Shown here piece after piece: positions 1-46,314 of a stretch of DNA of 46,314 nt; position 1 is the stretch's first letter, and each line of letters starts with the position of its first letter. The position numbers were made by a program, and so were the translations under genes. The stretch is from an uncultured Gemmiger sp. (GTDB lineage Bacteria; Bacillota; Clostridia; Oscillospirales; Ruminococcaceae), in NCBI GenBank assembly GCA_944382835.1, contig CALWNP010000018.1:1-46314 (forward strand), in the 5' to 3' direction. The notes beneath the pieces are model-generated. The model worked only from the letters and a program-made list of their open reading frames with translations. It did no database searches and was not told the DNA's origin.

Positions 1-4
1 CAAC

Positions 5-54
5 AAAAAAATGAGATAGGCAAACCCTTTCGGGAATGTCTATCTCATTTTTTT
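5..54. terminator. Bidirectional rho-independent terminator downstream of serA
   Basis: An 11-bp stem (ATGAGATAG core, 9-19 with 40-50) encloses a second CCC/GGG stem. It is flanked by an A-run on the left and a T-run on the right, so it can end transcription on both strands. It lies about 40 bases past the serA stop on the minus strand and probably ends the serC-serA transcript. Confidence 0.85.
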
Positions 55-94
55 AGACTATTTTGCAACAGCCCCTTTATTTACATTGGGAGGG

Positions 95-1255
95 TTACAG
101 GATGCGCACCCGGATGGCGGCTCCGATGCCGGCCAGCTGACCGGCCAGGGCATCGTCGATGGTGCCGGTCACATCCAGCATGGTGTAAGCCACATCCTTT
201 TTGCTCTTGTTGACCATGTTCTCGATGTTGAGGTGGGCGTCGGTGAGCACCCCGGTGATGGCCGAGATGACGCCGGGCTCGTTCTTGTGGATCATGCAGA
301 TCCGGCGGCCGCCCAGGCGGGGCTGCTGCACATCGGGCAGGTTGACGCTGTGCAGGATGTTGCCGTTTTTGAGATAATCGCTGATCTCATTGGCGGCCAT
401 CACGGCGCAGTTGTTCTCGCTTTCGGGGGTGGAGGCGCCCAGGTGCGGGGTGCAGTAGACCCCCTTGACCCCCAGCAGTGCCTCGGAGGGGAAGTCACAG
501 AAATACTGGGCCACCTTGCCGGTGCCCAGGGCGTCCAGCAGGGCGTCGGTGTCGGCCAGCTCACCGCGGGCGAAGTTCAGCACCCGGACGCCATCCTTGC
601 ACATGGCCAGGGTCTGGGCGTTGATGGTGTTCTTGGTGGCGGGGGTGTAGGGCACATGGATGGTCAGATAGTCGCAGCGGGGCAGCATGTCCCCCAGGGT
701 GACGCAGTGCTGCACACTGCGGGAGAGGCTCCAGGCCGCGTCGATGCTGATGTAAGGGTCGTAGCCCAGCACTTCCATGCCCATGGCCACCGCAGCGTTG
801 GCCACCCGGGCGCCGATGGCCCCCAGGCCGATGACGCCCAGCACCTTGCCCCGCAGTTCGGGGCCCACAAACTGCTTCTTGCCCTTTTCCACATCCTTGG
901 CCAGGGTGGGGCTGCCCTTCAGCCCCTGGGCCCACTGGATGGCATCGGGCAGGTTGCGGCTGCCCGCCACCAGAGCGCCCAGCACCAGCTCGGCCACCGC
1001 GTTGGCGTTGGCACCGGGGGTGTTGAAGACCACGATGCCGGCCTCGGTGCACTTGTCGATGGGGATGTTGTTGGTGCCGGCACCGGCCCGGGCGATGGCC
1101 AGCAGGTTGTCTCCCAGGGTCATCTCGTGCATGTCGGCGCTGCGCACCAGGATGCCGTCGGGATTGGCGGCGTTGTTGTCGATCTCAAACTGGTTGGCGG
1201 GCAGCTTGGCCAGCCCCACCGGAGAAATTGCGTTCAGTGTTTTGATGGTATACAT
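95..1255 (-). CDS. serA: D-3-phosphoglycerate dehydrogenase (SerA), ACT-domain form
   Basis: Oxidises 3-phosphoglycerate to 3-phosphohydroxypyruvate with NAD, the first step of serine synthesis, in the cytoplasm. The 386-residue protein has a split substrate-binding domain. The Rossmann signature GVIGLGAIGARVANAA is at about residues 138-153, followed by the catalytic region with NFARGELADTDAL and the TPHLGASTPESE motif. A C-terminal ACT domain of about 70 residues (ICMIHKNEPGVISAITGVL) probably senses serine. The length fits the short SerA type without the intervening domain. The ATG is preceded by a purine-rich site (GAGAGGGAAGAAG). It lies 27 bases after serC, so the two form an operon. 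Confidence 0.95.
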   Translation of the reverse strand: MYTIKTLNAISPVGLAKLPANQFEIDNNAANPDGILVRSADMHEMTLGDNLLAIARAGAGTNNIPIDKCTEAGIVVFNTPGANANAVAELVLGALVAGSRNLPDAIQWAQGLKGSPTLAKDVEKGKKQFVGPELRGKVLGVIGLGAIGARVANAAVAMGMEVLGYDPYISIDAAWSLSRSVQHCVTLGDMLPRCDYLTIHVPYTPATKNTINAQTLAMCKDGVRVLNFARGELADTDALLDALGTGKVAQYFCDFPSEALLGVKGVYCTPHLGASTPESENNCAVMAANEISDYLKNGNILHSVNLPDVQQPRLGGRRICMIHKNEPGVISAITGVLTDAHLNIENMVNKSKKDVAYTMLDVTGTIDDALAGQLAGIGAAIRVRIL

Positions 1256-1282
1256 AATCTTCTTCCCTCTCCTGTCCGGGCC

Positions 1283-2386
1283 TTACTGGCCGGCGTGCTC
1301 CTTGCGGAACTGTTCCATAAAGACCACCAGTTCGTCAATGGCCTTGGGCGGCATGGCGTTGTAGATGGACGCCCGCATACCTCCCACCAGGCGGTGACCC
1401 TTGAGGTTGACGAAGCCGGCGTCGGCGGCCGCGGCGCAGAACTCCTTGTCCAGCTCCGGCGTGGGGCTGGTGAAGGTGACATTCATGATGCTGCGGTAGC
1501 GGTGCTCCACCGGGTTGTGGTAGAAGTCCTGGCTGTCCAGATAATCGTAGAGGACCTTGGCCTTGGCCTCGTTGATCTTCTGCATCTCGGTCAGGCCCCC
1601 CACCTCTTTTTCCAGGTAGTCCATGACCAGGCCGGTCATGTAGATGCACCAGCAGGGCGGGGTGTTGTACATGCTGTTGCTTTTGAGCAGGGTGGTGTAG
1701 TTCATCATGGTAGGGATCTTTTCGGGGGCGATGCCCTTGGCGCTGTGGCCCAGCAGGTCCTCCCGGATGATGGCCACCGCCATGCCGGCGGGGGCGACGT
1801 TCTTCTGGACGCCGAAGTAGATGCAGCCGTACTTGGTCACATCCACCGGCTCGGAAAAGATCATCGAGCTCATGTCCGCCACCAGCGGGATGCCCTCCAC
1901 CTGGGGCACCTCCACAAAGCGGGTGCCGAAGATGGTGTTGTTCTGGCAGATGTGGATGTAGCTGGCGTTGGGATCATACTCCACCGCCTTCACATCGGGG
2001 ATGTAGGTGAAGTTGCGGTCCTTGCTGGAAGCCGCAATCCGGGCGGTGCCGAACTTGGCACCTTCCTCGGCAGCCTTCTTGCTGAAGTTGCCGGTGACCA
2101 GATAGTCGGCGGTGCCGGTGGTCATGAAGTTCAGGGGCACCATGGCAAACTGCTGGGTGGCGCCGCCCTGGAAAAAGCCGATCTTGTAGTTGTCGGGGAC
2201 GTTGAGCACCCGGCGCATGGCGGCCTCGGTGTTCTGGATGATCTCGTCAAACCACTTGCTGCGGTGGCTCATCTCCATGACGCTCTGGCCGGAGCCGTGA
2301 TAGTCCAGCAGTTCCGCCTGGGCAGTTTTGAGAACCGGTTCGGGCAGCATCGAGGGGCCCGCGCTGAAGTTATATACTCTTGCCAT
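1283..2386 (-). CDS. serC: Phosphoserine aminotransferase (SerC)
   Basis: PLP-dependent enzyme that converts 3-phosphohydroxypyruvate and glutamate to phosphoserine, the second step of serine synthesis. It begins with the family hallmark MARVYNFSAGPSMLPEPVL. It continues through FFQGGATQQFAMVPLN, and YFGVQKNVAPAGMAV carries the PLP-binding lysine. The 367 residues match the family. In-frame ATGs exist 9 and 12 bases upstream, but they would sit directly on the AAAAGG Shine-Dalgarno, so the ATG of MARVYNF was chosen. The gene is first in the serC-serA unit. No serB phosphatase is nearby, so phosphoserine phosphatase must be encoded elsewhere. Confidence 0.96.
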   Translation of the reverse strand: MARVYNFSAGPSMLPEPVLKTAQAELLDYHGSGQSVMEMSHRSKWFDEIIQNTEAAMRRVLNVPDNYKIGFFQGGATQQFAMVPLNFMTTGTADYLVTGNFSKKAAEEGAKFGTARIAASSKDRNFTYIPDVKAVEYDPNASYIHICQNNTIFGTRFVEVPQVEGIPLVADMSSMIFSEPVDVTKYGCIYFGVQKNVAPAGMAVAIIREDLLGHSAKGIAPEKIPTMMNYTTLLKSNSMYNTPPCWCIYMTGLVMDYLEKEVGGLTEMQKINEAKAKVLYDYLDSQDFYHNPVEHRYRSIMNVTFTSPTPELDKEFCAAAADAGFVNLKGHRLVGGMRASIYNAMPPKAIDELVVFMEQFRKEHAGQ

Positions 2387-2413
2387 ATCTTCCATCATCC
2401 TTTTATCAATCTT

Positions 2414-2484
2414 CCGCCGCGTTCCGCTGAGGCGGCGGGCTCGTGACGTGACTTTATTATACGTTTCCCCACCCGGCAGGGCAA
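2414..2484 (-). promoter_or_regulatory. serC promoter and leader hairpin
   Basis: On the minus strand TTGCCC (2479-2484) and a consensus TATAAT (2456-2461) are separated by 17 bases, about 70 bases before the serC start. Between promoter and ribosome site the leader can form a CCGCCGC/GCGGCGG hairpin (2414-2420 with 2432-2438). A weaker second promoter, TTCTAC-17-TATTTA, lies further upstream at about 2567-2595. Confidence 0.7.
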
Positions 2485-2548
2485 CGAAAACCACGCCGTC
2501 AAAACACCGAAAAACCATGCGCTTTATCCCCACAGAAAAGCAAAAGAG

Positions 2549-2675
2549 CACAAATGTCTTTTCATTAAATACAATTTATTTTACATTTGTAGAAGATAAG
2601 GCCCGAAAAATCACCAAATTTGCCGAGGCGTCTTTGTCTATTTTGCATTCTTGCCTTTTTTCTACCACAGATGTA
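2549..2675. promoter_or_regulatory. Three ACAnnTGT dyads, candidate operators for the BlaI-like repressor
   Basis: CACAAATGTC (2549-2558), TACATTTGTA (2582-2591, perfect dyad) and CACAGATGTA (2666-2675) share the ACAnnTGT core. The TACA/TGTA dyad is the known core of BlaI/MecI operators. The third copy overlaps the -10 of the repressor's own promoter. The second overlaps the -35 of the weaker upstream serC promoter. Repressor identity and promoter overlap are seen in the sequence; actual binding is inferred. Confidence 0.55.
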
Positions 2676-2679
2676 AAAT
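2651..2679 (+). promoter_or_regulatory. Promoter of the BlaI-like gene
   Basis: TTGCCT (2651-2656), 17 bases, then TAAAAT (2674-2679), about 40 bases before the GTG start. An ACAGATGT dyad covers the -10 region, which fits autorepression. Confidence 0.6.
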
Positions 2680-2720
2680 ATTTATGCGATATTTCCCCAC
2701 AGTTGTAGGAGGTATGTACT

Positions 2721-3113
2721 GTGAACAGTTTATCCCACAGTGAGGAGCAGGTGATGGCGGCGCTCTGGGCCTGCGGCAAGCCCGCCTCCCGGCGCCAGAT
2801 TGCCGAGCGGCTGCCCGACGAATGCCGGTGGGCGGACTCCACCCTGCTGAACTTTCTGCTCCGGCTGGAGCGCAAGGGGTTTGTGCGGCCGGACAAGCAG
2901 GGCAACAAGAACATCTACACCCCGCTGGTGCGGCGTACCACCTACTGCGGCGCCGTGACGGCGGAGCACCTGCAGACGCTGTACGGCGGCGACCTGCGGC
3001 AGCTGGTGGCGGCCCTGGCCGACACTGGGCGGGTCAGCTACGCCCAGATGGAGCGGCTGGCCCGCTGGCTGGACAACCGGGTGGCCGAAAGCCCCGAGTA
3101 CGACTACGACTGA
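2721..3113 (+). CDS. BlaI/MecI/CopY-family transcriptional repressor
   Basis: A 130-residue winged-helix protein. The N-terminus (LSHSEEQVMAALWACGKPAS), the recognition-helix region (WADSTLLNFLLRLERKGFV) and the beta-wing (NKNIYTPLVRR) follow the BlaI pattern, with a C-terminal dimerisation helix pair. The start is GTG with AGGAGG eight bases upstream; a nearby ATG at 2714 runs into a stop at once. No BlaR1 sensor protease is next to it, so its inducing signal is unknown. It is divergent from serC-serA, and operator-like dyads lie in the shared region. The targets may be itself and the serine genes, or a distant locus. Confidence 0.85.
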   Translation: MNSLSHSEEQVMAALWACGKPASRRQIAERLPDECRWADSTLLNFLLRLERKGFVRPDKQGNKNIYTPLVRRTTYCGAVTAEHLQTLYGGDLRQLVAALADTGRVSYAQMERLARWLDNRVAESPEYDYD

Positions 3114-3148
3114 AAAGCCGCCCGGCTGCGAAGAGGCAGCCGGGCGGC
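3113..3148 (-). terminator. Terminator between converging genes
   Basis: A perfect 13-bp GC-rich stem (GCCGCCCGGCTGC at 3117-3129 with its complement at 3136-3148). Read on the minus strand it is followed by TTTT, so it mainly ends the minus-strand membrane-protein transcript. It also lies directly after the BlaI-like stop codon. Confidence 0.75.
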
Positions 3149-3161
3149 AGAAAAGACAATC

Positions 3162-3578
3162 TTATTGGGCGGTGTTCTGGCTCTCGGCAAAGGTCTGTGC
3201 CCACTGGGCGATGGCCTCCCCGTCGGCAGCCCGGGTGTGGTAGCCCTTGCCGTCCACTTCCAGATAATTGCCGCAGACCAGCACCTGGGTCTGGGTGCCG
3301 TCGTGCTTGTAGAGGGTCAGCGAGACGCTCTGACCGCTGGGCATCTCCTTGCTGGGCAGGTAGACCACCGCTTTGCCCAGCAGCTTGACCAGGGCTGCGG
3401 TGTCATCCCCGGTGGAGGTGGCACTGATCCCCGGCGGGGTGACGGTGATGTCCACATGGTCGATGTCCTTGGAAGAAAGATAGATAAAGGTACGGGTGCC
3501 CAGCAGCAGCCGGATCACCACCAACGCCGCCACCAGTACAATGGCGATCAGGATGTTTTGCCTGGTACGTTTTGACAT
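3162..3578 (-). CDS. Membrane-anchored protein of unknown function
   Basis: A 138-residue protein with a short basic N-terminus (MSKRTRQN), one hydrophobic helix at about residues 8-27, then a polar, beta-rich region exposed outside the membrane. That region has an alternating pattern (HVDITVTPPG, SVSLTLYKHDGTQTQVLV). No catalytic motif or lipobox is visible. It looks like a small anchored extracytoplasmic domain. GAGGAAG lies a few bases before the ATG. It is downstream of sdaAA by 39 bases on the same strand and may be co-transcribed with it, but no link to serine metabolism can be read from the sequence. Confidence 0.7.
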   Translation of the reverse strand: MSKRTRQNILIAIVLVAALVVIRLLLGTRTFIYLSSKDIDHVDITVTPPGISATSTGDDTAALVKLLGKAVVYLPSKEMPSGQSVSLTLYKHDGTQTQVLVCGNYLEVDGKGYHTRAADGEAIAQWAQTFAESQNTAQ

Positions 3579-3617
3579 GACAACTTCCTCATTTCTGATC
3601 TTACAGCCCAGCGGAGG

Positions 3618-4502
3618 TTATGCCTCCTCCTGGGCCATGGTCACAATCTCCCGGATGGCCTGCCCCGTGGGGGTACCGGCCAGGCCGCCGATGCCGGTTT
3701 CCCGCAGGTCCCGGCTCATGGCGGCCCCCACCTCGGCCATGGCGTCGATGACCTCGTCGGCGGGGATATGCCCCACCACGCCGGCCAGCGCCATATCGGC
3801 GGCGCTCACCGCATTCATGGCCCCGATGACGTTGCGCTTGATGCAGGGGATCTCCACCAGCCCGGCCACCGGGTCACAGACCAGTCCCTCCAGATTGGTC
3901 AGCGCCATGGCGAAGGCCTCGGCACAGGCTTCGGCGGTACCGCCCTTCAGATAAACCAGGGCGGCGGCCGCCATGGCGCTGGCAGCGCCCACCTCCGCCT
4001 GGCAGCCACCCTCGGCGCCGGCCAGGGTGGCCCGGGCGGCAATGACCTGCCCGAATCCCGCCGCCACATACAGGGCCCGGCAGACGGCCTCCTCGTCGGC
4101 CAGCCCGGCCCGCCACAGCGGCAGCAGCACCGCCGGCAGCACCCCGCAGCTGCCCGCGGTGGGGGCGGCTACGATCCGCTTCATGCAGGCGTTGCACTCG
4201 GCGGTTTTCAGCGCCTCGGCCAGCACCTGGTTCAGGTAATCCCCGCCCAGCAGCAGCCCAGCCCGGGCCGCCGCCTCCACCTTGGCAGCGTCACCGCCGG
4301 CAAAGCCGCTGTTGGAGCGGTCCTCCTCCCGGTACTCGGCGCTGGTGCGGCACATCACCGACCACATCCGGTGCATTTCGGCTAGGGAATCCTCCCGGGT
4401 CAGGCCGCTCTCGGCCAGGTCGCTGCGCAGAATCACCTCGTGCAGCGGCAGATGCTCCGCCTGGCAGGCGGCCAGCATCTCCCGCACCGATGGATATGCC
4501 AT
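3618..4502 (-). CDS. sdaAA: L-serine dehydratase, iron-sulfur alpha subunit
   Basis: Alpha subunit of the anaerobic-type two-subunit L-serine ammonia-lyase, which converts serine to pyruvate and ammonia with a 4Fe-4S cluster. The cluster-associated cysteine motifs are visible (CNACMKRIVAAPTAGSCG, CDPVAGLVEIPCIKRN), as are the glycine-rich SDH-alpha blocks. Length 294 residues is normal. GGGAGG precedes the ATG. It lies 12 bases after the beta subunit, so the two are expressed together. With serCA next door, the locus carries both synthesis and breakdown of serine. Confidence 0.95.
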   Translation of the reverse strand: MAYPSVREMLAACQAEHLPLHEVILRSDLAESGLTREDSLAEMHRMWSVMCRTSAEYREEDRSNSGFAGGDAAKVEAAARAGLLLGGDYLNQVLAEALKTAECNACMKRIVAAPTAGSCGVLPAVLLPLWRAGLADEEAVCRALYVAAGFGQVIAARATLAGAEGGCQAEVGAASAMAAAALVYLKGGTAEACAEAFAMALTNLEGLVCDPVAGLVEIPCIKRNVIGAMNAVSAADMALAGVVGHIPADEVIDAMAEVGAAMSRDLRETGIGGLAGTPTGQAIREIVTMAQEEA

Positions 4503-4514
4503 AGGGTTCCTCCC

Positions 4515-5171
4515 TTACAGATTCAGTGTGGTGACCTTGACGATGCCCGGCTGGCGGCGCAGATAGACCGCCACCTCCTCGGGGATGGGCTCGTCACATT
4601 CCAGCACCATCACCGCCTTGCCCCCCGCCGCCGAGCGGTAGAGCTGCATGGTGGCAATGTTGATGCCGTGCCCACTCAGGCAGGCGGTGACGGTGGCCAC
4701 ATGGCCGGGGCTGTCCTGGTTGTGGACAATCAGGGTGTCCTGGTCCGCCCCGAAATCGGTGGTGATGCCGTCGATGCTGCAGATCCGGATGCGGCCGCCC
4801 CCGATGGACGCCCCCACCACCTCCAGCCGGTGGCCGGTGCTGCCTTCCAGCCGCAGCACCGCGGTGTTGGGGTGGGCGCCCCGCAGCGCAATGGTCCCCA
4901 CCGAAAAGGCCAGCCCCGCCTGACGGGCCAGGGCAAAGCTGCCGGGGATGCGGGCATCGTCCGGCTGCATCCCCAGCAGGCCCGCCACCAGGGCCCGGTC
5001 GGTGCCATGGCCCCGGCCGGTGGCGGCAAAGCTGCCGTGGAGCAGAATCTCGGCCCGGGCAGGGGGTTCTCCCAACAGCTTGCGGGCGGTCAGCCCGATG
5101 CGCACCGCCCCGGCGGTGTGGCTGCTGGATGGGCCGGTCATCACCGGCCCCAGAACGTCAAACAGACGCAT
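4515..5171 (-). CDS. sdaAB: L-serine dehydratase, beta subunit
   Basis: Beta subunit of the iron-sulfur L-serine dehydratase, 218 residues. It starts with MRLFDVLGPVMTGPSSSHTAGAVRIG, whose PSSSHT block is diagnostic. It ends with an ACT-like regulatory domain (DTLIVHNQDSPGHVATVTAC to the C-terminus). The ATG was chosen because AAGGAG lies five bases upstream; the reading frame stays open much further 5', but that part overlaps the promoter region and the divergent padR. It is the first gene of the sdaAB-sdaAA unit. Confidence 0.95.
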   Translation of the reverse strand: MRLFDVLGPVMTGPSSSHTAGAVRIGLTARKLLGEPPARAEILLHGSFAATGRGHGTDRALVAGLLGMQPDDARIPGSFALARQAGLAFSVGTIALRGAHPNTAVLRLEGSTGHRLEVVGASIGGGRIRICSIDGITTDFGADQDTLIVHNQDSPGHVATVTACLSGHGINIATMQLYRSAAGGKAVMVLECDEPIPEEVAVYLRRQPGIVKVTTLNL

Positions 5172-5223
5172 GGCGACTCCTTCCCGGCCGGGGAAGGGTT
5201 TCTCTCCCGGCCTGTACCTACCC

Positions 5224-5252
5224 AGTATAGCGGTTCGCCGCCGGTTTTGCAA
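5224..5252 (-). promoter_or_regulatory. sdaAB promoter
   Basis: Minus-strand TTGCAA (5247-5252), 17 bases, TATACT (5224-5229), about 55 bases before the sdaAB ATG. It sits back to back with the padR promoter, the two -35 boxes being 14 bases apart. Confidence 0.75.
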
Positions 5253-5266
5253 GGCCGGGCTGCCCC

Positions 5267-5315
5267 TTGACAGAGTGGTCAGGCCATGGTATTTTATATT
5301 TAGCAATACTAAATA
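5267..5315 (+). promoter_or_regulatory. padR promoter with palindromic operator
   Basis: A consensus TTGACA (5267-5272) with 17-base spacing to TATTTT (5290-5295). A perfect inverted repeat TATTTAG-CAATA-CTAAATA (5297-5315) follows at once and covers the expected transcription start. This layout is typical of autorepressed PadR genes, so the palindrome is the likely PadR site. Confidence 0.7.
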
Positions 5316-5330
5316 CTTGATTTTGGAAAG

Positions 5331-5726
5331 ATGGTGGTGGCATTGCCCAGGGCAGCCGAAGGGCGGGAGCAGCGCTTTGCCCAACAGATCAAAAAAGGAG
5401 TGCTGGAGATGCTGGTGCTGCAGCTGCTGGCCCGGCAGCCCAGCCACGGCTACGGGCTGATCCTGGCCCTGCGGGAGGAAAGCGGCGGGCTGCTGGACCT
5501 GAAGGAAGGCACCCTCTACCCCATCCTGTACCGGTTGGAGGACGAGGGCTGCATCGCCAGTGCCTGGGCGGCTCCCCGGGAAAGTGCCGTCCGGGAGCGG
5601 GCCACGCCCCGCAAGGTCTACACCATCACCGAAGCCGGCCGGCAGGCGCTGGCCGCCGAGCAAACCGTCTGGCAGGAATTTTCCGCCTGTGTCCGGACCA
5701 TCTGCGGAGGGAAGAACCATGGATGA
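5331..5726 (+). CDS. PadR-family transcriptional regulator
   Basis: A 131-residue winged-helix regulator of the small PadR type. Visible family blocks are KKGVLEMLVLQLLARQPSHGYGLI, EGTLYPILYRLEDEGCI (recognition helix and wing) and RKVYTITEAGRQAL. The start is uncertain: GGAAAG directly abuts the ATG at 5331, and a GTG at 5337 would have better spacing. The stop codon overlaps the next gene, which encodes the membrane protein commonly paired with such regulators. The two therefore form a translationally coupled pair, likely autoregulated through the palindrome just upstream. Confidence 0.88.
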   Translation: MVVALPRAAEGREQRFAQQIKKGVLEMLVLQLLARQPSHGYGLILALREESGGLLDLKEGTLYPILYRLEDEGCIASAWAAPRESAVRERATPRKVYTITEAGRQALAAEQTVWQEFSACVRTICGGKNHG

Positions 5727-6393
5727 GATGCAACGCTACTTAAAAGAGGTACGCCGCTCTCTGCGGCTGGACCGCAAAACCCGGGCCCGGGTGATGAGCG
5801 ATCTGGCGGGCGATCTGGAAAGCCGGCGGCAGGCCGGGCAGACGCCGGAGCAGATCCGGGCTGAGCTGGGCAGCCCCGCCCAGGCGGCCGCCGCCCTCAA
5901 CGAGGCCTTTCCCGACCACCGCAGCGACGCCAGCGGCTGGCGCTGGCTGTTTGTGGCGGTGGCGGGGATCTGGATTTTCCTGGTGACGGATCTTCCGGGA
6001 CGGGTTCTCCGGCTTTTCACCGCCGACAGTGCCTCCATCGGGATCATCGGCGGGGCCGACGGTCCCACCGCCATCTTTGTCACCTCCAAGTGGCCCGGAC
6101 TGGTCTCGGACGGGGTGCCTCTCCTCTCGGCCTGCCTGGCCGGGTTCCTGCTGCTGGGCTGGTGCCGCCGGGGCGGAAAGGGACGGCTGTGGCTGCCCAT
6201 CCTGCTCTGTGTCTTTTCTCTGGTGGGGGCGGTGTTTTTCGGCGGTCTGCTGCCCCTGGCCATGACCGCTTCGGCCCTGGGGTTTGATGGGTGGAGCATC
6301 GCCGGGATGGCGGTGACCCGGCTGCTGCACTGCGGTGTCTGGATGTCGTTGCCCCTTCTGGTGGCCGCCATCCTGCGTTACCGGAAGCGGTAA
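5719..6393 (+). CDS. HAAS/DUF1700-like membrane protein carrying a decarboxylase-beta-like signature
   Basis: 224 residues. Residues 1-65 form a charged helical domain (MDEMQRYLKEVRRSL, TPEQIRAELGSPAQAAAAL) like the HAAS/DUF1700 domain that accompanies PadR regulators. Hydrophobic segments follow at about 73-91, 131-149, 156-183 and 196-219. Between the first two is SIGIIGGADGPTAIFVTSK (106-124). This closely matches the conserved sodium-binding loop of beta subunits of sodium-pumping decarboxylases (OadB/GcdB), but the rest of that family is absent. The start overlaps the end of padR by eight bases. Function is unknown; partner or target of PadR is the most likely role. Confidence 0.8.
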   Translation: MDEMQRYLKEVRRSLRLDRKTRARVMSDLAGDLESRRQAGQTPEQIRAELGSPAQAAAALNEAFPDHRSDASGWRWLFVAVAGIWIFLVTDLPGRVLRLFTADSASIGIIGGADGPTAIFVTSKWPGLVSDGVPLLSACLAGFLLLGWCRRGGKGRLWLPILLCVFSLVGAVFFGGLLPLAMTASALGFDGWSIAGMAVTRLLHCGVWMSLPLLVAAILRYRKR

Positions 6394-6446
6394 ATCGGAC
6401 GATGCTTCTTGAAAAATAGGAGATTTGCAAAAAAATCAAAAGAGCG

Positions 6447-6487
6447 GGCGCCGGGGGCTTGACAACCCCGGCGCCTTGTGCTAAGAT
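6447..6487 (+). promoter_or_regulatory. tRNA-Ser promoter with the -35 box inside an inverted repeat
   Basis: A perfect 10-bp inverted repeat GGCGCCGGGG/CCCCGGCGCC (6447-6456 with 6466-6475) has the nine-base loop GCTTGACAA, which contains a consensus -35 TTGACA (6459-6464). TAAGAT lies 17 bases later (6482-6487), about 30 bases before the first tRNA. Confidence 0.8.
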
Positions 6488-6516
6488 ATTACCTGCATCT
6501 TGGTGGTGGCCACTGT

Positions 6517-6607
6517 GGAGAGGTGTCCGAGTGGTTTATGGAACTGGTCTTGAAAACCAGCGATTCGCGCGAGCGGACCATGGGTTCGAATCCCATCCTC
6601 TCCGCCA
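6517..6607 (+). tRNA. tRNA-Ser (UGA anticodon)
   Basis: A 91-base class II tRNA. Acceptor stem GGAGAGG/CCTCTCC, discriminator G and encoded CCA. Anticodon stem CTGGT/ACCAG with loop CTTGAAA gives anticodon TGA. The long variable arm expected for serine tRNA and GGTTCGAAT of the T-loop are present. Confidence 0.97.
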
Positions 6608-6646
6608 TTTTTGTAAAAAGTGAATAGTTCAGTCACTTTGACTTGT

Positions 6647-6737
6647 GGAGTAATACTCAAGAGGTCGAAGAGGCGCCCCTGCTAAGGGCGTAGGTCGGGA
6701 AACCGGCGCGAGAGTTCAAATCTCTCTTACTCCGCCA
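6647..6737 (+). tRNA. tRNA-Ser (GCU anticodon)
   Basis: A 91-base class II tRNA. Acceptor stem GGAGTAA/TTACTCC, discriminator G and encoded CCA. Anticodon stem CGCCC/GGGCG with loop CTGCTAA gives anticodon GCT. It lies 39 bases after the first tRNA-Ser, so both are probably made from one transcript. Confidence 0.97.
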
Positions 6738-6738
6738 A

Positions 6739-6796
6739 AGAAATACCGCGTTGCAGCTTGATTTCAAGCGTTGCAATGCGGTATTTCTGTTTTTTG
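6739..6796 (+). terminator. Terminator of the tRNA-Ser pair
   Basis: AGAAATACCGC (6739-6749) pairs with GCGGTATTTCT (6778-6788). An inner imperfect stem built on TTGCA/TGCAA and TTGA/TCAA lies within, and six T residues follow at 6790-6795. Confidence 0.85.
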
Positions 6797-6811
6797 GGTT
6801 TGACAGCACAA

Positions 6812-6855
6812 ACCCCGTCCCCTCTTCCCCGCCATTGGGGAAAAGAGGACGGGGT
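6812..6855 (-). terminator. Hairpin downstream of the 59-residue gene
   Basis: A long near-perfect stem: ACCCCGTCC and CCTCTTCCCC pair with GGGGAAAAGAGGACGGGGT. It lies just after the minus-strand small gene. There is no clean T-tract, so it may be an RNA-stabilising hairpin as much as a terminator. Confidence 0.5.
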
Positions 6856-6862
6856 CGGGTGG

Positions 6863-7042
6863 TCAGCGGGTGTACTGGCCCACCATCCGGTCCAGATCCA
6901 GCAGCGCCTTTTCGGCACCGCGGGTCATGTTGCGGATGGTCTTGCGCACCTGGCGCTGGTCGTGGGTGGCCACATACACCACCCCGGCGCCCATCGCCAT
7001 GCCCACCGCAGCGCCGGCCAGGGTGTTCATCATCATGCCCAT
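6863..7042 (-). CDS. Small glycine-zipper membrane protein, YtxH-like
   Basis: 59 residues, translating as MGMMMNTLAGAAVGMAMGAG and onward to the C-terminus MVGQYTR. Residues 5-24 form a glycine- and alanine-rich hydrophobic segment with GxxxG-type spacing. Residues 28-55 form a charged amphipathic helix (DQRQVRKTIRNMTRGAEKAL). This layout resembles short YtxH-type proteins. AAGGAGG lies eight bases before the ATG, which makes translation credible. It stands alone between the tRNA terminator and the divergent pyridoxal kinase-like gene. Function is unknown. Confidence 0.72.
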   Translation of the reverse strand: MGMMMNTLAGAAVGMAMGAGVVYVATHDQRQVRKTIRNMTRGAEKALLDLDRMVGQYTR

Positions 7043-7140
7043 GGGGATTGCCTCCTTTCCGCGGGCCGTCGCGGCCTTTCTTTGGCCGCCTTGCCCGGTT
7101 CTGCTTCTAGTTTTCCTAACACTTTCGCCGTTATGCGCCT

Positions 7141-7221
7141 TTTTTTGTGAAAGGGATTGTGGTAAAATCGTCTCAAAAGCCGTTCAGGGCCGGATTTTGG
7201 CCCCCGGCCGCCGGGCTTTTT
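7141..7221 (+). promoter_or_regulatory. Leader region of the pyridoxal kinase-like gene
   Basis: A TAAAAT (7163-7168) lies behind a T-rich stretch but has no good -35 match. Downstream a short CCCGG/CCGGG hairpin followed by five T residues (7203-7221) could act as an attenuator before the start at 7273. Support is weak. Nothing else is visible in 7043-7272. Confidence 0.3.
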
Positions 7222-7272
7222 GGCAGAATTTGTTCGCCCGGCGATCCCAAAACAGAAAAGAGCGTTGTTTTC

Positions 7273-8112
7273 ATGACCCATGCCCCCAAAACCGTTCTGT
7301 GTATCCATGATCTGCCCGGCTACGGGCGGGCCGGTCTTTCGGTGATTGTGCCGGTTCTGTCGGCGCTGGGCGTCCAGGCTGTGGCGCTGCCCACCTCGGT
7401 GCTCAGCACCCACACCGGCGGCCTGGGCACCCCGGCCAAACTGTCCAACCCCGCCTACGGCCCCGCCGCCCTGGAACATTACCGCCGGCTGGGCGCCAAG
7501 TTTGACTGCATCTATTCCGGCTATCTGGCCGATGTCTCCCAGGTGCATCTGGTGGAGCAGGCTTTTGGGTTCTGGCCCGACGCCCACAAGGTGGTGGACC
7601 CGGTGATGGGGGACAACGGACGGATGTATCGGGGGCTGCCCTCCGAGCTGGTACCCGCTTTGTATACCCTGTGCGCCAAGGCCGACATCATTCTGCCCAA
7701 CATGACCGAGGCCGCCCTGCTGCTGGGCCAGCCCCTGCCCGGCATCACCCCCGACCTGCCGCCGGAGGAAGCGGCGGCCCAGGCCTCCATGCTCACCCGC
7801 ATCTGCCCCCAGGCGTTGGTCACCGGGGTGCCGGCGGGGCGCAGCATCCTCTGTGCCGGGGCCTCCCGCAGCGGGGAGAGCTACACCGTCAAGACCCCGC
7901 TGGTGCCCCGGATGTTCCACGGCACCGGCGACATCTTCGGCGCGGTGTTTGTGGGGCGGCTGCTCCAGGGCAATGTGCCCCAGGCTGCGGCCCAGGCGGC
8001 GGCTGCCTTTGTGGGAGACTGCCTGCGCGCCACCCCCGAAGGGGTGGACGAGCGGCTGGGGGTCTGGCTGGAGGCGGTGCTGCCTCGGCTGAGCCAGAGC
8101 ATGGCGGACTGA
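7273..8112 (+). CDS. Pyridoxamine/pyridoxal kinase-like protein (PdxK/PdxY type)
   Basis: A ribokinase-fold kinase of 279 residues that probably phosphorylates B6 vitamers to PLP precursors. The N-terminal block CIHDLPGYGRAGLSVIVPVLSALG and STHTGG match the PdxK/PdxY substrate site. VVDPVMGDNGRMY and LPNMTEAALLLG follow, and FHGTGDIFGAVFVGRLL carries the GTGD anion-hole and catalytic Asp motif. The ATG at 7273 begins the conserved part; the frame is open upstream but without a ribosome site. Trailing genes trmL and degV follow closely. PLP would serve SerC and IlvE in this window, though no regulatory link is seen. Confidence 0.87.
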   Translation: MTHAPKTVLCIHDLPGYGRAGLSVIVPVLSALGVQAVALPTSVLSTHTGGLGTPAKLSNPAYGPAALEHYRRLGAKFDCIYSGYLADVSQVHLVEQAFGFWPDAHKVVDPVMGDNGRMYRGLPSELVPALYTLCAKADIILPNMTEAALLLGQPLPGITPDLPPEEAAAQASMLTRICPQALVTGVPAGRSILCAGASRSGESYTVKTPLVPRMFHGTGDIFGAVFVGRLLQGNVPQAAAQAAAAFVGDCLRATPEGVDERLGVWLEAVLPRLSQSMAD

Positions 8113-8138
8113 AAAATCATGGAAAAAGGATGTGCAAA

Positions 8139-8651
8139 ATGCCAGTTTTGAATATCGTTTTGGTGGAGCCGCGGATTCCGCAGAACACGGGCAACGTGGC
8201 ACGCACCTGCGCCGTGACCGGGGCGCGTCTGCATCTGGTGGGGCCCATGGGGTTTGCCATCAGCGACGCCAAATTAAAGCGCGCCGGGCTTGACTATTGG
8301 CACCAGCTTGATATAACATATTATCAGGATTTGGCGGCCTTTTTTGCCGCCAACCACGGCCCGTTTTTTTATTTCACCTCCAAGGGTCCCCGGCGGCACA
8401 CCGAGCCTCACTATCCCGACGGCGCCTACCTGGTGTTCGGGCGGGAGGACGCGGGTCTGCCCGAGGAACTGCTGGTCCAAAATCCCGATGCCTGTGTGCG
8501 CATCCCCATGCGCCGGGGCGAGCGCTGCCTGAACCTTTCCAACTCGGTGGCCGTCGGGGTGTACGAAGCGCTGCGTCAGTGGGACTTTGCCGATCTGGAA
8601 AGCCGCGGCCAGCTCACCAAATACGAGTGGAGAAATGAGGATGTGACATGA
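8139..8651 (+). CDS. trmL: tRNA (cytidine(34)-2'-O)-methyltransferase (TrmL)
   Basis: A SPOUT-class methyltransferase that 2'-O-methylates the wobble base of certain leucine tRNAs. Family blocks are VEPRIPQNTGNVARTCAVTG at the N-terminus, LVFGREDAGLP in the middle, and the knotted cofactor site IPMRRGERCLNLSNSVAVGVYEALRQ near the C-terminus. 170 residues is usual. The start MPVLNIVL was preferred over an ATG nine bases upstream because AAAAAGG then lies nine bases away. It ends in an ATGA overlap with degV. Confidence 0.95.
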   Translation: MPVLNIVLVEPRIPQNTGNVARTCAVTGARLHLVGPMGFAISDAKLKRAGLDYWHQLDITYYQDLAAFFAANHGPFFYFTSKGPRRHTEPHYPDGAYLVFGREDAGLPEELLVQNPDACVRIPMRRGERCLNLSNSVAVGVYEALRQWDFADLESRGQLTKYEWRNEDVT

Positions 8652-9550
8652 TCAAAGTTGGTTTTGTAACCGATTCCAGCGCGGACATTCCCCAGGAACT
8701 TGCCGACCAGTACGGCATCGAGATCGTGGGGTTCCCCATCAACCTGGACGGCAAGGAGTACATTGAGCGTCGGGATTTCACCAACGACGAGTTCTATCAG
8801 ATGATGCAGCAGGCCACCGGTGTGCCCACCACCGCCGCCATCACCCCGCTGCAGTGGCTGGACATCTACTGCCGCTATGCCGACGAGGGATACACCGACC
8901 TGATCCACGTCTCCATCAACGCCGGCGGCTCCAGCACCTACAACAATGCGGTCCAGGCTGCCCAGATGCTGGCCGAAAGCCGCCCCGGCTGCACCATGAA
9001 AATCCGCATCATTGACAGCCACACCTATTCCATGGTCTTTGGCTGGCATCTGTGCGAATGTGCCCGCAAGATCCGCAACGGCGGCGAGATTGCCGACTGC
9101 GTGCTGGAGATGGAGCAGAAGTTTGCCCGGATGGAGGTCTGCCTGGCGGCGTACAGCCTGAAGCAGATGAAGAAGTCCGGCCGGATTTCGGCGGCCGCCG
9201 CCTTTGCGGGGGAGCTGCTGGGTCTGCGCCCCATCATCAGCCTGAACGACGGCATCTCCCATGTGGAGGCCAAGGTTCGCGGCGACGCCAATGTGCCGCC
9301 GGCCATGCTGCGCTGGGTCAAGACCCGGGTGGACAACCTGAAGGAGGTGCCCTATCTGGTGGCCTACACCTCCGACACCAAGCACCGGGATGAGCTGGTC
9401 AAGCTCTGCCGCAAGGAGTTCGGGCATCCGCCGCTGGCGGTCTTCCAGCTGGGTGCCGCGGTCAGCGCCAACACCGGGCCCAATGCCATCGCCATTGCCT
9501 TTGAGGGCAAGCCCCGCCGCCTGTGCGACTACGCGCCGTCGCTGCCCTGA
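8648..9550 (+). CDS. DegV-family fatty-acid-binding protein
   Basis: 300 residues with the two-domain DegV fold. The N-terminal VGFVTDSSADIPQELADQYGIEIV and PTTAAITPLQWLDIY are diagnostic. GGSSTYNNAVQAAQM forms part of the lipid-head binding site, and DSHTYSMVFG and GLRPIISLNDG follow. DegV/FakB proteins bind a fatty acid and present it to FakA for phosphorylation. No fakA is seen here, so the exact role is unproven. Translation is coupled to trmL by a four-base overlap. A strong terminator follows. Confidence 0.93.
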   Translation: MIKVGFVTDSSADIPQELADQYGIEIVGFPINLDGKEYIERRDFTNDEFYQMMQQATGVPTTAAITPLQWLDIYCRYADEGYTDLIHVSINAGGSSTYNNAVQAAQMLAESRPGCTMKIRIIDSHTYSMVFGWHLCECARKIRNGGEIADCVLEMEQKFARMEVCLAAYSLKQMKKSGRISAAAAFAGELLGLRPIISLNDGISHVEAKVRGDANVPPAMLRWVKTRVDNLKEVPYLVAYTSDTKHRDELVKLCRKEFGHPPLAVFQLGAAVSANTGPNAIAIAFEGKPRRLCDYAPSLP

Positions 9551-9560
9551 GATAGGTTAC

Positions 9561-9590
9561 AGGCTGTCGCCTTTTGCGGCAGCCTTTTTT
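9561..9590 (+). terminator. Terminator after degV
   Basis: AGGCTG-CGC pairs with GCG-CAGCCT around a CTTTT loop and is followed by six T residues. It lies ten bases past the degV stop and ends the pdxK-like/trmL/degV unit. Confidence 0.9.
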
Positions 9591-9633
9591 GTGTCAAAAA
9601 GAACCGGACAATCAAAACGGAAGGATGAACAAG

Positions 9634-11028
9634 ATGGAACGACTTTCCCTGCGGGAATGCCTGATCGGTGACCGGAGCTTCTACCGCCATGTCTTTGTGG
9701 TGGTGGCCCCCATCATTGTGCAGAACACCCTCTCCAACGTGGTCAGCCTGCTGGACAACGTCATGGTAGGCCAGGTGGGCACTCTGCCCATGTCGGCGGT
9801 GGCCATTGTCAACCAGATTCTCTTTGTCTACAACCTCTGCATCTTCGGCTCCCTGGCGGGGGCCGGCATCTTCGGGGCCCAGTATTACGGCCAGGGCAAC
9901 ATGGAAGGGGTACGCCAGACCTTCCGCATCAAGCTGCTCTGGGCCGCCCTGCTCACCGCCGGGGCGCTGGTGCTCTTCCTTTCCGCCGGGCCCGCCCTGG
10001 TGGGACAGTACATTGCCGCCGACACCCCGGCCGCCGATGCCGCCGCCACCCTGGACTATGCCAAGGGCTATCTGTTGGTGATGCTGGTGGGGCTGATTCC
10101 CTTTGCCCTGACCCAGACCTATGCCAGCACCCTGCGGGAATCCGGCCAGACCACCCTGCCCATGCAGGCCAGCATGATCGCCATGGTGGTCAACTTCTGC
10201 TTCAACTGTCTGCTGATCTTCGGCCTCTTGGGCTTTCCCCGGCTGGGGGTGGTGGGTGCCGGCATTGCCACCTCCCTCTCCCGCTTTGTGGAGCTGGGCA
10301 TTGTGGCGGCGGGAGCCCACCGCAGTGTGGACCGCTATCCCTTCATGCAGGGCGTCTACCGCAGCTTCCGCATCCCGGCCCCTCTGCTGCGGGAGGTACT
10401 GCTGCGCAGTGCGCCGCTGCTGGTCAACGAGTTTTTGTGGAGCATGAGCCAGGCCACCCTGCTGCAGTGCTACTCGGTGCGGGGCATCCAGGTGGTGGCA
10501 GCCATGAACATCTCCAACACCATCGCCCAGATCTTCAACGAGGTCTACCTCTCGCTGGGGCATGCCACCTCCATCCTGGTGGGCCAGGAGCTGGGGGCCA
10601 GCCGGATGACCAATGCCCGCCGCACCGCCTGGCGGATGATCTCGCTGAGCGTCTTCAGCTGCCTGGTCATGGGCAGCCTGCTGGCGCTGAGCAGTCCGCT
10701 GATCCCCAACATCTACAACACCGAGCTGGAGATCCGCCAGCTGGCCACCGGGATGATCCTGGTGGTGGCCTGCTGTATGCCGCTGTTTGCCTTTGCCACT
10801 GCCACCTACTTCACCCTGCGGTCGGGGGGCAAGACCTTCATCACCTTCCTGTTTGACAGCTGCTTCACCTGGGTGGTGACGGTGCCGGCGGCCTTTTTGC
10901 TGACCCGCTACACCACCCTGCCGGTGGTCACCGCCTACCTCATCGCCAGCGCGCTGGATTTTATCAAATGCACCATCGGCTTTGTGCTGGTCAAGCGGGG
11001 GGGCTGGGTGCGCAACATCGTGGGCTGA
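9634..11028 (+). CDS. MATE-family multidrug/Na+ antiporter
   Basis: 464 residues with about twelve hydrophobic helices in two repeats. Typical MATE blocks are present: APIIVQNTLSNVVSLLDNVMVGQVG near the N-terminus, GIFGAQYYGQGN after helix 2, and matching blocks in the second half (SQATLLQCYSVRGIQ, ATSILVGQELGAS). It exports cationic drugs or metabolites using an ion gradient; the substrate is unknown. GGAAGG lies nine bases before this ATG, whereas an ATG at 9625 would touch it. No clear promoter was found between the degV terminator and this gene. Confidence 0.93.
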   Translation: MERLSLRECLIGDRSFYRHVFVVVAPIIVQNTLSNVVSLLDNVMVGQVGTLPMSAVAIVNQILFVYNLCIFGSLAGAGIFGAQYYGQGNMEGVRQTFRIKLLWAALLTAGALVLFLSAGPALVGQYIAADTPAADAAATLDYAKGYLLVMLVGLIPFALTQTYASTLRESGQTTLPMQASMIAMVVNFCFNCLLIFGLLGFPRLGVVGAGIATSLSRFVELGIVAAGAHRSVDRYPFMQGVYRSFRIPAPLLREVLLRSAPLLVNEFLWSMSQATLLQCYSVRGIQVVAAMNISNTIAQIFNEVYLSLGHATSILVGQELGASRMTNARRTAWRMISLSVFSCLVMGSLLALSSPLIPNIYNTELEIRQLATGMILVVACCMPLFAFATATYFTLRSGGKTFITFLFDSCFTWVVTVPAAFLLTRYTTLPVVTAYLIASALDFIKCTIGFVLVKRGGWVRNIVG

Positions 11029-11033
11029 TCGCA

Positions 11034-11064
11034 AAAAACGCTCTTGTCAGGGCGTTTTTCTTTT
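11034..11064 (+). terminator. Terminator after the MATE gene
   Basis: AAAAACGC (11034-11041) pairs with GCGTTTTT (11052-11059), followed by CTTTT. With two extra loop-closing pairs the loop is exactly TTGTCA, which is also the -35 box of the queT promoter. Confidence 0.85.
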
Positions 11065-11072
11065 GTTATAAT
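11044..11072 (+). promoter_or_regulatory. queT promoter
   Basis: TTGTCA (11044-11049), 17 bases, TATAAT (11067-11072). The -35 lies in the loop of the preceding terminator. Transcription would begin just before the riboswitch. Confidence 0.85.
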
Positions 11073-11081
11073 AAGGGTTTG

Positions 11082-11181
11082 TTGAGCAACTTAGGATTTT
11101 AGGCTCCGCTGTGCTTCGGCACGGCGACAAACCGGCCGGGGCTGGCGGTCCCGCGCGCGGTCAAAATCTATCCCGCCGGAG
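11082..11181 (+). ncRNA. preQ1-III-type riboswitch upstream of queT
   Basis: The leader starts with GAGC (11084-11087) pairing to GCTC (11103-11106) around AACTTAGGATTTTAG. A GCTGTGC-TTCG-GCACGGC hairpin follows, then GGGCTGGCGGTC, GCGCGGTCAAAATC and ATCCCGCCGGAG. From memory of the class, these segments match preQ1-III riboswitches, which occur in Ruminococcaceae before queT. GGCGG (11144-11148) can pair with CCGCC, so the Shine-Dalgarno GGAG (11178-11181) is probably masked when ligand binds. That means translational control. The downstream gene is a queuosine-precursor transporter, as expected. Confidence 0.85.
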
Positions 11182-11187
11182 TGTATT

Positions 11188-11718
11188 ATGTTTTCTGCAA
11201 CCAATTCCCGCAAACACCTTCGTTCCCTGGTGCGCTGCGCCATGATCGCCGCGGTCTACGCGGTGGTCTGCCTGGCCCTGGCCCCCTTCTCCTACGGGGC
11301 GGTGCAGGTCCGGGTGGCCGAAGCCCTCTGCCTGCTGCCGGTCTTTGGGCCGGAATACATCCTGGGGGTCACCCTGGGCTGTCTGCTGGCCAACCTGCTG
11401 GGCTCCACCATTGTGGACGTCATCTTTGGCACCGCGGCCACCCTGCTGGCCTGCCTGGTGACCTACCAGCTGCGCCATCTGCGCTGGAAGGGGCTGGCAC
11501 TGCCGGCGTCTTTTCCGCCCGTTGTCTCCAACATGCTGATTGTCGGCGCGTTTGAGATCACCGTCTTTTTCTCGGATTCCGCCCCCACCGCCGCTATGGC
11601 CGTCTTCAACGCAGTGACGGTGGGCATCGGGGAGGTCATCAGCTGCTGCATCCTGGGTGTGGCGCTGGTCAAGCTCATTGAGTCCACCCCCGCCCTGAAA
11701 AAGGTCTTTACCGAATGA
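11188..11718 (+). CDS. queT: QueT-family queuosine precursor transporter
   Basis: A 176-residue integral membrane protein with five to six helices, of the QueT family. QueT acts as the substrate-binding S component of an ECF-type importer for preQ1 or a related precursor. Typical blocks are AMIAAVYAVVCLALAPFSYG, VQVRVAEALCLLPVF and GVTLGCLLANLLGSTIVDVIFGTAATLLA. The gene follows a preQ1-III-type riboswitch whose GGAG serves as its ribosome site. No que biosynthesis genes are nearby, which fits salvage of the precursor. Confidence 0.93.
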   Translation: MFSATNSRKHLRSLVRCAMIAAVYAVVCLALAPFSYGAVQVRVAEALCLLPVFGPEYILGVTLGCLLANLLGSTIVDVIFGTAATLLACLVTYQLRHLRWKGLALPASFPPVVSNMLIVGAFEITVFFSDSAPTAAMAVFNAVTVGIGEVISCCILGVALVKLIESTPALKKVFTE

Positions 11719-11732
11719 GAAAGGAGGCCGCC

Positions 11733-12392
11733 ATGCGCCCCGAACTGATTCTCTGGGACTGGAATGGTACCCTGCTGGACGATGTCGCCCTTGGCCTGGA
11801 CGCGCTCAACCGTCTGCTGGCAGCGTATGGTTACCCCCAGCGGTACGACCTGGCGGCCTACCGTGAGATTTTTGGCTTCCCGGTGGAGGAGTATTACCTG
11901 CGCGCCGGGATGGATTTTTCCAAGCATCCCTTTTCCCAGCTGGCCCACAGCTATATGGAGGACTACCTGGCCCACAGCCCGGCCTGTCCCCTGATGGCCG
12001 GGGCCCGCACCGCCCTGGAGGCCTTCCGGCAGGCGGGCATCCGGCAGGTGATCCTGTCGGCCTCGCCGCTGCCCACCCTGCAAAAGCAGGTGGAGGCCCG
12101 GAGGGTGACCGAATACTTTTCCCGGCTGCTGGGGCTGGGCGACATCTACGCCAAGAGCAAGGTGGAGCTGGGGCTGGGGTATCTGGCCGAAGCCGGCTTT
12201 GACCCCGCCCGGGCGGTGATGATCGGGGATTCGGTCCACGATTTTGAGGTGGCCCGAGCCATGGGCACCGGCTGCGTGCTGCAGACCGGCGGCCACCAGA
12301 GCGCCAAGGCCCTGTCCGCCACCGGGGCACCGGTGCTGGACACCCTGCCGCAGGTGGCGGAATTTTTGCTGCAAGGAGGCATTTCGGAATGA
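11733..12392 (+). CDS. HAD-superfamily hydrolase (phosphoglycolate phosphatase-like)
   Basis: 219 residues with the HAD motifs in order: DWNGTLLDD (motif I, nucleophile Asp), ILSASPLPTLQ (motif II Ser), K about residue 140 (YAKSKVELGLGY) and MIGDSVHDFEVARAMG (motif IV). A helical cap lies between motifs I and II, as in phosphoglycolate phosphatase and beta-phosphoglucomutase. The substrate cannot be read from the sequence. AAGGAGG lies six bases before the chosen ATG. It is 14 bases after queT and overlaps the next gene by four bases. Confidence 0.9.
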   Translation: MRPELILWDWNGTLLDDVALGLDALNRLLAAYGYPQRYDLAAYREIFGFPVEEYYLRAGMDFSKHPFSQLAHSYMEDYLAHSPACPLMAGARTALEAFRQAGIRQVILSASPLPTLQKQVEARRVTEYFSRLLGLGDIYAKSKVELGLGYLAEAGFDPARAVMIGDSVHDFEVARAMGTGCVLQTGGHQSAKALSATGAPVLDTLPQVAEFLLQGGISE

Positions 12393-13312
12393 GCGACCAG
12401 TTCAAAGGCGCTTTTCTGACCATGTTCGGAGGAGCCTGCTGGGGAGTATCGGGCTGCATCGGGCAGTACCTTTTCACCCGGCAGGGGATGGATTCCACCT
12501 GGCTGGTGCCCATCCGGCTGGGGTTGGCCGGGCTACTGCTCTGCGTCTACTACCTGCTGCGGGCCCCCAAAACCCTCTTTGCCCCCTGGCGGACCCGGCG
12601 CAATGCCCGGGATCTGGTGATCTACGGGCTGGGCGGGGTGAGCTGCTGCCAGTTCCTCTACTTTCTGACCATCCAGCTCTCCACCGCCGGCACCGCCACC
12701 ATCCTGCAGGACCTCTCCCCGGTGCTGATCCTGCTGATTCTCTGCCGGTCCCAGCGGCGGGCCCCCCGCCTGTTTGAGGTGGGCTCCATCCTGCTGGCTC
12801 TGCTGGGGGTCTTTTTCCTGACCACCCACGGCAGTCTGACCAATCTGGCGGTCTCCCCCGCCGCTCTGCTGGCCGGGGTGGGCAGCGCCTTCTGCGTGGT
12901 GGTCTACACCATGTGGCCGAAAAACCTGCAAAAGCAATATCCCACCCCCATGCTCCAGGGCTGGGCCTTCCTGATGGGCGGAGCGGCCTTCAGCCTGCTC
13001 TTCCGCCCCTGGCAGATGGGCTACCGGCCCAACCTGGTGGGCTGCGCCGGCATCGCCGGGGTGGTGCTCATCGGCAACGTGCTGGCCTTCTCCTGCTACA
13101 TGTCGGGGGTCAAGCTGATCGGGCCCCAGAAATCCAGCCTGTACAGCTTTGCCGAGCCGGTGACCGCCGCCATCCTGAGCACCCTGGTGCTGGGCAGCGA
13201 TTTCACCTTCTGGGATCTGGTGGGCTTTGTCTGCATCTTCGGGATGCTGGTGCTGCTGAGCCTGCACAAGACCCCTGCGCCCCGGCCCCGGCCGGCCGAA
13301 AGCCACGCCTGA
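12389..13312 (+). CDS. EamA/DMT-family transporter
   Basis: 307 residues with about ten transmembrane helices arranged as two EamA repeats. The first contains GGACWGVSGCIGQYLFTRQGMDSTWLV and a second-helix GGVSCCQFLYFLTIQ. The second starts near residue 150 and ends with LIGPQKSSLYSFAEPVTAAILSTLVLG, the repeat hallmark. Substrates of such exporters are amino acids or metabolites; none can be assigned. The start overlaps the HAD gene stop (ATGA). Confidence 0.92.
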   Translation: MSDQFKGAFLTMFGGACWGVSGCIGQYLFTRQGMDSTWLVPIRLGLAGLLLCVYYLLRAPKTLFAPWRTRRNARDLVIYGLGGVSCCQFLYFLTIQLSTAGTATILQDLSPVLILLILCRSQRRAPRLFEVGSILLALLGVFFLTTHGSLTNLAVSPAALLAGVGSAFCVVVYTMWPKNLQKQYPTPMLQGWAFLMGGAAFSLLFRPWQMGYRPNLVGCAGIAGVVLIGNVLAFSCYMSGVKLIGPQKSSLYSFAEPVTAAILSTLVLGSDFTFWDLVGFVCIFGMLVLLSLHKTPAPRPRPAESHA

Positions 13313-13348
13313 GACCAGAACGGCAAAATCCAATCAATCTTGTTAAAA

Positions 13349-13392
13349 ACACCCGTGCGGGTTTGACAGCAAAACCTGCACGGGTGTATTAT
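13349..13392 (+). promoter_or_regulatory. secA promoter within a strong hairpin
   Basis: ACACCCGTGC (13349-13358) and GGTTT pair with AAACC and GCACGGGTGT (13378-13387). The loop GACAGCA completes a consensus TTGACA (13363-13368) together with the last two stem bases. TATTAT follows 18 bases later (13387-13392). The hairpin lies about 35 bases past the EamA gene and may also serve as its terminator. Confidence 0.8.
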
Positions 13393-13466
13393 ATTAAAGT
13401 GTATAGTTGTGGCATTGCCATCCTAAGAAACGCCGTTTGCGCGGCAGAAATTACAGGTGTTTGTAT

Positions 13467-16340
<2,874 letters not shown>

Positions 16341-16356
16341 CAACGAGGAAACCAAG

Positions 16357-16755
16357 ATGAAAGCCCATATCCATACCGAACCCCGGGCCCTGCTGCTCTG
16401 GCGCTACGGCCCCGGCGACCCGGGCTACGACGCCCTGGAGCGGTCGGCCCACCACTACCGGCTGACCATCCGCCCCATGGACGAGCGGATGCTCGGCGCC
16501 ACCATCGGCGATCTCTGCGCCGGGCGGGCGGTACCGGGAGAGGCCGTCGCCGCCCCCACCGACCGGGCCGCCATGATTGTCAGCGGCCTGCGCCGGGACA
16601 ACGGCGACCTGAACGCCTTCCTGGACCAGATCAAGGCCGAGGGGGTTTCCATCCCCCTGCGGGCCATGGTCACCCCCACCAGCCGCGGCTGGACCCTGGG
16701 GCAGCTGCTGGGAGAGCTGGGCGCCGAACATGACGCCCTGCACGGCGGCCAATGA
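16357..16755 (+). CDS. DUF3783-like protein
   Basis: 132 residues, soluble, with no signal sequence. The C-terminal half (AAMIVSGLRRDNGDLNAFLD, then PLRAMVTPTSRGWTLGQLLGELGAEH) resembles the DUF3783 pattern, in which a conserved MVTPTN..W stretch is followed by a helix ending in EH. Function is unknown. It follows secA by 16 bases and overlaps apbE by four bases, so all three are likely co-transcribed. Ribosome site GAGGAA. Confidence 0.7.
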   Translation: MKAHIHTEPRALLLWRYGPGDPGYDALERSAHHYRLTIRPMDERMLGATIGDLCAGRAVPGEAVAAPTDRAAMIVSGLRRDNGDLNAFLDQIKAEGVSIPLRAMVTPTSRGWTLGQLLGELGAEHDALHGGQ

Positions 16756-17819
16756 GCCGCCGCCTTCTCGGCCTGCTCATCGCCCTCCTGCTGGCCCTCA
16801 CCCTGCTGGGCAGCATGGTGGCCGGCCAGTACCGGCAAACCAAATTCTACACCCAAACCTGGTGGGATCTCTTTGACACTGTCACCATCCTGACCGGCTA
16901 TGCCGACAGCCAGGAGGAATGGGATGCCCAGGCCCAGGCGCTTCACGATGATCTGCTGGCCTACCACCGGCTGTTTGACATCTACCACCACTACGACGGC
17001 CTGACCAACGCCTACGATCTCAACGCCCAGGCCGGGTCGGGACCGGTGACCGTCCCCGGCCAGCTGTTGGATTTGCTGACCTTCGGCCAGCAGGCCGACC
17101 AGCTGACCCAGGGGGCCTGCAACATTGCGGCGGGCCGTGTGCTGGCCCTCTGGCACGACGCCCGGGTGGCAGCCGAGACCGCCGAAACCGCCACCGCCGA
17201 CCTGCTGCCCACCCAGGAGGCACTGGAGGAAGCCGCCGCCCACTGCGACATCCAGGACCTGGTGCTGGACGCCCAGGCCTCCACCGTCACCTTCACCGAT
17301 CCCCAGCTCCAGCTGGACCTGGGCAGCATCGCCAAGGGCTATGCGGTGGAAGCCGCCGCCCGGGCCGCCGAGGCCCGGGGAATGGACAGTGCGCTGCTCA
17401 ATGTGGGGGGCAATGTGCGGGCCATCGGCAAAAAGCCCGACGGCTCCCCCTGGACCGCCGGGGTGGACAATCCCTGGACCGAGGGCAGCGGTGAGCCGGT
17501 TTCCACCGTTCAGCTGGCGCCCGGCCAGTGTCTGGTGGTCAGCGGGGATTACCAGCGGTACTTCACGGTGGACGGGGTGCGCTACCACCACCTGATTGAC
17601 CTGAGCACCCTGCAGCCCGCCCGGTACGCCTCCTCGGTGGCGGTGCTCTGCAGCGACAGCGGACTGGGGGATGCTCTCTCCACCGGGCTGTTCTGCCTGC
17701 CGCCCGAGAAGGGCCAGGCCCTGGTGGAGGGTCTGGAAGGGGTCAGCGCCCTTTGGATGCTGCCCGACGGCTCCACGGTGGCCAGCAGCGGCTGGCCCGA
17801 CCAGAAACTGCAAAACTGA
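16752..17819 (+). CDS. apbE: FAD:protein FMN transferase (ApbE)
   Basis: Transfers FMN from FAD onto Thr/Ser of partner flavoproteins such as Rnf or NQR subunits, outside the membrane. 355 residues. An N-terminal hydrophobic helix (RRLLGLLIALLLALTLLGSM) acts as anchor or signal; no lipobox cysteine is seen. Typical ApbE motifs are LDLGSIAKGYAVEAAARAA, ALLNVGGNVRAIGKKPDG, VVSGDYQRYF, YHHLIDLSTLQPA and the metal/FAD site SGLGDALSTGLF. No rnf or nqr genes lie in this window, so its targets are elsewhere. Confidence 0.94.
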   Translation: MSRRLLGLLIALLLALTLLGSMVAGQYRQTKFYTQTWWDLFDTVTILTGYADSQEEWDAQAQALHDDLLAYHRLFDIYHHYDGLTNAYDLNAQAGSGPVTVPGQLLDLLTFGQQADQLTQGACNIAAGRVLALWHDARVAAETAETATADLLPTQEALEEAAAHCDIQDLVLDAQASTVTFTDPQLQLDLGSIAKGYAVEAAARAAEARGMDSALLNVGGNVRAIGKKPDGSPWTAGVDNPWTEGSGEPVSTVQLAPGQCLVVSGDYQRYFTVDGVRYHHLIDLSTLQPARYASSVAVLCSDSGLGDALSTGLFCLPPEKGQALVEGLEGVSALWMLPDGSTVASSGWPDQKLQN

Positions 17820-17822
17820 ATG

Positions 17823-17862
17823 ACAAAGGGTTCCGACCGGATTGGTCGGAACCCTTTGTTTT
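17823..17862. terminator. Terminator between apbE and the converging ABC operon
   Basis: A perfect 16-bp stem (ACAAAGGGTTCCGACC and its complement) around GGATT, followed by TTT on the plus strand. It ends the secA-apbE transcript and, lying ten bases past the ABC gene stop, probably the opposing one as well. Confidence 0.9.
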
Positions 17863-17871
17863 ATCTGTGGA

Positions 17872-18684
17872 TCAGCTGTCCTCCTGGGTGCTCAGCAGGA
17901 TGCGGTCGTTGTCCAGGGTGTGGCCCGCGTTCTTGGCAAACCGGGTCAGCAGGTCCTCCACCGTCATCCGGGCCCGCTCCTCGCCCCCCACGTCCAGCAC
18001 GATGCGGCCGCCGTCCATCATCAGGGTGCGGTTGCCCAGCTGGAGGGCGTCGTGCATGTTGTGGGTGATCATCAGGCAGGTGATGCCGTGCTCCGCCACA
18101 ATGGACTTGGTCAGGGCCAGCACCTTGTCGGCGGTGGCGGGGTCCAGTGCCGCGGTGTGTTCGTCCAGCAGCAGCAGTTTGGGGGTGACCAGGGTGGCCA
18201 TGAGCAGGGTCAGGGCCTGGCGTTGCCCGCCCGAGAGCAACCCCACCGGCTGCTTCATCCGCTTTTCCAGCCCCAGGCCCAGCTGGGACAGCCGCTGGGC
18301 AAAGAGCTCCCGGTCCGCCTTGCTGATGCGGGAGAAGGGAGAGGTGTGCCCCGAGGCCCGCAGATAGGCCAGGGCCAGATTTTCCTCGATGGTCATGCTG
18401 GGGGCGGTGCCCCGCAGCGGGTCCTGGAACATCCGGCCGATGGTCTTGCTGCGGCGATAATCGGGCCAGAAGGTGATGTCCTGGCCGTCCAGCAGGATGC
18501 GGCCGGAATCGGTGTAAAAGCTGCCGGCAATGGCGTTGAAGAGGGTGGATTTGCCCGCCCCGTTGGAGCCCACGATGGTGGCAAAGTCCCCCTTGTCCAG
18601 GTGGAGGCTCACGTCCGACAGCGCCTTCTTTTCGTTGACGGTGCCGGGGTTGAAGGTTTTGCTCAGATACTGCAGATCAAGCAT
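17872..18684 (-). CDS. ABC transporter ATP-binding protein (probable tryptophan importer)
   Basis: ATPase of the importer, 270 residues. Motifs in order: Walker A GSNGAGKSTLF at about 40, Q-loop region FQDPLRG, signature LLSGGQRQALTLLMA, Walker B LLLLDEHTAALDP and H-loop ITHNM. It begins MLDLQYLSKTFNPGT, overlapping the permease stop by eight bases. The frame is open further upstream but runs into the permease. Closest family: ATPases paired with ABC_sub_bind proteins, such as TrpXYZ of streptococci. Confidence 0.93.
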   Translation of the reverse strand: MLDLQYLSKTFNPGTVNEKKALSDVSLHLDKGDFATIVGSNGAGKSTLFNAIAGSFYTDSGRILLDGQDITFWPDYRRSKTIGRMFQDPLRGTAPSMTIEENLALAYLRASGHTSPFSRISKADRELFAQRLSQLGLGLEKRMKQPVGLLSGGQRQALTLLMATLVTPKLLLLDEHTAALDPATADKVLALTKSIVAEHGITCLMITHNMHDALQLGNRTLMMDGGRIVLDVGGEERARMTVEDLLTRFAKNAGHTLDNDRILLSTQEDS

Positions 18685-19597
18685 GGTCTTTCCTCCCCTC
18701 CTTGCCGGCGTTGTGCCGCCGGCTGCGGAATGCCATTCCGCTCTTGAGCGCCGGGGCCGCAATGGCCAGGGCGACGATGACCGCCGAGATCAGCTTGAGG
18801 CATTCCGACGGGACGTTGGCCCGCAGGGCCAGGGCGATGATGAAGCGGTAGATCACGCTGCCGGCCACCGCCGCCACCGCCTTGACCCACATACCGCCCC
18901 GGCCGAAAAGGGTTTCCCCGATGATCAGCGAGGCCAGCCCGATGACCACCATGCCGGTGCCCAGGTTGATGTCGGCAGATTTCTGGTACTGGGCCAGCAC
19001 CGCCCCCGACAGGGCGGTCATGGCGTTGGCGATGCACAGACCGATGGTAATGGTGAAGGCGGTGTTGATGGAGCTGGCCCGCACCATGTCGGGGTTGTCG
19101 CCGGTGGCCCGGATGGACAGCCCCAGCCGGGTGTTGAGGAAGAGGATCAGCACCGCGCAGACCACCACCGTGATGCCCACCGCGGTGATCAGCTTGTAGG
19201 GGGCGTTTTCCCCCAGCAGCGCCTCGGCGGCGGTGAAGATGGTCTTGGTCTTGAGCATGGGGACGTTGGAGGAGAAGCCCATCACCGCCAGGTTGACGGT
19301 GTACAGCCCGGTGTTGGTGATGATGCCGGCCAGGATGGAGGGCACCGCCAGACGGGTCTGGAGGAAGGCGGTGACAAACCCGGCACAGGCCCCGGCCAGC
19401 ATGGCCAGCGGCAGCCCCAGGAAGGGGTGGCCGGCCACCGCAGCGGTGGCCGAGACGGCACAGCCCAGGGTGAAGGCGCCGTCGGTGGTCATATCGGCGA
19501 TGTTGAGCACACGGAAGCTCAAAAACAGCGCCATGGCCACCAGGGCGTAGATGAAGCCCAGCTCCAATGCGCTGAGCACGGTTGCGACGGTAAACAT
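18677..19597 (-). CDS. ABC transporter permease (probable tryptophan importer)
   Basis: 306 residues with eight or nine hydrophobic segments, of the BPD_transp_2 type (branched-chain amino acid/ribose-like permeases). It starts MFTVATVLSALELGFIYALVAMALFLSFRVLNIADMTTDGAFTLG, the usual N-terminal pattern of permeases that work with ABC_sub_bind proteins. Residues near GDNPDMVRASSINTA form the coupling-helix region. AAGGAG lies nine bases before the ATG. It lies between the binding protein and the ATPase in one operon behind the T-box. Confidence 0.93.
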   Translation of the reverse strand: MFTVATVLSALELGFIYALVAMALFLSFRVLNIADMTTDGAFTLGCAVSATAAVAGHPFLGLPLAMLAGACAGFVTAFLQTRLAVPSILAGIITNTGLYTVNLAVMGFSSNVPMLKTKTIFTAAEALLGENAPYKLITAVGITVVVCAVLILFLNTRLGLSIRATGDNPDMVRASSINTAFTITIGLCIANAMTALSGAVLAQYQKSADINLGTGMVVIGLASLIIGETLFGRGGMWVKAVAAVAGSVIYRFIIALALRANVPSECLKLISAVIVALAIAAPALKSGMAFRSRRHNAGKEGRKDHA

Positions 19598-19690
19598 GGG
19601 ACAGCTCTCCTTGCAGTCAGGATTTGGGAAACAGACACAGAAGCGCCGCGGAACGGCTGTCCCGCGACACTTCGGGTCTCCGGTGTGGGG

Positions 19691-20722
19691 TTATTCGGCG
19701 GCGGTGGTGACCTCCACCACGGTGGATGCCATGGAATCAAAGATGCTGGGGTCGATGCCCAGGGCCGCGGCGGTCTCGGTGTTGACGGTGATGATGCCGC
19801 CCTCCATCACATGGTATTCGGGGATGGCGCCGCCCTGCAGGATGTCCACCGCCATGTCGGCGGTGTAGGTGCCCAGATCGGTGTAGTTGACGCCGCTGGT
19901 GACAAAGGCGCCTGCGGTGACAAAGCTGTCGGCCCCGGTGTAGTAGGGGATGCCGGCGTCGGTCAGGGTTTCGGAGACCGCTGCGGCGGCGGCCATGACG
20001 GTGTTGTCGGTGGGGGTAAAGACGGCGTCCACCTGGCCCACCATGCTGGCGGCGGCGCTGAGGACCTCGTCATTGGTGTTGCCGGTCTTTTCCAGGTAGG
20101 AGACCCCCTTCTCGTCCAGATAGGCCTTGGCCTCGGCGATGGGGGTGGCGGAGTTGGTCTCGGAGTTGGAGTAGAGCAGCCCCACCGTCTGGATGTCGGG
20201 GTTGACCGCAAACATCATGTCCAGGATGGAGGCGGTGTTCAGGGCATCCGAGGTGCCGGTGACATAATCCAGGCCGGTGAGGTCGGCGGAGGCGGGGTCG
20301 GAGATGGCAGCGTAGATCACCGGGATCTCATCCTCGGCGCAGGCGTTGGCCATGCACTGGGCGGCCAGCGAGGCAATGGGGATCACCGCGTCGTAGCCGT
20401 CCGAGACCACCTGGGTGCCGATCTGGTTCAGGGTGGTGGCGTCGTTCTGGCCGTTGAACTCCTTGTACTCGATGGGCACCCCGATCTCGGCGGCCTTGGC
20501 GTCCAGCTCCGCCTCGATGGCGGTGCGGATCTCGTCCAGACTGGCGTGGTCCATCTGCTGGACGATGGCCACCTTGAAGCTCTGGGCCGACGCCTCGGCG
20601 GAGGAGGCCTCGGTGCTGGCGGCGGCGGAGGAGCTGGAGGCGGAATCAGTGGTGGCACCGCACCCGGCCAGGGTGGTCAGAAGGGCGGCGGCGGACAGAA
20701 CAGCAACAAACTTTTTCATCAT
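19691..20722 (-). CDS. ABC transporter substrate-binding lipoprotein, TrpX-like
   Basis: 343 residues. A signal peptide of about 20 residues ends in the lipobox LAGC, with a serine/alanine-rich linker to about residue 45. The ABC_sub_bind fold then starts at FKVAIVQQMDHASLDEIRTAIEAEL. Blocks such as PVIYAAISDP and VDAVFTPTDNTVMAAAAAV are typical. It captures the ligand outside the membrane. Tryptophan is inferred from the upstream T-box, whose likely specifier is TGG, and from family precedent; the protein alone does not prove it. AAAGGAAG lies six bases before the first of two ATGs. Confidence 0.92.
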   Translation of the reverse strand: MMKKFVAVLSAAALLTTLAGCGATTDSASSSSAAASTEASSAEASAQSFKVAIVQQMDHASLDEIRTAIEAELDAKAAEIGVPIEYKEFNGQNDATTLNQIGTQVVSDGYDAVIPIASLAAQCMANACAEDEIPVIYAAISDPASADLTGLDYVTGTSDALNTASILDMMFAVNPDIQTVGLLYSNSETNSATPIAEAKAYLDEKGVSYLEKTGNTNDEVLSAAASMVGQVDAVFTPTDNTVMAAAAAVSETLTDAGIPYYTGADSFVTAGAFVTSGVNYTDLGTYTADMAVDILQGGAIPEYHVMEGGIITVNTETAAALGIDPSIFDSMASTVVEVTTAAE

Positions 20723-20763
20723 GACAGCTTCCTTTCGTTTGCATCAGAAGGGGTGACGGGCGG

Positions 20764-20808
20764 TCAGATTGTGCGCCGCCATCGCTCTGCCAGTCGAATC
20801 TCCATCAT
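20764..20808 (-). CDS. Short leader ORF (MMEIRLAERWRRTI) between T-box and transporter
   Basis: A 14-codon open frame with AGAGGAG seven bases before its ATG, a stronger ribosome site than many real genes here. It includes one Trp codon, and the stop comes about 40 bases before the binding-protein start. It lies after the T-box terminator, so it is translated only in read-through transcripts. It may couple translation to the transporter or sense charging again, or it may be chance. Confidence 0.4.
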   Translation of the reverse strand: MMEIRLAERWRRTI

Positions 20809-20835
20809 GGTACCTCTCCTCTTTCCAATAAAAAA

Positions 20836-21104
20836 CTGCCCTTGCACAGAACTGCTTCTGTGCAAGGGCAGGTAGTTCAAATTACCTGTGGTGCCACCTT
20901 GCTTGCCGCGGTGAGTCGGCCACTCTGCGGGGAACCAACATTCCCCTGCCCTGTAACGGAGGCTTCCGTCAGCGGATACTGGAGCCGATGCTCTTTCCCC
21001 GTGCCCTCAGCGAACCATTTGTCTGCGCCGCTCTCCGCCCCATTCCCAGCAGCAGGGGCTCTCTGTGGGTGCGCTTGCAGTTTTACCTTCGCTTCATTGG
21101 TTTG
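20836..21104 (-). ncRNA. T-box riboswitch leader, probably tRNA-Trp-sensing
   Basis: The T-box motif AAGGTGGCACCACAGG (about 20887-20902) is followed by a perfect 16-bp terminator stem CTGCCCTTGCACAGAA (minus-strand reading, 20836-20871) and a T-run. Upstream, Stem I closes with AGCGAA (about 21088-21093) paired to TTCGCT. Immediately 5' of the latter is AAATGG, giving the specifier TGG (Trp, 21015-21017). ATG (Met) in the overlapping frame cannot be excluded. Uncharged tRNA would stabilise the antiterminator and switch on the amino acid importer. Confidence 0.9.
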
Positions 21105-21109
21105 AAGTA

Positions 21110-21138
21110 ATTTAACCATATACCGCCCCATTTGTCAA
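21110..21138 (-). promoter_or_regulatory. Promoter of the T-box/ABC operon
   Basis: Minus-strand consensus TTGACA (21133-21138), 17 bases, TTAAAT (21110-21115). It sits just downstream of the LCP gene stop, with only about 20 bases between them and no clear terminator for that gene. Confidence 0.8.
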
Positions 21139-21157
21139 GAGGAATTTTGGGGATTTT

Positions 21158-23512
21158 TTATTCTCCCCCGTCTTCCTCCTCAAAGGCCCCCTCCACCGAG
21201 GCATGGGCCTCGGCGGTGGCGTCGGTCTCCTCGCCGCTGTCAGCGGCCTCGCTGTCGCTCTCGGCGGCTTCCTCCTTGGCGGCCAGGGAGGCGGCCTCCT
21301 CCTCGGTCATCACCCCGTCGGTGATGACAAAGATCTTCTGGAAGTAGGACAGGGCCGACTTGCTCTCGGCCTCCTGGGTCAGGAAGCCGTTGTCGGTGTC
21401 ATAGGGGGTGGCCACCCCGTCCAGGCTGACGATGCTGTCCTGAACCAGGGCGTCGGGCCAGTAATCGCTCAGCGGGGTTTCCTCGGCCAGCCCCTCGGTG
21501 GTCTCGCCGCTGTCGGGGTAGAGGGCCAGGATGGTGCAGACCTTGCCGGTCACCGGGGAATCTGCCGCCTGCAGCCGCATGCCAAAGCGGTTGTAGCCCT
21601 GGGCATAGCCGCCGTAGGCACAGTCGCTCTGGAGCACCCGGCCGGCATCCATCTGCCCGAAGAAGACCGCCTCGGGGTCCTGCTCCTGCAGGAAGGTGAA
21701 GTTGTCCATCATCACCGCATCGGCGGCATCCGCCCCCTCATCGGCACGGGTCAGGTTGTGGATCAACTGCTTGGCGTAGGGCCAGTTTTCGCTGCCGAAG
21801 ATGTTGCGGGCGCGGTAGAAGTGGTCCTCCAGCGCCTGCTGTAGCGCGTCCAGCCCCGCCTGGTCTCCGGCGGCCAGCTGGGCCACCAGCTCCTGGTACT
21901 CCTCGGGCAGATCGCCGTTGGGGTTCAGCAGCAGGGAGAGTGCCCGGATGCCGGTGCTCAGATCGGTGTCGGGACCGATGCCGTACACCTGCAGGATGCC
22001 GCCCATGGACCAGTTGTAGTCATAGGCCCAGCGCCAGAAGGTCTCGGCCTCCTCGGCCTGGTCGGGGTCGAGAGTCTGGAGATAGCTCTGGAGGGAATCC
22101 TCGTTGCCGTTCTGGAGGAAGTCGTTGAGGAAGAGCCCGGCGCCAAAGCCGCAGTCCTCCAGCACTGTGCCCATCCCCTGGTTCTGGGACAGGTAGCGCA
22201 CCAGGGCTTCCTTCATCTCGGTGTTGCGCTCCTCGCCGGGGTTCTGCCCCGCCAGATAGACGCTGTACCCGCCGGTGCCGAAGTCCTCGTCAGCCAGGGG
22301 TTCGTCCAGGGTCACCCCGTGGGTGTTGTCCTCGTAGTAGCCCTTCATGTCGTCGTCGCTCACCGAGCCGTAGAGGAACCGCTGGAGAATGCGGATGTTC
22401 TCGGCCCAGTCGGGGTCGTACATCAGCCGGTCATCCATGCCGGTGCGCACCCCGTAGGTGCCCTCGGCGGGCAGGGAGAGCTGCTCCGCCTGCACCCCCA
22501 GGAAGCCGGGCAGCTGGATCAGCAGCGCGGCAATCTCGGTCTTGGTGAAGTTGGTCTGGACCAGGGGCAGCACCGTGTTGAGCAGGTTGTCCAGCTCGGT
22601 GACGCTGGCGTTCTGGATCTGGTCCAGCACCGCCTGGATGACGGTGCGCTGGCGGGCGATCCGCTGCCAGTCGTTGTCAATCTTGCGCAGCCGGGCGTAC
22701 TGCAGGGCGGTGTAACCGTCCATATGGTTGAGCCCCTCGTGCACCGGGTTGACAATGAGCATCGAGTTGGAGGGAACCTCCCAGTTCATCGCCGCCGCTT
22801 CCAGCTCGGTGAGGTTGATGTCCACGCCTCCCACCGCATCGACGATCTGGACAAAGGAGTTGAAGTTGATCCGGACATAGTGGTCCACCTGGACGTTGAA
22901 GCAGTCCTCCACCGTATCCATGGTCAGCTTGGCGCCGCCGTAGCGGAAGGTGTGGGTGATCCAGTCATACTGGCCCTCGTAGCCGTCCAGCATGATGGGC
23001 ACGCCGGTGCCCCGCTCAATGGAGACCAGCTTGATGGTGTTCTCCTTGATGTTGAGGGAGACCAGGATCAGGCTGTCTGCCCGGGCGTCATCGCTGAACT
23101 CGGTGGTGGCGCTGGTGCCGTCCAGCTCGTTGAGGTGGGTGAAGGCGTCCCAGTCGTTGACAGCGTCGGTGCGCTCGTCGGTGCTGATCAGCAGGATGTT
23201 CAGCACATCGTCATCGGCAAAGGGGCTGCCCTCGGGCATCTCCATGGCGTCGTCGTTGTGCTCCAGACCAGTGCCGTCCAGGTCCTGGTCCTCGTCGGCG
23301 CCGATGGTGCCCACGCTGTCCACCGTGCCGTCGTTGTAGTGGATCAGATCCAGTTTGCCGTTGACGTAGAGCACCACTGCCCCCAGCAGCACCACCAGGA
23401 CTGCCAGGATACCCACCAGAATCTTGGCCCAGCGGGGCAGGTTTCGCCACCGTCCAGGCTTGCTTTTTTTCTCGCCCTCGGAGGGCTGGGCGTTTTCGGG
23501 ATTCTTGTTCAT
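21158..23512 (-). CDS. LytR-CpsA-Psr (LCP) protein with a large extra C-terminal module
   Basis: 784 residues, far longer than the usual 300-500. One transmembrane helix at about 28-50. An LCP domain at about 103-300: NILLISTDERTD, DDARADSLILVSLNI, VSIERGTGVPI, DAVGGVDINL and MDGYTALQYARLRKIDNDWQRIARQ. Such enzymes attach cell-wall glycopolymers to peptidoglycan. Residues 415-735 form a second domain resembling erythromycin-esterase/ChaN (TIKI-like) proteins (EMKEALVRYLSQNQGMGTVL, MMDNFTFLQEQDPEAVFFG). Its usual active-site His/Glu motif is replaced by AGQNPGEE. The tail from 736 is very acidic. Its ATG overlaps the upstream membrane-protein stop (ATGA). Confidence 0.85.
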   Translation of the reverse strand: MNKNPENAQPSEGEKKSKPGRWRNLPRWAKILVGILAVLVVLLGAVVLYVNGKLDLIHYNDGTVDSVGTIGADEDQDLDGTGLEHNDDAMEMPEGSPFADDDVLNILLISTDERTDAVNDWDAFTHLNELDGTSATTEFSDDARADSLILVSLNIKENTIKLVSIERGTGVPIMLDGYEGQYDWITHTFRYGGAKLTMDTVEDCFNVQVDHYVRINFNSFVQIVDAVGGVDINLTELEAAAMNWEVPSNSMLIVNPVHEGLNHMDGYTALQYARLRKIDNDWQRIARQRTVIQAVLDQIQNASVTELDNLLNTVLPLVQTNFTKTEIAALLIQLPGFLGVQAEQLSLPAEGTYGVRTGMDDRLMYDPDWAENIRILQRFLYGSVSDDDMKGYYEDNTHGVTLDEPLADEDFGTGGYSVYLAGQNPGEERNTEMKEALVRYLSQNQGMGTVLEDCGFGAGLFLNDFLQNGNEDSLQSYLQTLDPDQAEEAETFWRWAYDYNWSMGGILQVYGIGPDTDLSTGIRALSLLLNPNGDLPEEYQELVAQLAAGDQAGLDALQQALEDHFYRARNIFGSENWPYAKQLIHNLTRADEGADAADAVMMDNFTFLQEQDPEAVFFGQMDAGRVLQSDCAYGGYAQGYNRFGMRLQAADSPVTGKVCTILALYPDSGETTEGLAEETPLSDYWPDALVQDSIVSLDGVATPYDTDNGFLTQEAESKSALSYFQKIFVITDGVMTEEEAASLAAKEEAAESDSEAADSGEETDATAEAHASVEGAFEEEDGGE

Positions 23513-24834
23513 TGTTTTTGTTCCTTTTTGTGTCCCCGCAGCCGGTGGAGTCCGGCCCGCAGGCTGCAAGCGTAGTAGACAAAGGCCATGCCGGCGAAAA
23601 GGCTGACATCCAGCGACCGCCAGGTGAACCAGCCGTGCTGGACGGAATGGGTGCGCAGCACTGCCAGCCAGACCGGCGCCATCAGGGCGGTGAGGCCCAG
23701 CGGCAGCGCCCGCAGCAGCGGGCCCCGGCCGCGCAGGCAGAGCAGAAAGAGGAGGATGCAGACCAGCACCGCCGCCACCAGCGGCCAGAGCAGGCCCTTT
23801 TCGGTGAGGGTATCCAGCACAAACCCCAGGAGATTACCCCAGGTCAGCTGGATGCCGTGCCAGGTATCGGCGTTGGTCCGCACCCCGGCCTGGTGGATGG
23901 CATCCCCGATCACATCCGTCCCGGTGATCAGGCTGGCCAGCACCCATTTGATGCCCCAGCATCCGGCGTACCCCGCTCCCCAGCAGAGGGAGCCGCCCAC
24001 CACCGCAGCACACTGGTGGGGGCCGGCCCGCAGCCGTTGGGGCAGGCAGACCAGCCAGACCGCCACCGGCAGCCCCAGGGTGAGGATGGGGGTGACCAGC
24101 AGGTCACAGAAGGCGGTGGCAACCCCCAGCACCAACAGCCCGATGCCCAGGGCACGGATGTCCCGGGGCCGGGCCAGCACCCAGACGCAGCCGGCATAGG
24201 CCAGCATAAAGCAGGTGAAAAACTGCACCTGATGGGGGACGAAAAAGACCCCCACCAGCAGCTGGGCCGCCCCGAACCAGAGGGCAGTCCGCCAGCCGCA
24301 CTGCCGCCACAGCCGGGCCAGGATCACCGCCAGCAGCACAAAGAGCACCAGGTACTGGATCACCCGCACCTGCTGGTAGGGAAAGACCAGCAGCAGCGGC
24401 CGCAGCCAGATCAGATAGCCGTGCCAGTACCGGGCGTAGGAGAAGGGCTCCAGCTGTTCGGAACGGGTTTCCCCCGCCGCCCGGGCCTCCAGGTAACTTT
24501 CCAGGTCGTCGGCCAGCGTCTCAAAGTTGTCCACATTGTAGGCGGTGTTGGTCATCATGGCGGTGAGGGGGCCGGTCTCGTCGGCCGAGGCCGCCTCAAA
24601 GAGCATGATGGTGTCGGTGTAGTTGTCCATCTGGAAGAGCTTGAAGCCGAAGTATTCGGGGTACATCCCCTCGGCCTGCAGCCCCGGCACCGAGCGCAGG
24701 ATGTTGCGCCGCACCGCACCGCCGGGCACCGCATAAGCCCCCAGCAGCAGGACAAAGAGAACGGCCAGGCTCAGGACAAAGGCCGCGGCGGCCCGGAGCA
24801 GAAACCCTGCCCCCTTGGATGATGGCTGCGACAT
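23509..24834 (-). CDS. Polytopic membrane protein, possible GT-C-type glycosyltransferase
   Basis: 441 residues with an N-terminal helix (FVLSLAVLFVLLLGAYAV), a roughly 110-residue extracytoplasmic loop containing DNYTDTIMLF and a conserved-looking tryptophan/tyrosine-rich end (YARYWHGYLIWLRPLL), then about nine more helices. An exposed first loop after helix 1 with acidic residues, followed by many helices, resembles GT-C lipid-dependent glycosyltransferases. No motif proves it. Translational coupling to the LCP gene supports a cell-wall polymer role. GGGAGGG lies six bases before the ATG. Confidence 0.65.
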   Translation of the reverse strand: MSQPSSKGAGFLLRAAAAFVLSLAVLFVLLLGAYAVPGGAVRRNILRSVPGLQAEGMYPEYFGFKLFQMDNYTDTIMLFEAASADETGPLTAMMTNTAYNVDNFETLADDLESYLEARAAGETRSEQLEPFSYARYWHGYLIWLRPLLLVFPYQQVRVIQYLVLFVLLAVILARLWRQCGWRTALWFGAAQLLVGVFFVPHQVQFFTCFMLAYAGCVWVLARPRDIRALGIGLLVLGVATAFCDLLVTPILTLGLPVAVWLVCLPQRLRAGPHQCAAVVGGSLCWGAGYAGCWGIKWVLASLITGTDVIGDAIHQAGVRTNADTWHGIQLTWGNLLGFVLDTLTEKGLLWPLVAAVLVCILLFLLCLRGRGPLLRALPLGLTALMAPVWLAVLRTHSVQHGWFTWRSLDVSLFAGMAFVYYACSLRAGLHRLRGHKKEQKQ

Positions 24835-24865
24835 CCTTTTCCCTCCCCCGCATGGTTTTTCCCGC

Positions 24866-24922
24866 TGTTTACACTGGTAAACATACATAAAGTAGTATAC
24901 CATACCGCTGCCCCGCATACAA
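24866..24922 (-). promoter_or_regulatory. Promoter and palindromic operator of the membrane protein-LCP operon
   Basis: Minus-strand TTGTAT (24917-24922), 17 bases, TATACT (24894-24899). Ten bases beyond the -10 lies a perfect palindrome TGTTTAC-ACTG-GTAAACA (24866-24883), placed where a repressor would block transcription. No regulator gene is adjacent. Confidence 0.7.
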
Positions 24923-24927
24923 GCAAA

Positions 24928-24955
24928 ACACACCCGCCGGGGCCGGCGAGTGTGT
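24928..24955 (-). terminator. Terminator after ftsW
   Basis: ACACAC-CGCCGG pairs with CCGGCG-GTGTGT around a two-base loop with one mismatch. On the minus strand it is followed by TTTTGCTT, which runs into the -35 of the next operon. Confidence 0.8.
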
Positions 24956-24975
24956 GTCAGTTTTGTGAGATTTTG

Positions 24976-26157
24976 TCAGCGCAGAGCCGCCGGGCGAAGC
25001 CCGCCGGTGGCCACCGCGTCGGCCTGGCGGGAAACCGAGAGGACAATGCCCATCTCCCCCAGCAGCATCATCAGGCTGGTGCCCCCCGAGGAGAAAAAGG
25101 GCAGGCTGATGCCGGTGTTGGGGATGGTGTTGGTGACCACCGCAATGTTGAGCACCGCCTGCATGATGACCTGGACCACAAAGCCCACCACCAGCAGAGC
25201 GCCGAATTTGTCCCGGGCCCGCACCGCAATGGACATCCCCCGCAGCAGCAGGAGCAGAAAGAGCAGGATCACCAGGGCTGCCCCCACAAAGCCCAGCTCC
25301 TCGCAGAGGATGGAGAAGATGAAGTCGTTCTGGGGTTCGGGGACATAGAGGTATTTCTGCCGGCTGTTGCCCAGCCCCAGCCCTGCCGCCCCGCCCGAGG
25401 CGATGGCGTAGAGGCTCTGGATGGTCTGGTGGCCCTCCCCCAGGGGGTCGGCGAAGGGGTCCTGCCAGGAGGCCAGCCGGTCCGCCGCATAGGGCACCAG
25501 CTCGGGCAGCAGAATCACCGCCGCTGCAATTCCCGCCAGGCCCAGCCCCCCGGCCAGGCCGAACCATCGGAGGCCGGTGCCCCCCACAAACATCAGCACC
25601 GCCCCGATGCCCAGGATCAGCAGGGTGCCCGAAAGGTGGGGTTCCAGCAGCATCAGCACCGTCACCGCCCCCAGGATCACCCCGAAGGGAAGTACCCCGG
25701 TGGAGAAGGTCTTCATCCGGTCGTGGTTCAGCGAGATGATATGGGCAAAGACCAGCACCACCGAAAACTTGGCAATCTCGCTGGGCTGCAGAGTGCCCAG
25801 CCCCGGCAGCACCAGCCAGCGCTTGCAGCCGTTGTACTCCGGCATGAAGAGGACGATGGCCAGCAGGACCAATGAGACCCCCATCAGCGGCCAGGCCAGC
25901 TTGTGCCAGATGTGGTAATCCACCAGCGAGGCGGCGTACATGGCACTGACCCCCAGCGCCGCAAAGAGCAGCTGGGGCCGGATGTAGGTGTAGGCGTCCC
26001 CCCGGCGGTAGAGCGCCACCGCGTACCCGGCGGAGAAGAGCATGAGCAGGCCGTAGGCCAGCAGGAGAAGCAGCAGAATCAAAAAGGGCAGGTCCAGCGC
26101 CGGCTGGGCCGCCACCCGGCGGCGCAGTTCCGCCAGACGGTTTCTGGGTTCGGACAT
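24976..26157 (-). CDS. ftsW: FtsW/RodA/SpoVE-family peptidoglycan glycosyltransferase
   Basis: A SEDS-family enzyme that polymerises lipid II, 393 residues with about ten transmembrane helices. Blocks include DLPFLILLLLLLAYGLLMLFSAGYAVA, then YNGCKRWLVLPGLGTLQPSEIAKF (family signature with the conserved QPSE), a loop with LASWQDPFADPLGEGHQTIQSLYAIASGG, and NTGISLPFFSSGGTSLMMLLGEMG near the end. FtsW is favoured over RodA by the QPSEIAK and PFFSSGGTS forms. The ribosome site GGAAGGGGG is itself the 3' arm of the hairpin that follows the upstream gene. Confidence 0.92.
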   Translation of the reverse strand: MSEPRNRLAELRRRVAAQPALDLPFLILLLLLLAYGLLMLFSAGYAVALYRRGDAYTYIRPQLLFAALGVSAMYAASLVDYHIWHKLAWPLMGVSLVLLAIVLFMPEYNGCKRWLVLPGLGTLQPSEIAKFSVVLVFAHIISLNHDRMKTFSTGVLPFGVILGAVTVLMLLEPHLSGTLLILGIGAVLMFVGGTGLRWFGLAGGLGLAGIAAAVILLPELVPYAADRLASWQDPFADPLGEGHQTIQSLYAIASGGAAGLGLGNSRQKYLYVPEPQNDFIFSILCEELGFVGAALVILLFLLLLLRGMSIAVRARDKFGALLVVGFVVQVIMQAVLNIAVVTNTIPNTGISLPFFSSGGTSLMMLLGEMGIVLSVSRQADAVATGGLRPAALR

Positions 26158-26164
26158 ACAAAAA

Positions 26165-26199
26165 CCCCCTTCCCCGTCTATTGTACGCGGGAAAGGGGG
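26165..26199 (-). terminator. Terminator-like hairpin directly before ftsW
   Basis: On the minus strand CCCCCTTTCCCG pairs with CGGGGAAGGGGG (one T-G pair), followed by five T residues and then, two bases on, the ftsW ATG. The loop contains TACAAT (26180-26185), a possible -10 box. The 3' arm is the only plausible ftsW ribosome site, so hairpin formation would both stop upstream transcription and hide the site. Confidence 0.8.
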
Positions 26200-26209
26200 A
26201 TCTTAGTCA

Positions 26210-29200
26210 TCAATAGCTGGTCAGGGTGGTGCCGGGATAGTAGTGGGTCAGGATGGAGGCATAGTCCCAGCCGTTCTGGGCATAGCCCACCGCGCCCCAC
26301 TGGCTCATGCCGCAGCCGTGGCCGTAGCCGTAGACATCAAAGATGAAGCAGTCCAGCCCGGCGTCATAAGTAAAGGTGAAGCACTGGCTGCGCAGGCTGC
26401 GCCCGTCCACGCTCTGGCCGGCGGTGAGGTTTTCCCGGAACCAGCGGCCGGAGCAGGTGGTGTTGGGGCCCTCGTCGGGGCCAATCTGCATCTGGGCCAC
26501 CCAGCCGTACTGGTTGGCCGACAGGATCTTGAACCAGTTGTTGGGGTCCACCCCCGACAGGTCGATGCCCAACTCGGCCAGGATGCGGTCCTGCAGGGTC
26601 TGGCGGGAGAACCGGGCACAGCCGGTGTTGTTGCCGTTGGTGTTCCAGTTGGTGGCCACGCTCTGGTCATAGGGGCTGTCCACCGCCTGGAGCCAGGGCC
26701 GGTCGGTGCCCCAGACATCCGCCGCCGAGGCGGTGCCGGTGGAGGCCGAGGCGAAATAGGGGGTGAAGCAGACGCTGCCGTTGTAGGTGATCAGCACATG
26801 GGCCACCTCCTGAGCCGCAGCGGTGGCCGCTGCGCTGGGGCTGGTGCCCGCCACCGAGGGGTAGCCCCCCTGGCTGAGGATCCAGCAGTGGGCCGCCACA
26901 CACTGGGCCTTGTAGGCCTCGGCGGGGGCGCCGTCCCCCAGCTCATTCTGGGCGATCATGGCCAGGCACTGGACCAGGTCCATGGTCTGGGCGGTGCCGT
27001 TCATCGTCACATTGATGGTTTCGCCGCTGCTGCCGGTGGGTTCGGTGCCGGTCTGTCCGGCGCCGTCCACATTCAGCCCGCCGCTGCTCTCCTCCTGGGG
27101 AGTGGGGGTGGGCGCCGCGCTCTGGGCAGGGGCCGCTGTGGGGGTGGGTGCCTGGGTGGGGGCCGGTGTGGCCACCACGCTTTCCAGAGAGACCGTCTGC
27201 TCGGGCAGTTCCCCCTCAGCCCCCTTGGTGATCTGGGTTTCCACCGCGTTGGCGTCCCCGGCCACATCGGTCAACCCCGCCAGCAGCTCGCTGGTGGATT
27301 GGGCCAGGGCGTGGGCCTCGGCCGCCAGGGCATCGGCGTCAAAGGTGGGTTCCTCCACCGCCTCCTCCTGGGCCGAAGCCTGCTGGGCGGGGGCTGCCTG
27401 GGCCGGCTGGGCGGTGAAATCCGCCAGCGCCTGGGCCAGCAGGGCGGCAGCATCGGTCTGCCCCTGGGCCAGGGCTGCGGGCAGCAGCGGGTTTTCCGCC
27501 GCCCCGATGGCCGAGGTATCCAGCTTGGCGTCCTCCCCCTCGGCGATGAGCCGCCCGGTGACCCACAGGCGGGTGCCCGGGGTTTCCCCGTCCGACACCA
27601 GGGTCAGGAAGGAGGCCCCGGTGCCCACCTCCACCCCGGTGGTGTAGAGGCTGCGGATCTGCGCCCCCAGCACAAAGTCCAGATAATCATAATAGTTGGA
27701 CAGGTCGGTGAAGGCCGCCGGGTCAAAGGGGTTGGCGGAATCCGCCGGGTCGGCGTAGTAGACCGCCACCACCTTGTAGCGGTAGGTGGCGCCGGGCAGA
27801 TAGAGGGTGAATCCACTGTTCTGGCGGAAGGTTTCCAGATCGGCAAGGCCGGCCAGACGGCTGCCGCCGCAGTCCAGCACTGTGTTGGAGGGCTGGGCAC
27901 TGCCCAGATAGCTGGTTCCGGGCATCCGGGCCGCCGCCTCCTCCTTGGGTTCGGCGTCCTGGCCATAGACGAAGAAACCGTCCTGGCCCGAGAAGCCCAG
28001 ATAGCCCCCCACCCCGTCCAGCTTTTGCAGGGCGTTGTCCAGGTAGGCGGTGGCGCTCTCATCGTAGGCGGCAGTGCCGTAGGTGCGCACAGAGGGCTTG
28101 CTGCCCAGGTCGCTGCGCAGGAAAAGGAAGATGCCCACCGCAACCCCCGCCACCAGCAGCACCAAGAAGAGCATTCCCAGAATGGTGGCCCGGCGGCGCC
28201 GCCGCTCGGTCTTTTCGATCATGGCCAGGCTGCGGTTTTTGATGCTGGCTGCGGCCGTCGGCGCGGATGGAGCGGTTTTGGCATGTTTGGTGCGGGAAGA
28301 CCGGCGTTTTTTCTCCGGCGGGTCGGGCTCATCGTCCTCGTCGTCGGCAAACAGACGGCTGGCCGCCCGCTGGAATTCCTCGGCGCTCTTGGGCGGCTGG
28401 GCGTCGTCCGCCGCCTGGGCCGCCGCAATGGCTTCAGGGTCCAGCCCGGCGGAGAAATCGGGAATCTCCCCGTCCAGGATGGAGGAGGGCGCCTCGGGTT
28501 CCGGCGCCGCAACACCCCGGGCGGCCCGGGAAGCTGCCGCGGCCTCCGGCCCCGCCGTGGTGATCTCCATGGGATCGGGCAGGGGTTCCTGCTCCGGGGC
28601 CGGGGTGCTGGCCGGGGCCTGTTCAAAGGTGATGGTGCCCAGGGGGGCGGTGTCTGTGCTGGAAGCCGGGGTGCGCAGGGTCCGCCGGGTGGGGGCGGGC
28701 TGTTGCTGGGGCAGCGGGGTGTCGAAGTCCATCATCGGCTCAAAGCTGCTGTCGGCGGTTTTGGGGGCGCGGCGCCGCAGGGAAAACCGGGTGGTATCCC
28801 CCTTGGTCTGGCCCTCCTGGGAGACGATGAGCAGCGGGCGCTCGTGGCCGGGGCGGAAGGTGATGGTGGAGCCGCTGAACCGCAGCCCCAGCGCCCGACG
28901 GCGGGCCAGGTCCAGGATGTTGTTGGCGATGGCGGCATCGCTGAGCTCGGGGCTGACGGCGCAGGCCACCGCGCTGCGCTTGTCGCAGAGCAGCACAAAG
29001 GGAGCCTGGCCCACCGTGGCCGGCATATAGACCACGGCATAGTCGGCGTTGCCCACCGCCAGGGCCAGCTGAGCCCGCCCGGCGGCGGCCTGCAGCACAT
29101 CGCCGGGGAATTTTTGCAGCAGGTTTTCGGGGGTGACGATCTTGCGGGCGTTCTCGGGGTTGGCATAGGTCTGGGTGCCGTAGTCAAAGACCGCCTCGCT

Positions 29201-29557
29201 GTGCTCCAGCGGGCGCAGCAATGCCCCCACCAGCCGGCCGGTGGGTTCGTCCGCCGCCACAATCAGGCGGCGCTTTTTGACCAGGGCATCCAGGGTGGCC
29301 TGGGCCAGGCTGATCTCGCCGGTGCCGTAAACCGCATCCCCAAAGCGGGCGCGCAGTTTCTGGGCCCACTTTTCGCAGTAGTCCTCGGCCATGGCCCGGG
29401 TGGGCGCGCTGACCTGGATACAGACGGCAAACTCGCCGTCCCGCTCCAGCAGACGCAGGCCGGGGCAGCCCTCGGCGCGGGCGGTGCGCAGCACCGAAGC
29501 CACCTCGGCGGAAGACAGGCCAAAGACCCGCAGGATGCGCAGTTGGGTTGAGAGCAT
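26210..29557 (-). CDS. Composite envelope protein: CinA-like, TM, sortase B-like, SpoIID/LytB
   Basis: 1115 residues. Residues 8-225 align by eye with the middle and C-terminal parts of the CinA encoded just upstream, but its AESCTGG active site reads ADEPTGR. A disordered Pro/Ala/acidic stretch runs to 450. One transmembrane helix (458-480) follows, with the basic RRRRR on the inside. Residues 500-672 follow the class B sortase pattern (TYRYKVVAVYYAD, RSLYTTGVEVGTGASFLTL), yet His and Cys are replaced by Gly564 and Asp656. After a low-complexity linker, 848-1112 is a SpoIID/LytB domain with candidate catalytic Glu872 (IAQNELG) and the GYGHGCGMSQWGA motif. SpoIID domains cut peptidoglycan glycan strands. 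A role at the septum is inferred from the ftsW neighbour. Confidence 0.85.
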   Translation of the reverse strand: MLSTQLRILRVFGLSSAEVASVLRTARAEGCPGLRLLERDGEFAVCIQVSAPTRAMAEDYCEKWAQKLRARFGDAVYGTGEISLAQATLDALVKKRRLIVAADEPTGRLVGALLRPLEHSEAVFDYGTQTYANPENARKIVTPENLLQKFPGDVLQAAAGRAQLALAVGNADYAVVYMPATVGQAPFVLLCDKRSAVACAVSPELSDAAIANNILDLARRRALGLRFSGSTITFRPGHERPLLIVSQEGQTKGDTTRFSLRRRAPKTADSSFEPMMDFDTPLPQQQPAPTRRTLRTPASSTDTAPLGTITFEQAPASTPAPEQEPLPDPMEITTAGPEAAAASRAARGVAAPEPEAPSSILDGEIPDFSAGLDPEAIAAAQAADDAQPPKSAEEFQRAASRLFADDEDDEPDPPEKKRRSSRTKHAKTAPSAPTAAASIKNRSLAMIEKTERRRRRATILGMLFLVLLVAGVAVGIFLFLRSDLGSKPSVRTYGTAAYDESATAYLDNALQKLDGVGGYLGFSGQDGFFVYGQDAEPKEEAAARMPGTSYLGSAQPSNTVLDCGGSRLAGLADLETFRQNSGFTLYLPGATYRYKVVAVYYADPADSANPFDPAAFTDLSNYYDYLDFVLGAQIRSLYTTGVEVGTGASFLTLVSDGETPGTRLWVTGRLIAEGEDAKLDTSAIGAAENPLLPAALAQGQTDAAALLAQALADFTAQPAQAAPAQQASAQEEAVEEPTFDADALAAEAHALAQSTSELLAGLTDVAGDANAVETQITKGAEGELPEQTVSLESVVATPAPTQAPTPTAAPAQSAAPTPTPQEESSGGLNVDGAGQTGTEPTGSSGETINVTMNGTAQTMDLVQCLAMIAQNELGDGAPAEAYKAQCVAAHCWILSQGGYPSVAGTSPSAAATAAAQEVAHVLITYNGSVCFTPYFASASTGTASAADVWGTDRPWLQAVDSPYDQSVATNWNTNGNNTGCARFSRQTLQDRILAELGIDLSGVDPNNWFKILSANQYGWVAQMQIGPDEGPNTTCSGRWFRENLTAGQSVDGRSLRSQCFTFTYDAGLDCFIFDVYGYGHGCGMSQWGAVGYAQNGWDYASILTHYYPGTTLTSY

Positions 29558-29601
29558 GGTTTCACCCCCGGTTGTCAGAATTCAAGCCCCCACGGGGCAG
29601 C

Positions 29602-30882
29602 TCAAAAGGTTTCCTCCAGCAGTTCGGCGTCGGGCACCGGCAGCTCCAGGGCCATCCGGCGCAGCAGATCCAGGGCGTAGAGGGCGGCGCGGGTGCGGAT
29701 GATGGCCCGTTCCTGGTAGCCGCCCAGGTTCAGCCGCATCACCCAGGTACGGTGGCTGCGCCGGTCGGCGCCGGCCAGATAGACGGTGCCCACCGGTTTG
29801 CCCGGCAAAGCCCCGCCGGGGCCGGCCAGGCCGGTGATGCCCACCGCCAGCTCGGCCCCCGAGGCGTTGACCGCCCCCCGGGCCATGGCCACGGCCACTT
29901 CTGCCGAGACCACGTTGTACTGTTGGATCAGCGCCGGGTCCACCTCCAGCAGCTGGGTTTTGGCGGCCTCGGCGTAGGTGACAAAGCCGTAGCCGAAGAC
30001 CTCGCTGGACCCCGGCACGTTGGTCAGTCGTTCGGCCACCATGCCGCCGGTGCAGCTCTCGGCAGTGGCGGCATGCAGCCCCCGCTCCCGCAGCACCCGG
30101 ACCACGGTGTATTCCAGGCCGGGCACGTCAACGTCATAGGCGTTGTCCCCCAGCCGCTGCCGCAGCAGGGCAATCCGGTCCATGCAGGCGGCCTCGGCCT
30201 GGTCGGCGGTGGCGGCCCGGGCGGTGACCCGGATCTCGCTCTCTCCCACCTTGCAGTAGATGGCGATGGTGGGGTTTTCGCTGTGGAAGAGCTCCCCCAC
30301 CTTGGTGGCGATGCTGCTTTCGCCCCCCAGCACCCGCAGGGTGCGGGAGTGGATGACGCAGTTCTGCCGCTGTTCCAGGGCGGGGCGGACGTCTTCGGCC
30401 CACATCGCCTTCAGCTCCCGGGGAACCCCCGGCATCAGGACGGCACAGTGGCCGGCCTCGTCCTCAAACCAGGCCCCCGGCGCGGTGCCGTGGGCGTTGG
30501 GCAGCTTATGGCCCCGGACCGGCACCATGGCCTGTTTGCGGTTGTTGGGGGTGGGGGTGCGGTTGGTCCGGGCGAAGAAGGCCAGGATCTTGTCCCACTC
30601 CTCGGGGTCAAAACGCAGGGTATCCCCGAAGGCCTCGGCCACCGTCTCCTTGGTCAGGTCGTCCTCGGTGGGGCCCAGCCCGCCCGAGAAGACCAGCAGC
30701 TCGCTGCGGGCCCGGGCCTCGGTGACCAGCGCCCGCAGGCGTTCCACATTGTCCCCGATCACATGCTGATGCAGCACCGAGATGCCCAGGTCAGCCAGTT
30801 CCCGGCTGAGAAACTGGGCGTTGGTGTTGAGGATGTCCCCGAGCAGCAGCTCGGTTCCCACACAGATGATCTCTGCGGTCAA
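29602..30882 (-). CDS. cinA: CinA-family protein (MoCF-like domain plus NMN deamidase domain)
   Basis: 426 residues from a TTG start that has AAGGAGG seven bases upstream; a TTG 30 bases earlier in the same frame would place that site inside the gene. The N-terminal molybdopterin-binding-like domain is complete (AEIICVGTELLLGDILNTNA, FSGGLGPTEDDLTKE, LMPGVPRELKAMW). A linker domain follows (TLRVLGGGESSIATKV). The C-terminal CinA domain keeps ATAESCTGGMVAERLT and AVGITGLAGPGG, so it should hydrolyse NMN, with ADP-ribose pyrophosphatase activity in the first domain. It lies between thiI and the composite protein, whose N-terminus looks copied from it. Confidence 0.95.
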   Translation of the reverse strand: MTAEIICVGTELLLGDILNTNAQFLSRELADLGISVLHQHVIGDNVERLRALVTEARARSELLVFSGGLGPTEDDLTKETVAEAFGDTLRFDPEEWDKILAFFARTNRTPTPNNRKQAMVPVRGHKLPNAHGTAPGAWFEDEAGHCAVLMPGVPRELKAMWAEDVRPALEQRQNCVIHSRTLRVLGGESSIATKVGELFHSENPTIAIYCKVGESEIRVTARAATADQAEAACMDRIALLRQRLGDNAYDVDVPGLEYTVVRVLRERGLHAATAESCTGGMVAERLTNVPGSSEVFGYGFVTYAEAAKTQLLEVDPALIQQYNVVSAEVAVAMARGAVNASGAELAVGITGLAGPGGALPGKPVGTVYLAGADRRSHRTWVMRLNLGGYQERAIIRTRAALYALDLLRRMALELPVPDAELLEETF

Positions 30883-30912
30883 GAAAGCCCCTCCTTTCGG
30901 GCACAAAGGCAA

Positions 30913-32106
30913 TCAGAATTCCGGGTCGTCCCCGATGTGAATGGGAATCCGTTCCACATTCTCGGCTGCGGCCTGTTCCAGCTCGGCCAGGCCGGGCATG
31001 CCGGCCTCGGCGGCCTCGATCTCGTCCAGGCTGGGCCGGGTCTTGGGATGGGGCGGAGTAAAGATGGTGCAGCAGTCCTCGTAGGGCTCAATGGAGGTCT
31101 CAAAGGTTCCGATCCGCCGGGAGAGGGCGACGATCTCGTTTTTGTCCATCCCGATGCAGGGGCGAAGTACCGGCAGCGACTGGGCCGCATCGGTGCAGAC
31201 CAGCGCTGCCATGGTCTGGCTGGCCACCTGGGCCAGGCTTTCGCCGGTGATCAGGGCCTCCAGCTCACATTTCCGGGCCACCATGGCGGCGATGCGCAGC
31301 ATGCTGCGGCGCATGAGGACGGTAAAGAGGACATCGGGGGCGTTGTCCCGGATGTACTCCTGGGGTTTGGTGTAGGGCACCACAAAGAGGGTGCAGTTGC
31401 CGGTGTACTCGCTCAGTTCCCGGGCCAGGGCGCGGACCTTGAGCTTGGCCCGGGGGCTGGTGTAGGGCGGGCTGGCAAAGTGGATGTGGTGCAGCGCCAG
31501 GCCCCGCCGGGCCATGCACCAGGCCGCCACCGGGCTGTCAATGCCGCCCGACAGCAGGTTGAGGGCCCGGCCGCTGGTGCCCACCGGCAGGCCGCCGGCG
31601 CCGGGGGTCTTGGGCCCGTGGATGTAGGCGCCGTGTTCCCGGATTTCCACCATGATCTCCAGCTCGGGCTCATGGACGTTCACCCGCAGATGGGGGTGCT
31701 TGGAGAGCAGGAAGGCCCCCAGCTCCCGGCAGATGTCGGGGCTCTTCATGGGGTACTGCTTGTCCGCCCGCTTGGCCTCCACCTTGAAGGTGCGGATGCC
31801 CCGCAGGGTCTGCCCCAGATAGGCTTCGGCGGTCTGGCAGATGGTGTCAAAGTCCTTGTCGCAGCAGGCGGCGCGGCTGAGCTTGACGATGCCAAACACC
31901 TTGGACACCCGCCGGGCGGCCTCCTCCATGTCCAGATCCTCCTCCAGAGGCTGGATGTAGACGGTGCTCTGGGAGGAGCTGACTTTGAACTTGCCCAGGT
32001 TTTCCAGGCGGTAGCGGATGCTCTTGGCCAGCCGTGCCTCAAACTTGCTTCGGTTCAGCCCCTTGAGGGTCATCTCCCCCTGATAGGCCAGAATAATCTC
32101 TTTCAT
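30913..32106 (-). CDS. thiI: tRNA 4-thiouridine synthase (ThiI)
   Basis: 397 residues. A ferredoxin-like N-terminus (MKEIILAYQGEMTLKGLNRSKFE) and THUMP domain lead to the PP-loop ATP site LLSGGIDSPVAAW at about residue 185. Further conserved blocks are HFASPPYTSPRAKLKV, ITGESLAQVASQTM, LRPCIGMDKNEI and CCTIFTPPHPKTRP. There is no C-terminal rhodanese domain, as in most Firmicutes, so sulfur must come straight from the cysteine desulfurase encoded 18 bases upstream. Likely jobs are s4U8 in tRNA and possibly thiamine thiazole synthesis. Confidence 0.95.
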   Translation of the reverse strand: MKEIILAYQGEMTLKGLNRSKFEARLAKSIRYRLENLGKFKVSSSQSTVYIQPLEEDLDMEEAARRVSKVFGIVKLSRAACCDKDFDTICQTAEAYLGQTLRGIRTFKVEAKRADKQYPMKSPDICRELGAFLLSKHPHLRVNVHEPELEIMVEIREHGAYIHGPKTPGAGGLPVGTSGRALNLLSGGIDSPVAAWCMARRGLALHHIHFASPPYTSPRAKLKVRALARELSEYTGNCTLFVVPYTKPQEYIRDNAPDVLFTVLMRRSMLRIAAMVARKCELEALITGESLAQVASQTMAALVCTDAAQSLPVLRPCIGMDKNEIVALSRRIGTFETSIEPYEDCCTIFTPPHPKTRPSLDEIEAAEAGMPGLAELEQAAAENVERIPIHIGDDPEF

Positions 32107-32124
32107 GCAGAAACCCTTTCTGAT

Positions 32125-33267
32125 TCAAATATGCTGCAATTCCGCCAGCCCCTGGCGCAGCGCCGCCAGAAGAGCGTCCACGTCCTCCTCGGTGTTGTCG
32201 GCACAGAAGCTGACCCGCAGGGCGGTGTCGATGGTTTTGGGATCGCATCCCATGGCGGCCAGGGTGTGGCTGGGTTCGCCCCGGTCACAGGCGCTGCCGC
32301 TGGAGACATAGATCTGCCGGTCGGACAGATAGTTGAGCATGGTCTGGCTCTTGACGGCGTGCTGGGAGAAGTTGAGTACCTCCGGCACCCCGTCGTCGGG
32401 GGAGTTGATGGTCACCCCGGGGATCTGGGCCAGCCCCGCCCGCAGCCGGGCGTTGAGGACCGCCGCATGGGCCGAGGAGGCCTTCATCGCCTTGGCCCCC
32501 CGCTCGGCGGCCACCCCCAGCCCCACCGCGTAGGGCAGGTTTTCGGTGCCGGGGCGGATGCCGTTCTCCTGACCGCCGCCCAGAAAGGGGGGCAGGATGT
32601 GGTAGCCCTCCCGCAGATAGAGGGCGCCGATCCCTTTGGGGGCGTGGATCTTGTGGCCGGAGACTGACAGGCTGTCCACGTTTTTGAGGCAGAGGGGCAC
32701 CCGCAGCCAGGCCTGGACCGCGTCCACATGGACGGCGGTGCGGCTGTTGCGGGCCTTGACCGCCGCCGCCAGCCGGGCGATGTCCTGCCGGGCACCGGTC
32801 TCGTTGTTCACCGCCATGCAGCAGACCAGCACGGTGGAGCGGTCCACCGCCGCGGCCATCCTGTCCACATCCAGCCGGCCGTCGGGGCCTGGGTTGATCT
32901 CCACCACCTCAAACCCCTGCTGGCCCAGATTGCGGATGGGCAGCTGGGCGCTGGGATGTTCAAAACCAGAGACCACAATCTTGTTGCCCCAGCTGCGGCG
33001 GGGGGCCACGGCGCCCAGGATGGCGATGTTGTTGCCCTCCGAGCCGCCGGCGGTGAAGGTGATCTCCCGCGGGCGGCAGCCGATGGCCTTAGCCACCTTG
33101 CTGCGGGCGGCAGCCAGCGTCTCGTGCGCTTCGATGGCGGGGCCGTAGAGACTGGACGGGTTGGCCCAGACTCCGCGGATCGCCCCGTCGATGGCGTCTG
33201 CCACCTCCGGGTCCACCATGGTGGTGGCAGCATTGTCAAGATAATGCAGTTGTGCATCCAAACGCAT
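32125..33267 (-). CDS. Cysteine desulfurase (NifS/IscS family)
   Basis: PLP enzyme that removes sulfur from cysteine as a persulfide; 380 residues. It starts MRLDAQLHYLDNAATTMVDPEVADAI. It has TAGGSEGNN, the lysine motif SVSGHKIHAPKGIGALY and the persulfide loop VSSGSACDRGEPSHTLAAMG. AGAGGGAG lies eight bases before the ATG. The gene heads the operon ending at ftsW and directly precedes thiI, matching the known pairing of a dedicated desulfurase with ThiI. Confidence 0.95.
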   Translation of the reverse strand: MRLDAQLHYLDNAATTMVDPEVADAIDGAIRGVWANPSSLYGPAIEAHETLAAARSKVAKAIGCRPREITFTAGGSEGNNIAILGAVAPRRSWGNKIVVSGFEHPSAQLPIRNLGQQGFEVVEINPGPDGRLDVDRMAAAVDRSTVLVCCMAVNNETGARQDIARLAAAVKARNSRTAVHVDAVQAWLRVPLCLKNVDSLSVSGHKIHAPKGIGALYLREGYHILPPFLGGGQENGIRPGTENLPYAVGLGVAAERGAKAMKASSAHAAVLNARLRAGLAQIPGVTINSPDDGVPEVLNFSQHAVKSQTMLNYLSDRQIYVSSGSACDRGEPSHTLAAMGCDPKTIDTALRVSFCADNTEEDVDALLAALRQGLAELQHI

Positions 33268-33313
33268 AAAACGCGCTCCCTCTTCTACAAAATTACAAAC
33301 TGATACAGAGTAA

Positions 33314-33342
33314 ATTATACACATTCCCCCCGGCAAACACAA
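33314..33342 (-). promoter_or_regulatory. Promoter of the desulfurase-thiI-cinA-SpoIID-ftsW block
   Basis: Minus-strand TTGTGT (33337-33342), 17 bases, TATAAT (33314-33319), about 45 bases before the desulfurase ATG. The -35 is enclosed by CCCC and GGGG runs that could pair weakly. Confidence 0.75.
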
Positions 33343-33360
33343 GGGGCGGATGCCAACAAA

Positions 33361-33391
33361 ATTGCCCCGGCCTTGGGGTGGCCGGGGCGAT
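33361..33391 (-). terminator. Terminator after the 59-residue basic protein
   Basis: ATTGCCCCGGCC pairs with GGCCGGGGCGAT (one mismatch) and is followed on the minus strand by TTTTGTT. It lies two bases past the stop of the small gene, which supports that gene being real. Confidence 0.85.
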
Positions 33392-33392
33392 G

Positions 33393-33572
33393 TCAGGGCT
33401 GGCCCTGACCATTCTTTTCTTTTTCCCGCTCCCGCGCGCGGCGGGCCAGTTCCTCCAAGGTGGGGGTCCGGGTGTAAAAGCGGCGATAGGGGTTGTCCAT
33501 CCGGGGCGGCTGGGGCGGCGCAGGCCGGGCAGGCCGGCGCCGGTGCAGCCAGCGGAACAGCCGGGTGATCAC
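33393..33572 (-). CDS. Small basic protein of unknown function
   Basis: 59 residues from a GTG start that forms a four-base GTGA overlap with the preceding gene's stop; GGAGAGCGGATC precedes it. The protein begins with a basic helix (MITRLFRWLHRRRPARPAP), has a proline-rich middle, then PYRRFYTRTPTLEELARRA and a highly charged tail. It has no hydrophobic segment. The overlap, the ribosome site and the terminator right behind it are the evidence. It may be a cytoplasmic partner of the anchored protein encoded before it. Confidence 0.6.
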   Translation of the reverse strand: MITRLFRWLHRRRPARPAPPQPPRMDNPYRRFYTRTPTLEELARRAREREKEKNGQGQP

Positions 33573-34318
33573 GATCCGCTCTCCGCCAGCGGTGCGGCCC
33601 CGGCGGTCAGCGCCTGCCACAGGGTCAGATTGGCCTGGTAGGTGTCTTCCTCCTTCTCCCGCCAGTTGCCCCGCAGCCCCACATAGAGGTCGGCCAGCAG
33701 GTCCTGGTTTTCGCCGGTGGTGTCGTCCATGACGGTCAGGCCGGTGTACTGGCCCAGGTCCAGCCCGGCCAGCACCGGGCAGTCCGACCAGCGATAGACC
33801 ATCTTTTCCCAGTCGGTGCTGCCGTCCGGCGGCAGGGTGCCGTCCAGGTATTGCAGCGCCCCGATCTGTGCCTCGAACCCCTCAGGGTCCTGGAGCAGGA
33901 AGAGATAGCTGCCCTTCTCGGTGGACAGATCGGCGCTGAGCTTGGTAACCCCGGCCATCTGGGTGTAGGCGTCGGTGTTGTCGCTGTCGTTGAAGTCCAC
34001 CGTAAACTGGTTCACCGTCACCACCACCTTGCCGTCCCCGTTCAGGTCCTCGCCAAAGGATGCCAGGGTGGTCTGCAGCGCCTCCACCGTGTCGGGCGGC
34101 AGTTCGCTCTGCCCCACATAGCCCACCTCGTAGTCCGGCTTGACCTGGAACACCACGTCCCGCACAATCCAGGCCACAATGATCGCCGCCACCACACCGG
34201 CGATCACATACCATTTCTGATAGTGCCACCAGTTGGCAGCTTTTTCCTGTTTGGTATAGTTCCGGGGTGCCGGGGGTGCTTCGTACTCTTCCTGACTGTC
34301 TTTTGTGACCCAAGCCAT
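33569..34318 (-). CDS. Membrane-anchored protein of unknown function
   Basis: 249 residues: about 45 polar cytoplasmic residues (KDSQEEYEAPPAPRNYTKQE), one transmembrane helix at about 48-68 (WYVIAGVVAAIIVAWIVRDVVF), then an extracytoplasmic domain. The latter has an Asp-rich, possibly calcium-binding stretch (DLNGDGKVVV) and many aromatic residues. The order helix-then-domain with a cytoplasmic N-terminus is clear; no enzyme motif is. The ATG with GAGGG eight bases upstream was chosen over one 15 bases further 5'. A minus-strand TACAAT (34365-34370) is a probable -10. Confidence 0.7.
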   Translation of the reverse strand: MAWVTKDSQEEYEAPPAPRNYTKQEKAANWWHYQKWYVIAGVVAAIIVAWIVRDVVFQVKPDYEVGYVGQSELPPDTVEALQTTLASFGEDLNGDGKVVVTVNQFTVDFNDSDNTDAYTQMAGVTKLSADLSTEKGSYLFLLQDPEGFEAQIGALQYLDGTLPPDGSTDWEKMVYRWSDCPVLAGLDLGQYTGLTVMDDTTGENQDLLADLYVGLRGNWREKEEDTYQANLTLWQALTAGAAPLAESGS

Positions 34319-34425
34319 GGTTGGAACCCTCATTTCCTGTTGATTTTTTTCGATGACGGTTCCTATTGTAGCACAAAATTGCGTTGGAATTGTAAAATAA
34401 TTCTGACCTTTTTTGAGGGGCCGCC

Positions 34426-34454
34426 TTGCAAGCGGTTTCCAAAAAGGATATGAT
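34426..34454 (+). promoter_or_regulatory. Promoter of the C39-like gene
   Basis: TTGCAA (34426-34431), 17 bases, TATGAT (34449-34454), giving a 5' leader of about 205 bases. Confidence 0.7.
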
Positions 34455-34459
34455 AAGAG

Positions 34460-34665
34460 TATCAGACGGCGGATTTTGCGGGGGCTTTCGGGGTTTCTTC
34501 GCCCGGAATCTCCCGGTTTCGCCGCCATCCGAAGGTATCATGAAAGGGTCCCCGGTCCCGGGGATGCAGACGGCACCCTGCCGCTGCGTTCCGGGCCGCA
34601 GCGGGCTTTGTCCGGCGAAGATCCCTGCCGGTGCCTTCTCTCAACAGCCGTGAGGTGGTAATCAG
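34460..34665 (+). promoter_or_regulatory. Long structured leader of the C39-like gene, class unknown
   Basis: A 205-base GC-rich untranslated region. It can fold as GGCGG (about 34469) to CCGCC (34521-34525), a TCCCCG/CGGGGA hairpin (about 34548-34563), and a GGCACC...GGTGCC stem (about 34572 to 34635) enclosing the strong CCGCTGCG/CGCAGCGG hairpin. No T-run precedes the gene. I do not recognise a known riboswitch consensus in it. Confidence 0.4.
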
Positions 34666-35991
34666 ATGGAAAACAAAAACACCTTTTTGCTGCGCGACAC
34701 CGAGGCCTTCATGCGCGGCGAGCTGGACAATGTGACGGTGGCCGGCGGGCAGGTTTTGCTGGACATGGTGCAGGGCAGCTATGTGCCCTACGGCTGTTAC
34801 ACCAGCCCCGCCATCCCGCTGCCGGTGTTCGACGCCATCCGGGTGAACTGGAACGCCTCCACCCCGCCGGGCACCGCGGTGGAAGCCCAGGCCCGGGTGC
34901 TGGTGGACGGCAACTGGACCGCCTGGGCCAGCTTTGGCCGCTGGAGTCCCTACATCCGGCGGGAGGGGGCGGTGCCCGGAACCCGCGGCGCCCAGATCCT
35001 GACGCCGGACGCCCTGTATCTGGATTCCAAGCTGGGCAGCAAGGCCCAGCTGCGGATTTACCTCTACACCAAGGAGGAGAAACAGACCCCCACCGTCCAG
35101 CTGCTGGGGGTCAGTGCCCGGATGACCGATGTAATCCCCGCCGGCGGCCGTCCGGTGAACGCCTCGCTCCATCTGCTGCCCTATGTGGTGGCACGGCGGG
35201 CCCCGGCGCTGCGCCCGGTGATGGACCTGGCCTGCTGCCTGACCAGCCTGACCAACCGCTGGGGTGCCGACATCCTGCCCGAGGAGTTTGCCCTGGCCAT
35301 GTGGGACTGCCAGGCCGGGCAGAGCCCCTCCAACCCGGGGTTTGCCGCCGCGGTGGCGGGGTGCTGGGGCTTTCCCACCTGGGTGTGCTGGGCGGACCTG
35401 GCCCTGCTGCGGGCCGAGATCCGGGCCGGCTACGGGGTGATTGTCTCGCTGCAGAGCACTCCCGCCCAGGTGGAGGCGGGGCTGCCCGCGGTGCGCTACG
35501 CCTCGCTGCGGGGCTTTTCCACCGAGGGCGGAACCCCTTCCGCCCTGCTGGACGACCCCTGGGCCGGCGAGACCGACTTTGAGGCCGAGGTGGAGATGCC
35601 GCTGGACGATTTTCTGGTGACCTGGACCAATCTGGCCATCTGCATGCGCAAACGTCCCCACGGCCCCACCGAGGGCTGCCCCACCCGCTCCAGTGTCTGG
35701 CTGCGGCATATGCCGGAGGACACCCCGGGGCTGTACCGGATGTACCTCAACGGCAATCCGGTGGATCTGCCCGACGATTTCTGCGGCAGCCCCGAGATGC
35801 CCACCGGGGTGCTGGCCTGGAGCATCCCCGATGAGCGGCCCCACGCCACCTCGGCCCACCGGACCCTGCATTTCACCACCCCGCAGCAGGGCGGGCTGCC
35901 GCTGGAAAAGGTGTCGGGCAGTTTCCGCAAATACACCGTCTATGCCATCGACGCCTGCGGCCGGATGCTGGTGGGCGACATGACCCTGTAA
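34666..35991 (+). CDS. Peptidase C39-like family protein with altered active site and no signal peptide
   Basis: 441 residues. Residues 1-150 are a beta-rich domain found with bacterial C39-like peptidases (YTSPAIPLPVFDAIRVNWNA, VLVDGNWTAWASFGRWSPY). Residues 175-330 follow the papain-like C39 fold: LACCLTSLTNRWGAD holds a candidate nucleophile (Cys190 in a C-x-x-T-S context), and LRGFSTEGGTPSALLDDPWAGE holds the Asp. The usual His before the LRGF block appears as Tyr278. There is no signal peptide or membrane helix, although relatives are usually secreted. It may be a non-catalytic binding protein. It stands alone behind a long structured leader. Confidence 0.75.
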   Translation: MENKNTFLLRDTEAFMRGELDNVTVAGGQVLLDMVQGSYVPYGCYTSPAIPLPVFDAIRVNWNASTPPGTAVEAQARVLVDGNWTAWASFGRWSPYIRREGAVPGTRGAQILTPDALYLDSKLGSKAQLRIYLYTKEEKQTPTVQLLGVSARMTDVIPAGGRPVNASLHLLPYVVARRAPALRPVMDLACCLTSLTNRWGADILPEEFALAMWDCQAGQSPSNPGFAAAVAGCWGFPTWVCWADLALLRAEIRAGYGVIVSLQSTPAQVEAGLPAVRYASLRGFSTEGGTPSALLDDPWAGETDFEAEVEMPLDDFLVTWTNLAICMRKRPHGPTEGCPTRSSVWLRHMPEDTPGLYRMYLNGNPVDLPDDFCGSPEMPTGVLAWSIPDERPHATSAHRTLHFTTPQQGGLPLEKVSGSFRKYTVYAIDACGRMLVGDMTL

Positions 35992-35998
35992 ACAAACA

Positions 35999-36036
35999 CA
36001 CCCCCGGAACCGTCAAGGTTCCGGGGGTGGTTTTTT
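35999..36036 (+). terminator. Terminator after the C39-like gene
   Basis: CCCCCGGAACC (36001-36011) pairs perfectly with GGTTCCGGGGG (36017-36027), extended by flanking CA/TG pairs and followed by six T residues. Confidence 0.93.
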
Positions 36037-36064
36037 CGACTTTTGGAAACACAAAAGCGGGCCG

Positions 36065-36330
36065 GCCACTGCTCCGTCCCGCTTTCAAAAAAGAAGGAGA
36101 AAAACAGAACGTCCTGCCAGCCCGGTGGTACAACAATATGGACACCCACCCCTCTACAAGCAGGGCCATGGCAGCCGCGCCTGCAAGGCGTTCTGGTTTG
36201 CTTCCTCTTTGCCCGGTCTGCGATGAAACCGGTAAAACAAAAGACGCTTTTGGTGGCGGGGAAACTCCCCGTTTCCAAAGCGTCTTTGCTTTGTTGGTTT
36301 TATCATACCGCATTTTTCGCGGTCTTTCAA
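36065..36330 (-). ncRNA. Candidate structured small RNA in a gene-free stretch
   Basis: The 36037-36366 stretch has no credible gene. On the minus strand TTGAAA-17-TATGAT (about 36303-36331) could start a transcript. It would contain a long hairpin AAAGACGCTTT/AAAGCGTCTTT (36241-36287). A rod follows: CAGAACG/CGTTCTG, CTGCCAGCCC/GGGC-TGGCAG and GGTGG/CCACC nested between 36105 and 36195. Last comes a terminator-like AAAGCGGG/CCCGCTTT hairpin near 36052-36085. The first hairpin could instead be the terminator of the SGNH gene. I cannot place it in a known family; 6S RNA is one option by size and rod shape. Confidence 0.4.
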
Positions 36331-36366
36331 CCCCGTTTCGTGTACATTTTGCTTAGTTTTTTGTGC

Positions 36367-37395
36367 TTAGTTTTGTACGCTTTCTCCAAGAACCGAGAGC
36401 TGATAGTCGGCATTTTCCTGGTTCTTGGCCACCAACTCCTGCATATTCTGGGTGTAGGTAAGGGCATCGGCGTCCCATTCCTCGTAACCCGCCTCCCCCC
36501 GGTGATCGGGCAGATCGTAGTTGGCCATCAGGTAGCTGCCCAGGGCAGCGGTCACCTTGCGGGCCCCCAGCACGTTCAGGTGGGAGCCGCCGTCGGGGGT
36601 GTCGGTTTTCCACTCGATGCCGGGTTCCCAGTCGGTGAGGTTGTAATCGATATAGGGCAGGTCATATTCCTCGGCATATTCCAAAATGCCCAGATGGCGG
36701 GCATGGTTCCAGCTGGTGGCCGGCATAGTCACCAGCACCAGGGCGCTGCCGTGCTCTTCGCAGAGCCGGACAATCCGGTCCATATAGAACCGCACCTCCA
36801 TGGGGATGTACTCGGAACCCGAGCCGTCGTCGTACATATAGGTGGTGTTCATGCAGGCCGCCACATCGGTGATGGGGGTGTAGCCCTTGTTCAGGTCCCG
36901 CCAGCTGTAATCGTGCTGCTCCAGCAGGTTGCTGAGGGTCAGCTCCTTCCAGTTGTCATGGAACCGCAGCAGGGGCAGCAGCTCGTCGGCAATGTCCCCG
37001 ATGGCGCTCTGCAGATAGGTCTCGTTGCCCTTTTTGCTGTAAACGGTGTCGGTGCAGAGCACCACCACCTTGGGGCTCTGCTCCTCGTAGATGCTCTTGA
37101 GGCGGTAGTAGATGTTGTACACCGAAAGCCAGCCCGACCCGTAGGTATAGCCGGTGACCCCGTTCTGGGTATACCATTCCATGGGGGAGATGCCCTGGGC
37201 AGCGTTGGAATCGCCCATGACCAGGACATCGATGGTATCAAAGTTTTCGCCCAGGATGCCCCCTGCGGTGTACCCCGACAGATAGCGGTTGGAATGGGGC
37301 ATCAGGTAATGCCCCGTCAGCAGCACTGCCAGCAGCAGCACCAGCAGAAAGGCGATGATCCGGATCGCGTTTTTGATCCAAGGGGAAATTTGCAT
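36367..37395 (-). CDS. DltD-like SGNH-fold membrane protein of the dlt-like operon
   Basis: 342 residues: an N-terminal transmembrane helix (IIAFLLVLLLAVLLTGHYL) and an extracytoplasmic SGNH-hydrolase-like domain. Block I is DVLVMGDSNAAQGISP, holding the candidate nucleophile Ser. The catalytic dyad DGGSHLNVLGARKV is near residue 270. It resembles DltD and AlgJ/X-type proteins that work with MBOAT acyltransferases. It lies 15 bases after the MBOAT gene and is last in the operon. AAAGGAG precedes the ATG. Confidence 0.8.
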   Translation of the reverse strand: MQISPWIKNAIRIIAFLLVLLLAVLLTGHYLMPHSNRYLSGYTAGGILGENFDTIDVLVMGDSNAAQGISPMEWYTQNGVTGYTYGSGWLSVYNIYYRLKSIYEEQSPKVVVLCTDTVYSKKGNETYLQSAIGDIADELLPLLRFHDNWKELTLSNLLEQHDYSWRDLNKGYTPITDVAACMNTTYMYDDGSGSEYIPMEVRFYMDRIVRLCEEHGSALVLVTMPATSWNHARHLGILEYAEEYDLPYIDYNLTDWEPGIEWKTDTPDGGSHLNVLGARKVTAALGSYLMANYDLPDHRGEAGYEEWDADALTYTQNMQELVAKNQENADYQLSVLGESVQN

Positions 37396-37410
37396 TGGAT
37401 GGCTCCTTTA

Positions 37411-38982
37411 TCAAAACTGTGCATAGATCCAGGCGGCGGGGTCATAGTTGTCGCCGTAGGCCCCGAACACCATCACCAGCAGAACGGCCAGCACATAGAC
37501 CGCCCAGCGCAGAACCAGCGGTTTGGCGGCCAGTTCCTCCCGCAGATGGTGGCCCCGCTCGTGGAGGAAATCCACCACAAAGAGCAGCACCGCCCCCACC
37601 ACCAGCACCCCGATGTCCCGGGCATCCAGCTTGATGAGAAGGCTGGAGGTGTAGGGCACCCGCAGGCTGGCCACCATGTCCAGCACCGCCCGCAGGCCGT
37701 TGGCCCGGAAGATCAGCATGCCGATGTTGACCAGCACAAAGGTGCGCAGCATCTGCCAGACCTTCCAGGCCGGGGTTTCCCGCCAGCGGGCCAGGGCCGG
37801 CATCCGCTGGAGCAGCAGCGGCTCAAATATTTCACCCAGTACAATCAGGACGAAATAATACAAACCGTATACAAAGTAACTCCATCCGGCGCCGTGCCAC
37901 CAGCCGATGGCCACCCAGGTCACAAAGAGGCCCAGCCAGACCGGCCAGTTGCGGCCGGCGGCGGCCCCGAACCGGGTACGGCAGAATTTGCCGAACTTCA
38001 TCATGGGTTTGCTGACGATCACCGGCTGGAAGAGGTATTCCCGCAGCCAGGCGCCCAGGGTGATATGCCACCGGCGCCAGAACTCGGCCACGGTGCGGGA
38101 GAAGAAGGGCTGACGGAAGTTTTCGGCCAGCGGCACCCCGAACAGCTGGGCCGAGCCGCAGACAATGTCCATACAGCCCGAGAACTCGGCATAGAGCTGG
38201 AGGGTGTAGAGCAGGGTGCCCGCCACCACGGCGGCCCCGCTGTACTTGGTCCAGTCGTCAAAAACCGCCTTAACATACATGTTGGCCCGGTCGGCAATGA
38301 CCACCTTTTTGAAGAGGCCCCAGACAATCCGCTGCACCCCGAAGGTCACCGCCCGGTAGGAGGGTTTGGGCGGGTTGAGCAGGGTGGGCGAAAGGGCGCC
38401 GTAGCGGTCAAAGGGGCCTTCCACAATGTGGGGCCAGAAGGACAGGAAGAGCAGCACCTGCCAGTAATGGGGCGCCGCCTTGCAGCTGCCCCGGTAGACA
38501 TCCACAATGTAGCTCACCGCCATCAGGCTGAAAAAGCTCAGCCCCAGCGGCTGGACAAAGGCCGGCACCGTCACGGTGAGATGCCAGGGCATCCGGTCCA
38601 TGAAGGCGTTGAAGCTCCGGGCCAGGAAGGGCAGGTACTTCACCGCCACAAAGGTGCCGATGAGCAGCAGGGTTCCGGCGGTGACGGTGGCCTTTTTCAG
38701 CGCCGTCACCTTCTGCTTCAGGGCCTTTTTCTCGGGCGGGCCGGGCAGCTGGATGCGGGTTTCGGCCAACAGCTCGTCCAGCCGGGTCAGCATCCAGCCG
38801 CAGCCCCAGGAGACCAGGGCCGCCAGCAGCACATAGACGATGAACCGATGGGCGGTGACAAAGTAAAAGACCAGGCTGCCCCCCAGCAAAGCCGCCGGGC
38901 GCCAGCGCTGGGGCAGCAGGGCCCAGAAGAGCCAGACCACCCCGAGAAAGACAAAGAGATAGATAAAGGAATTGTAGGACAT
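37411..38982 (-). CDS. DltB-like MBOAT acyltransferase
   Basis: 523 residues with about twelve hydrophobic segments. It starts MSYNSFIYLFVFLGVVWLFW. MBOAT landmarks are FFSLMAVSYIVDVYRG, the re-entrant region FWPHIVEGPFDRYG, FAEFSGCMDIVCGSAQLFGV-like text, FWRRWHITLGAWLREYLF and the catalytic histidine in VTWVAIGWWHGAGWSYFVYGLYYF. It moves an acyl group from the carrier protein across the membrane to an envelope acceptor. The substrate depends on the adenylation enzyme, which here does not look D-Ala-specific. Confidence 0.9.
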   Translation of the reverse strand: MSYNSFIYLFVFLGVVWLFWALLPQRWRPAALLGGSLVFYFVTAHRFIVYVLLAALVSWGCGWMLTRLDELLAETRIQLPGPPEKKALKQKVTALKKATVTAGTLLLIGTFVAVKYLPFLARSFNAFMDRMPWHLTVTVPAFVQPLGLSFFSLMAVSYIVDVYRGSCKAAPHYWQVLLFLSFWPHIVEGPFDRYGALSPTLLNPPKPSYRAVTFGVQRIVWGLFKKVVIADRANMYVKAVFDDWTKYSGAAVVAGTLLYTLQLYAEFSGCMDIVCGSAQLFGVPLAENFRQPFFSRTVAEFWRRWHITLGAWLREYLFQPVIVSKPMMKFGKFCRTRFGAAAGRNWPVWLGLFVTWVAIGWWHGAGWSYFVYGLYYFVLIVLGEIFEPLLLQRMPALARWRETPAWKVWQMLRTFVLVNIGMLIFRANGLRAVLDMVASLRVPYTSSLLIKLDARDIGVLVVGAVLLFVVDFLHERGHHLREELAAKPLVLRWAVYVLAVLLVMVFGAYGDNYDPAAWIYAQF

Positions 38983-38991
38983 AGCCTGCGT

Positions 38992-39228
38992 TTACTCCTC
39001 CGCCAAACGGTTGACCAGGTCCAGAATGGCCTGGGCAGTGTGGAAGTTCTCCTCCTTCAGATCCAGAGGGGTCACTTCCAGGTCAAACTCCTCACTCAGC
39101 GCCATGACCAGCGCCATGATGTCCACCGAGTCCAGCTGGCCGGTCTTGACCAGCTCTTCGTCGGGGGCGGGGGCCAGGCCGGGTTTGACCTCCCCCAGAA
39201 TTTTCAGAATCTGTTCCATTGTGTACAT
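38992..39228 (-). CDS. Acyl carrier protein, DltC-like
   Basis: 78 residues of a four-helix carrier protein. The phosphopantetheine attachment serine lies in KTGQLDSVDIMALVMAL. GGAGG lies eight bases before the ATG of MYTMEQIL. It sits between the adenylation and MBOAT genes, so it carries the activated acyl group. The gene order A-C-B-D differs from the common dltABCD order. Confidence 0.88.
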   Translation of the reverse strand: MYTMEQILKILGEVKPGLAPAPDEELVKTGQLDSVDIMALVMALSEEFDLEVTPLDLKEENFHTAQAILDLVNRLAEE

Positions 39229-39267
39229 GGCTTTTTCCTCCTTGCAATCTGTGAGATCTGTCCTGGG

Positions 39268-40779
39268 TCAGGGCAGGTCAGCCAGCATCGCTCCCAGGGC
39301 GATGCGGTCGATCTTGCCGTTCTGGTTCTGCGGCATCAGCTTGAGGCGGTGGTAGACCGCCGGCCGCATATAGGGCGGCAGTCGCTGGGCCAGCCGCTCC
39401 CGCAGGGCATCGGTCAGATCCCGTTTGCCCTGGTAGAAGAGCACCAGCCGGTCCCGCTGCTGGTCATAGAGACAGGCGCAGTTGTCCAGCTTGTCCTGGC
39501 CGAAGGCGGCAGTCTCGATCTCGCCGGGCTCGATGCGGTAGCCCATGTGCTTGATCTGGTGGTCCATCCGGCCGCAGTAGATCAGCTCGCCGCGGTCGTT
39601 GTACCGCACCAGGTCCCCGGTGCGGTAGATGATCTCGGGGTAGGCGCTCTGCAACGGATTCTGGCAGAACCGCTCGGCGGTCTTTTCCGGCAGGCCGTAA
39701 TACCCGGCCGCCAGGAAGCTGCCCCGGGCGCAGAGCTCCCCCTCCTCCCCTGCCTCGGCCAGCCGGCCCTCCTTGAGGACCAGCAGCCCGCAGTTGGCGC
39801 AGGCCCGGCCGATGGGCAGGGGCTCGTCGTCGGCAAAGTCCCGGTCCACCACATAGTAGGCGCAGATGTCGGTGGTCTCGGTGGGGCCGTACAGGTTGGC
39901 GAAGAGGGCCTGGGGATAGTGAAACCGCCAATAGTTGAGCTTGGCGGTGGGCATGACCTCGCCGGCGAAGAGGATGGTCCGCAGCGGCGGCGGGGTGGTA
40001 TAGTCCAGCGCCTTCCAGTTGGCCACAATGCCCAGGGCCGAGGGCACCCAGTAGATGGTGTTGACCCGGCGCTGGGTGAGATAGTCCAGCAGCTGCACCG
40101 GGAAACTGAAAAACCGCCGGGGCAGGATCTGGACACAGGCGCCGCTGCGCAGGGCGCCGTAGATGTCGGTGACCGACATGGAGAAGTAGAAGGGGGTCTG
40201 GTTGCCCAGCACGGTGTGGGGACCGAAGCCAAAGGTTTCCACCGCCCATTCGCTGTATGCCAGCACATTGCGGTGGGTGATGGCCACCCCCTTGGGCAGG
40301 CCGGTGGACCCCGAGGTGAAGAGCACATAGGCCAGGTCGGTGTCCACCATGGCGGTGCGGATCTCCTGCAGCAGGTTTTCGTCCATCGGGGTGGCGGCGG
40401 CATCCTCCACCGTCAGCAGGCAGTCCCCCACCCCCAGGGCCCGGGCCGCCTCCAGATGAGCAGCGTCGGTGAGCAGCACCGCGGGGTGGAGCTGGTCGGT
40501 GATCCGGCGGACCCGCTCGGCGGGCTGGGCGATGTCCAGCACGGTGTAAAACCCGCCGGCGGCCAAAGTGCCCATCATCCCCAGGATGCAGGCGACATTG
40601 TGGTCCAGGTAGAGGGCCACCGACCGTCCCCGGGCGCCCTGCCGGGCCAGGGCGGTGCCCAGGGCGGCGGCCTTCTGTTTGAGCCCGGACCAGGTGATCG
40701 AGGTTTCCTCATCGCAGAAAGCCGGAGCGTCGGGCAGACGGGCTGCCGTCCGGTCCAGAAGTTCCAGTAGATTCTTCAA
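39268..40779 (-). CDS. DltA-like adenylation enzyme with altered acyl specificity
   Basis: 503 residues from a TTG start with GGGAGG eight bases upstream. All AMP-forming core motifs are present: FTSGSTGLPKGV (154-165), YGPTE (297-301), YRTGD (385-389) and GKIDR with catalytic Lys489. It should activate a carboxylic acid and load it on the neighbouring carrier protein. D-alanine ligases have FDLSV, whose Asp binds the amino group, and a Cys after a PSF block. Here these read FSMSV (Ser200) and PSALGIV, with no Cys. The substrate may therefore not be D-alanine or any amino acid; this is inference. Confidence 0.85.
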   Translation of the reverse strand: MKNLLELLDRTAARLPDAPAFCDEETSITWSGLKQKAAALGTALARQGARGRSVALYLDHNVACILGMMGTLAAGGFYTVLDIAQPAERVRRITDQLHPAVLLTDAAHLEAARALGVGDCLLTVEDAAATPMDENLLQEIRTAMVDTDLAYVLFTSGSTGLPKGVAITHRNVLAYSEWAVETFGFGPHTVLGNQTPFYFSMSVTDIYGALRSGACVQILPRRFFSFPVQLLDYLTQRRVNTIYWVPSALGIVANWKALDYTTPPPLRTILFAGEVMPTAKLNYWRFHYPQALFANLYGPTETTDICAYYVVDRDFADDEPLPIGRACANCGLLVLKEGRLAEAGEEGELCARGSFLAAGYYGLPEKTAERFCQNPLQSAYPEIIYRTGDLVRYNDRGELIYCGRMDHQIKHMGYRIEPGEIETAAFGQDKLDNCACLYDQQRDRLVLFYQGKRDLTDALRERLAQRLPPYMRPAVYHRLKLMPQNQNGKIDRIALGAMLADLP

Positions 40780-40856
40780 AAACAGCACCTCCCAGTGCGG
40801 GTGACCAAAACCACGTCCATGCGTTTGTTTGGGCGATTGGGAACAGGAAAACAGTA

Positions 40857-40891
40857 TGGTATAGTGTACCACATTTTGCCTCTCCTGCCCA
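40857..40891 (-). promoter_or_regulatory. Possible promoter of the dlt-like operon with a small palindrome
   Basis: Minus-strand TGGGCA (40886-40891), 17 bases, TACACT (40863-40868). A TGGTA-TAGTG-TACCA palindrome (40857-40871) covers the -10. The -35 match is weak (4 of 6). Confidence 0.45.
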
Positions 40892-40922
40892 GTACCCCGT
40901 GTTCAAATCGGGCGGGCAAGAC

Positions 40923-40965
40923 AAAAGCGCGCAGGGATTTTTGTTCGTCCTTGCGCGCTTTTTTC
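40923..40965. terminator. Bidirectional terminator after ilvE
   Basis: AAAAGCGCGCA (40923-40933) pairs with TGCGCGCTTTT (40952-40962), with GGA/TCC pairs inside. It is flanked by T-runs on both strands and lies about 50 bases past the ilvE stop. Confidence 0.88.
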
Positions 40966-41015
40966 ATTCTAATCCGTCACAGACGGAGATTTGTAAACTT
41001 TTTGGAACAGGCGGA

Positions 41016-42095
41016 TCAATACTTCTTTTCCACCTTGACGGTCCAGCCCTTGGTGTCGGGCAGCTTGCCCCACTGGATGCCGGTGAGGGTGTCGTACAGC
41101 TTCTGGGTCAGGGGGCCGATCTTGCCGCCGCCGATCTCAGCAACCTTGCCCTCCCAGTCCAGTTCCTTGACCGGGCTGACAACGGCAGCGGTGCCGGTGC
41201 CGAAGACTTCCTCCAGCTTGCCCTCGTCGGCGGCCTTCATGACATCGGCGATGGCCAGCTTGCCCTCGACCACCTCATAGCCCCAGTCGCGGAGCAGCTC
41301 GATGATGGAGCGGCGGGTAACGCCGGGCAGAACGGTACCGGTGCAGGCGGCGGTGTAGATCTTGCCGTCGATCTTGAACATGATGTTCATGCTGCCCACT
41401 TCTTCGACGTACTTCTTCTCCACGCCGTCCAGCCACAGAACCTGGCTGAAGCCGCGCTCCTCGGCCATCTCGCCGGCCTTGATGGAGGCCGCGTAGTTGC
41501 CGCCGCACTTGGTGAAGCCGGTCAGGCCCGGGGCAGCGCGGATGTACTGGTCTTCCACGTAGATGCGGACGGGGTCCAGACCCTCGGCATAGTAGGCGCC
41601 GGAGGGAGAGCAGATGATCACAAAGAGGTAGTGCTTGGCGGCATGAACGCCCAGGCCCACATCGGTGGCGATGCAGAAGGGACGGATGTACAGCGAAGCG
41701 CCGTCGGAATGGGGCACCCAGTCACGGTCCACATCCACCAGGGCCTCCACAGCCTGGATGAAGTCTTCCACCGGGATCTTGGGGATGCACAGACGGTCGG
41801 CAGAATCCTGGAACCGCTGGGCGTTGCAGTCGGGACGGAAGAGCTGGATGGTGCCGTCGGCAGTGCGGTAAGCCTTCATGCCCTCAAAGATTTCCTGGGC
41901 ATAGTGGAAGACGGTGGTGGCGGGGTCCATGGGCAGCGCGCCGTAGGGAACGATGCGGGGATCATGCCAGCCCTGTCCCTCGGTGTAGTCCATCAGGAAC
42001 ATGTGGTCGCTGAAGATCTTGCCGAAGCCCAGCTTGGATTCGTCGGCGGGTTTCGCCTTGGGCTCGGTGGTACGGGTGATTTTGATGTCCAACAT
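41016..42095 (-). CDS. ilvE: Branched-chain amino acid aminotransferase (IlvE)
   Basis: A class IV PLP aminotransferase that interconverts Val, Leu and Ile with their 2-keto acids. 359 residues, the longer bacterial/eukaryotic-like BCAT form. Motifs: YAQEIFEGMKAYRTADG, LFRPDCNAQRFQDSADRL, FTKCGGNYAASIKAGEMA with the PLP region, and EEVGSMNIMF and TGTVLPGVTRRSIIELL for phosphate binding. GAGAGG lies nine bases before the ATG of MLDIKITR. It stands alone between its own promoter and a terminator. Confidence 0.96.
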   Translation of the reverse strand: MLDIKITRTTEPKAKPADESKLGFGKIFSDHMFLMDYTEGQGWHDPRIVPYGALPMDPATTVFHYAQEIFEGMKAYRTADGTIQLFRPDCNAQRFQDSADRLCIPKIPVEDFIQAVEALVDVDRDWVPHSDGASLYIRPFCIATDVGLGVHAAKHYLFVIICSPSGAYYAEGLDPVRIYVEDQYIRAAPGLTGFTKCGGNYAASIKAGEMAEERGFSQVLWLDGVEKKYVEEVGSMNIMFKIDGKIYTAACTGTVLPGVTRRSIIELLRDWGYEVVEGKLAIADVMKAADEGKLEEVFGTGTAAVVSPVKELDWEGKVAEIGGGKIGPLTQKLYDTLTGIQWGKLPDTKGWTVKVEKKY

Positions 42096-42196
42096 TCTTC
42101 TCAACCTCTCTTTTGACGAAAGCGACGTCGCACAAGCGCCGTTCCCGCCTTGTCTCCCAGGCAGGCTGTTACGCGTGTTTGGGGATTGTTTTTCCT

Positions 42197-42225
42197 ATTA
42201 TAGCGCTCTAAAGCGGCGAATACAA
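42197..42225 (-). promoter_or_regulatory. ilvE promoter
   Basis: Minus-strand TTGTAT (42220-42225), 17 bases, TATAAT (42197-42202), about 100 bases before the ATG. A CCCC-AAAAA-GGGG hairpin lies directly before the -35. No T-box or leader peptide was seen in the leader. Confidence 0.85.
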
Positions 42226-42254
42226 GCCCCCTTTTTGGGGTTTTGCAGCAACTG

Positions 42255-42283
42255 TTTACATTTTTCCTGCCATCGGGTACAAT
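42255..42283 (+). promoter_or_regulatory. Promoter of the HAD phosphatase gene
   Basis: TTTACA (42255-42260), 17 bases, TACAAT (42278-42283), 37 bases before the start. Confidence 0.8.
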
Positions 42284-42319
42284 AGCCTTGCGAATGTTAT
42301 GAGAGAAAAGGTGAGAAAG

Positions 42320-42973
42320 ATGGTACAAGGGGTTATTTTTGATATGGATGGCCTGATGTTCGACACCGAGCGGATGTGGGCCACCCTGTGGGAGCCCTGC
42401 TGCAATGCGCTGGGGCTGCCGCTGCCCAGCGAGGAGTTTGTGGTGGGTGCCCGGGGTCTGGCCGGAGAGAACATGCTGCGGCACATCCGCCGCTACTATC
42501 CCCAGATCCAGCCCGAGGCGCTGCTCAACGCCCTGAACCAGGCCGGCGAGGCCCTCTTTGCCAAGGGGGTGCCGGTGAAACCGGGCCTGGTGGAACTGCT
42601 GGACTATCTGGAACAGGCGGGGATTCCCCGGATTGTTGCCAGTTCCAGTCAGCCGGAGGTGATCCGGCGCAACCTGAAAAACACCGGTACCGACCGCTAC
42701 TTTGAGGACATTGTCAGCGGCGCCGACGTGACCTACTCCAAGCCCGACCCCGAGATGTTCCTGGAGGCGGCCCGCCGCATCGGCATCCCGCCCGAGCGCT
42801 GCCTGGTGCTGGAGGACAGCTACAACGGCGTCCGGGCCGGAGCGGCCGCCCATGCCGTGACCGTCATGGTGCCCGACCTGATGCCCTCCACCCCCGAGAT
42901 GGAGCGGCTCTACACCACCTGCTGCAAGGACCTGTTTGAGGTCAAGGCGATGCTGGAGCGCGGCGCCCTGTAA
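42320..42973 (+). CDS. HAD-superfamily phosphatase, beta-phosphoglucomutase-like
   Basis: 217 residues. Motif I GVIFDMDGLMFDTERMW at the N-terminus, a helical cap (about 15-80), motif II IVASSSQPEVIRRNL, then GADVTYSKPDPEMFLEAARRIG with the motif III lysine, and motif IV VLEDSYNGVRAGAAA. The GLMFDTE form is common in phosphatases and mutases acting on small sugar phosphates; the substrate is unknown. AAAGGTG lies a few bases before the ATG. It is a single-gene unit with promoter and terminator. Confidence 0.9.
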   Translation: MVQGVIFDMDGLMFDTERMWATLWEPCCNALGLPLPSEEFVVGARGLAGENMLRHIRRYYPQIQPEALLNALNQAGEALFAKGVPVKPGLVELLDYLEQAGIPRIVASSSQPEVIRRNLKNTGTDRYFEDIVSGADVTYSKPDPEMFLEAARRIGIPPERCLVLEDSYNGVRAGAAAHAVTVMVPDLMPSTPEMERLYTTCCKDLFEVKAMLERGAL

Positions 42974-43001
42974 CCCGGTTTTTCCCCATATCACAAACAA
43001 A

Positions 43002-43045
43002 GCCCCGCCCCCTGCCGGAAGGTTCCGGTCAGGGGGCGGGGTTTT
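43002..43045. terminator. Terminator between converging HAD and oppA-like genes
   Basis: GCCCCGCCCCCTG-CCGGAA pairs with TTCCGG-CAGGGGGCGGGG, followed by TTTT on the plus strand and TTTGTTTG on the minus strand. It serves both genes. Confidence 0.92.
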
Positions 43046-43076
43046 CAGCATATTACCGAATCAGACAGGGACTGAA

Positions 43077-44810
43077 TCAGGCAACGTAGCCGTACTGCAG
43101 GTAGAAGTAGCCGTACGGGCTGTGCCAGGTGCCCTGCAGAGAGGGGCTCTGCAGCCAGAAGTCGTTGTAGTAAGCGACGGGGATGGAAGCCATGTCGTTC
43201 ATCAGGATGTCCTCAGCCTGATGCAGAGCAGCATAGTGGGCGTCGGAATCGGCCACACGGGAAGCCTCCATGGCAGCATCGAACTCGGGGTTGCTGTACT
43301 GGGCGTCGTTGTTGCCGTTGCCGGTCTCGAACAGCTCCAGCATGTTGGAGGGATCGTTGTAGTCCATCAGCCAGCCGTCACGAGCCATCTCGTAGTCGCC
43401 GCTGCGGCGCTGCGGGGTGAAGCTCTGCCATTCGACGGTCTCGATCTCCATGGTGATGCCCAGCTTCTCCTGGTAGACGCTCTGGAGGTACTCGGCCAGG
43501 GCGGTGTGGTAGCCGTCATCGTTGGTGGAGTAGGTGATGGTCGGGAAGCCCTCGCCGTTGGGATAGCCGGCATCGGCCAGGCACTGCTGGGCCTCGGCCA
43601 CAGCGGTGTCGTAATCCTGCGGGATGTAGCTCTCGCCGCCGTTGGCGGTGTCAATGAAGTCGCCGTCCTCACCGACGATGCCGGGGCCGACGAAGTTGTA
43701 AGCGGGGCTGTAGGTGCCCTGCATGATGGTGTTGGCAACGTAGTCACGGTCGATGACCAGGCTCAGAGCCTTGCGGACGTTGACGTCGTTGAAGGGCTCG
43801 ATGGAGGTGTTGACCGCCACGTAGTAGGTGCCCAGGGTGGAGTCGACATAGAAGTCGCCGCCGTCCTCAGCCTTGGTCAGGCTGGGGATTTCCTCGGTGG
43901 GAACGCTCTTGACCAGAACGGCCTCGCCGCTGTTGTAGGAAGCGTAGGCAGCGGAGGCATCCTCAATGAGCAGGAAGGTGATCTGATCGCTGACGATGCG
44001 GGAGGTATCCCAGCCGCCGACGTAGTAGGGGTTCTTGCTGACCACGATGCGCTCGCTGGGAACCCATTCGGTGATCATGTAAGGACCGTTGCAGATGTAG
44101 GTCTCGGGAGCGGTGCACCAGGCATCGCCGTTGGCCTCAACAGTGGCCTGCTGCACCGGGCTGGCGGTGGCGAAAGCGGCCAGACGGTCAAAGTAGGAGC
44201 AGGGGTAGGACAGGGTGATGGTCAGGGTCTTGCCGTCCTCGCTGGCAACAACCTGCAGCGCATCGGGGTTGGGATCCTGGGTCGGGTTGCCCTCGTCATC
44301 GGGGAAACCGACGGCCTCATCGTAACCGGCGATCATGCTGGTGACGGTGGCGCCGTAGGGAGCCGCGGTGTCGGGATCGGCCAGCCGCTTGAAGCTGTAC
44401 TCGAAGTCCTTGGCGGTCAGGTCGGAACCATCGCTCCACTTCAGGCCGTCGCGCATGTGGAAGGTCCAGACCAGGCCGTCATCGCTGACGTCGTAGCTCT
44501 CGGCCTGGCCGGGAACGACATCGCCGTTCTCGTCCACGATGAGCAGGGTCTCGAACAGGGTGATCAGCATGTTGCCGCCGTCCACAGCGCTGTTCAGAGC
44601 GGGATCGAGGGTTTCGGGGTTGGGACCAATCTGCACGGTGAAGCCGCTGGTAGACGCAGTGGTGCCAGCAGTTTCAGCGGTCGCATCGGTGGTGGCGGCG
44701 GCGGAGCTGCCAGCCTCGCTGGAAGTGGTGTCCGCGGTGGACCCACAGGCAGCGAGGGAGGCGGCCATGCAGCCAGCCAGCGCCACAGCGACGATTTTCT
44801 TCATCTTCAT
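43077..44810 (-). CDS. Oligopeptide ABC transporter substrate-binding lipoprotein (OppA/SBP_bac_5)
   Basis: 577 residues. The signal peptide (MKMKKIVAVALAGCMAASLAAC) ends in the lipobox LAAC. A Thr/Ser/Ala linker follows, then an SBP_bac_5 domain: NPETLDPALNSAVDGGNM, FHMRDGLKWSDGSDLTAKDF, NVRKALSLVIDRDYV and MARDGWLMDYNDPSNML. It binds peptides outside the membrane. GGAGGG lies nine bases before this ATG. Codon use is less GC-extreme than its neighbours, as expected for a highly expressed gene. Downstream of the oppD-oppF genes but with its own promoter. Confidence 0.94.
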   Translation of the reverse strand: MKMKKIVAVALAGCMAASLAACGSTADTTSSEAGSSAAATTDATAETAGTTASTSGFTVQIGPNPETLDPALNSAVDGGNMLITLFETLLIVDENGDVVPGQAESYDVSDDGLVWTFHMRDGLKWSDGSDLTAKDFEYSFKRLADPDTAAPYGATVTSMIAGYDEAVGFPDDEGNPTQDPNPDALQVVASEDGKTLTITLSYPCSYFDRLAAFATASPVQQATVEANGDAWCTAPETYICNGPYMITEWVPSERIVVSKNPYYVGGWDTSRIVSDQITFLLIEDASAAYASYNSGEAVLVKSVPTEEIPSLTKAEDGGDFYVDSTLGTYYVAVNTSIEPFNDVNVRKALSLVIDRDYVANTIMQGTYSPAYNFVGPGIVGEDGDFIDTANGGESYIPQDYDTAVAEAQQCLADAGYPNGEGFPTITYSTNDDGYHTALAEYLQSVYQEKLGITMEIETVEWQSFTPQRRSGDYEMARDGWLMDYNDPSNMLELFETGNGNNDAQYSNPEFDAAMEASRVADSDAHYAALHQAEDILMNDMASIPVAYYNDFWLQSPSLQGTWHSPYGYFYLQYGYVA

Positions 44811-44892
44811 GTGGTATTTCCCTCCATATTTATTTTTCAGACCGGCAGGTTCCGGCCTGATACCCATTCCCAGATCAGGAACGAATACCTAG

Positions 44893-44922
44893 ATTATAGT
44901 GCCACCCAAGCGGGCAGGGCAA
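44893..44922 (-). promoter_or_regulatory. Promoter of the oppA-like gene
   Basis: Minus-strand TTGCCC (44917-44922), 18 bases, TATAAT (44893-44898), about 85 bases before the ATG. It allows higher expression of the binding protein than of the ATPases upstream. Confidence 0.7.
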
Positions 44923-44980
44923 GGTTTCACGCACAATTGTAATCTTTTTGGAACGTGTTTCCACCGATTTCCAGTGTCGA

Positions 44981-46024
44981 TTACTTCACCTTGTCCAGAT
45001 GGTGGCAGGCCGCCCAGTGACCCGGGCCGACCTCCTTGAATTCCGGTACCTCGCAGGCGCAGCGCTCATCCGCATAGGGGCAGCGGGTACGGAACCGGCA
45101 GCCGGAAGGCGGGTTGAGGGGGCTGGGCACGTCGCCCTGAAGCACGATGCGGTGGGAAGCCCGTGCCGTCTTGGGATCGGCCACCGGGATGGCCGAGATC
45201 AGGCTGCGGGTGTAGGGATGGACGCTGTGGCTGATCAGCTCGAAGCTGTCGGCCAGCTCCACCAGCTTGCCCAGGTACATGACGCCAATGCGGTTGGAGA
45301 TGTGCTTGACGACGCTCAGGTCATGGGCGATGAAGAGGTAGGTCAGGCCCATCTCGGCCTGCAGGTCCTCAAACATGTTGACCACCTGGGCCTGGATGGA
45401 AACGTCCAGGGCGCTGACCGGCTCGTCACAGACGATGAACTCGGGGTTGACCGCCAGGGCGCGGGCGATGCCTACGCGCTGCCGCTGGCCGCCGGAAAAT
45501 TCGTGGGGATAGCGGTTGGCGTGCTCGCTGTTCAGGCCCACACGCTCCAGCAGCTTGATGATCCGGTCATGCCGGTCCTGCTTGCTGGAAGCCAGCTTGT
45601 GGATGTCGATGGCCTCGCCGACGATGTCGCCGATGGTCATACGGGGGTCCAGGCTGGCGTAGGGGTCCTGGAAGACGATCTGCATCTTGCGGCGGTAGGG
45701 CATCATGTCCACCGCCACCTTCTCGCCGTGGTCGGCGATGACCTTGCCGGTGGCGTCGTGCACCGGGCACTTGCCCGAGTCAAAGATCACCTTGCCGTCG
45801 TAGATAATACGACCGTCGGTGGGCTCATACAGGCGCAGCAGGGTACGGCCGGTGGTGGTTTTGCCGCAGCCGGACTCGCCCACCAGGCCCAGGGTCTCGC
45901 CCTTGCGGATGGCGAAGTTCACATCGTCCACCGCCTGGATATAACGCTTTCTCTTGCCGACACCGCCGGCCGGGAAGTACTGCTGGAGGTGCTGGACCTC
46001 CACGAGGTTCTTGTTCTCGCTCAC
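44981..46024 (-). CDS. oppF: Oligopeptide ABC transporter ATP-binding protein (OppF type)
   Basis: 347 residues. Walker [17 protein letters not shown]-loop [18 protein letters not shown], signature [15 protein letters not shown], Walker [15 protein letters not shown] and H-loop [11 protein letters not shown]. The C-terminal oligopeptide-ABC extension has the cysteine set [22 protein letters not shown], which in this family can bind an iron-sulfur cluster. It starts with GTG in a four-base GTGA overlap with the upstream oppD-type gene, and GGGAGG lies nine bases upstream. Confidence 0.95.
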
Positions 46025-46314
46025 CGGACGTTGCCTCCCTTCTCAAATTCCTCTTTCTGGCGCAGCCAGCAATGGGTGTAATGGGTCTCGCTCAGGTCGG
46101 TGCGCGGGGGCATCTGGCTGAGACAGATCTTCATGCATTTGTTGCAGCGGGGGGCAAAGGGGCAGCCCGCAGGCGGGTTGAGCAGGTCAACCGGCTGACC
46201 TTCGATGGGCACCAGACGCTCCTTCTCGGTGGCGTTGAGCTTGGGGATGGAGTTGATCAGGCCCTTGGTGTACTCGTGCTGGGGATTGTAGAAGATCTCG
46301 TCGGTGGTGCCGTA
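46021..46314 (-). CDS. oppD: Oligopeptide ABC transporter ATP-binding protein (OppD type), C-terminal part
   Basis: Only the last 97 codons are in the window; the gene continues past the right end. The visible part reads YGTTDEIFYNPQHEYTKGLI, then LVPIEGQPVDLLNPPAGCPF and the cysteine-bearing tail FAPRCNKCMKICLSQMPP. This is the C-terminal oligopeptide-ABC extension after the ATPase core. It overlaps oppF by four bases. The rest of the operon (permeases) is presumably further right. Confidence 0.93.
   Translation of the reverse strand, partial: YGTTDEIFYNPQHEYTKGLINSIPKLNATEKERLVPIEGQPVDLLNPPAGCPFAPRCNKCMKICLSQMPPRTDLSETHYTHCWLRQKEEFEKGGNVR

Follow-up and report, generated by a model that had tools for sequence, protein, structure and literature searches.

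The window analysed here is a stretch of 46,314 nucleotides from an uncultured Gemmiger sp., a gut bacterium. An open reading frame on its minus strand (26210–29557) encodes a product of 1115 aa, which a preliminary description had read as a chain of CinA-like, disordered, transmembrane (TM), class B sortase-like, linker and SpoIID/LytB parts. Sequence profiles bear out this order, and the locus contains the following features:

26210..29557, minus strand: fusion gene, 1115 aa (pseudo-CinA, disordered segment, TM helix, pseudo-sortase B, linker, SpoIID/LytB)
29324..29539, minus strand: CinA KH domain, residues 7-78 (Pfam PF18146 at 9.9e-6, and hhalign against intact CinA)
28883..29311, minus strand: CinA PncC (NMN deamidase) domain without nucleophile, residues 83-225 (sequence profiles)
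29234..29254, minus strand: ADEPTGR, residues 102-108, replacing AESCTGG (motif alignment with intact CinA)
28238..28771, minus strand: low-complexity cytosolic segment, presumably disordered, residues 263-440 (composition and poor conservation)
28436..28483, minus strand: short conserved motif SILDGEIPDFSAGLDP, residues 359-374, within the disordered segment (comparison of Gemmiger ORFs)
28118..28189, minus strand: TM helix, about residues 457-480 (sequence, and hydropathy scan of homologues)
27512..28036, minus strand: class B sortase domain that lacks the catalytic His and Cys, residues 508-682 (profiles, catalytic columns)
27026..27505, minus strand: extracellular linker of low complexity, residues 685-844 (sequence, conservation)
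26213..27025, minus strand: SpoIID/LytB domain, residues 845-1115 (TIGR02669, and profile against solved SpoIID)
26942..26944, minus strand: Glu872, matching the Glu in solved SpoIID structures (profile alignment)
26291..26323, minus strand: GHGCGMSQWGA, residues 1079-1089 (sequence)
29602..30912, minus strand: intact cinA (MoCF-KH-PncC), 44 nt upstream (NF001813 at 455 bits against a cut-off of 379, and motifs)
30913..32106, minus strand: thiI (TIGR00342)
32125..33342, minus strand: cysteine desulfurase gene csd (PF00266; NifS/IscS-like)
24976..26157, minus strand: ftsW/spoVE-type gene, 52 nt downstream (PF01098)
26159..26205, minus strand: terminator-like hairpin and U tract in the gap that separates the fusion gene from ftsW (folding against shuffles)

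The intact cinA directly upstream had been overlooked in the preliminary description, which argued for a septal function from the adjacency of ftsW. This argument did not hold up. Linkage of the fusion gene with ftsW is weak: among 25 scorable Gemmiger loci, ftsW is the next gene downstream in 14, and it was not found in any of the 11 sister-genus loci whose fused gene is complete, where about 3.5-4.6 kb downstream were covered. In addition, the hairpin that separates the two genes, unlisted by a simpler scan, has a folding energy of -27.7 kcal/mol (z -4.65, 0/200 shuffles equally good).

Integrity, topology and selection

Misassembly of separate genes, named beforehand as one threat to the proposed architecture, is ruled out, since the fusion gene is one open frame in 29 of the 34 same-genus genomes, two of which (G004, G026) are single-contig. 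The remaining 5 yield partial pieces of it, and the gene is also present in Gemmiger formicilis ATCC 27749 (L085). The single TM helix has an Arg/Lys-rich run just N-terminal to it which, following the positive-inside rule, suggests that the N-terminus is inside and the C-terminus outside. Of the 32 Gemmiger ORFs searched, 26 contain the pattern [DE][ILV]P[DESTA]F, from the region of the conserved motif within the disordered segment. We rejected the IPDF of this region as a mimic of the FtsZ tail, because the host FtsZ ends in ...NDLLSILNKRS and bears no resemblance to it.

We compared the 14 closest Gemmiger pairs and found dN/dS values of 0.04-0.11 for the CinA-like part, 0.07-0.32 for the SrtB-like part and 0.02-0.14 for SpoIID. 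In most pairs SpoIID was under the tightest constraint and the linker had the highest dN/dS; linker and disordered parts change fast. The low values rule out a recent pseudogene and indicate that the dead CinA and sortase domains are not decaying.

Catalytic residues of the three fused domains

CinA consists of COG1058, KH and PncC domains and acts as an NMN deamidase and ADP-ribose pyrophosphatase. The fusion protein begins at the KH domain, and Pfam gave no match to a MoCF/COG1058 domain. Its CinA_KH match on residues 7-78 (9.9e-6, 26.0 bits) is slightly below the cut-off of 27, its PncC match on residues 83-175 (0.0015) is below cut-off, and the NCBIfam CinA model NF001813 on residues 5-175 (3.9e-15) is far below the equivalog cut-off. 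By using profile-profile comparison, however, we found that pseudo-CinA matches 32 intact CinA at 99.7% over 219 columns; judged from these profiles, KH and PncC homology is present, as in CinA itself. Unlike CinA, the fusion protein lacks MoCF and the Ser nucleophile, and is anchored in the membrane. Of the 33 aligned copies, 32 have E and one has A in the PncC Ser column, and the variable Lys column holds K in only 7/33, in line with the earlier proposal of a dead CinA. For AtCinA, the Ser/Lys dyad is reported as S31 and K63, with Ala mutants of either inactive (PMC5384747). The substrate-binding residues of AtCinA/TtCinA (Ser, Lys, TGxAGP loop, Glu of KH GIGES) are mostly lost from pseudo-CinA. 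At the former active site, new residues are invariant in 33/33 copies, namely D103, T106, G107, H119 and E121, as well as P179, V182, G183 and Q184.

The sortase signal is weak for the single sequence, with TIGR03064 at E 0.12 and no match of the Pfam Sortase model on this region. A 31-row profile of the region (A2) matched the solved sortase B 4ux7 (C. difficile SrtB) at 8.5e-7, in a search that also brought up numerous antibody chains, starting at 2.1e-5 and interspersed with the sortases. Against 24 active SrtB the same profile reached 98.2% over 177 columns, and the SpoIID profile, as a control, gave 0.2%. Like SrtB, the domain sits after an N-terminal signal anchor. Unlike SrtB, it lacks His and Cys and has diverged in its N-terminal half: the His column holds H in 1 of 31 aligned rows and the Cys column holds C in none. 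The idea of a dead class B sortase is thus supported by these columns, with homology resting on sequence profiles and, for A2, read alongside the antibody cross-matches.

The C-terminal domain scored above the cut-off of TIGR02669 (1.7e-31; 110.1 against 83.3 bits) and below those of the Pfam SpoIID model (16.0 against 23 bits) and TIGR02870, the sporulation SpoIID equivalog (98.8 against 234.75 bits). Its profile matched three solved SpoIID at 5e-24 to 6e-23, and Glu872 pairs with the Glu of 5i1t (C. difficile SpoIID). In C. difficile SpoIID the catalytic Glu is given as E101 (PMC6221140), of which we infer Glu872 to be the counterpart. Both Glu872 and His1080 are found in 28/28 aligned copies. 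Like SpoIID/LytB proteins of the TIGR02669 type, the fusion protein has the full C-terminal domain with the Glu and the GHGxGMSQWGA motif, so that this domain, as had been anticipated, apparently is catalytically live and is predicted to cut glycan; the activity expected of this family is that of a lytic transglycosylase acting on denuded strands. In contrast to sporulation SpoIID, a part of the DMP engulfment complex, the protein has added cytosolic and sortase parts and falls far below the spore_II_D equivalog cut-off. The host genome encodes another SpoIID (G000:C52, 231 bits against the cut-off of 234.75), as well as SpoIIP and SpoIVA. Altogether, the catalytic columns agree with two enzyme-derived modules devoid of catalytic residues and a SpoIID domain with its Glu, all in one chain predicted to span the membrane.

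Relatives at the csd-thiI-cinA locus

In relatives, the csd-thiI-cinA locus carries cinA, srtB and spoIID as separate neighbours, a CinA-TM-SrtB gene adjoining spoIID, or a single CinA-TM-SrtB-SpoIID chain with active motifs. The relatives with active-motif fusions were overlooked in the preliminary description. We fetched 40 family loci (L111-L150), a non-random sample since they were picked from search matches: 7 have CinA-SrtB-SpoIID, 12 CinA-SrtB, 11 a degenerate CinA-SrtB-SpoIID adjoining a gene for CinA or PncC, with 2 of these cut by contig ends, 7 are reduced to a degenerate CinA-TM, and 1 has cinA alone at a contig end. thiI is present in 40/40 and csd in 36/40. Directly upstream of the degenerate fusions lies an intact CinA or, in L119-L121, a PncC-only gene. 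Relatives such as L033, L035, L132 and L147 share the domain order and the csd-thiI locus with the fusion protein but keep active sortase motifs, with a complete CinA in L033/L035 and others.

Of 45 fused candidates submitted to motif scoring, two from genomes with a free CinA (G275 and G462) fell short of the thresholds, and G050, G058 and G485 had no MoCF match. GGLGPTxDD was kept in 0/16 scored fused CinAs from genomes with a second, free CinA, and in 21/24 where the fused CinA was the only one found and the domain was present; for the GxAGP loop, the counts were 0/16 versus 24/27. No second CinA was found for the degraded copies of G453 and G707 (genomes 91% and 76% complete), nor for G454 (97% complete), whose fused copy has lost the MoCF motif. 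The counts are striking, but supported branches force only two independent losses of these motifs, too few for significance, and we therefore make no statistical claim for the association of decay with a free CinA. In a second lineage, the free CinA sits elsewhere in the genome, away from the fusion gene, and Ser and Lys are both kept in 10 of 16 degraded fused CinAs, so that deamidase activity is possible there. The SpoIID Glu is retained in 22/22 full fusions, the protein at 26210–29557 included.

The CinA and sortase trees omit 8 duplicate loci; in the CinA tree the degenerate clade stands on a long branch and its placement among intact CinAs is unreliable, a problem which the sortase tree may share. 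Outside the order Oscillospirales (family Ruminococcaceae, GTDB), no fusion occurred among the matches listed from 341 genomes of the class, 14 of them of that order, which is a weak absence. Since relatives have intact CinA and sortase motifs, the fusion protein is a derived member of a wider family and no isolated oddity. It is a late form, in which the sortase is dead, CinA is duplicated and the fused copy is dead yet constrained.

Possible functions of the fusion protein

Our leading explanation, which we hold with evenly divided confidence, is a single-pass membrane protein whose non-catalytic CinA-fold module, by docking or dimerising, would hold the wall-side SpoIID in place. Domain homologies, lost and kept catalytic columns, purifying selection and the adjoining intact CinA support it. 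The genes cinA, srtB and spoIID would originally have lain side by side behind csd-thiI and then fused; afterwards the sortase would have died and cinA been duplicated, the free copy keeping the chemistry and the fused copy being retained for a non-catalytic task. The CinA fold may form a cytosolic platform, perhaps for free CinA, that anchors the lytic domain, and the dead sortase may be a stalk or a wall-facing binding surface. In pneumococcus, according to a review, CinA may assist in recruiting RecA to the membrane, and cinA is co-transcribed with the wall amidase gene lytA in a cinA-recA-dinF-lytA operon (PMC12029793); unlike the fusion, that operon involves a different hydrolase family, no fusion and no sortase.

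Pseudo-CinA-TM persists without sortase and SpoIID in 7 loci, which suggests that it has its own role and speaks against any necessary tie between the CinA part and wall cutting. These reduced loci also fit an alternative that we judge unlikely, in which pseudo-CinA pairs with the adjoining intact CinA and recruits it to the membrane, the wall-side domains being secondary and dispensable. CinA is described as a dimer (PMC4246079), and the intact CinA or PncC-only gene lies directly upstream in degenerate-fusion loci; yet the free CinA is located elsewhere in the second lineage, and in the majority of pairs selection is tightest on SpoIID. Mirror-tree analysis was uninformative: the partial correlation of pseudo-CinA with CinA was 0.16 within Gemmiger, with no clear sign of interaction; for all 34 loci it was 0.81, a level that SpoIID reached as well. 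We therefore dropped co-evolution as evidence of interaction.

The pseudo-CinA pocket could instead bind an NMN-, NAD- or ADP-ribose-like nucleotide, as reported for T. thermophilus CinA domains (PMC4246079), and signal via the TM helix so as to turn SpoIID on or off; wall cutting would then depend on NAD state. The new invariant residue set, which is not random change, and the very low dN/dS of pseudo-CinA are compatible with such a sensor, but we doubt it, given that the substrate-binding residues are mostly gone and that pocket and TM helix are separated by a long disordered stretch, across which a direct signal would be hard to transmit. Least probable appears a membrane-anchored SpoIID/LytB paralogue whose other domains are mere spacers left by fusion. 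Catalytic residues are intact in the SpoIID domain only, and linker and disordered parts evolve rapidly, as such a protein would predict; however, the dN/dS of pseudo-CinA stays at 0.04-0.11 in 14/14 pairs, close to SpoIID, and pseudo-CinA survives where SpoIID has gone.

A literature search found no published description of the CinA-TM-sortase-SpoIID architecture, in agreement with the earlier claim, nor of the proteins in relatives that have the form CinA-TM-SrtB or CinA-TM-SrtB-SpoIID. CinA occurs widely, and there is little good explanation of why it is linked to competence, stress and drug tolerance. The repeated fusion of this gene trio into CinA, membrane, sortase and wall-cutting parts hints, in Rosetta-stone fashion, at a working partnership between CinA and the envelope, and the series of stages, from separate genes through active and dead fusions to reduced forms, makes this link directly testable. 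Since these parts occur in relatives as intact enzymes, the fusion protein illustrates how a trio of adjacent genes was turned into a single chain linked to the wall, and it offers a clean example of enzymes converted to structural parts. More tentatively, and with considerable doubt, CinA-TM-SrtB-SpoIID may represent an undescribed class of envelope machine in which the fused CinA, a receptor or docking pseudoenzyme in two lineages, steers wall opening. If so, three enzymes, for NAD salvage, transpeptidation and glycan cutting, would have been wired into one polypeptide across the membrane, free CinA would have taken over the chemistry, and cytosolic NAD metabolism or a CinA-bound partner would set the site of wall opening.

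Domain homology and active sites of the fusion protein

The fusion gene is read in one frame:

26210-29557, minus strand, fusion ORF of 1115 aa

By family search, we found CinA_KH (residues 7-78) and PncC (residues 83-175) matches in the protein, both just below the Pfam cut-offs. The CinA NCBIfam model matched residues 5-175 (3.9e-15), SpoIID/LytB matched residues 858-1113 above the curated cut-off, and the sortase match from the single sequence was weak (E 0.12). In a profile comparison, the N-terminus scored 99.7% over 219 columns against the KH-PncC regions of 32 intact CinAs and the middle part 98.2% over 177 columns against 24 active SrtB, with a control pair at 0.2%. These scores support the preliminary description of the N-terminus as CinA-like and of the middle as sortase-like. 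Searched against solved structures, the middle-part profile had sortase B as top match (8.5e-7), with antibody chains also matching from 2.1e-5, and the C-terminal profile matched solved SpoIID (5e-24).

The first two enzyme modules had also been described as lacking catalytic residues, and the alignments bear this out. The CinA nucleophile is present in 0/33 rows (E in 32, A in 1), the Lys position is variable (K in 7/33) and nine other positions round the former active site are invariant. Residue roles were taken from the portions consulted of PMC4246079 and PMC5384747, the latter reporting inactive S31A and K63A mutants. The sortase columns hold Cys in 0/31 rows and His in 1/31. As proposed earlier, the SpoIID domain keeps its Glu: Glu872 and His1080 are invariant (28/28 rows), and the Glu is found in all 22 aligned full fusions, window counted (role of E101 of SpoIID from an excerpt of PMC6221140). 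Among the 14 closest Gemmiger pairs, dN/dS ranged over 0.04-0.11 in the CinA-like, 0.07-0.32 in the sortase-like and 0.02-0.14 in the SpoIID part; the first two ranges indicate that the dead parts are maintained.

The fusion was matched in all 34 same-genus genomes searched, as a full-length single frame in 29 and partially in 5, which argues against a misassembly of separate genes. Named relatives (32 loci, including that of the type strain record G. formicilis ATCC 27749) assign the window to Gemmiger. Besides SpoIVA and SpoIIP, the window's genome encodes a separate SpoIID near the sporulation model's cut-off; the fusion is thus a further protein with this domain. The same genome has 7 sortases that pass the Pfam cut-off, and the sortase-like domain of the window is not one of them.

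An LDxDIPDFSA motif (window 28436-28483), which may bind a partner, is conserved in 26 of 32 Gemmiger ORFs, within a cytosolic segment otherwise poorly conserved. An antisense open frame of 1102 aa (26243-29551, plus strand) spans nearly the whole gene, probably as a side effect of G+C-rich codon use.

States of the locus in relatives and probable order of events

Forty family loci picked from matches (L111-L150) have thiI in 40/40 and csd in 36/40 and therefore represent one locus. Relatives' loci were chosen from search matches, so that the states below are not frequencies.

States of the locus (L, fetched loci)
cinA, srtB and spoIID as separate adjoining genes: L153, L154, L179, L182, L187
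CinA-TM-SrtB with intact motifs, next to spoIID: L033, L134, L136, L137, L139, L140, L152; also L150, with a short N-terminus
Single gene CinA-TM-SrtB-SpoIID, active sortase motifs: L132, L133, L138, L147 and further loci
L184:1789-4308: SrtB-SpoIID fusion (839 aa), separate cinA upstream
Intact CinA joined to a dead sortase in a single gene: L131, L141
Separate CinA plus degenerate CinA-TM-dead sortase-SpoIID: window's genus, L111-L113, L115-L118, L122
CinA gene beside degenerate fusion, reduced to a PncC domain with AESLTGG: L119:6820-7341 (173 aa), L120:4419-5111 (230 aa), L121:7038-7559 (173 aa)
Degenerate CinA-TM alone: L124-L130

An open frame that continues from CinA into SrtB with no intervening stop was seen in many rows among the matches listed for 386 family genomes, and in none among those listed for 341 genomes of the class.

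A tree built from intact CinAs by a quick method (SH-aLRT support) groups L131, L141 and the free CinAs of the genera with a degenerate fusion in one clade (100), in which the L131/L141 pair (99) sits beside the remainder (91). The degenerate copies form one group (100/99) on a long branch. We infer the following order: fusion, sortase death, fusion to SpoIID, CinA duplication and, last, death of the CinA in the fusion. Because the two reduced groups (L124-L126 and L127-L130) fall at different places in the tree, two losses of sortase and SpoIID are probable.

We then searched all CinA copies in 47 genomes and scored the fused copies (43 of 45 candidates). Where a second CinA was found, fused copies keep the MoCF motif in 0/16, the GxAGP loop in 0/16 and both Ser and Lys in 10/16; where the fused CinA was the sole copy found, the motif is kept in 21/24, the loop in 24/27 and Ser in 27/27. 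Genomes G453, G707 and G454 are exceptions in which no second CinA was found. The association of decay with a second CinA is suggestive, and it is not significant because the supported branches force just two changes.

Other arrangements were noticed among these loci. The SpoIID/LytB protein at L033:9241-10761 has its GHGVGMSQWGA domain end before the Glu-bearing part (window residues 1071-1113 match at 235-278, and 857-1023 at 302-465), apparently as in a circular permutation. In a same-family genome (L034:6336-13635), a SpoIID gene comes after a row of four genes for class B sortases (375, 328, 865 and 348 aa); the 865-aa protein carries, ahead of its TM helix, a 400-aa N-terminus of no recognised family. 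A second, separate srtB follows the CinA-SrtB fusion at L035:4059-4919 and in L042-L044; in the tree it clusters with the sortase of the fusion, which marks it as a duplicated sortase.

Neighbouring genes and linkage to ftsW

An intact CinA gene (455 bits, cut-off 379) lies directly upstream of the fusion, 44 nt apart, and is preceded by thiI and then a cysteine desulfurase gene. Downstream lies an ftsW/spoVE-type gene, from which a role in septal wall cleavage had been argued. Of the 32 Gemmiger loci, 7 were too short and 25 scorable; ftsW directly follows the fusion in 14 of these 25 and was not found in the 11 sister loci with a complete fusion gene. Moreover, between the two genes of the window lies a strong hairpin with a U tract (26159-26205; -27.7 kcal/mol, z -4.65). 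This partial linkage and the separating hairpin make the septal idea weak. The hairpin is absent from the output of a simple terminator scan, and its 3' arm reaches into what is likely the ribosome-binding region of ftsW.

Proposed role of the degenerate fusion

In the open-licence literature, we found no paper combining CinA with sortase and SpoIID, none on CinA with class B sortase or with SpoIID, and none on a fused class B sortase in Ruminococcaceae. Open-licence papers found with CinA and sortase as whole words, or with any two of sortase, pseudoenzyme and SpoIID, were unrelated, judged by their titles. According to passages of a review (PMC12029793), pneumococcal cinA and the amidase gene lytA belong to one operon, and CinA may carry RecA to the membrane.

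The pseudo-CinA could tether the free CinA, and the reduced forms, which keep pseudo-CinA-TM alone, speak for this; however, the mirror-tree was uninformative and we consider a tether unlikely. Ligand sensing by the pseudo-CinA seems just as doubtful, and passive spacing more improbable still. A scaffold is the reading we favour, with, in our judgement, about an even chance of being right: the CinA fold in the cytosol, which in the window's lineage has ceased to be an enzyme, would self-associate or dock to a partner and hold the SpoIID domain at one place in the envelope, with the sortase remnant serving as a stalk or binding surface.
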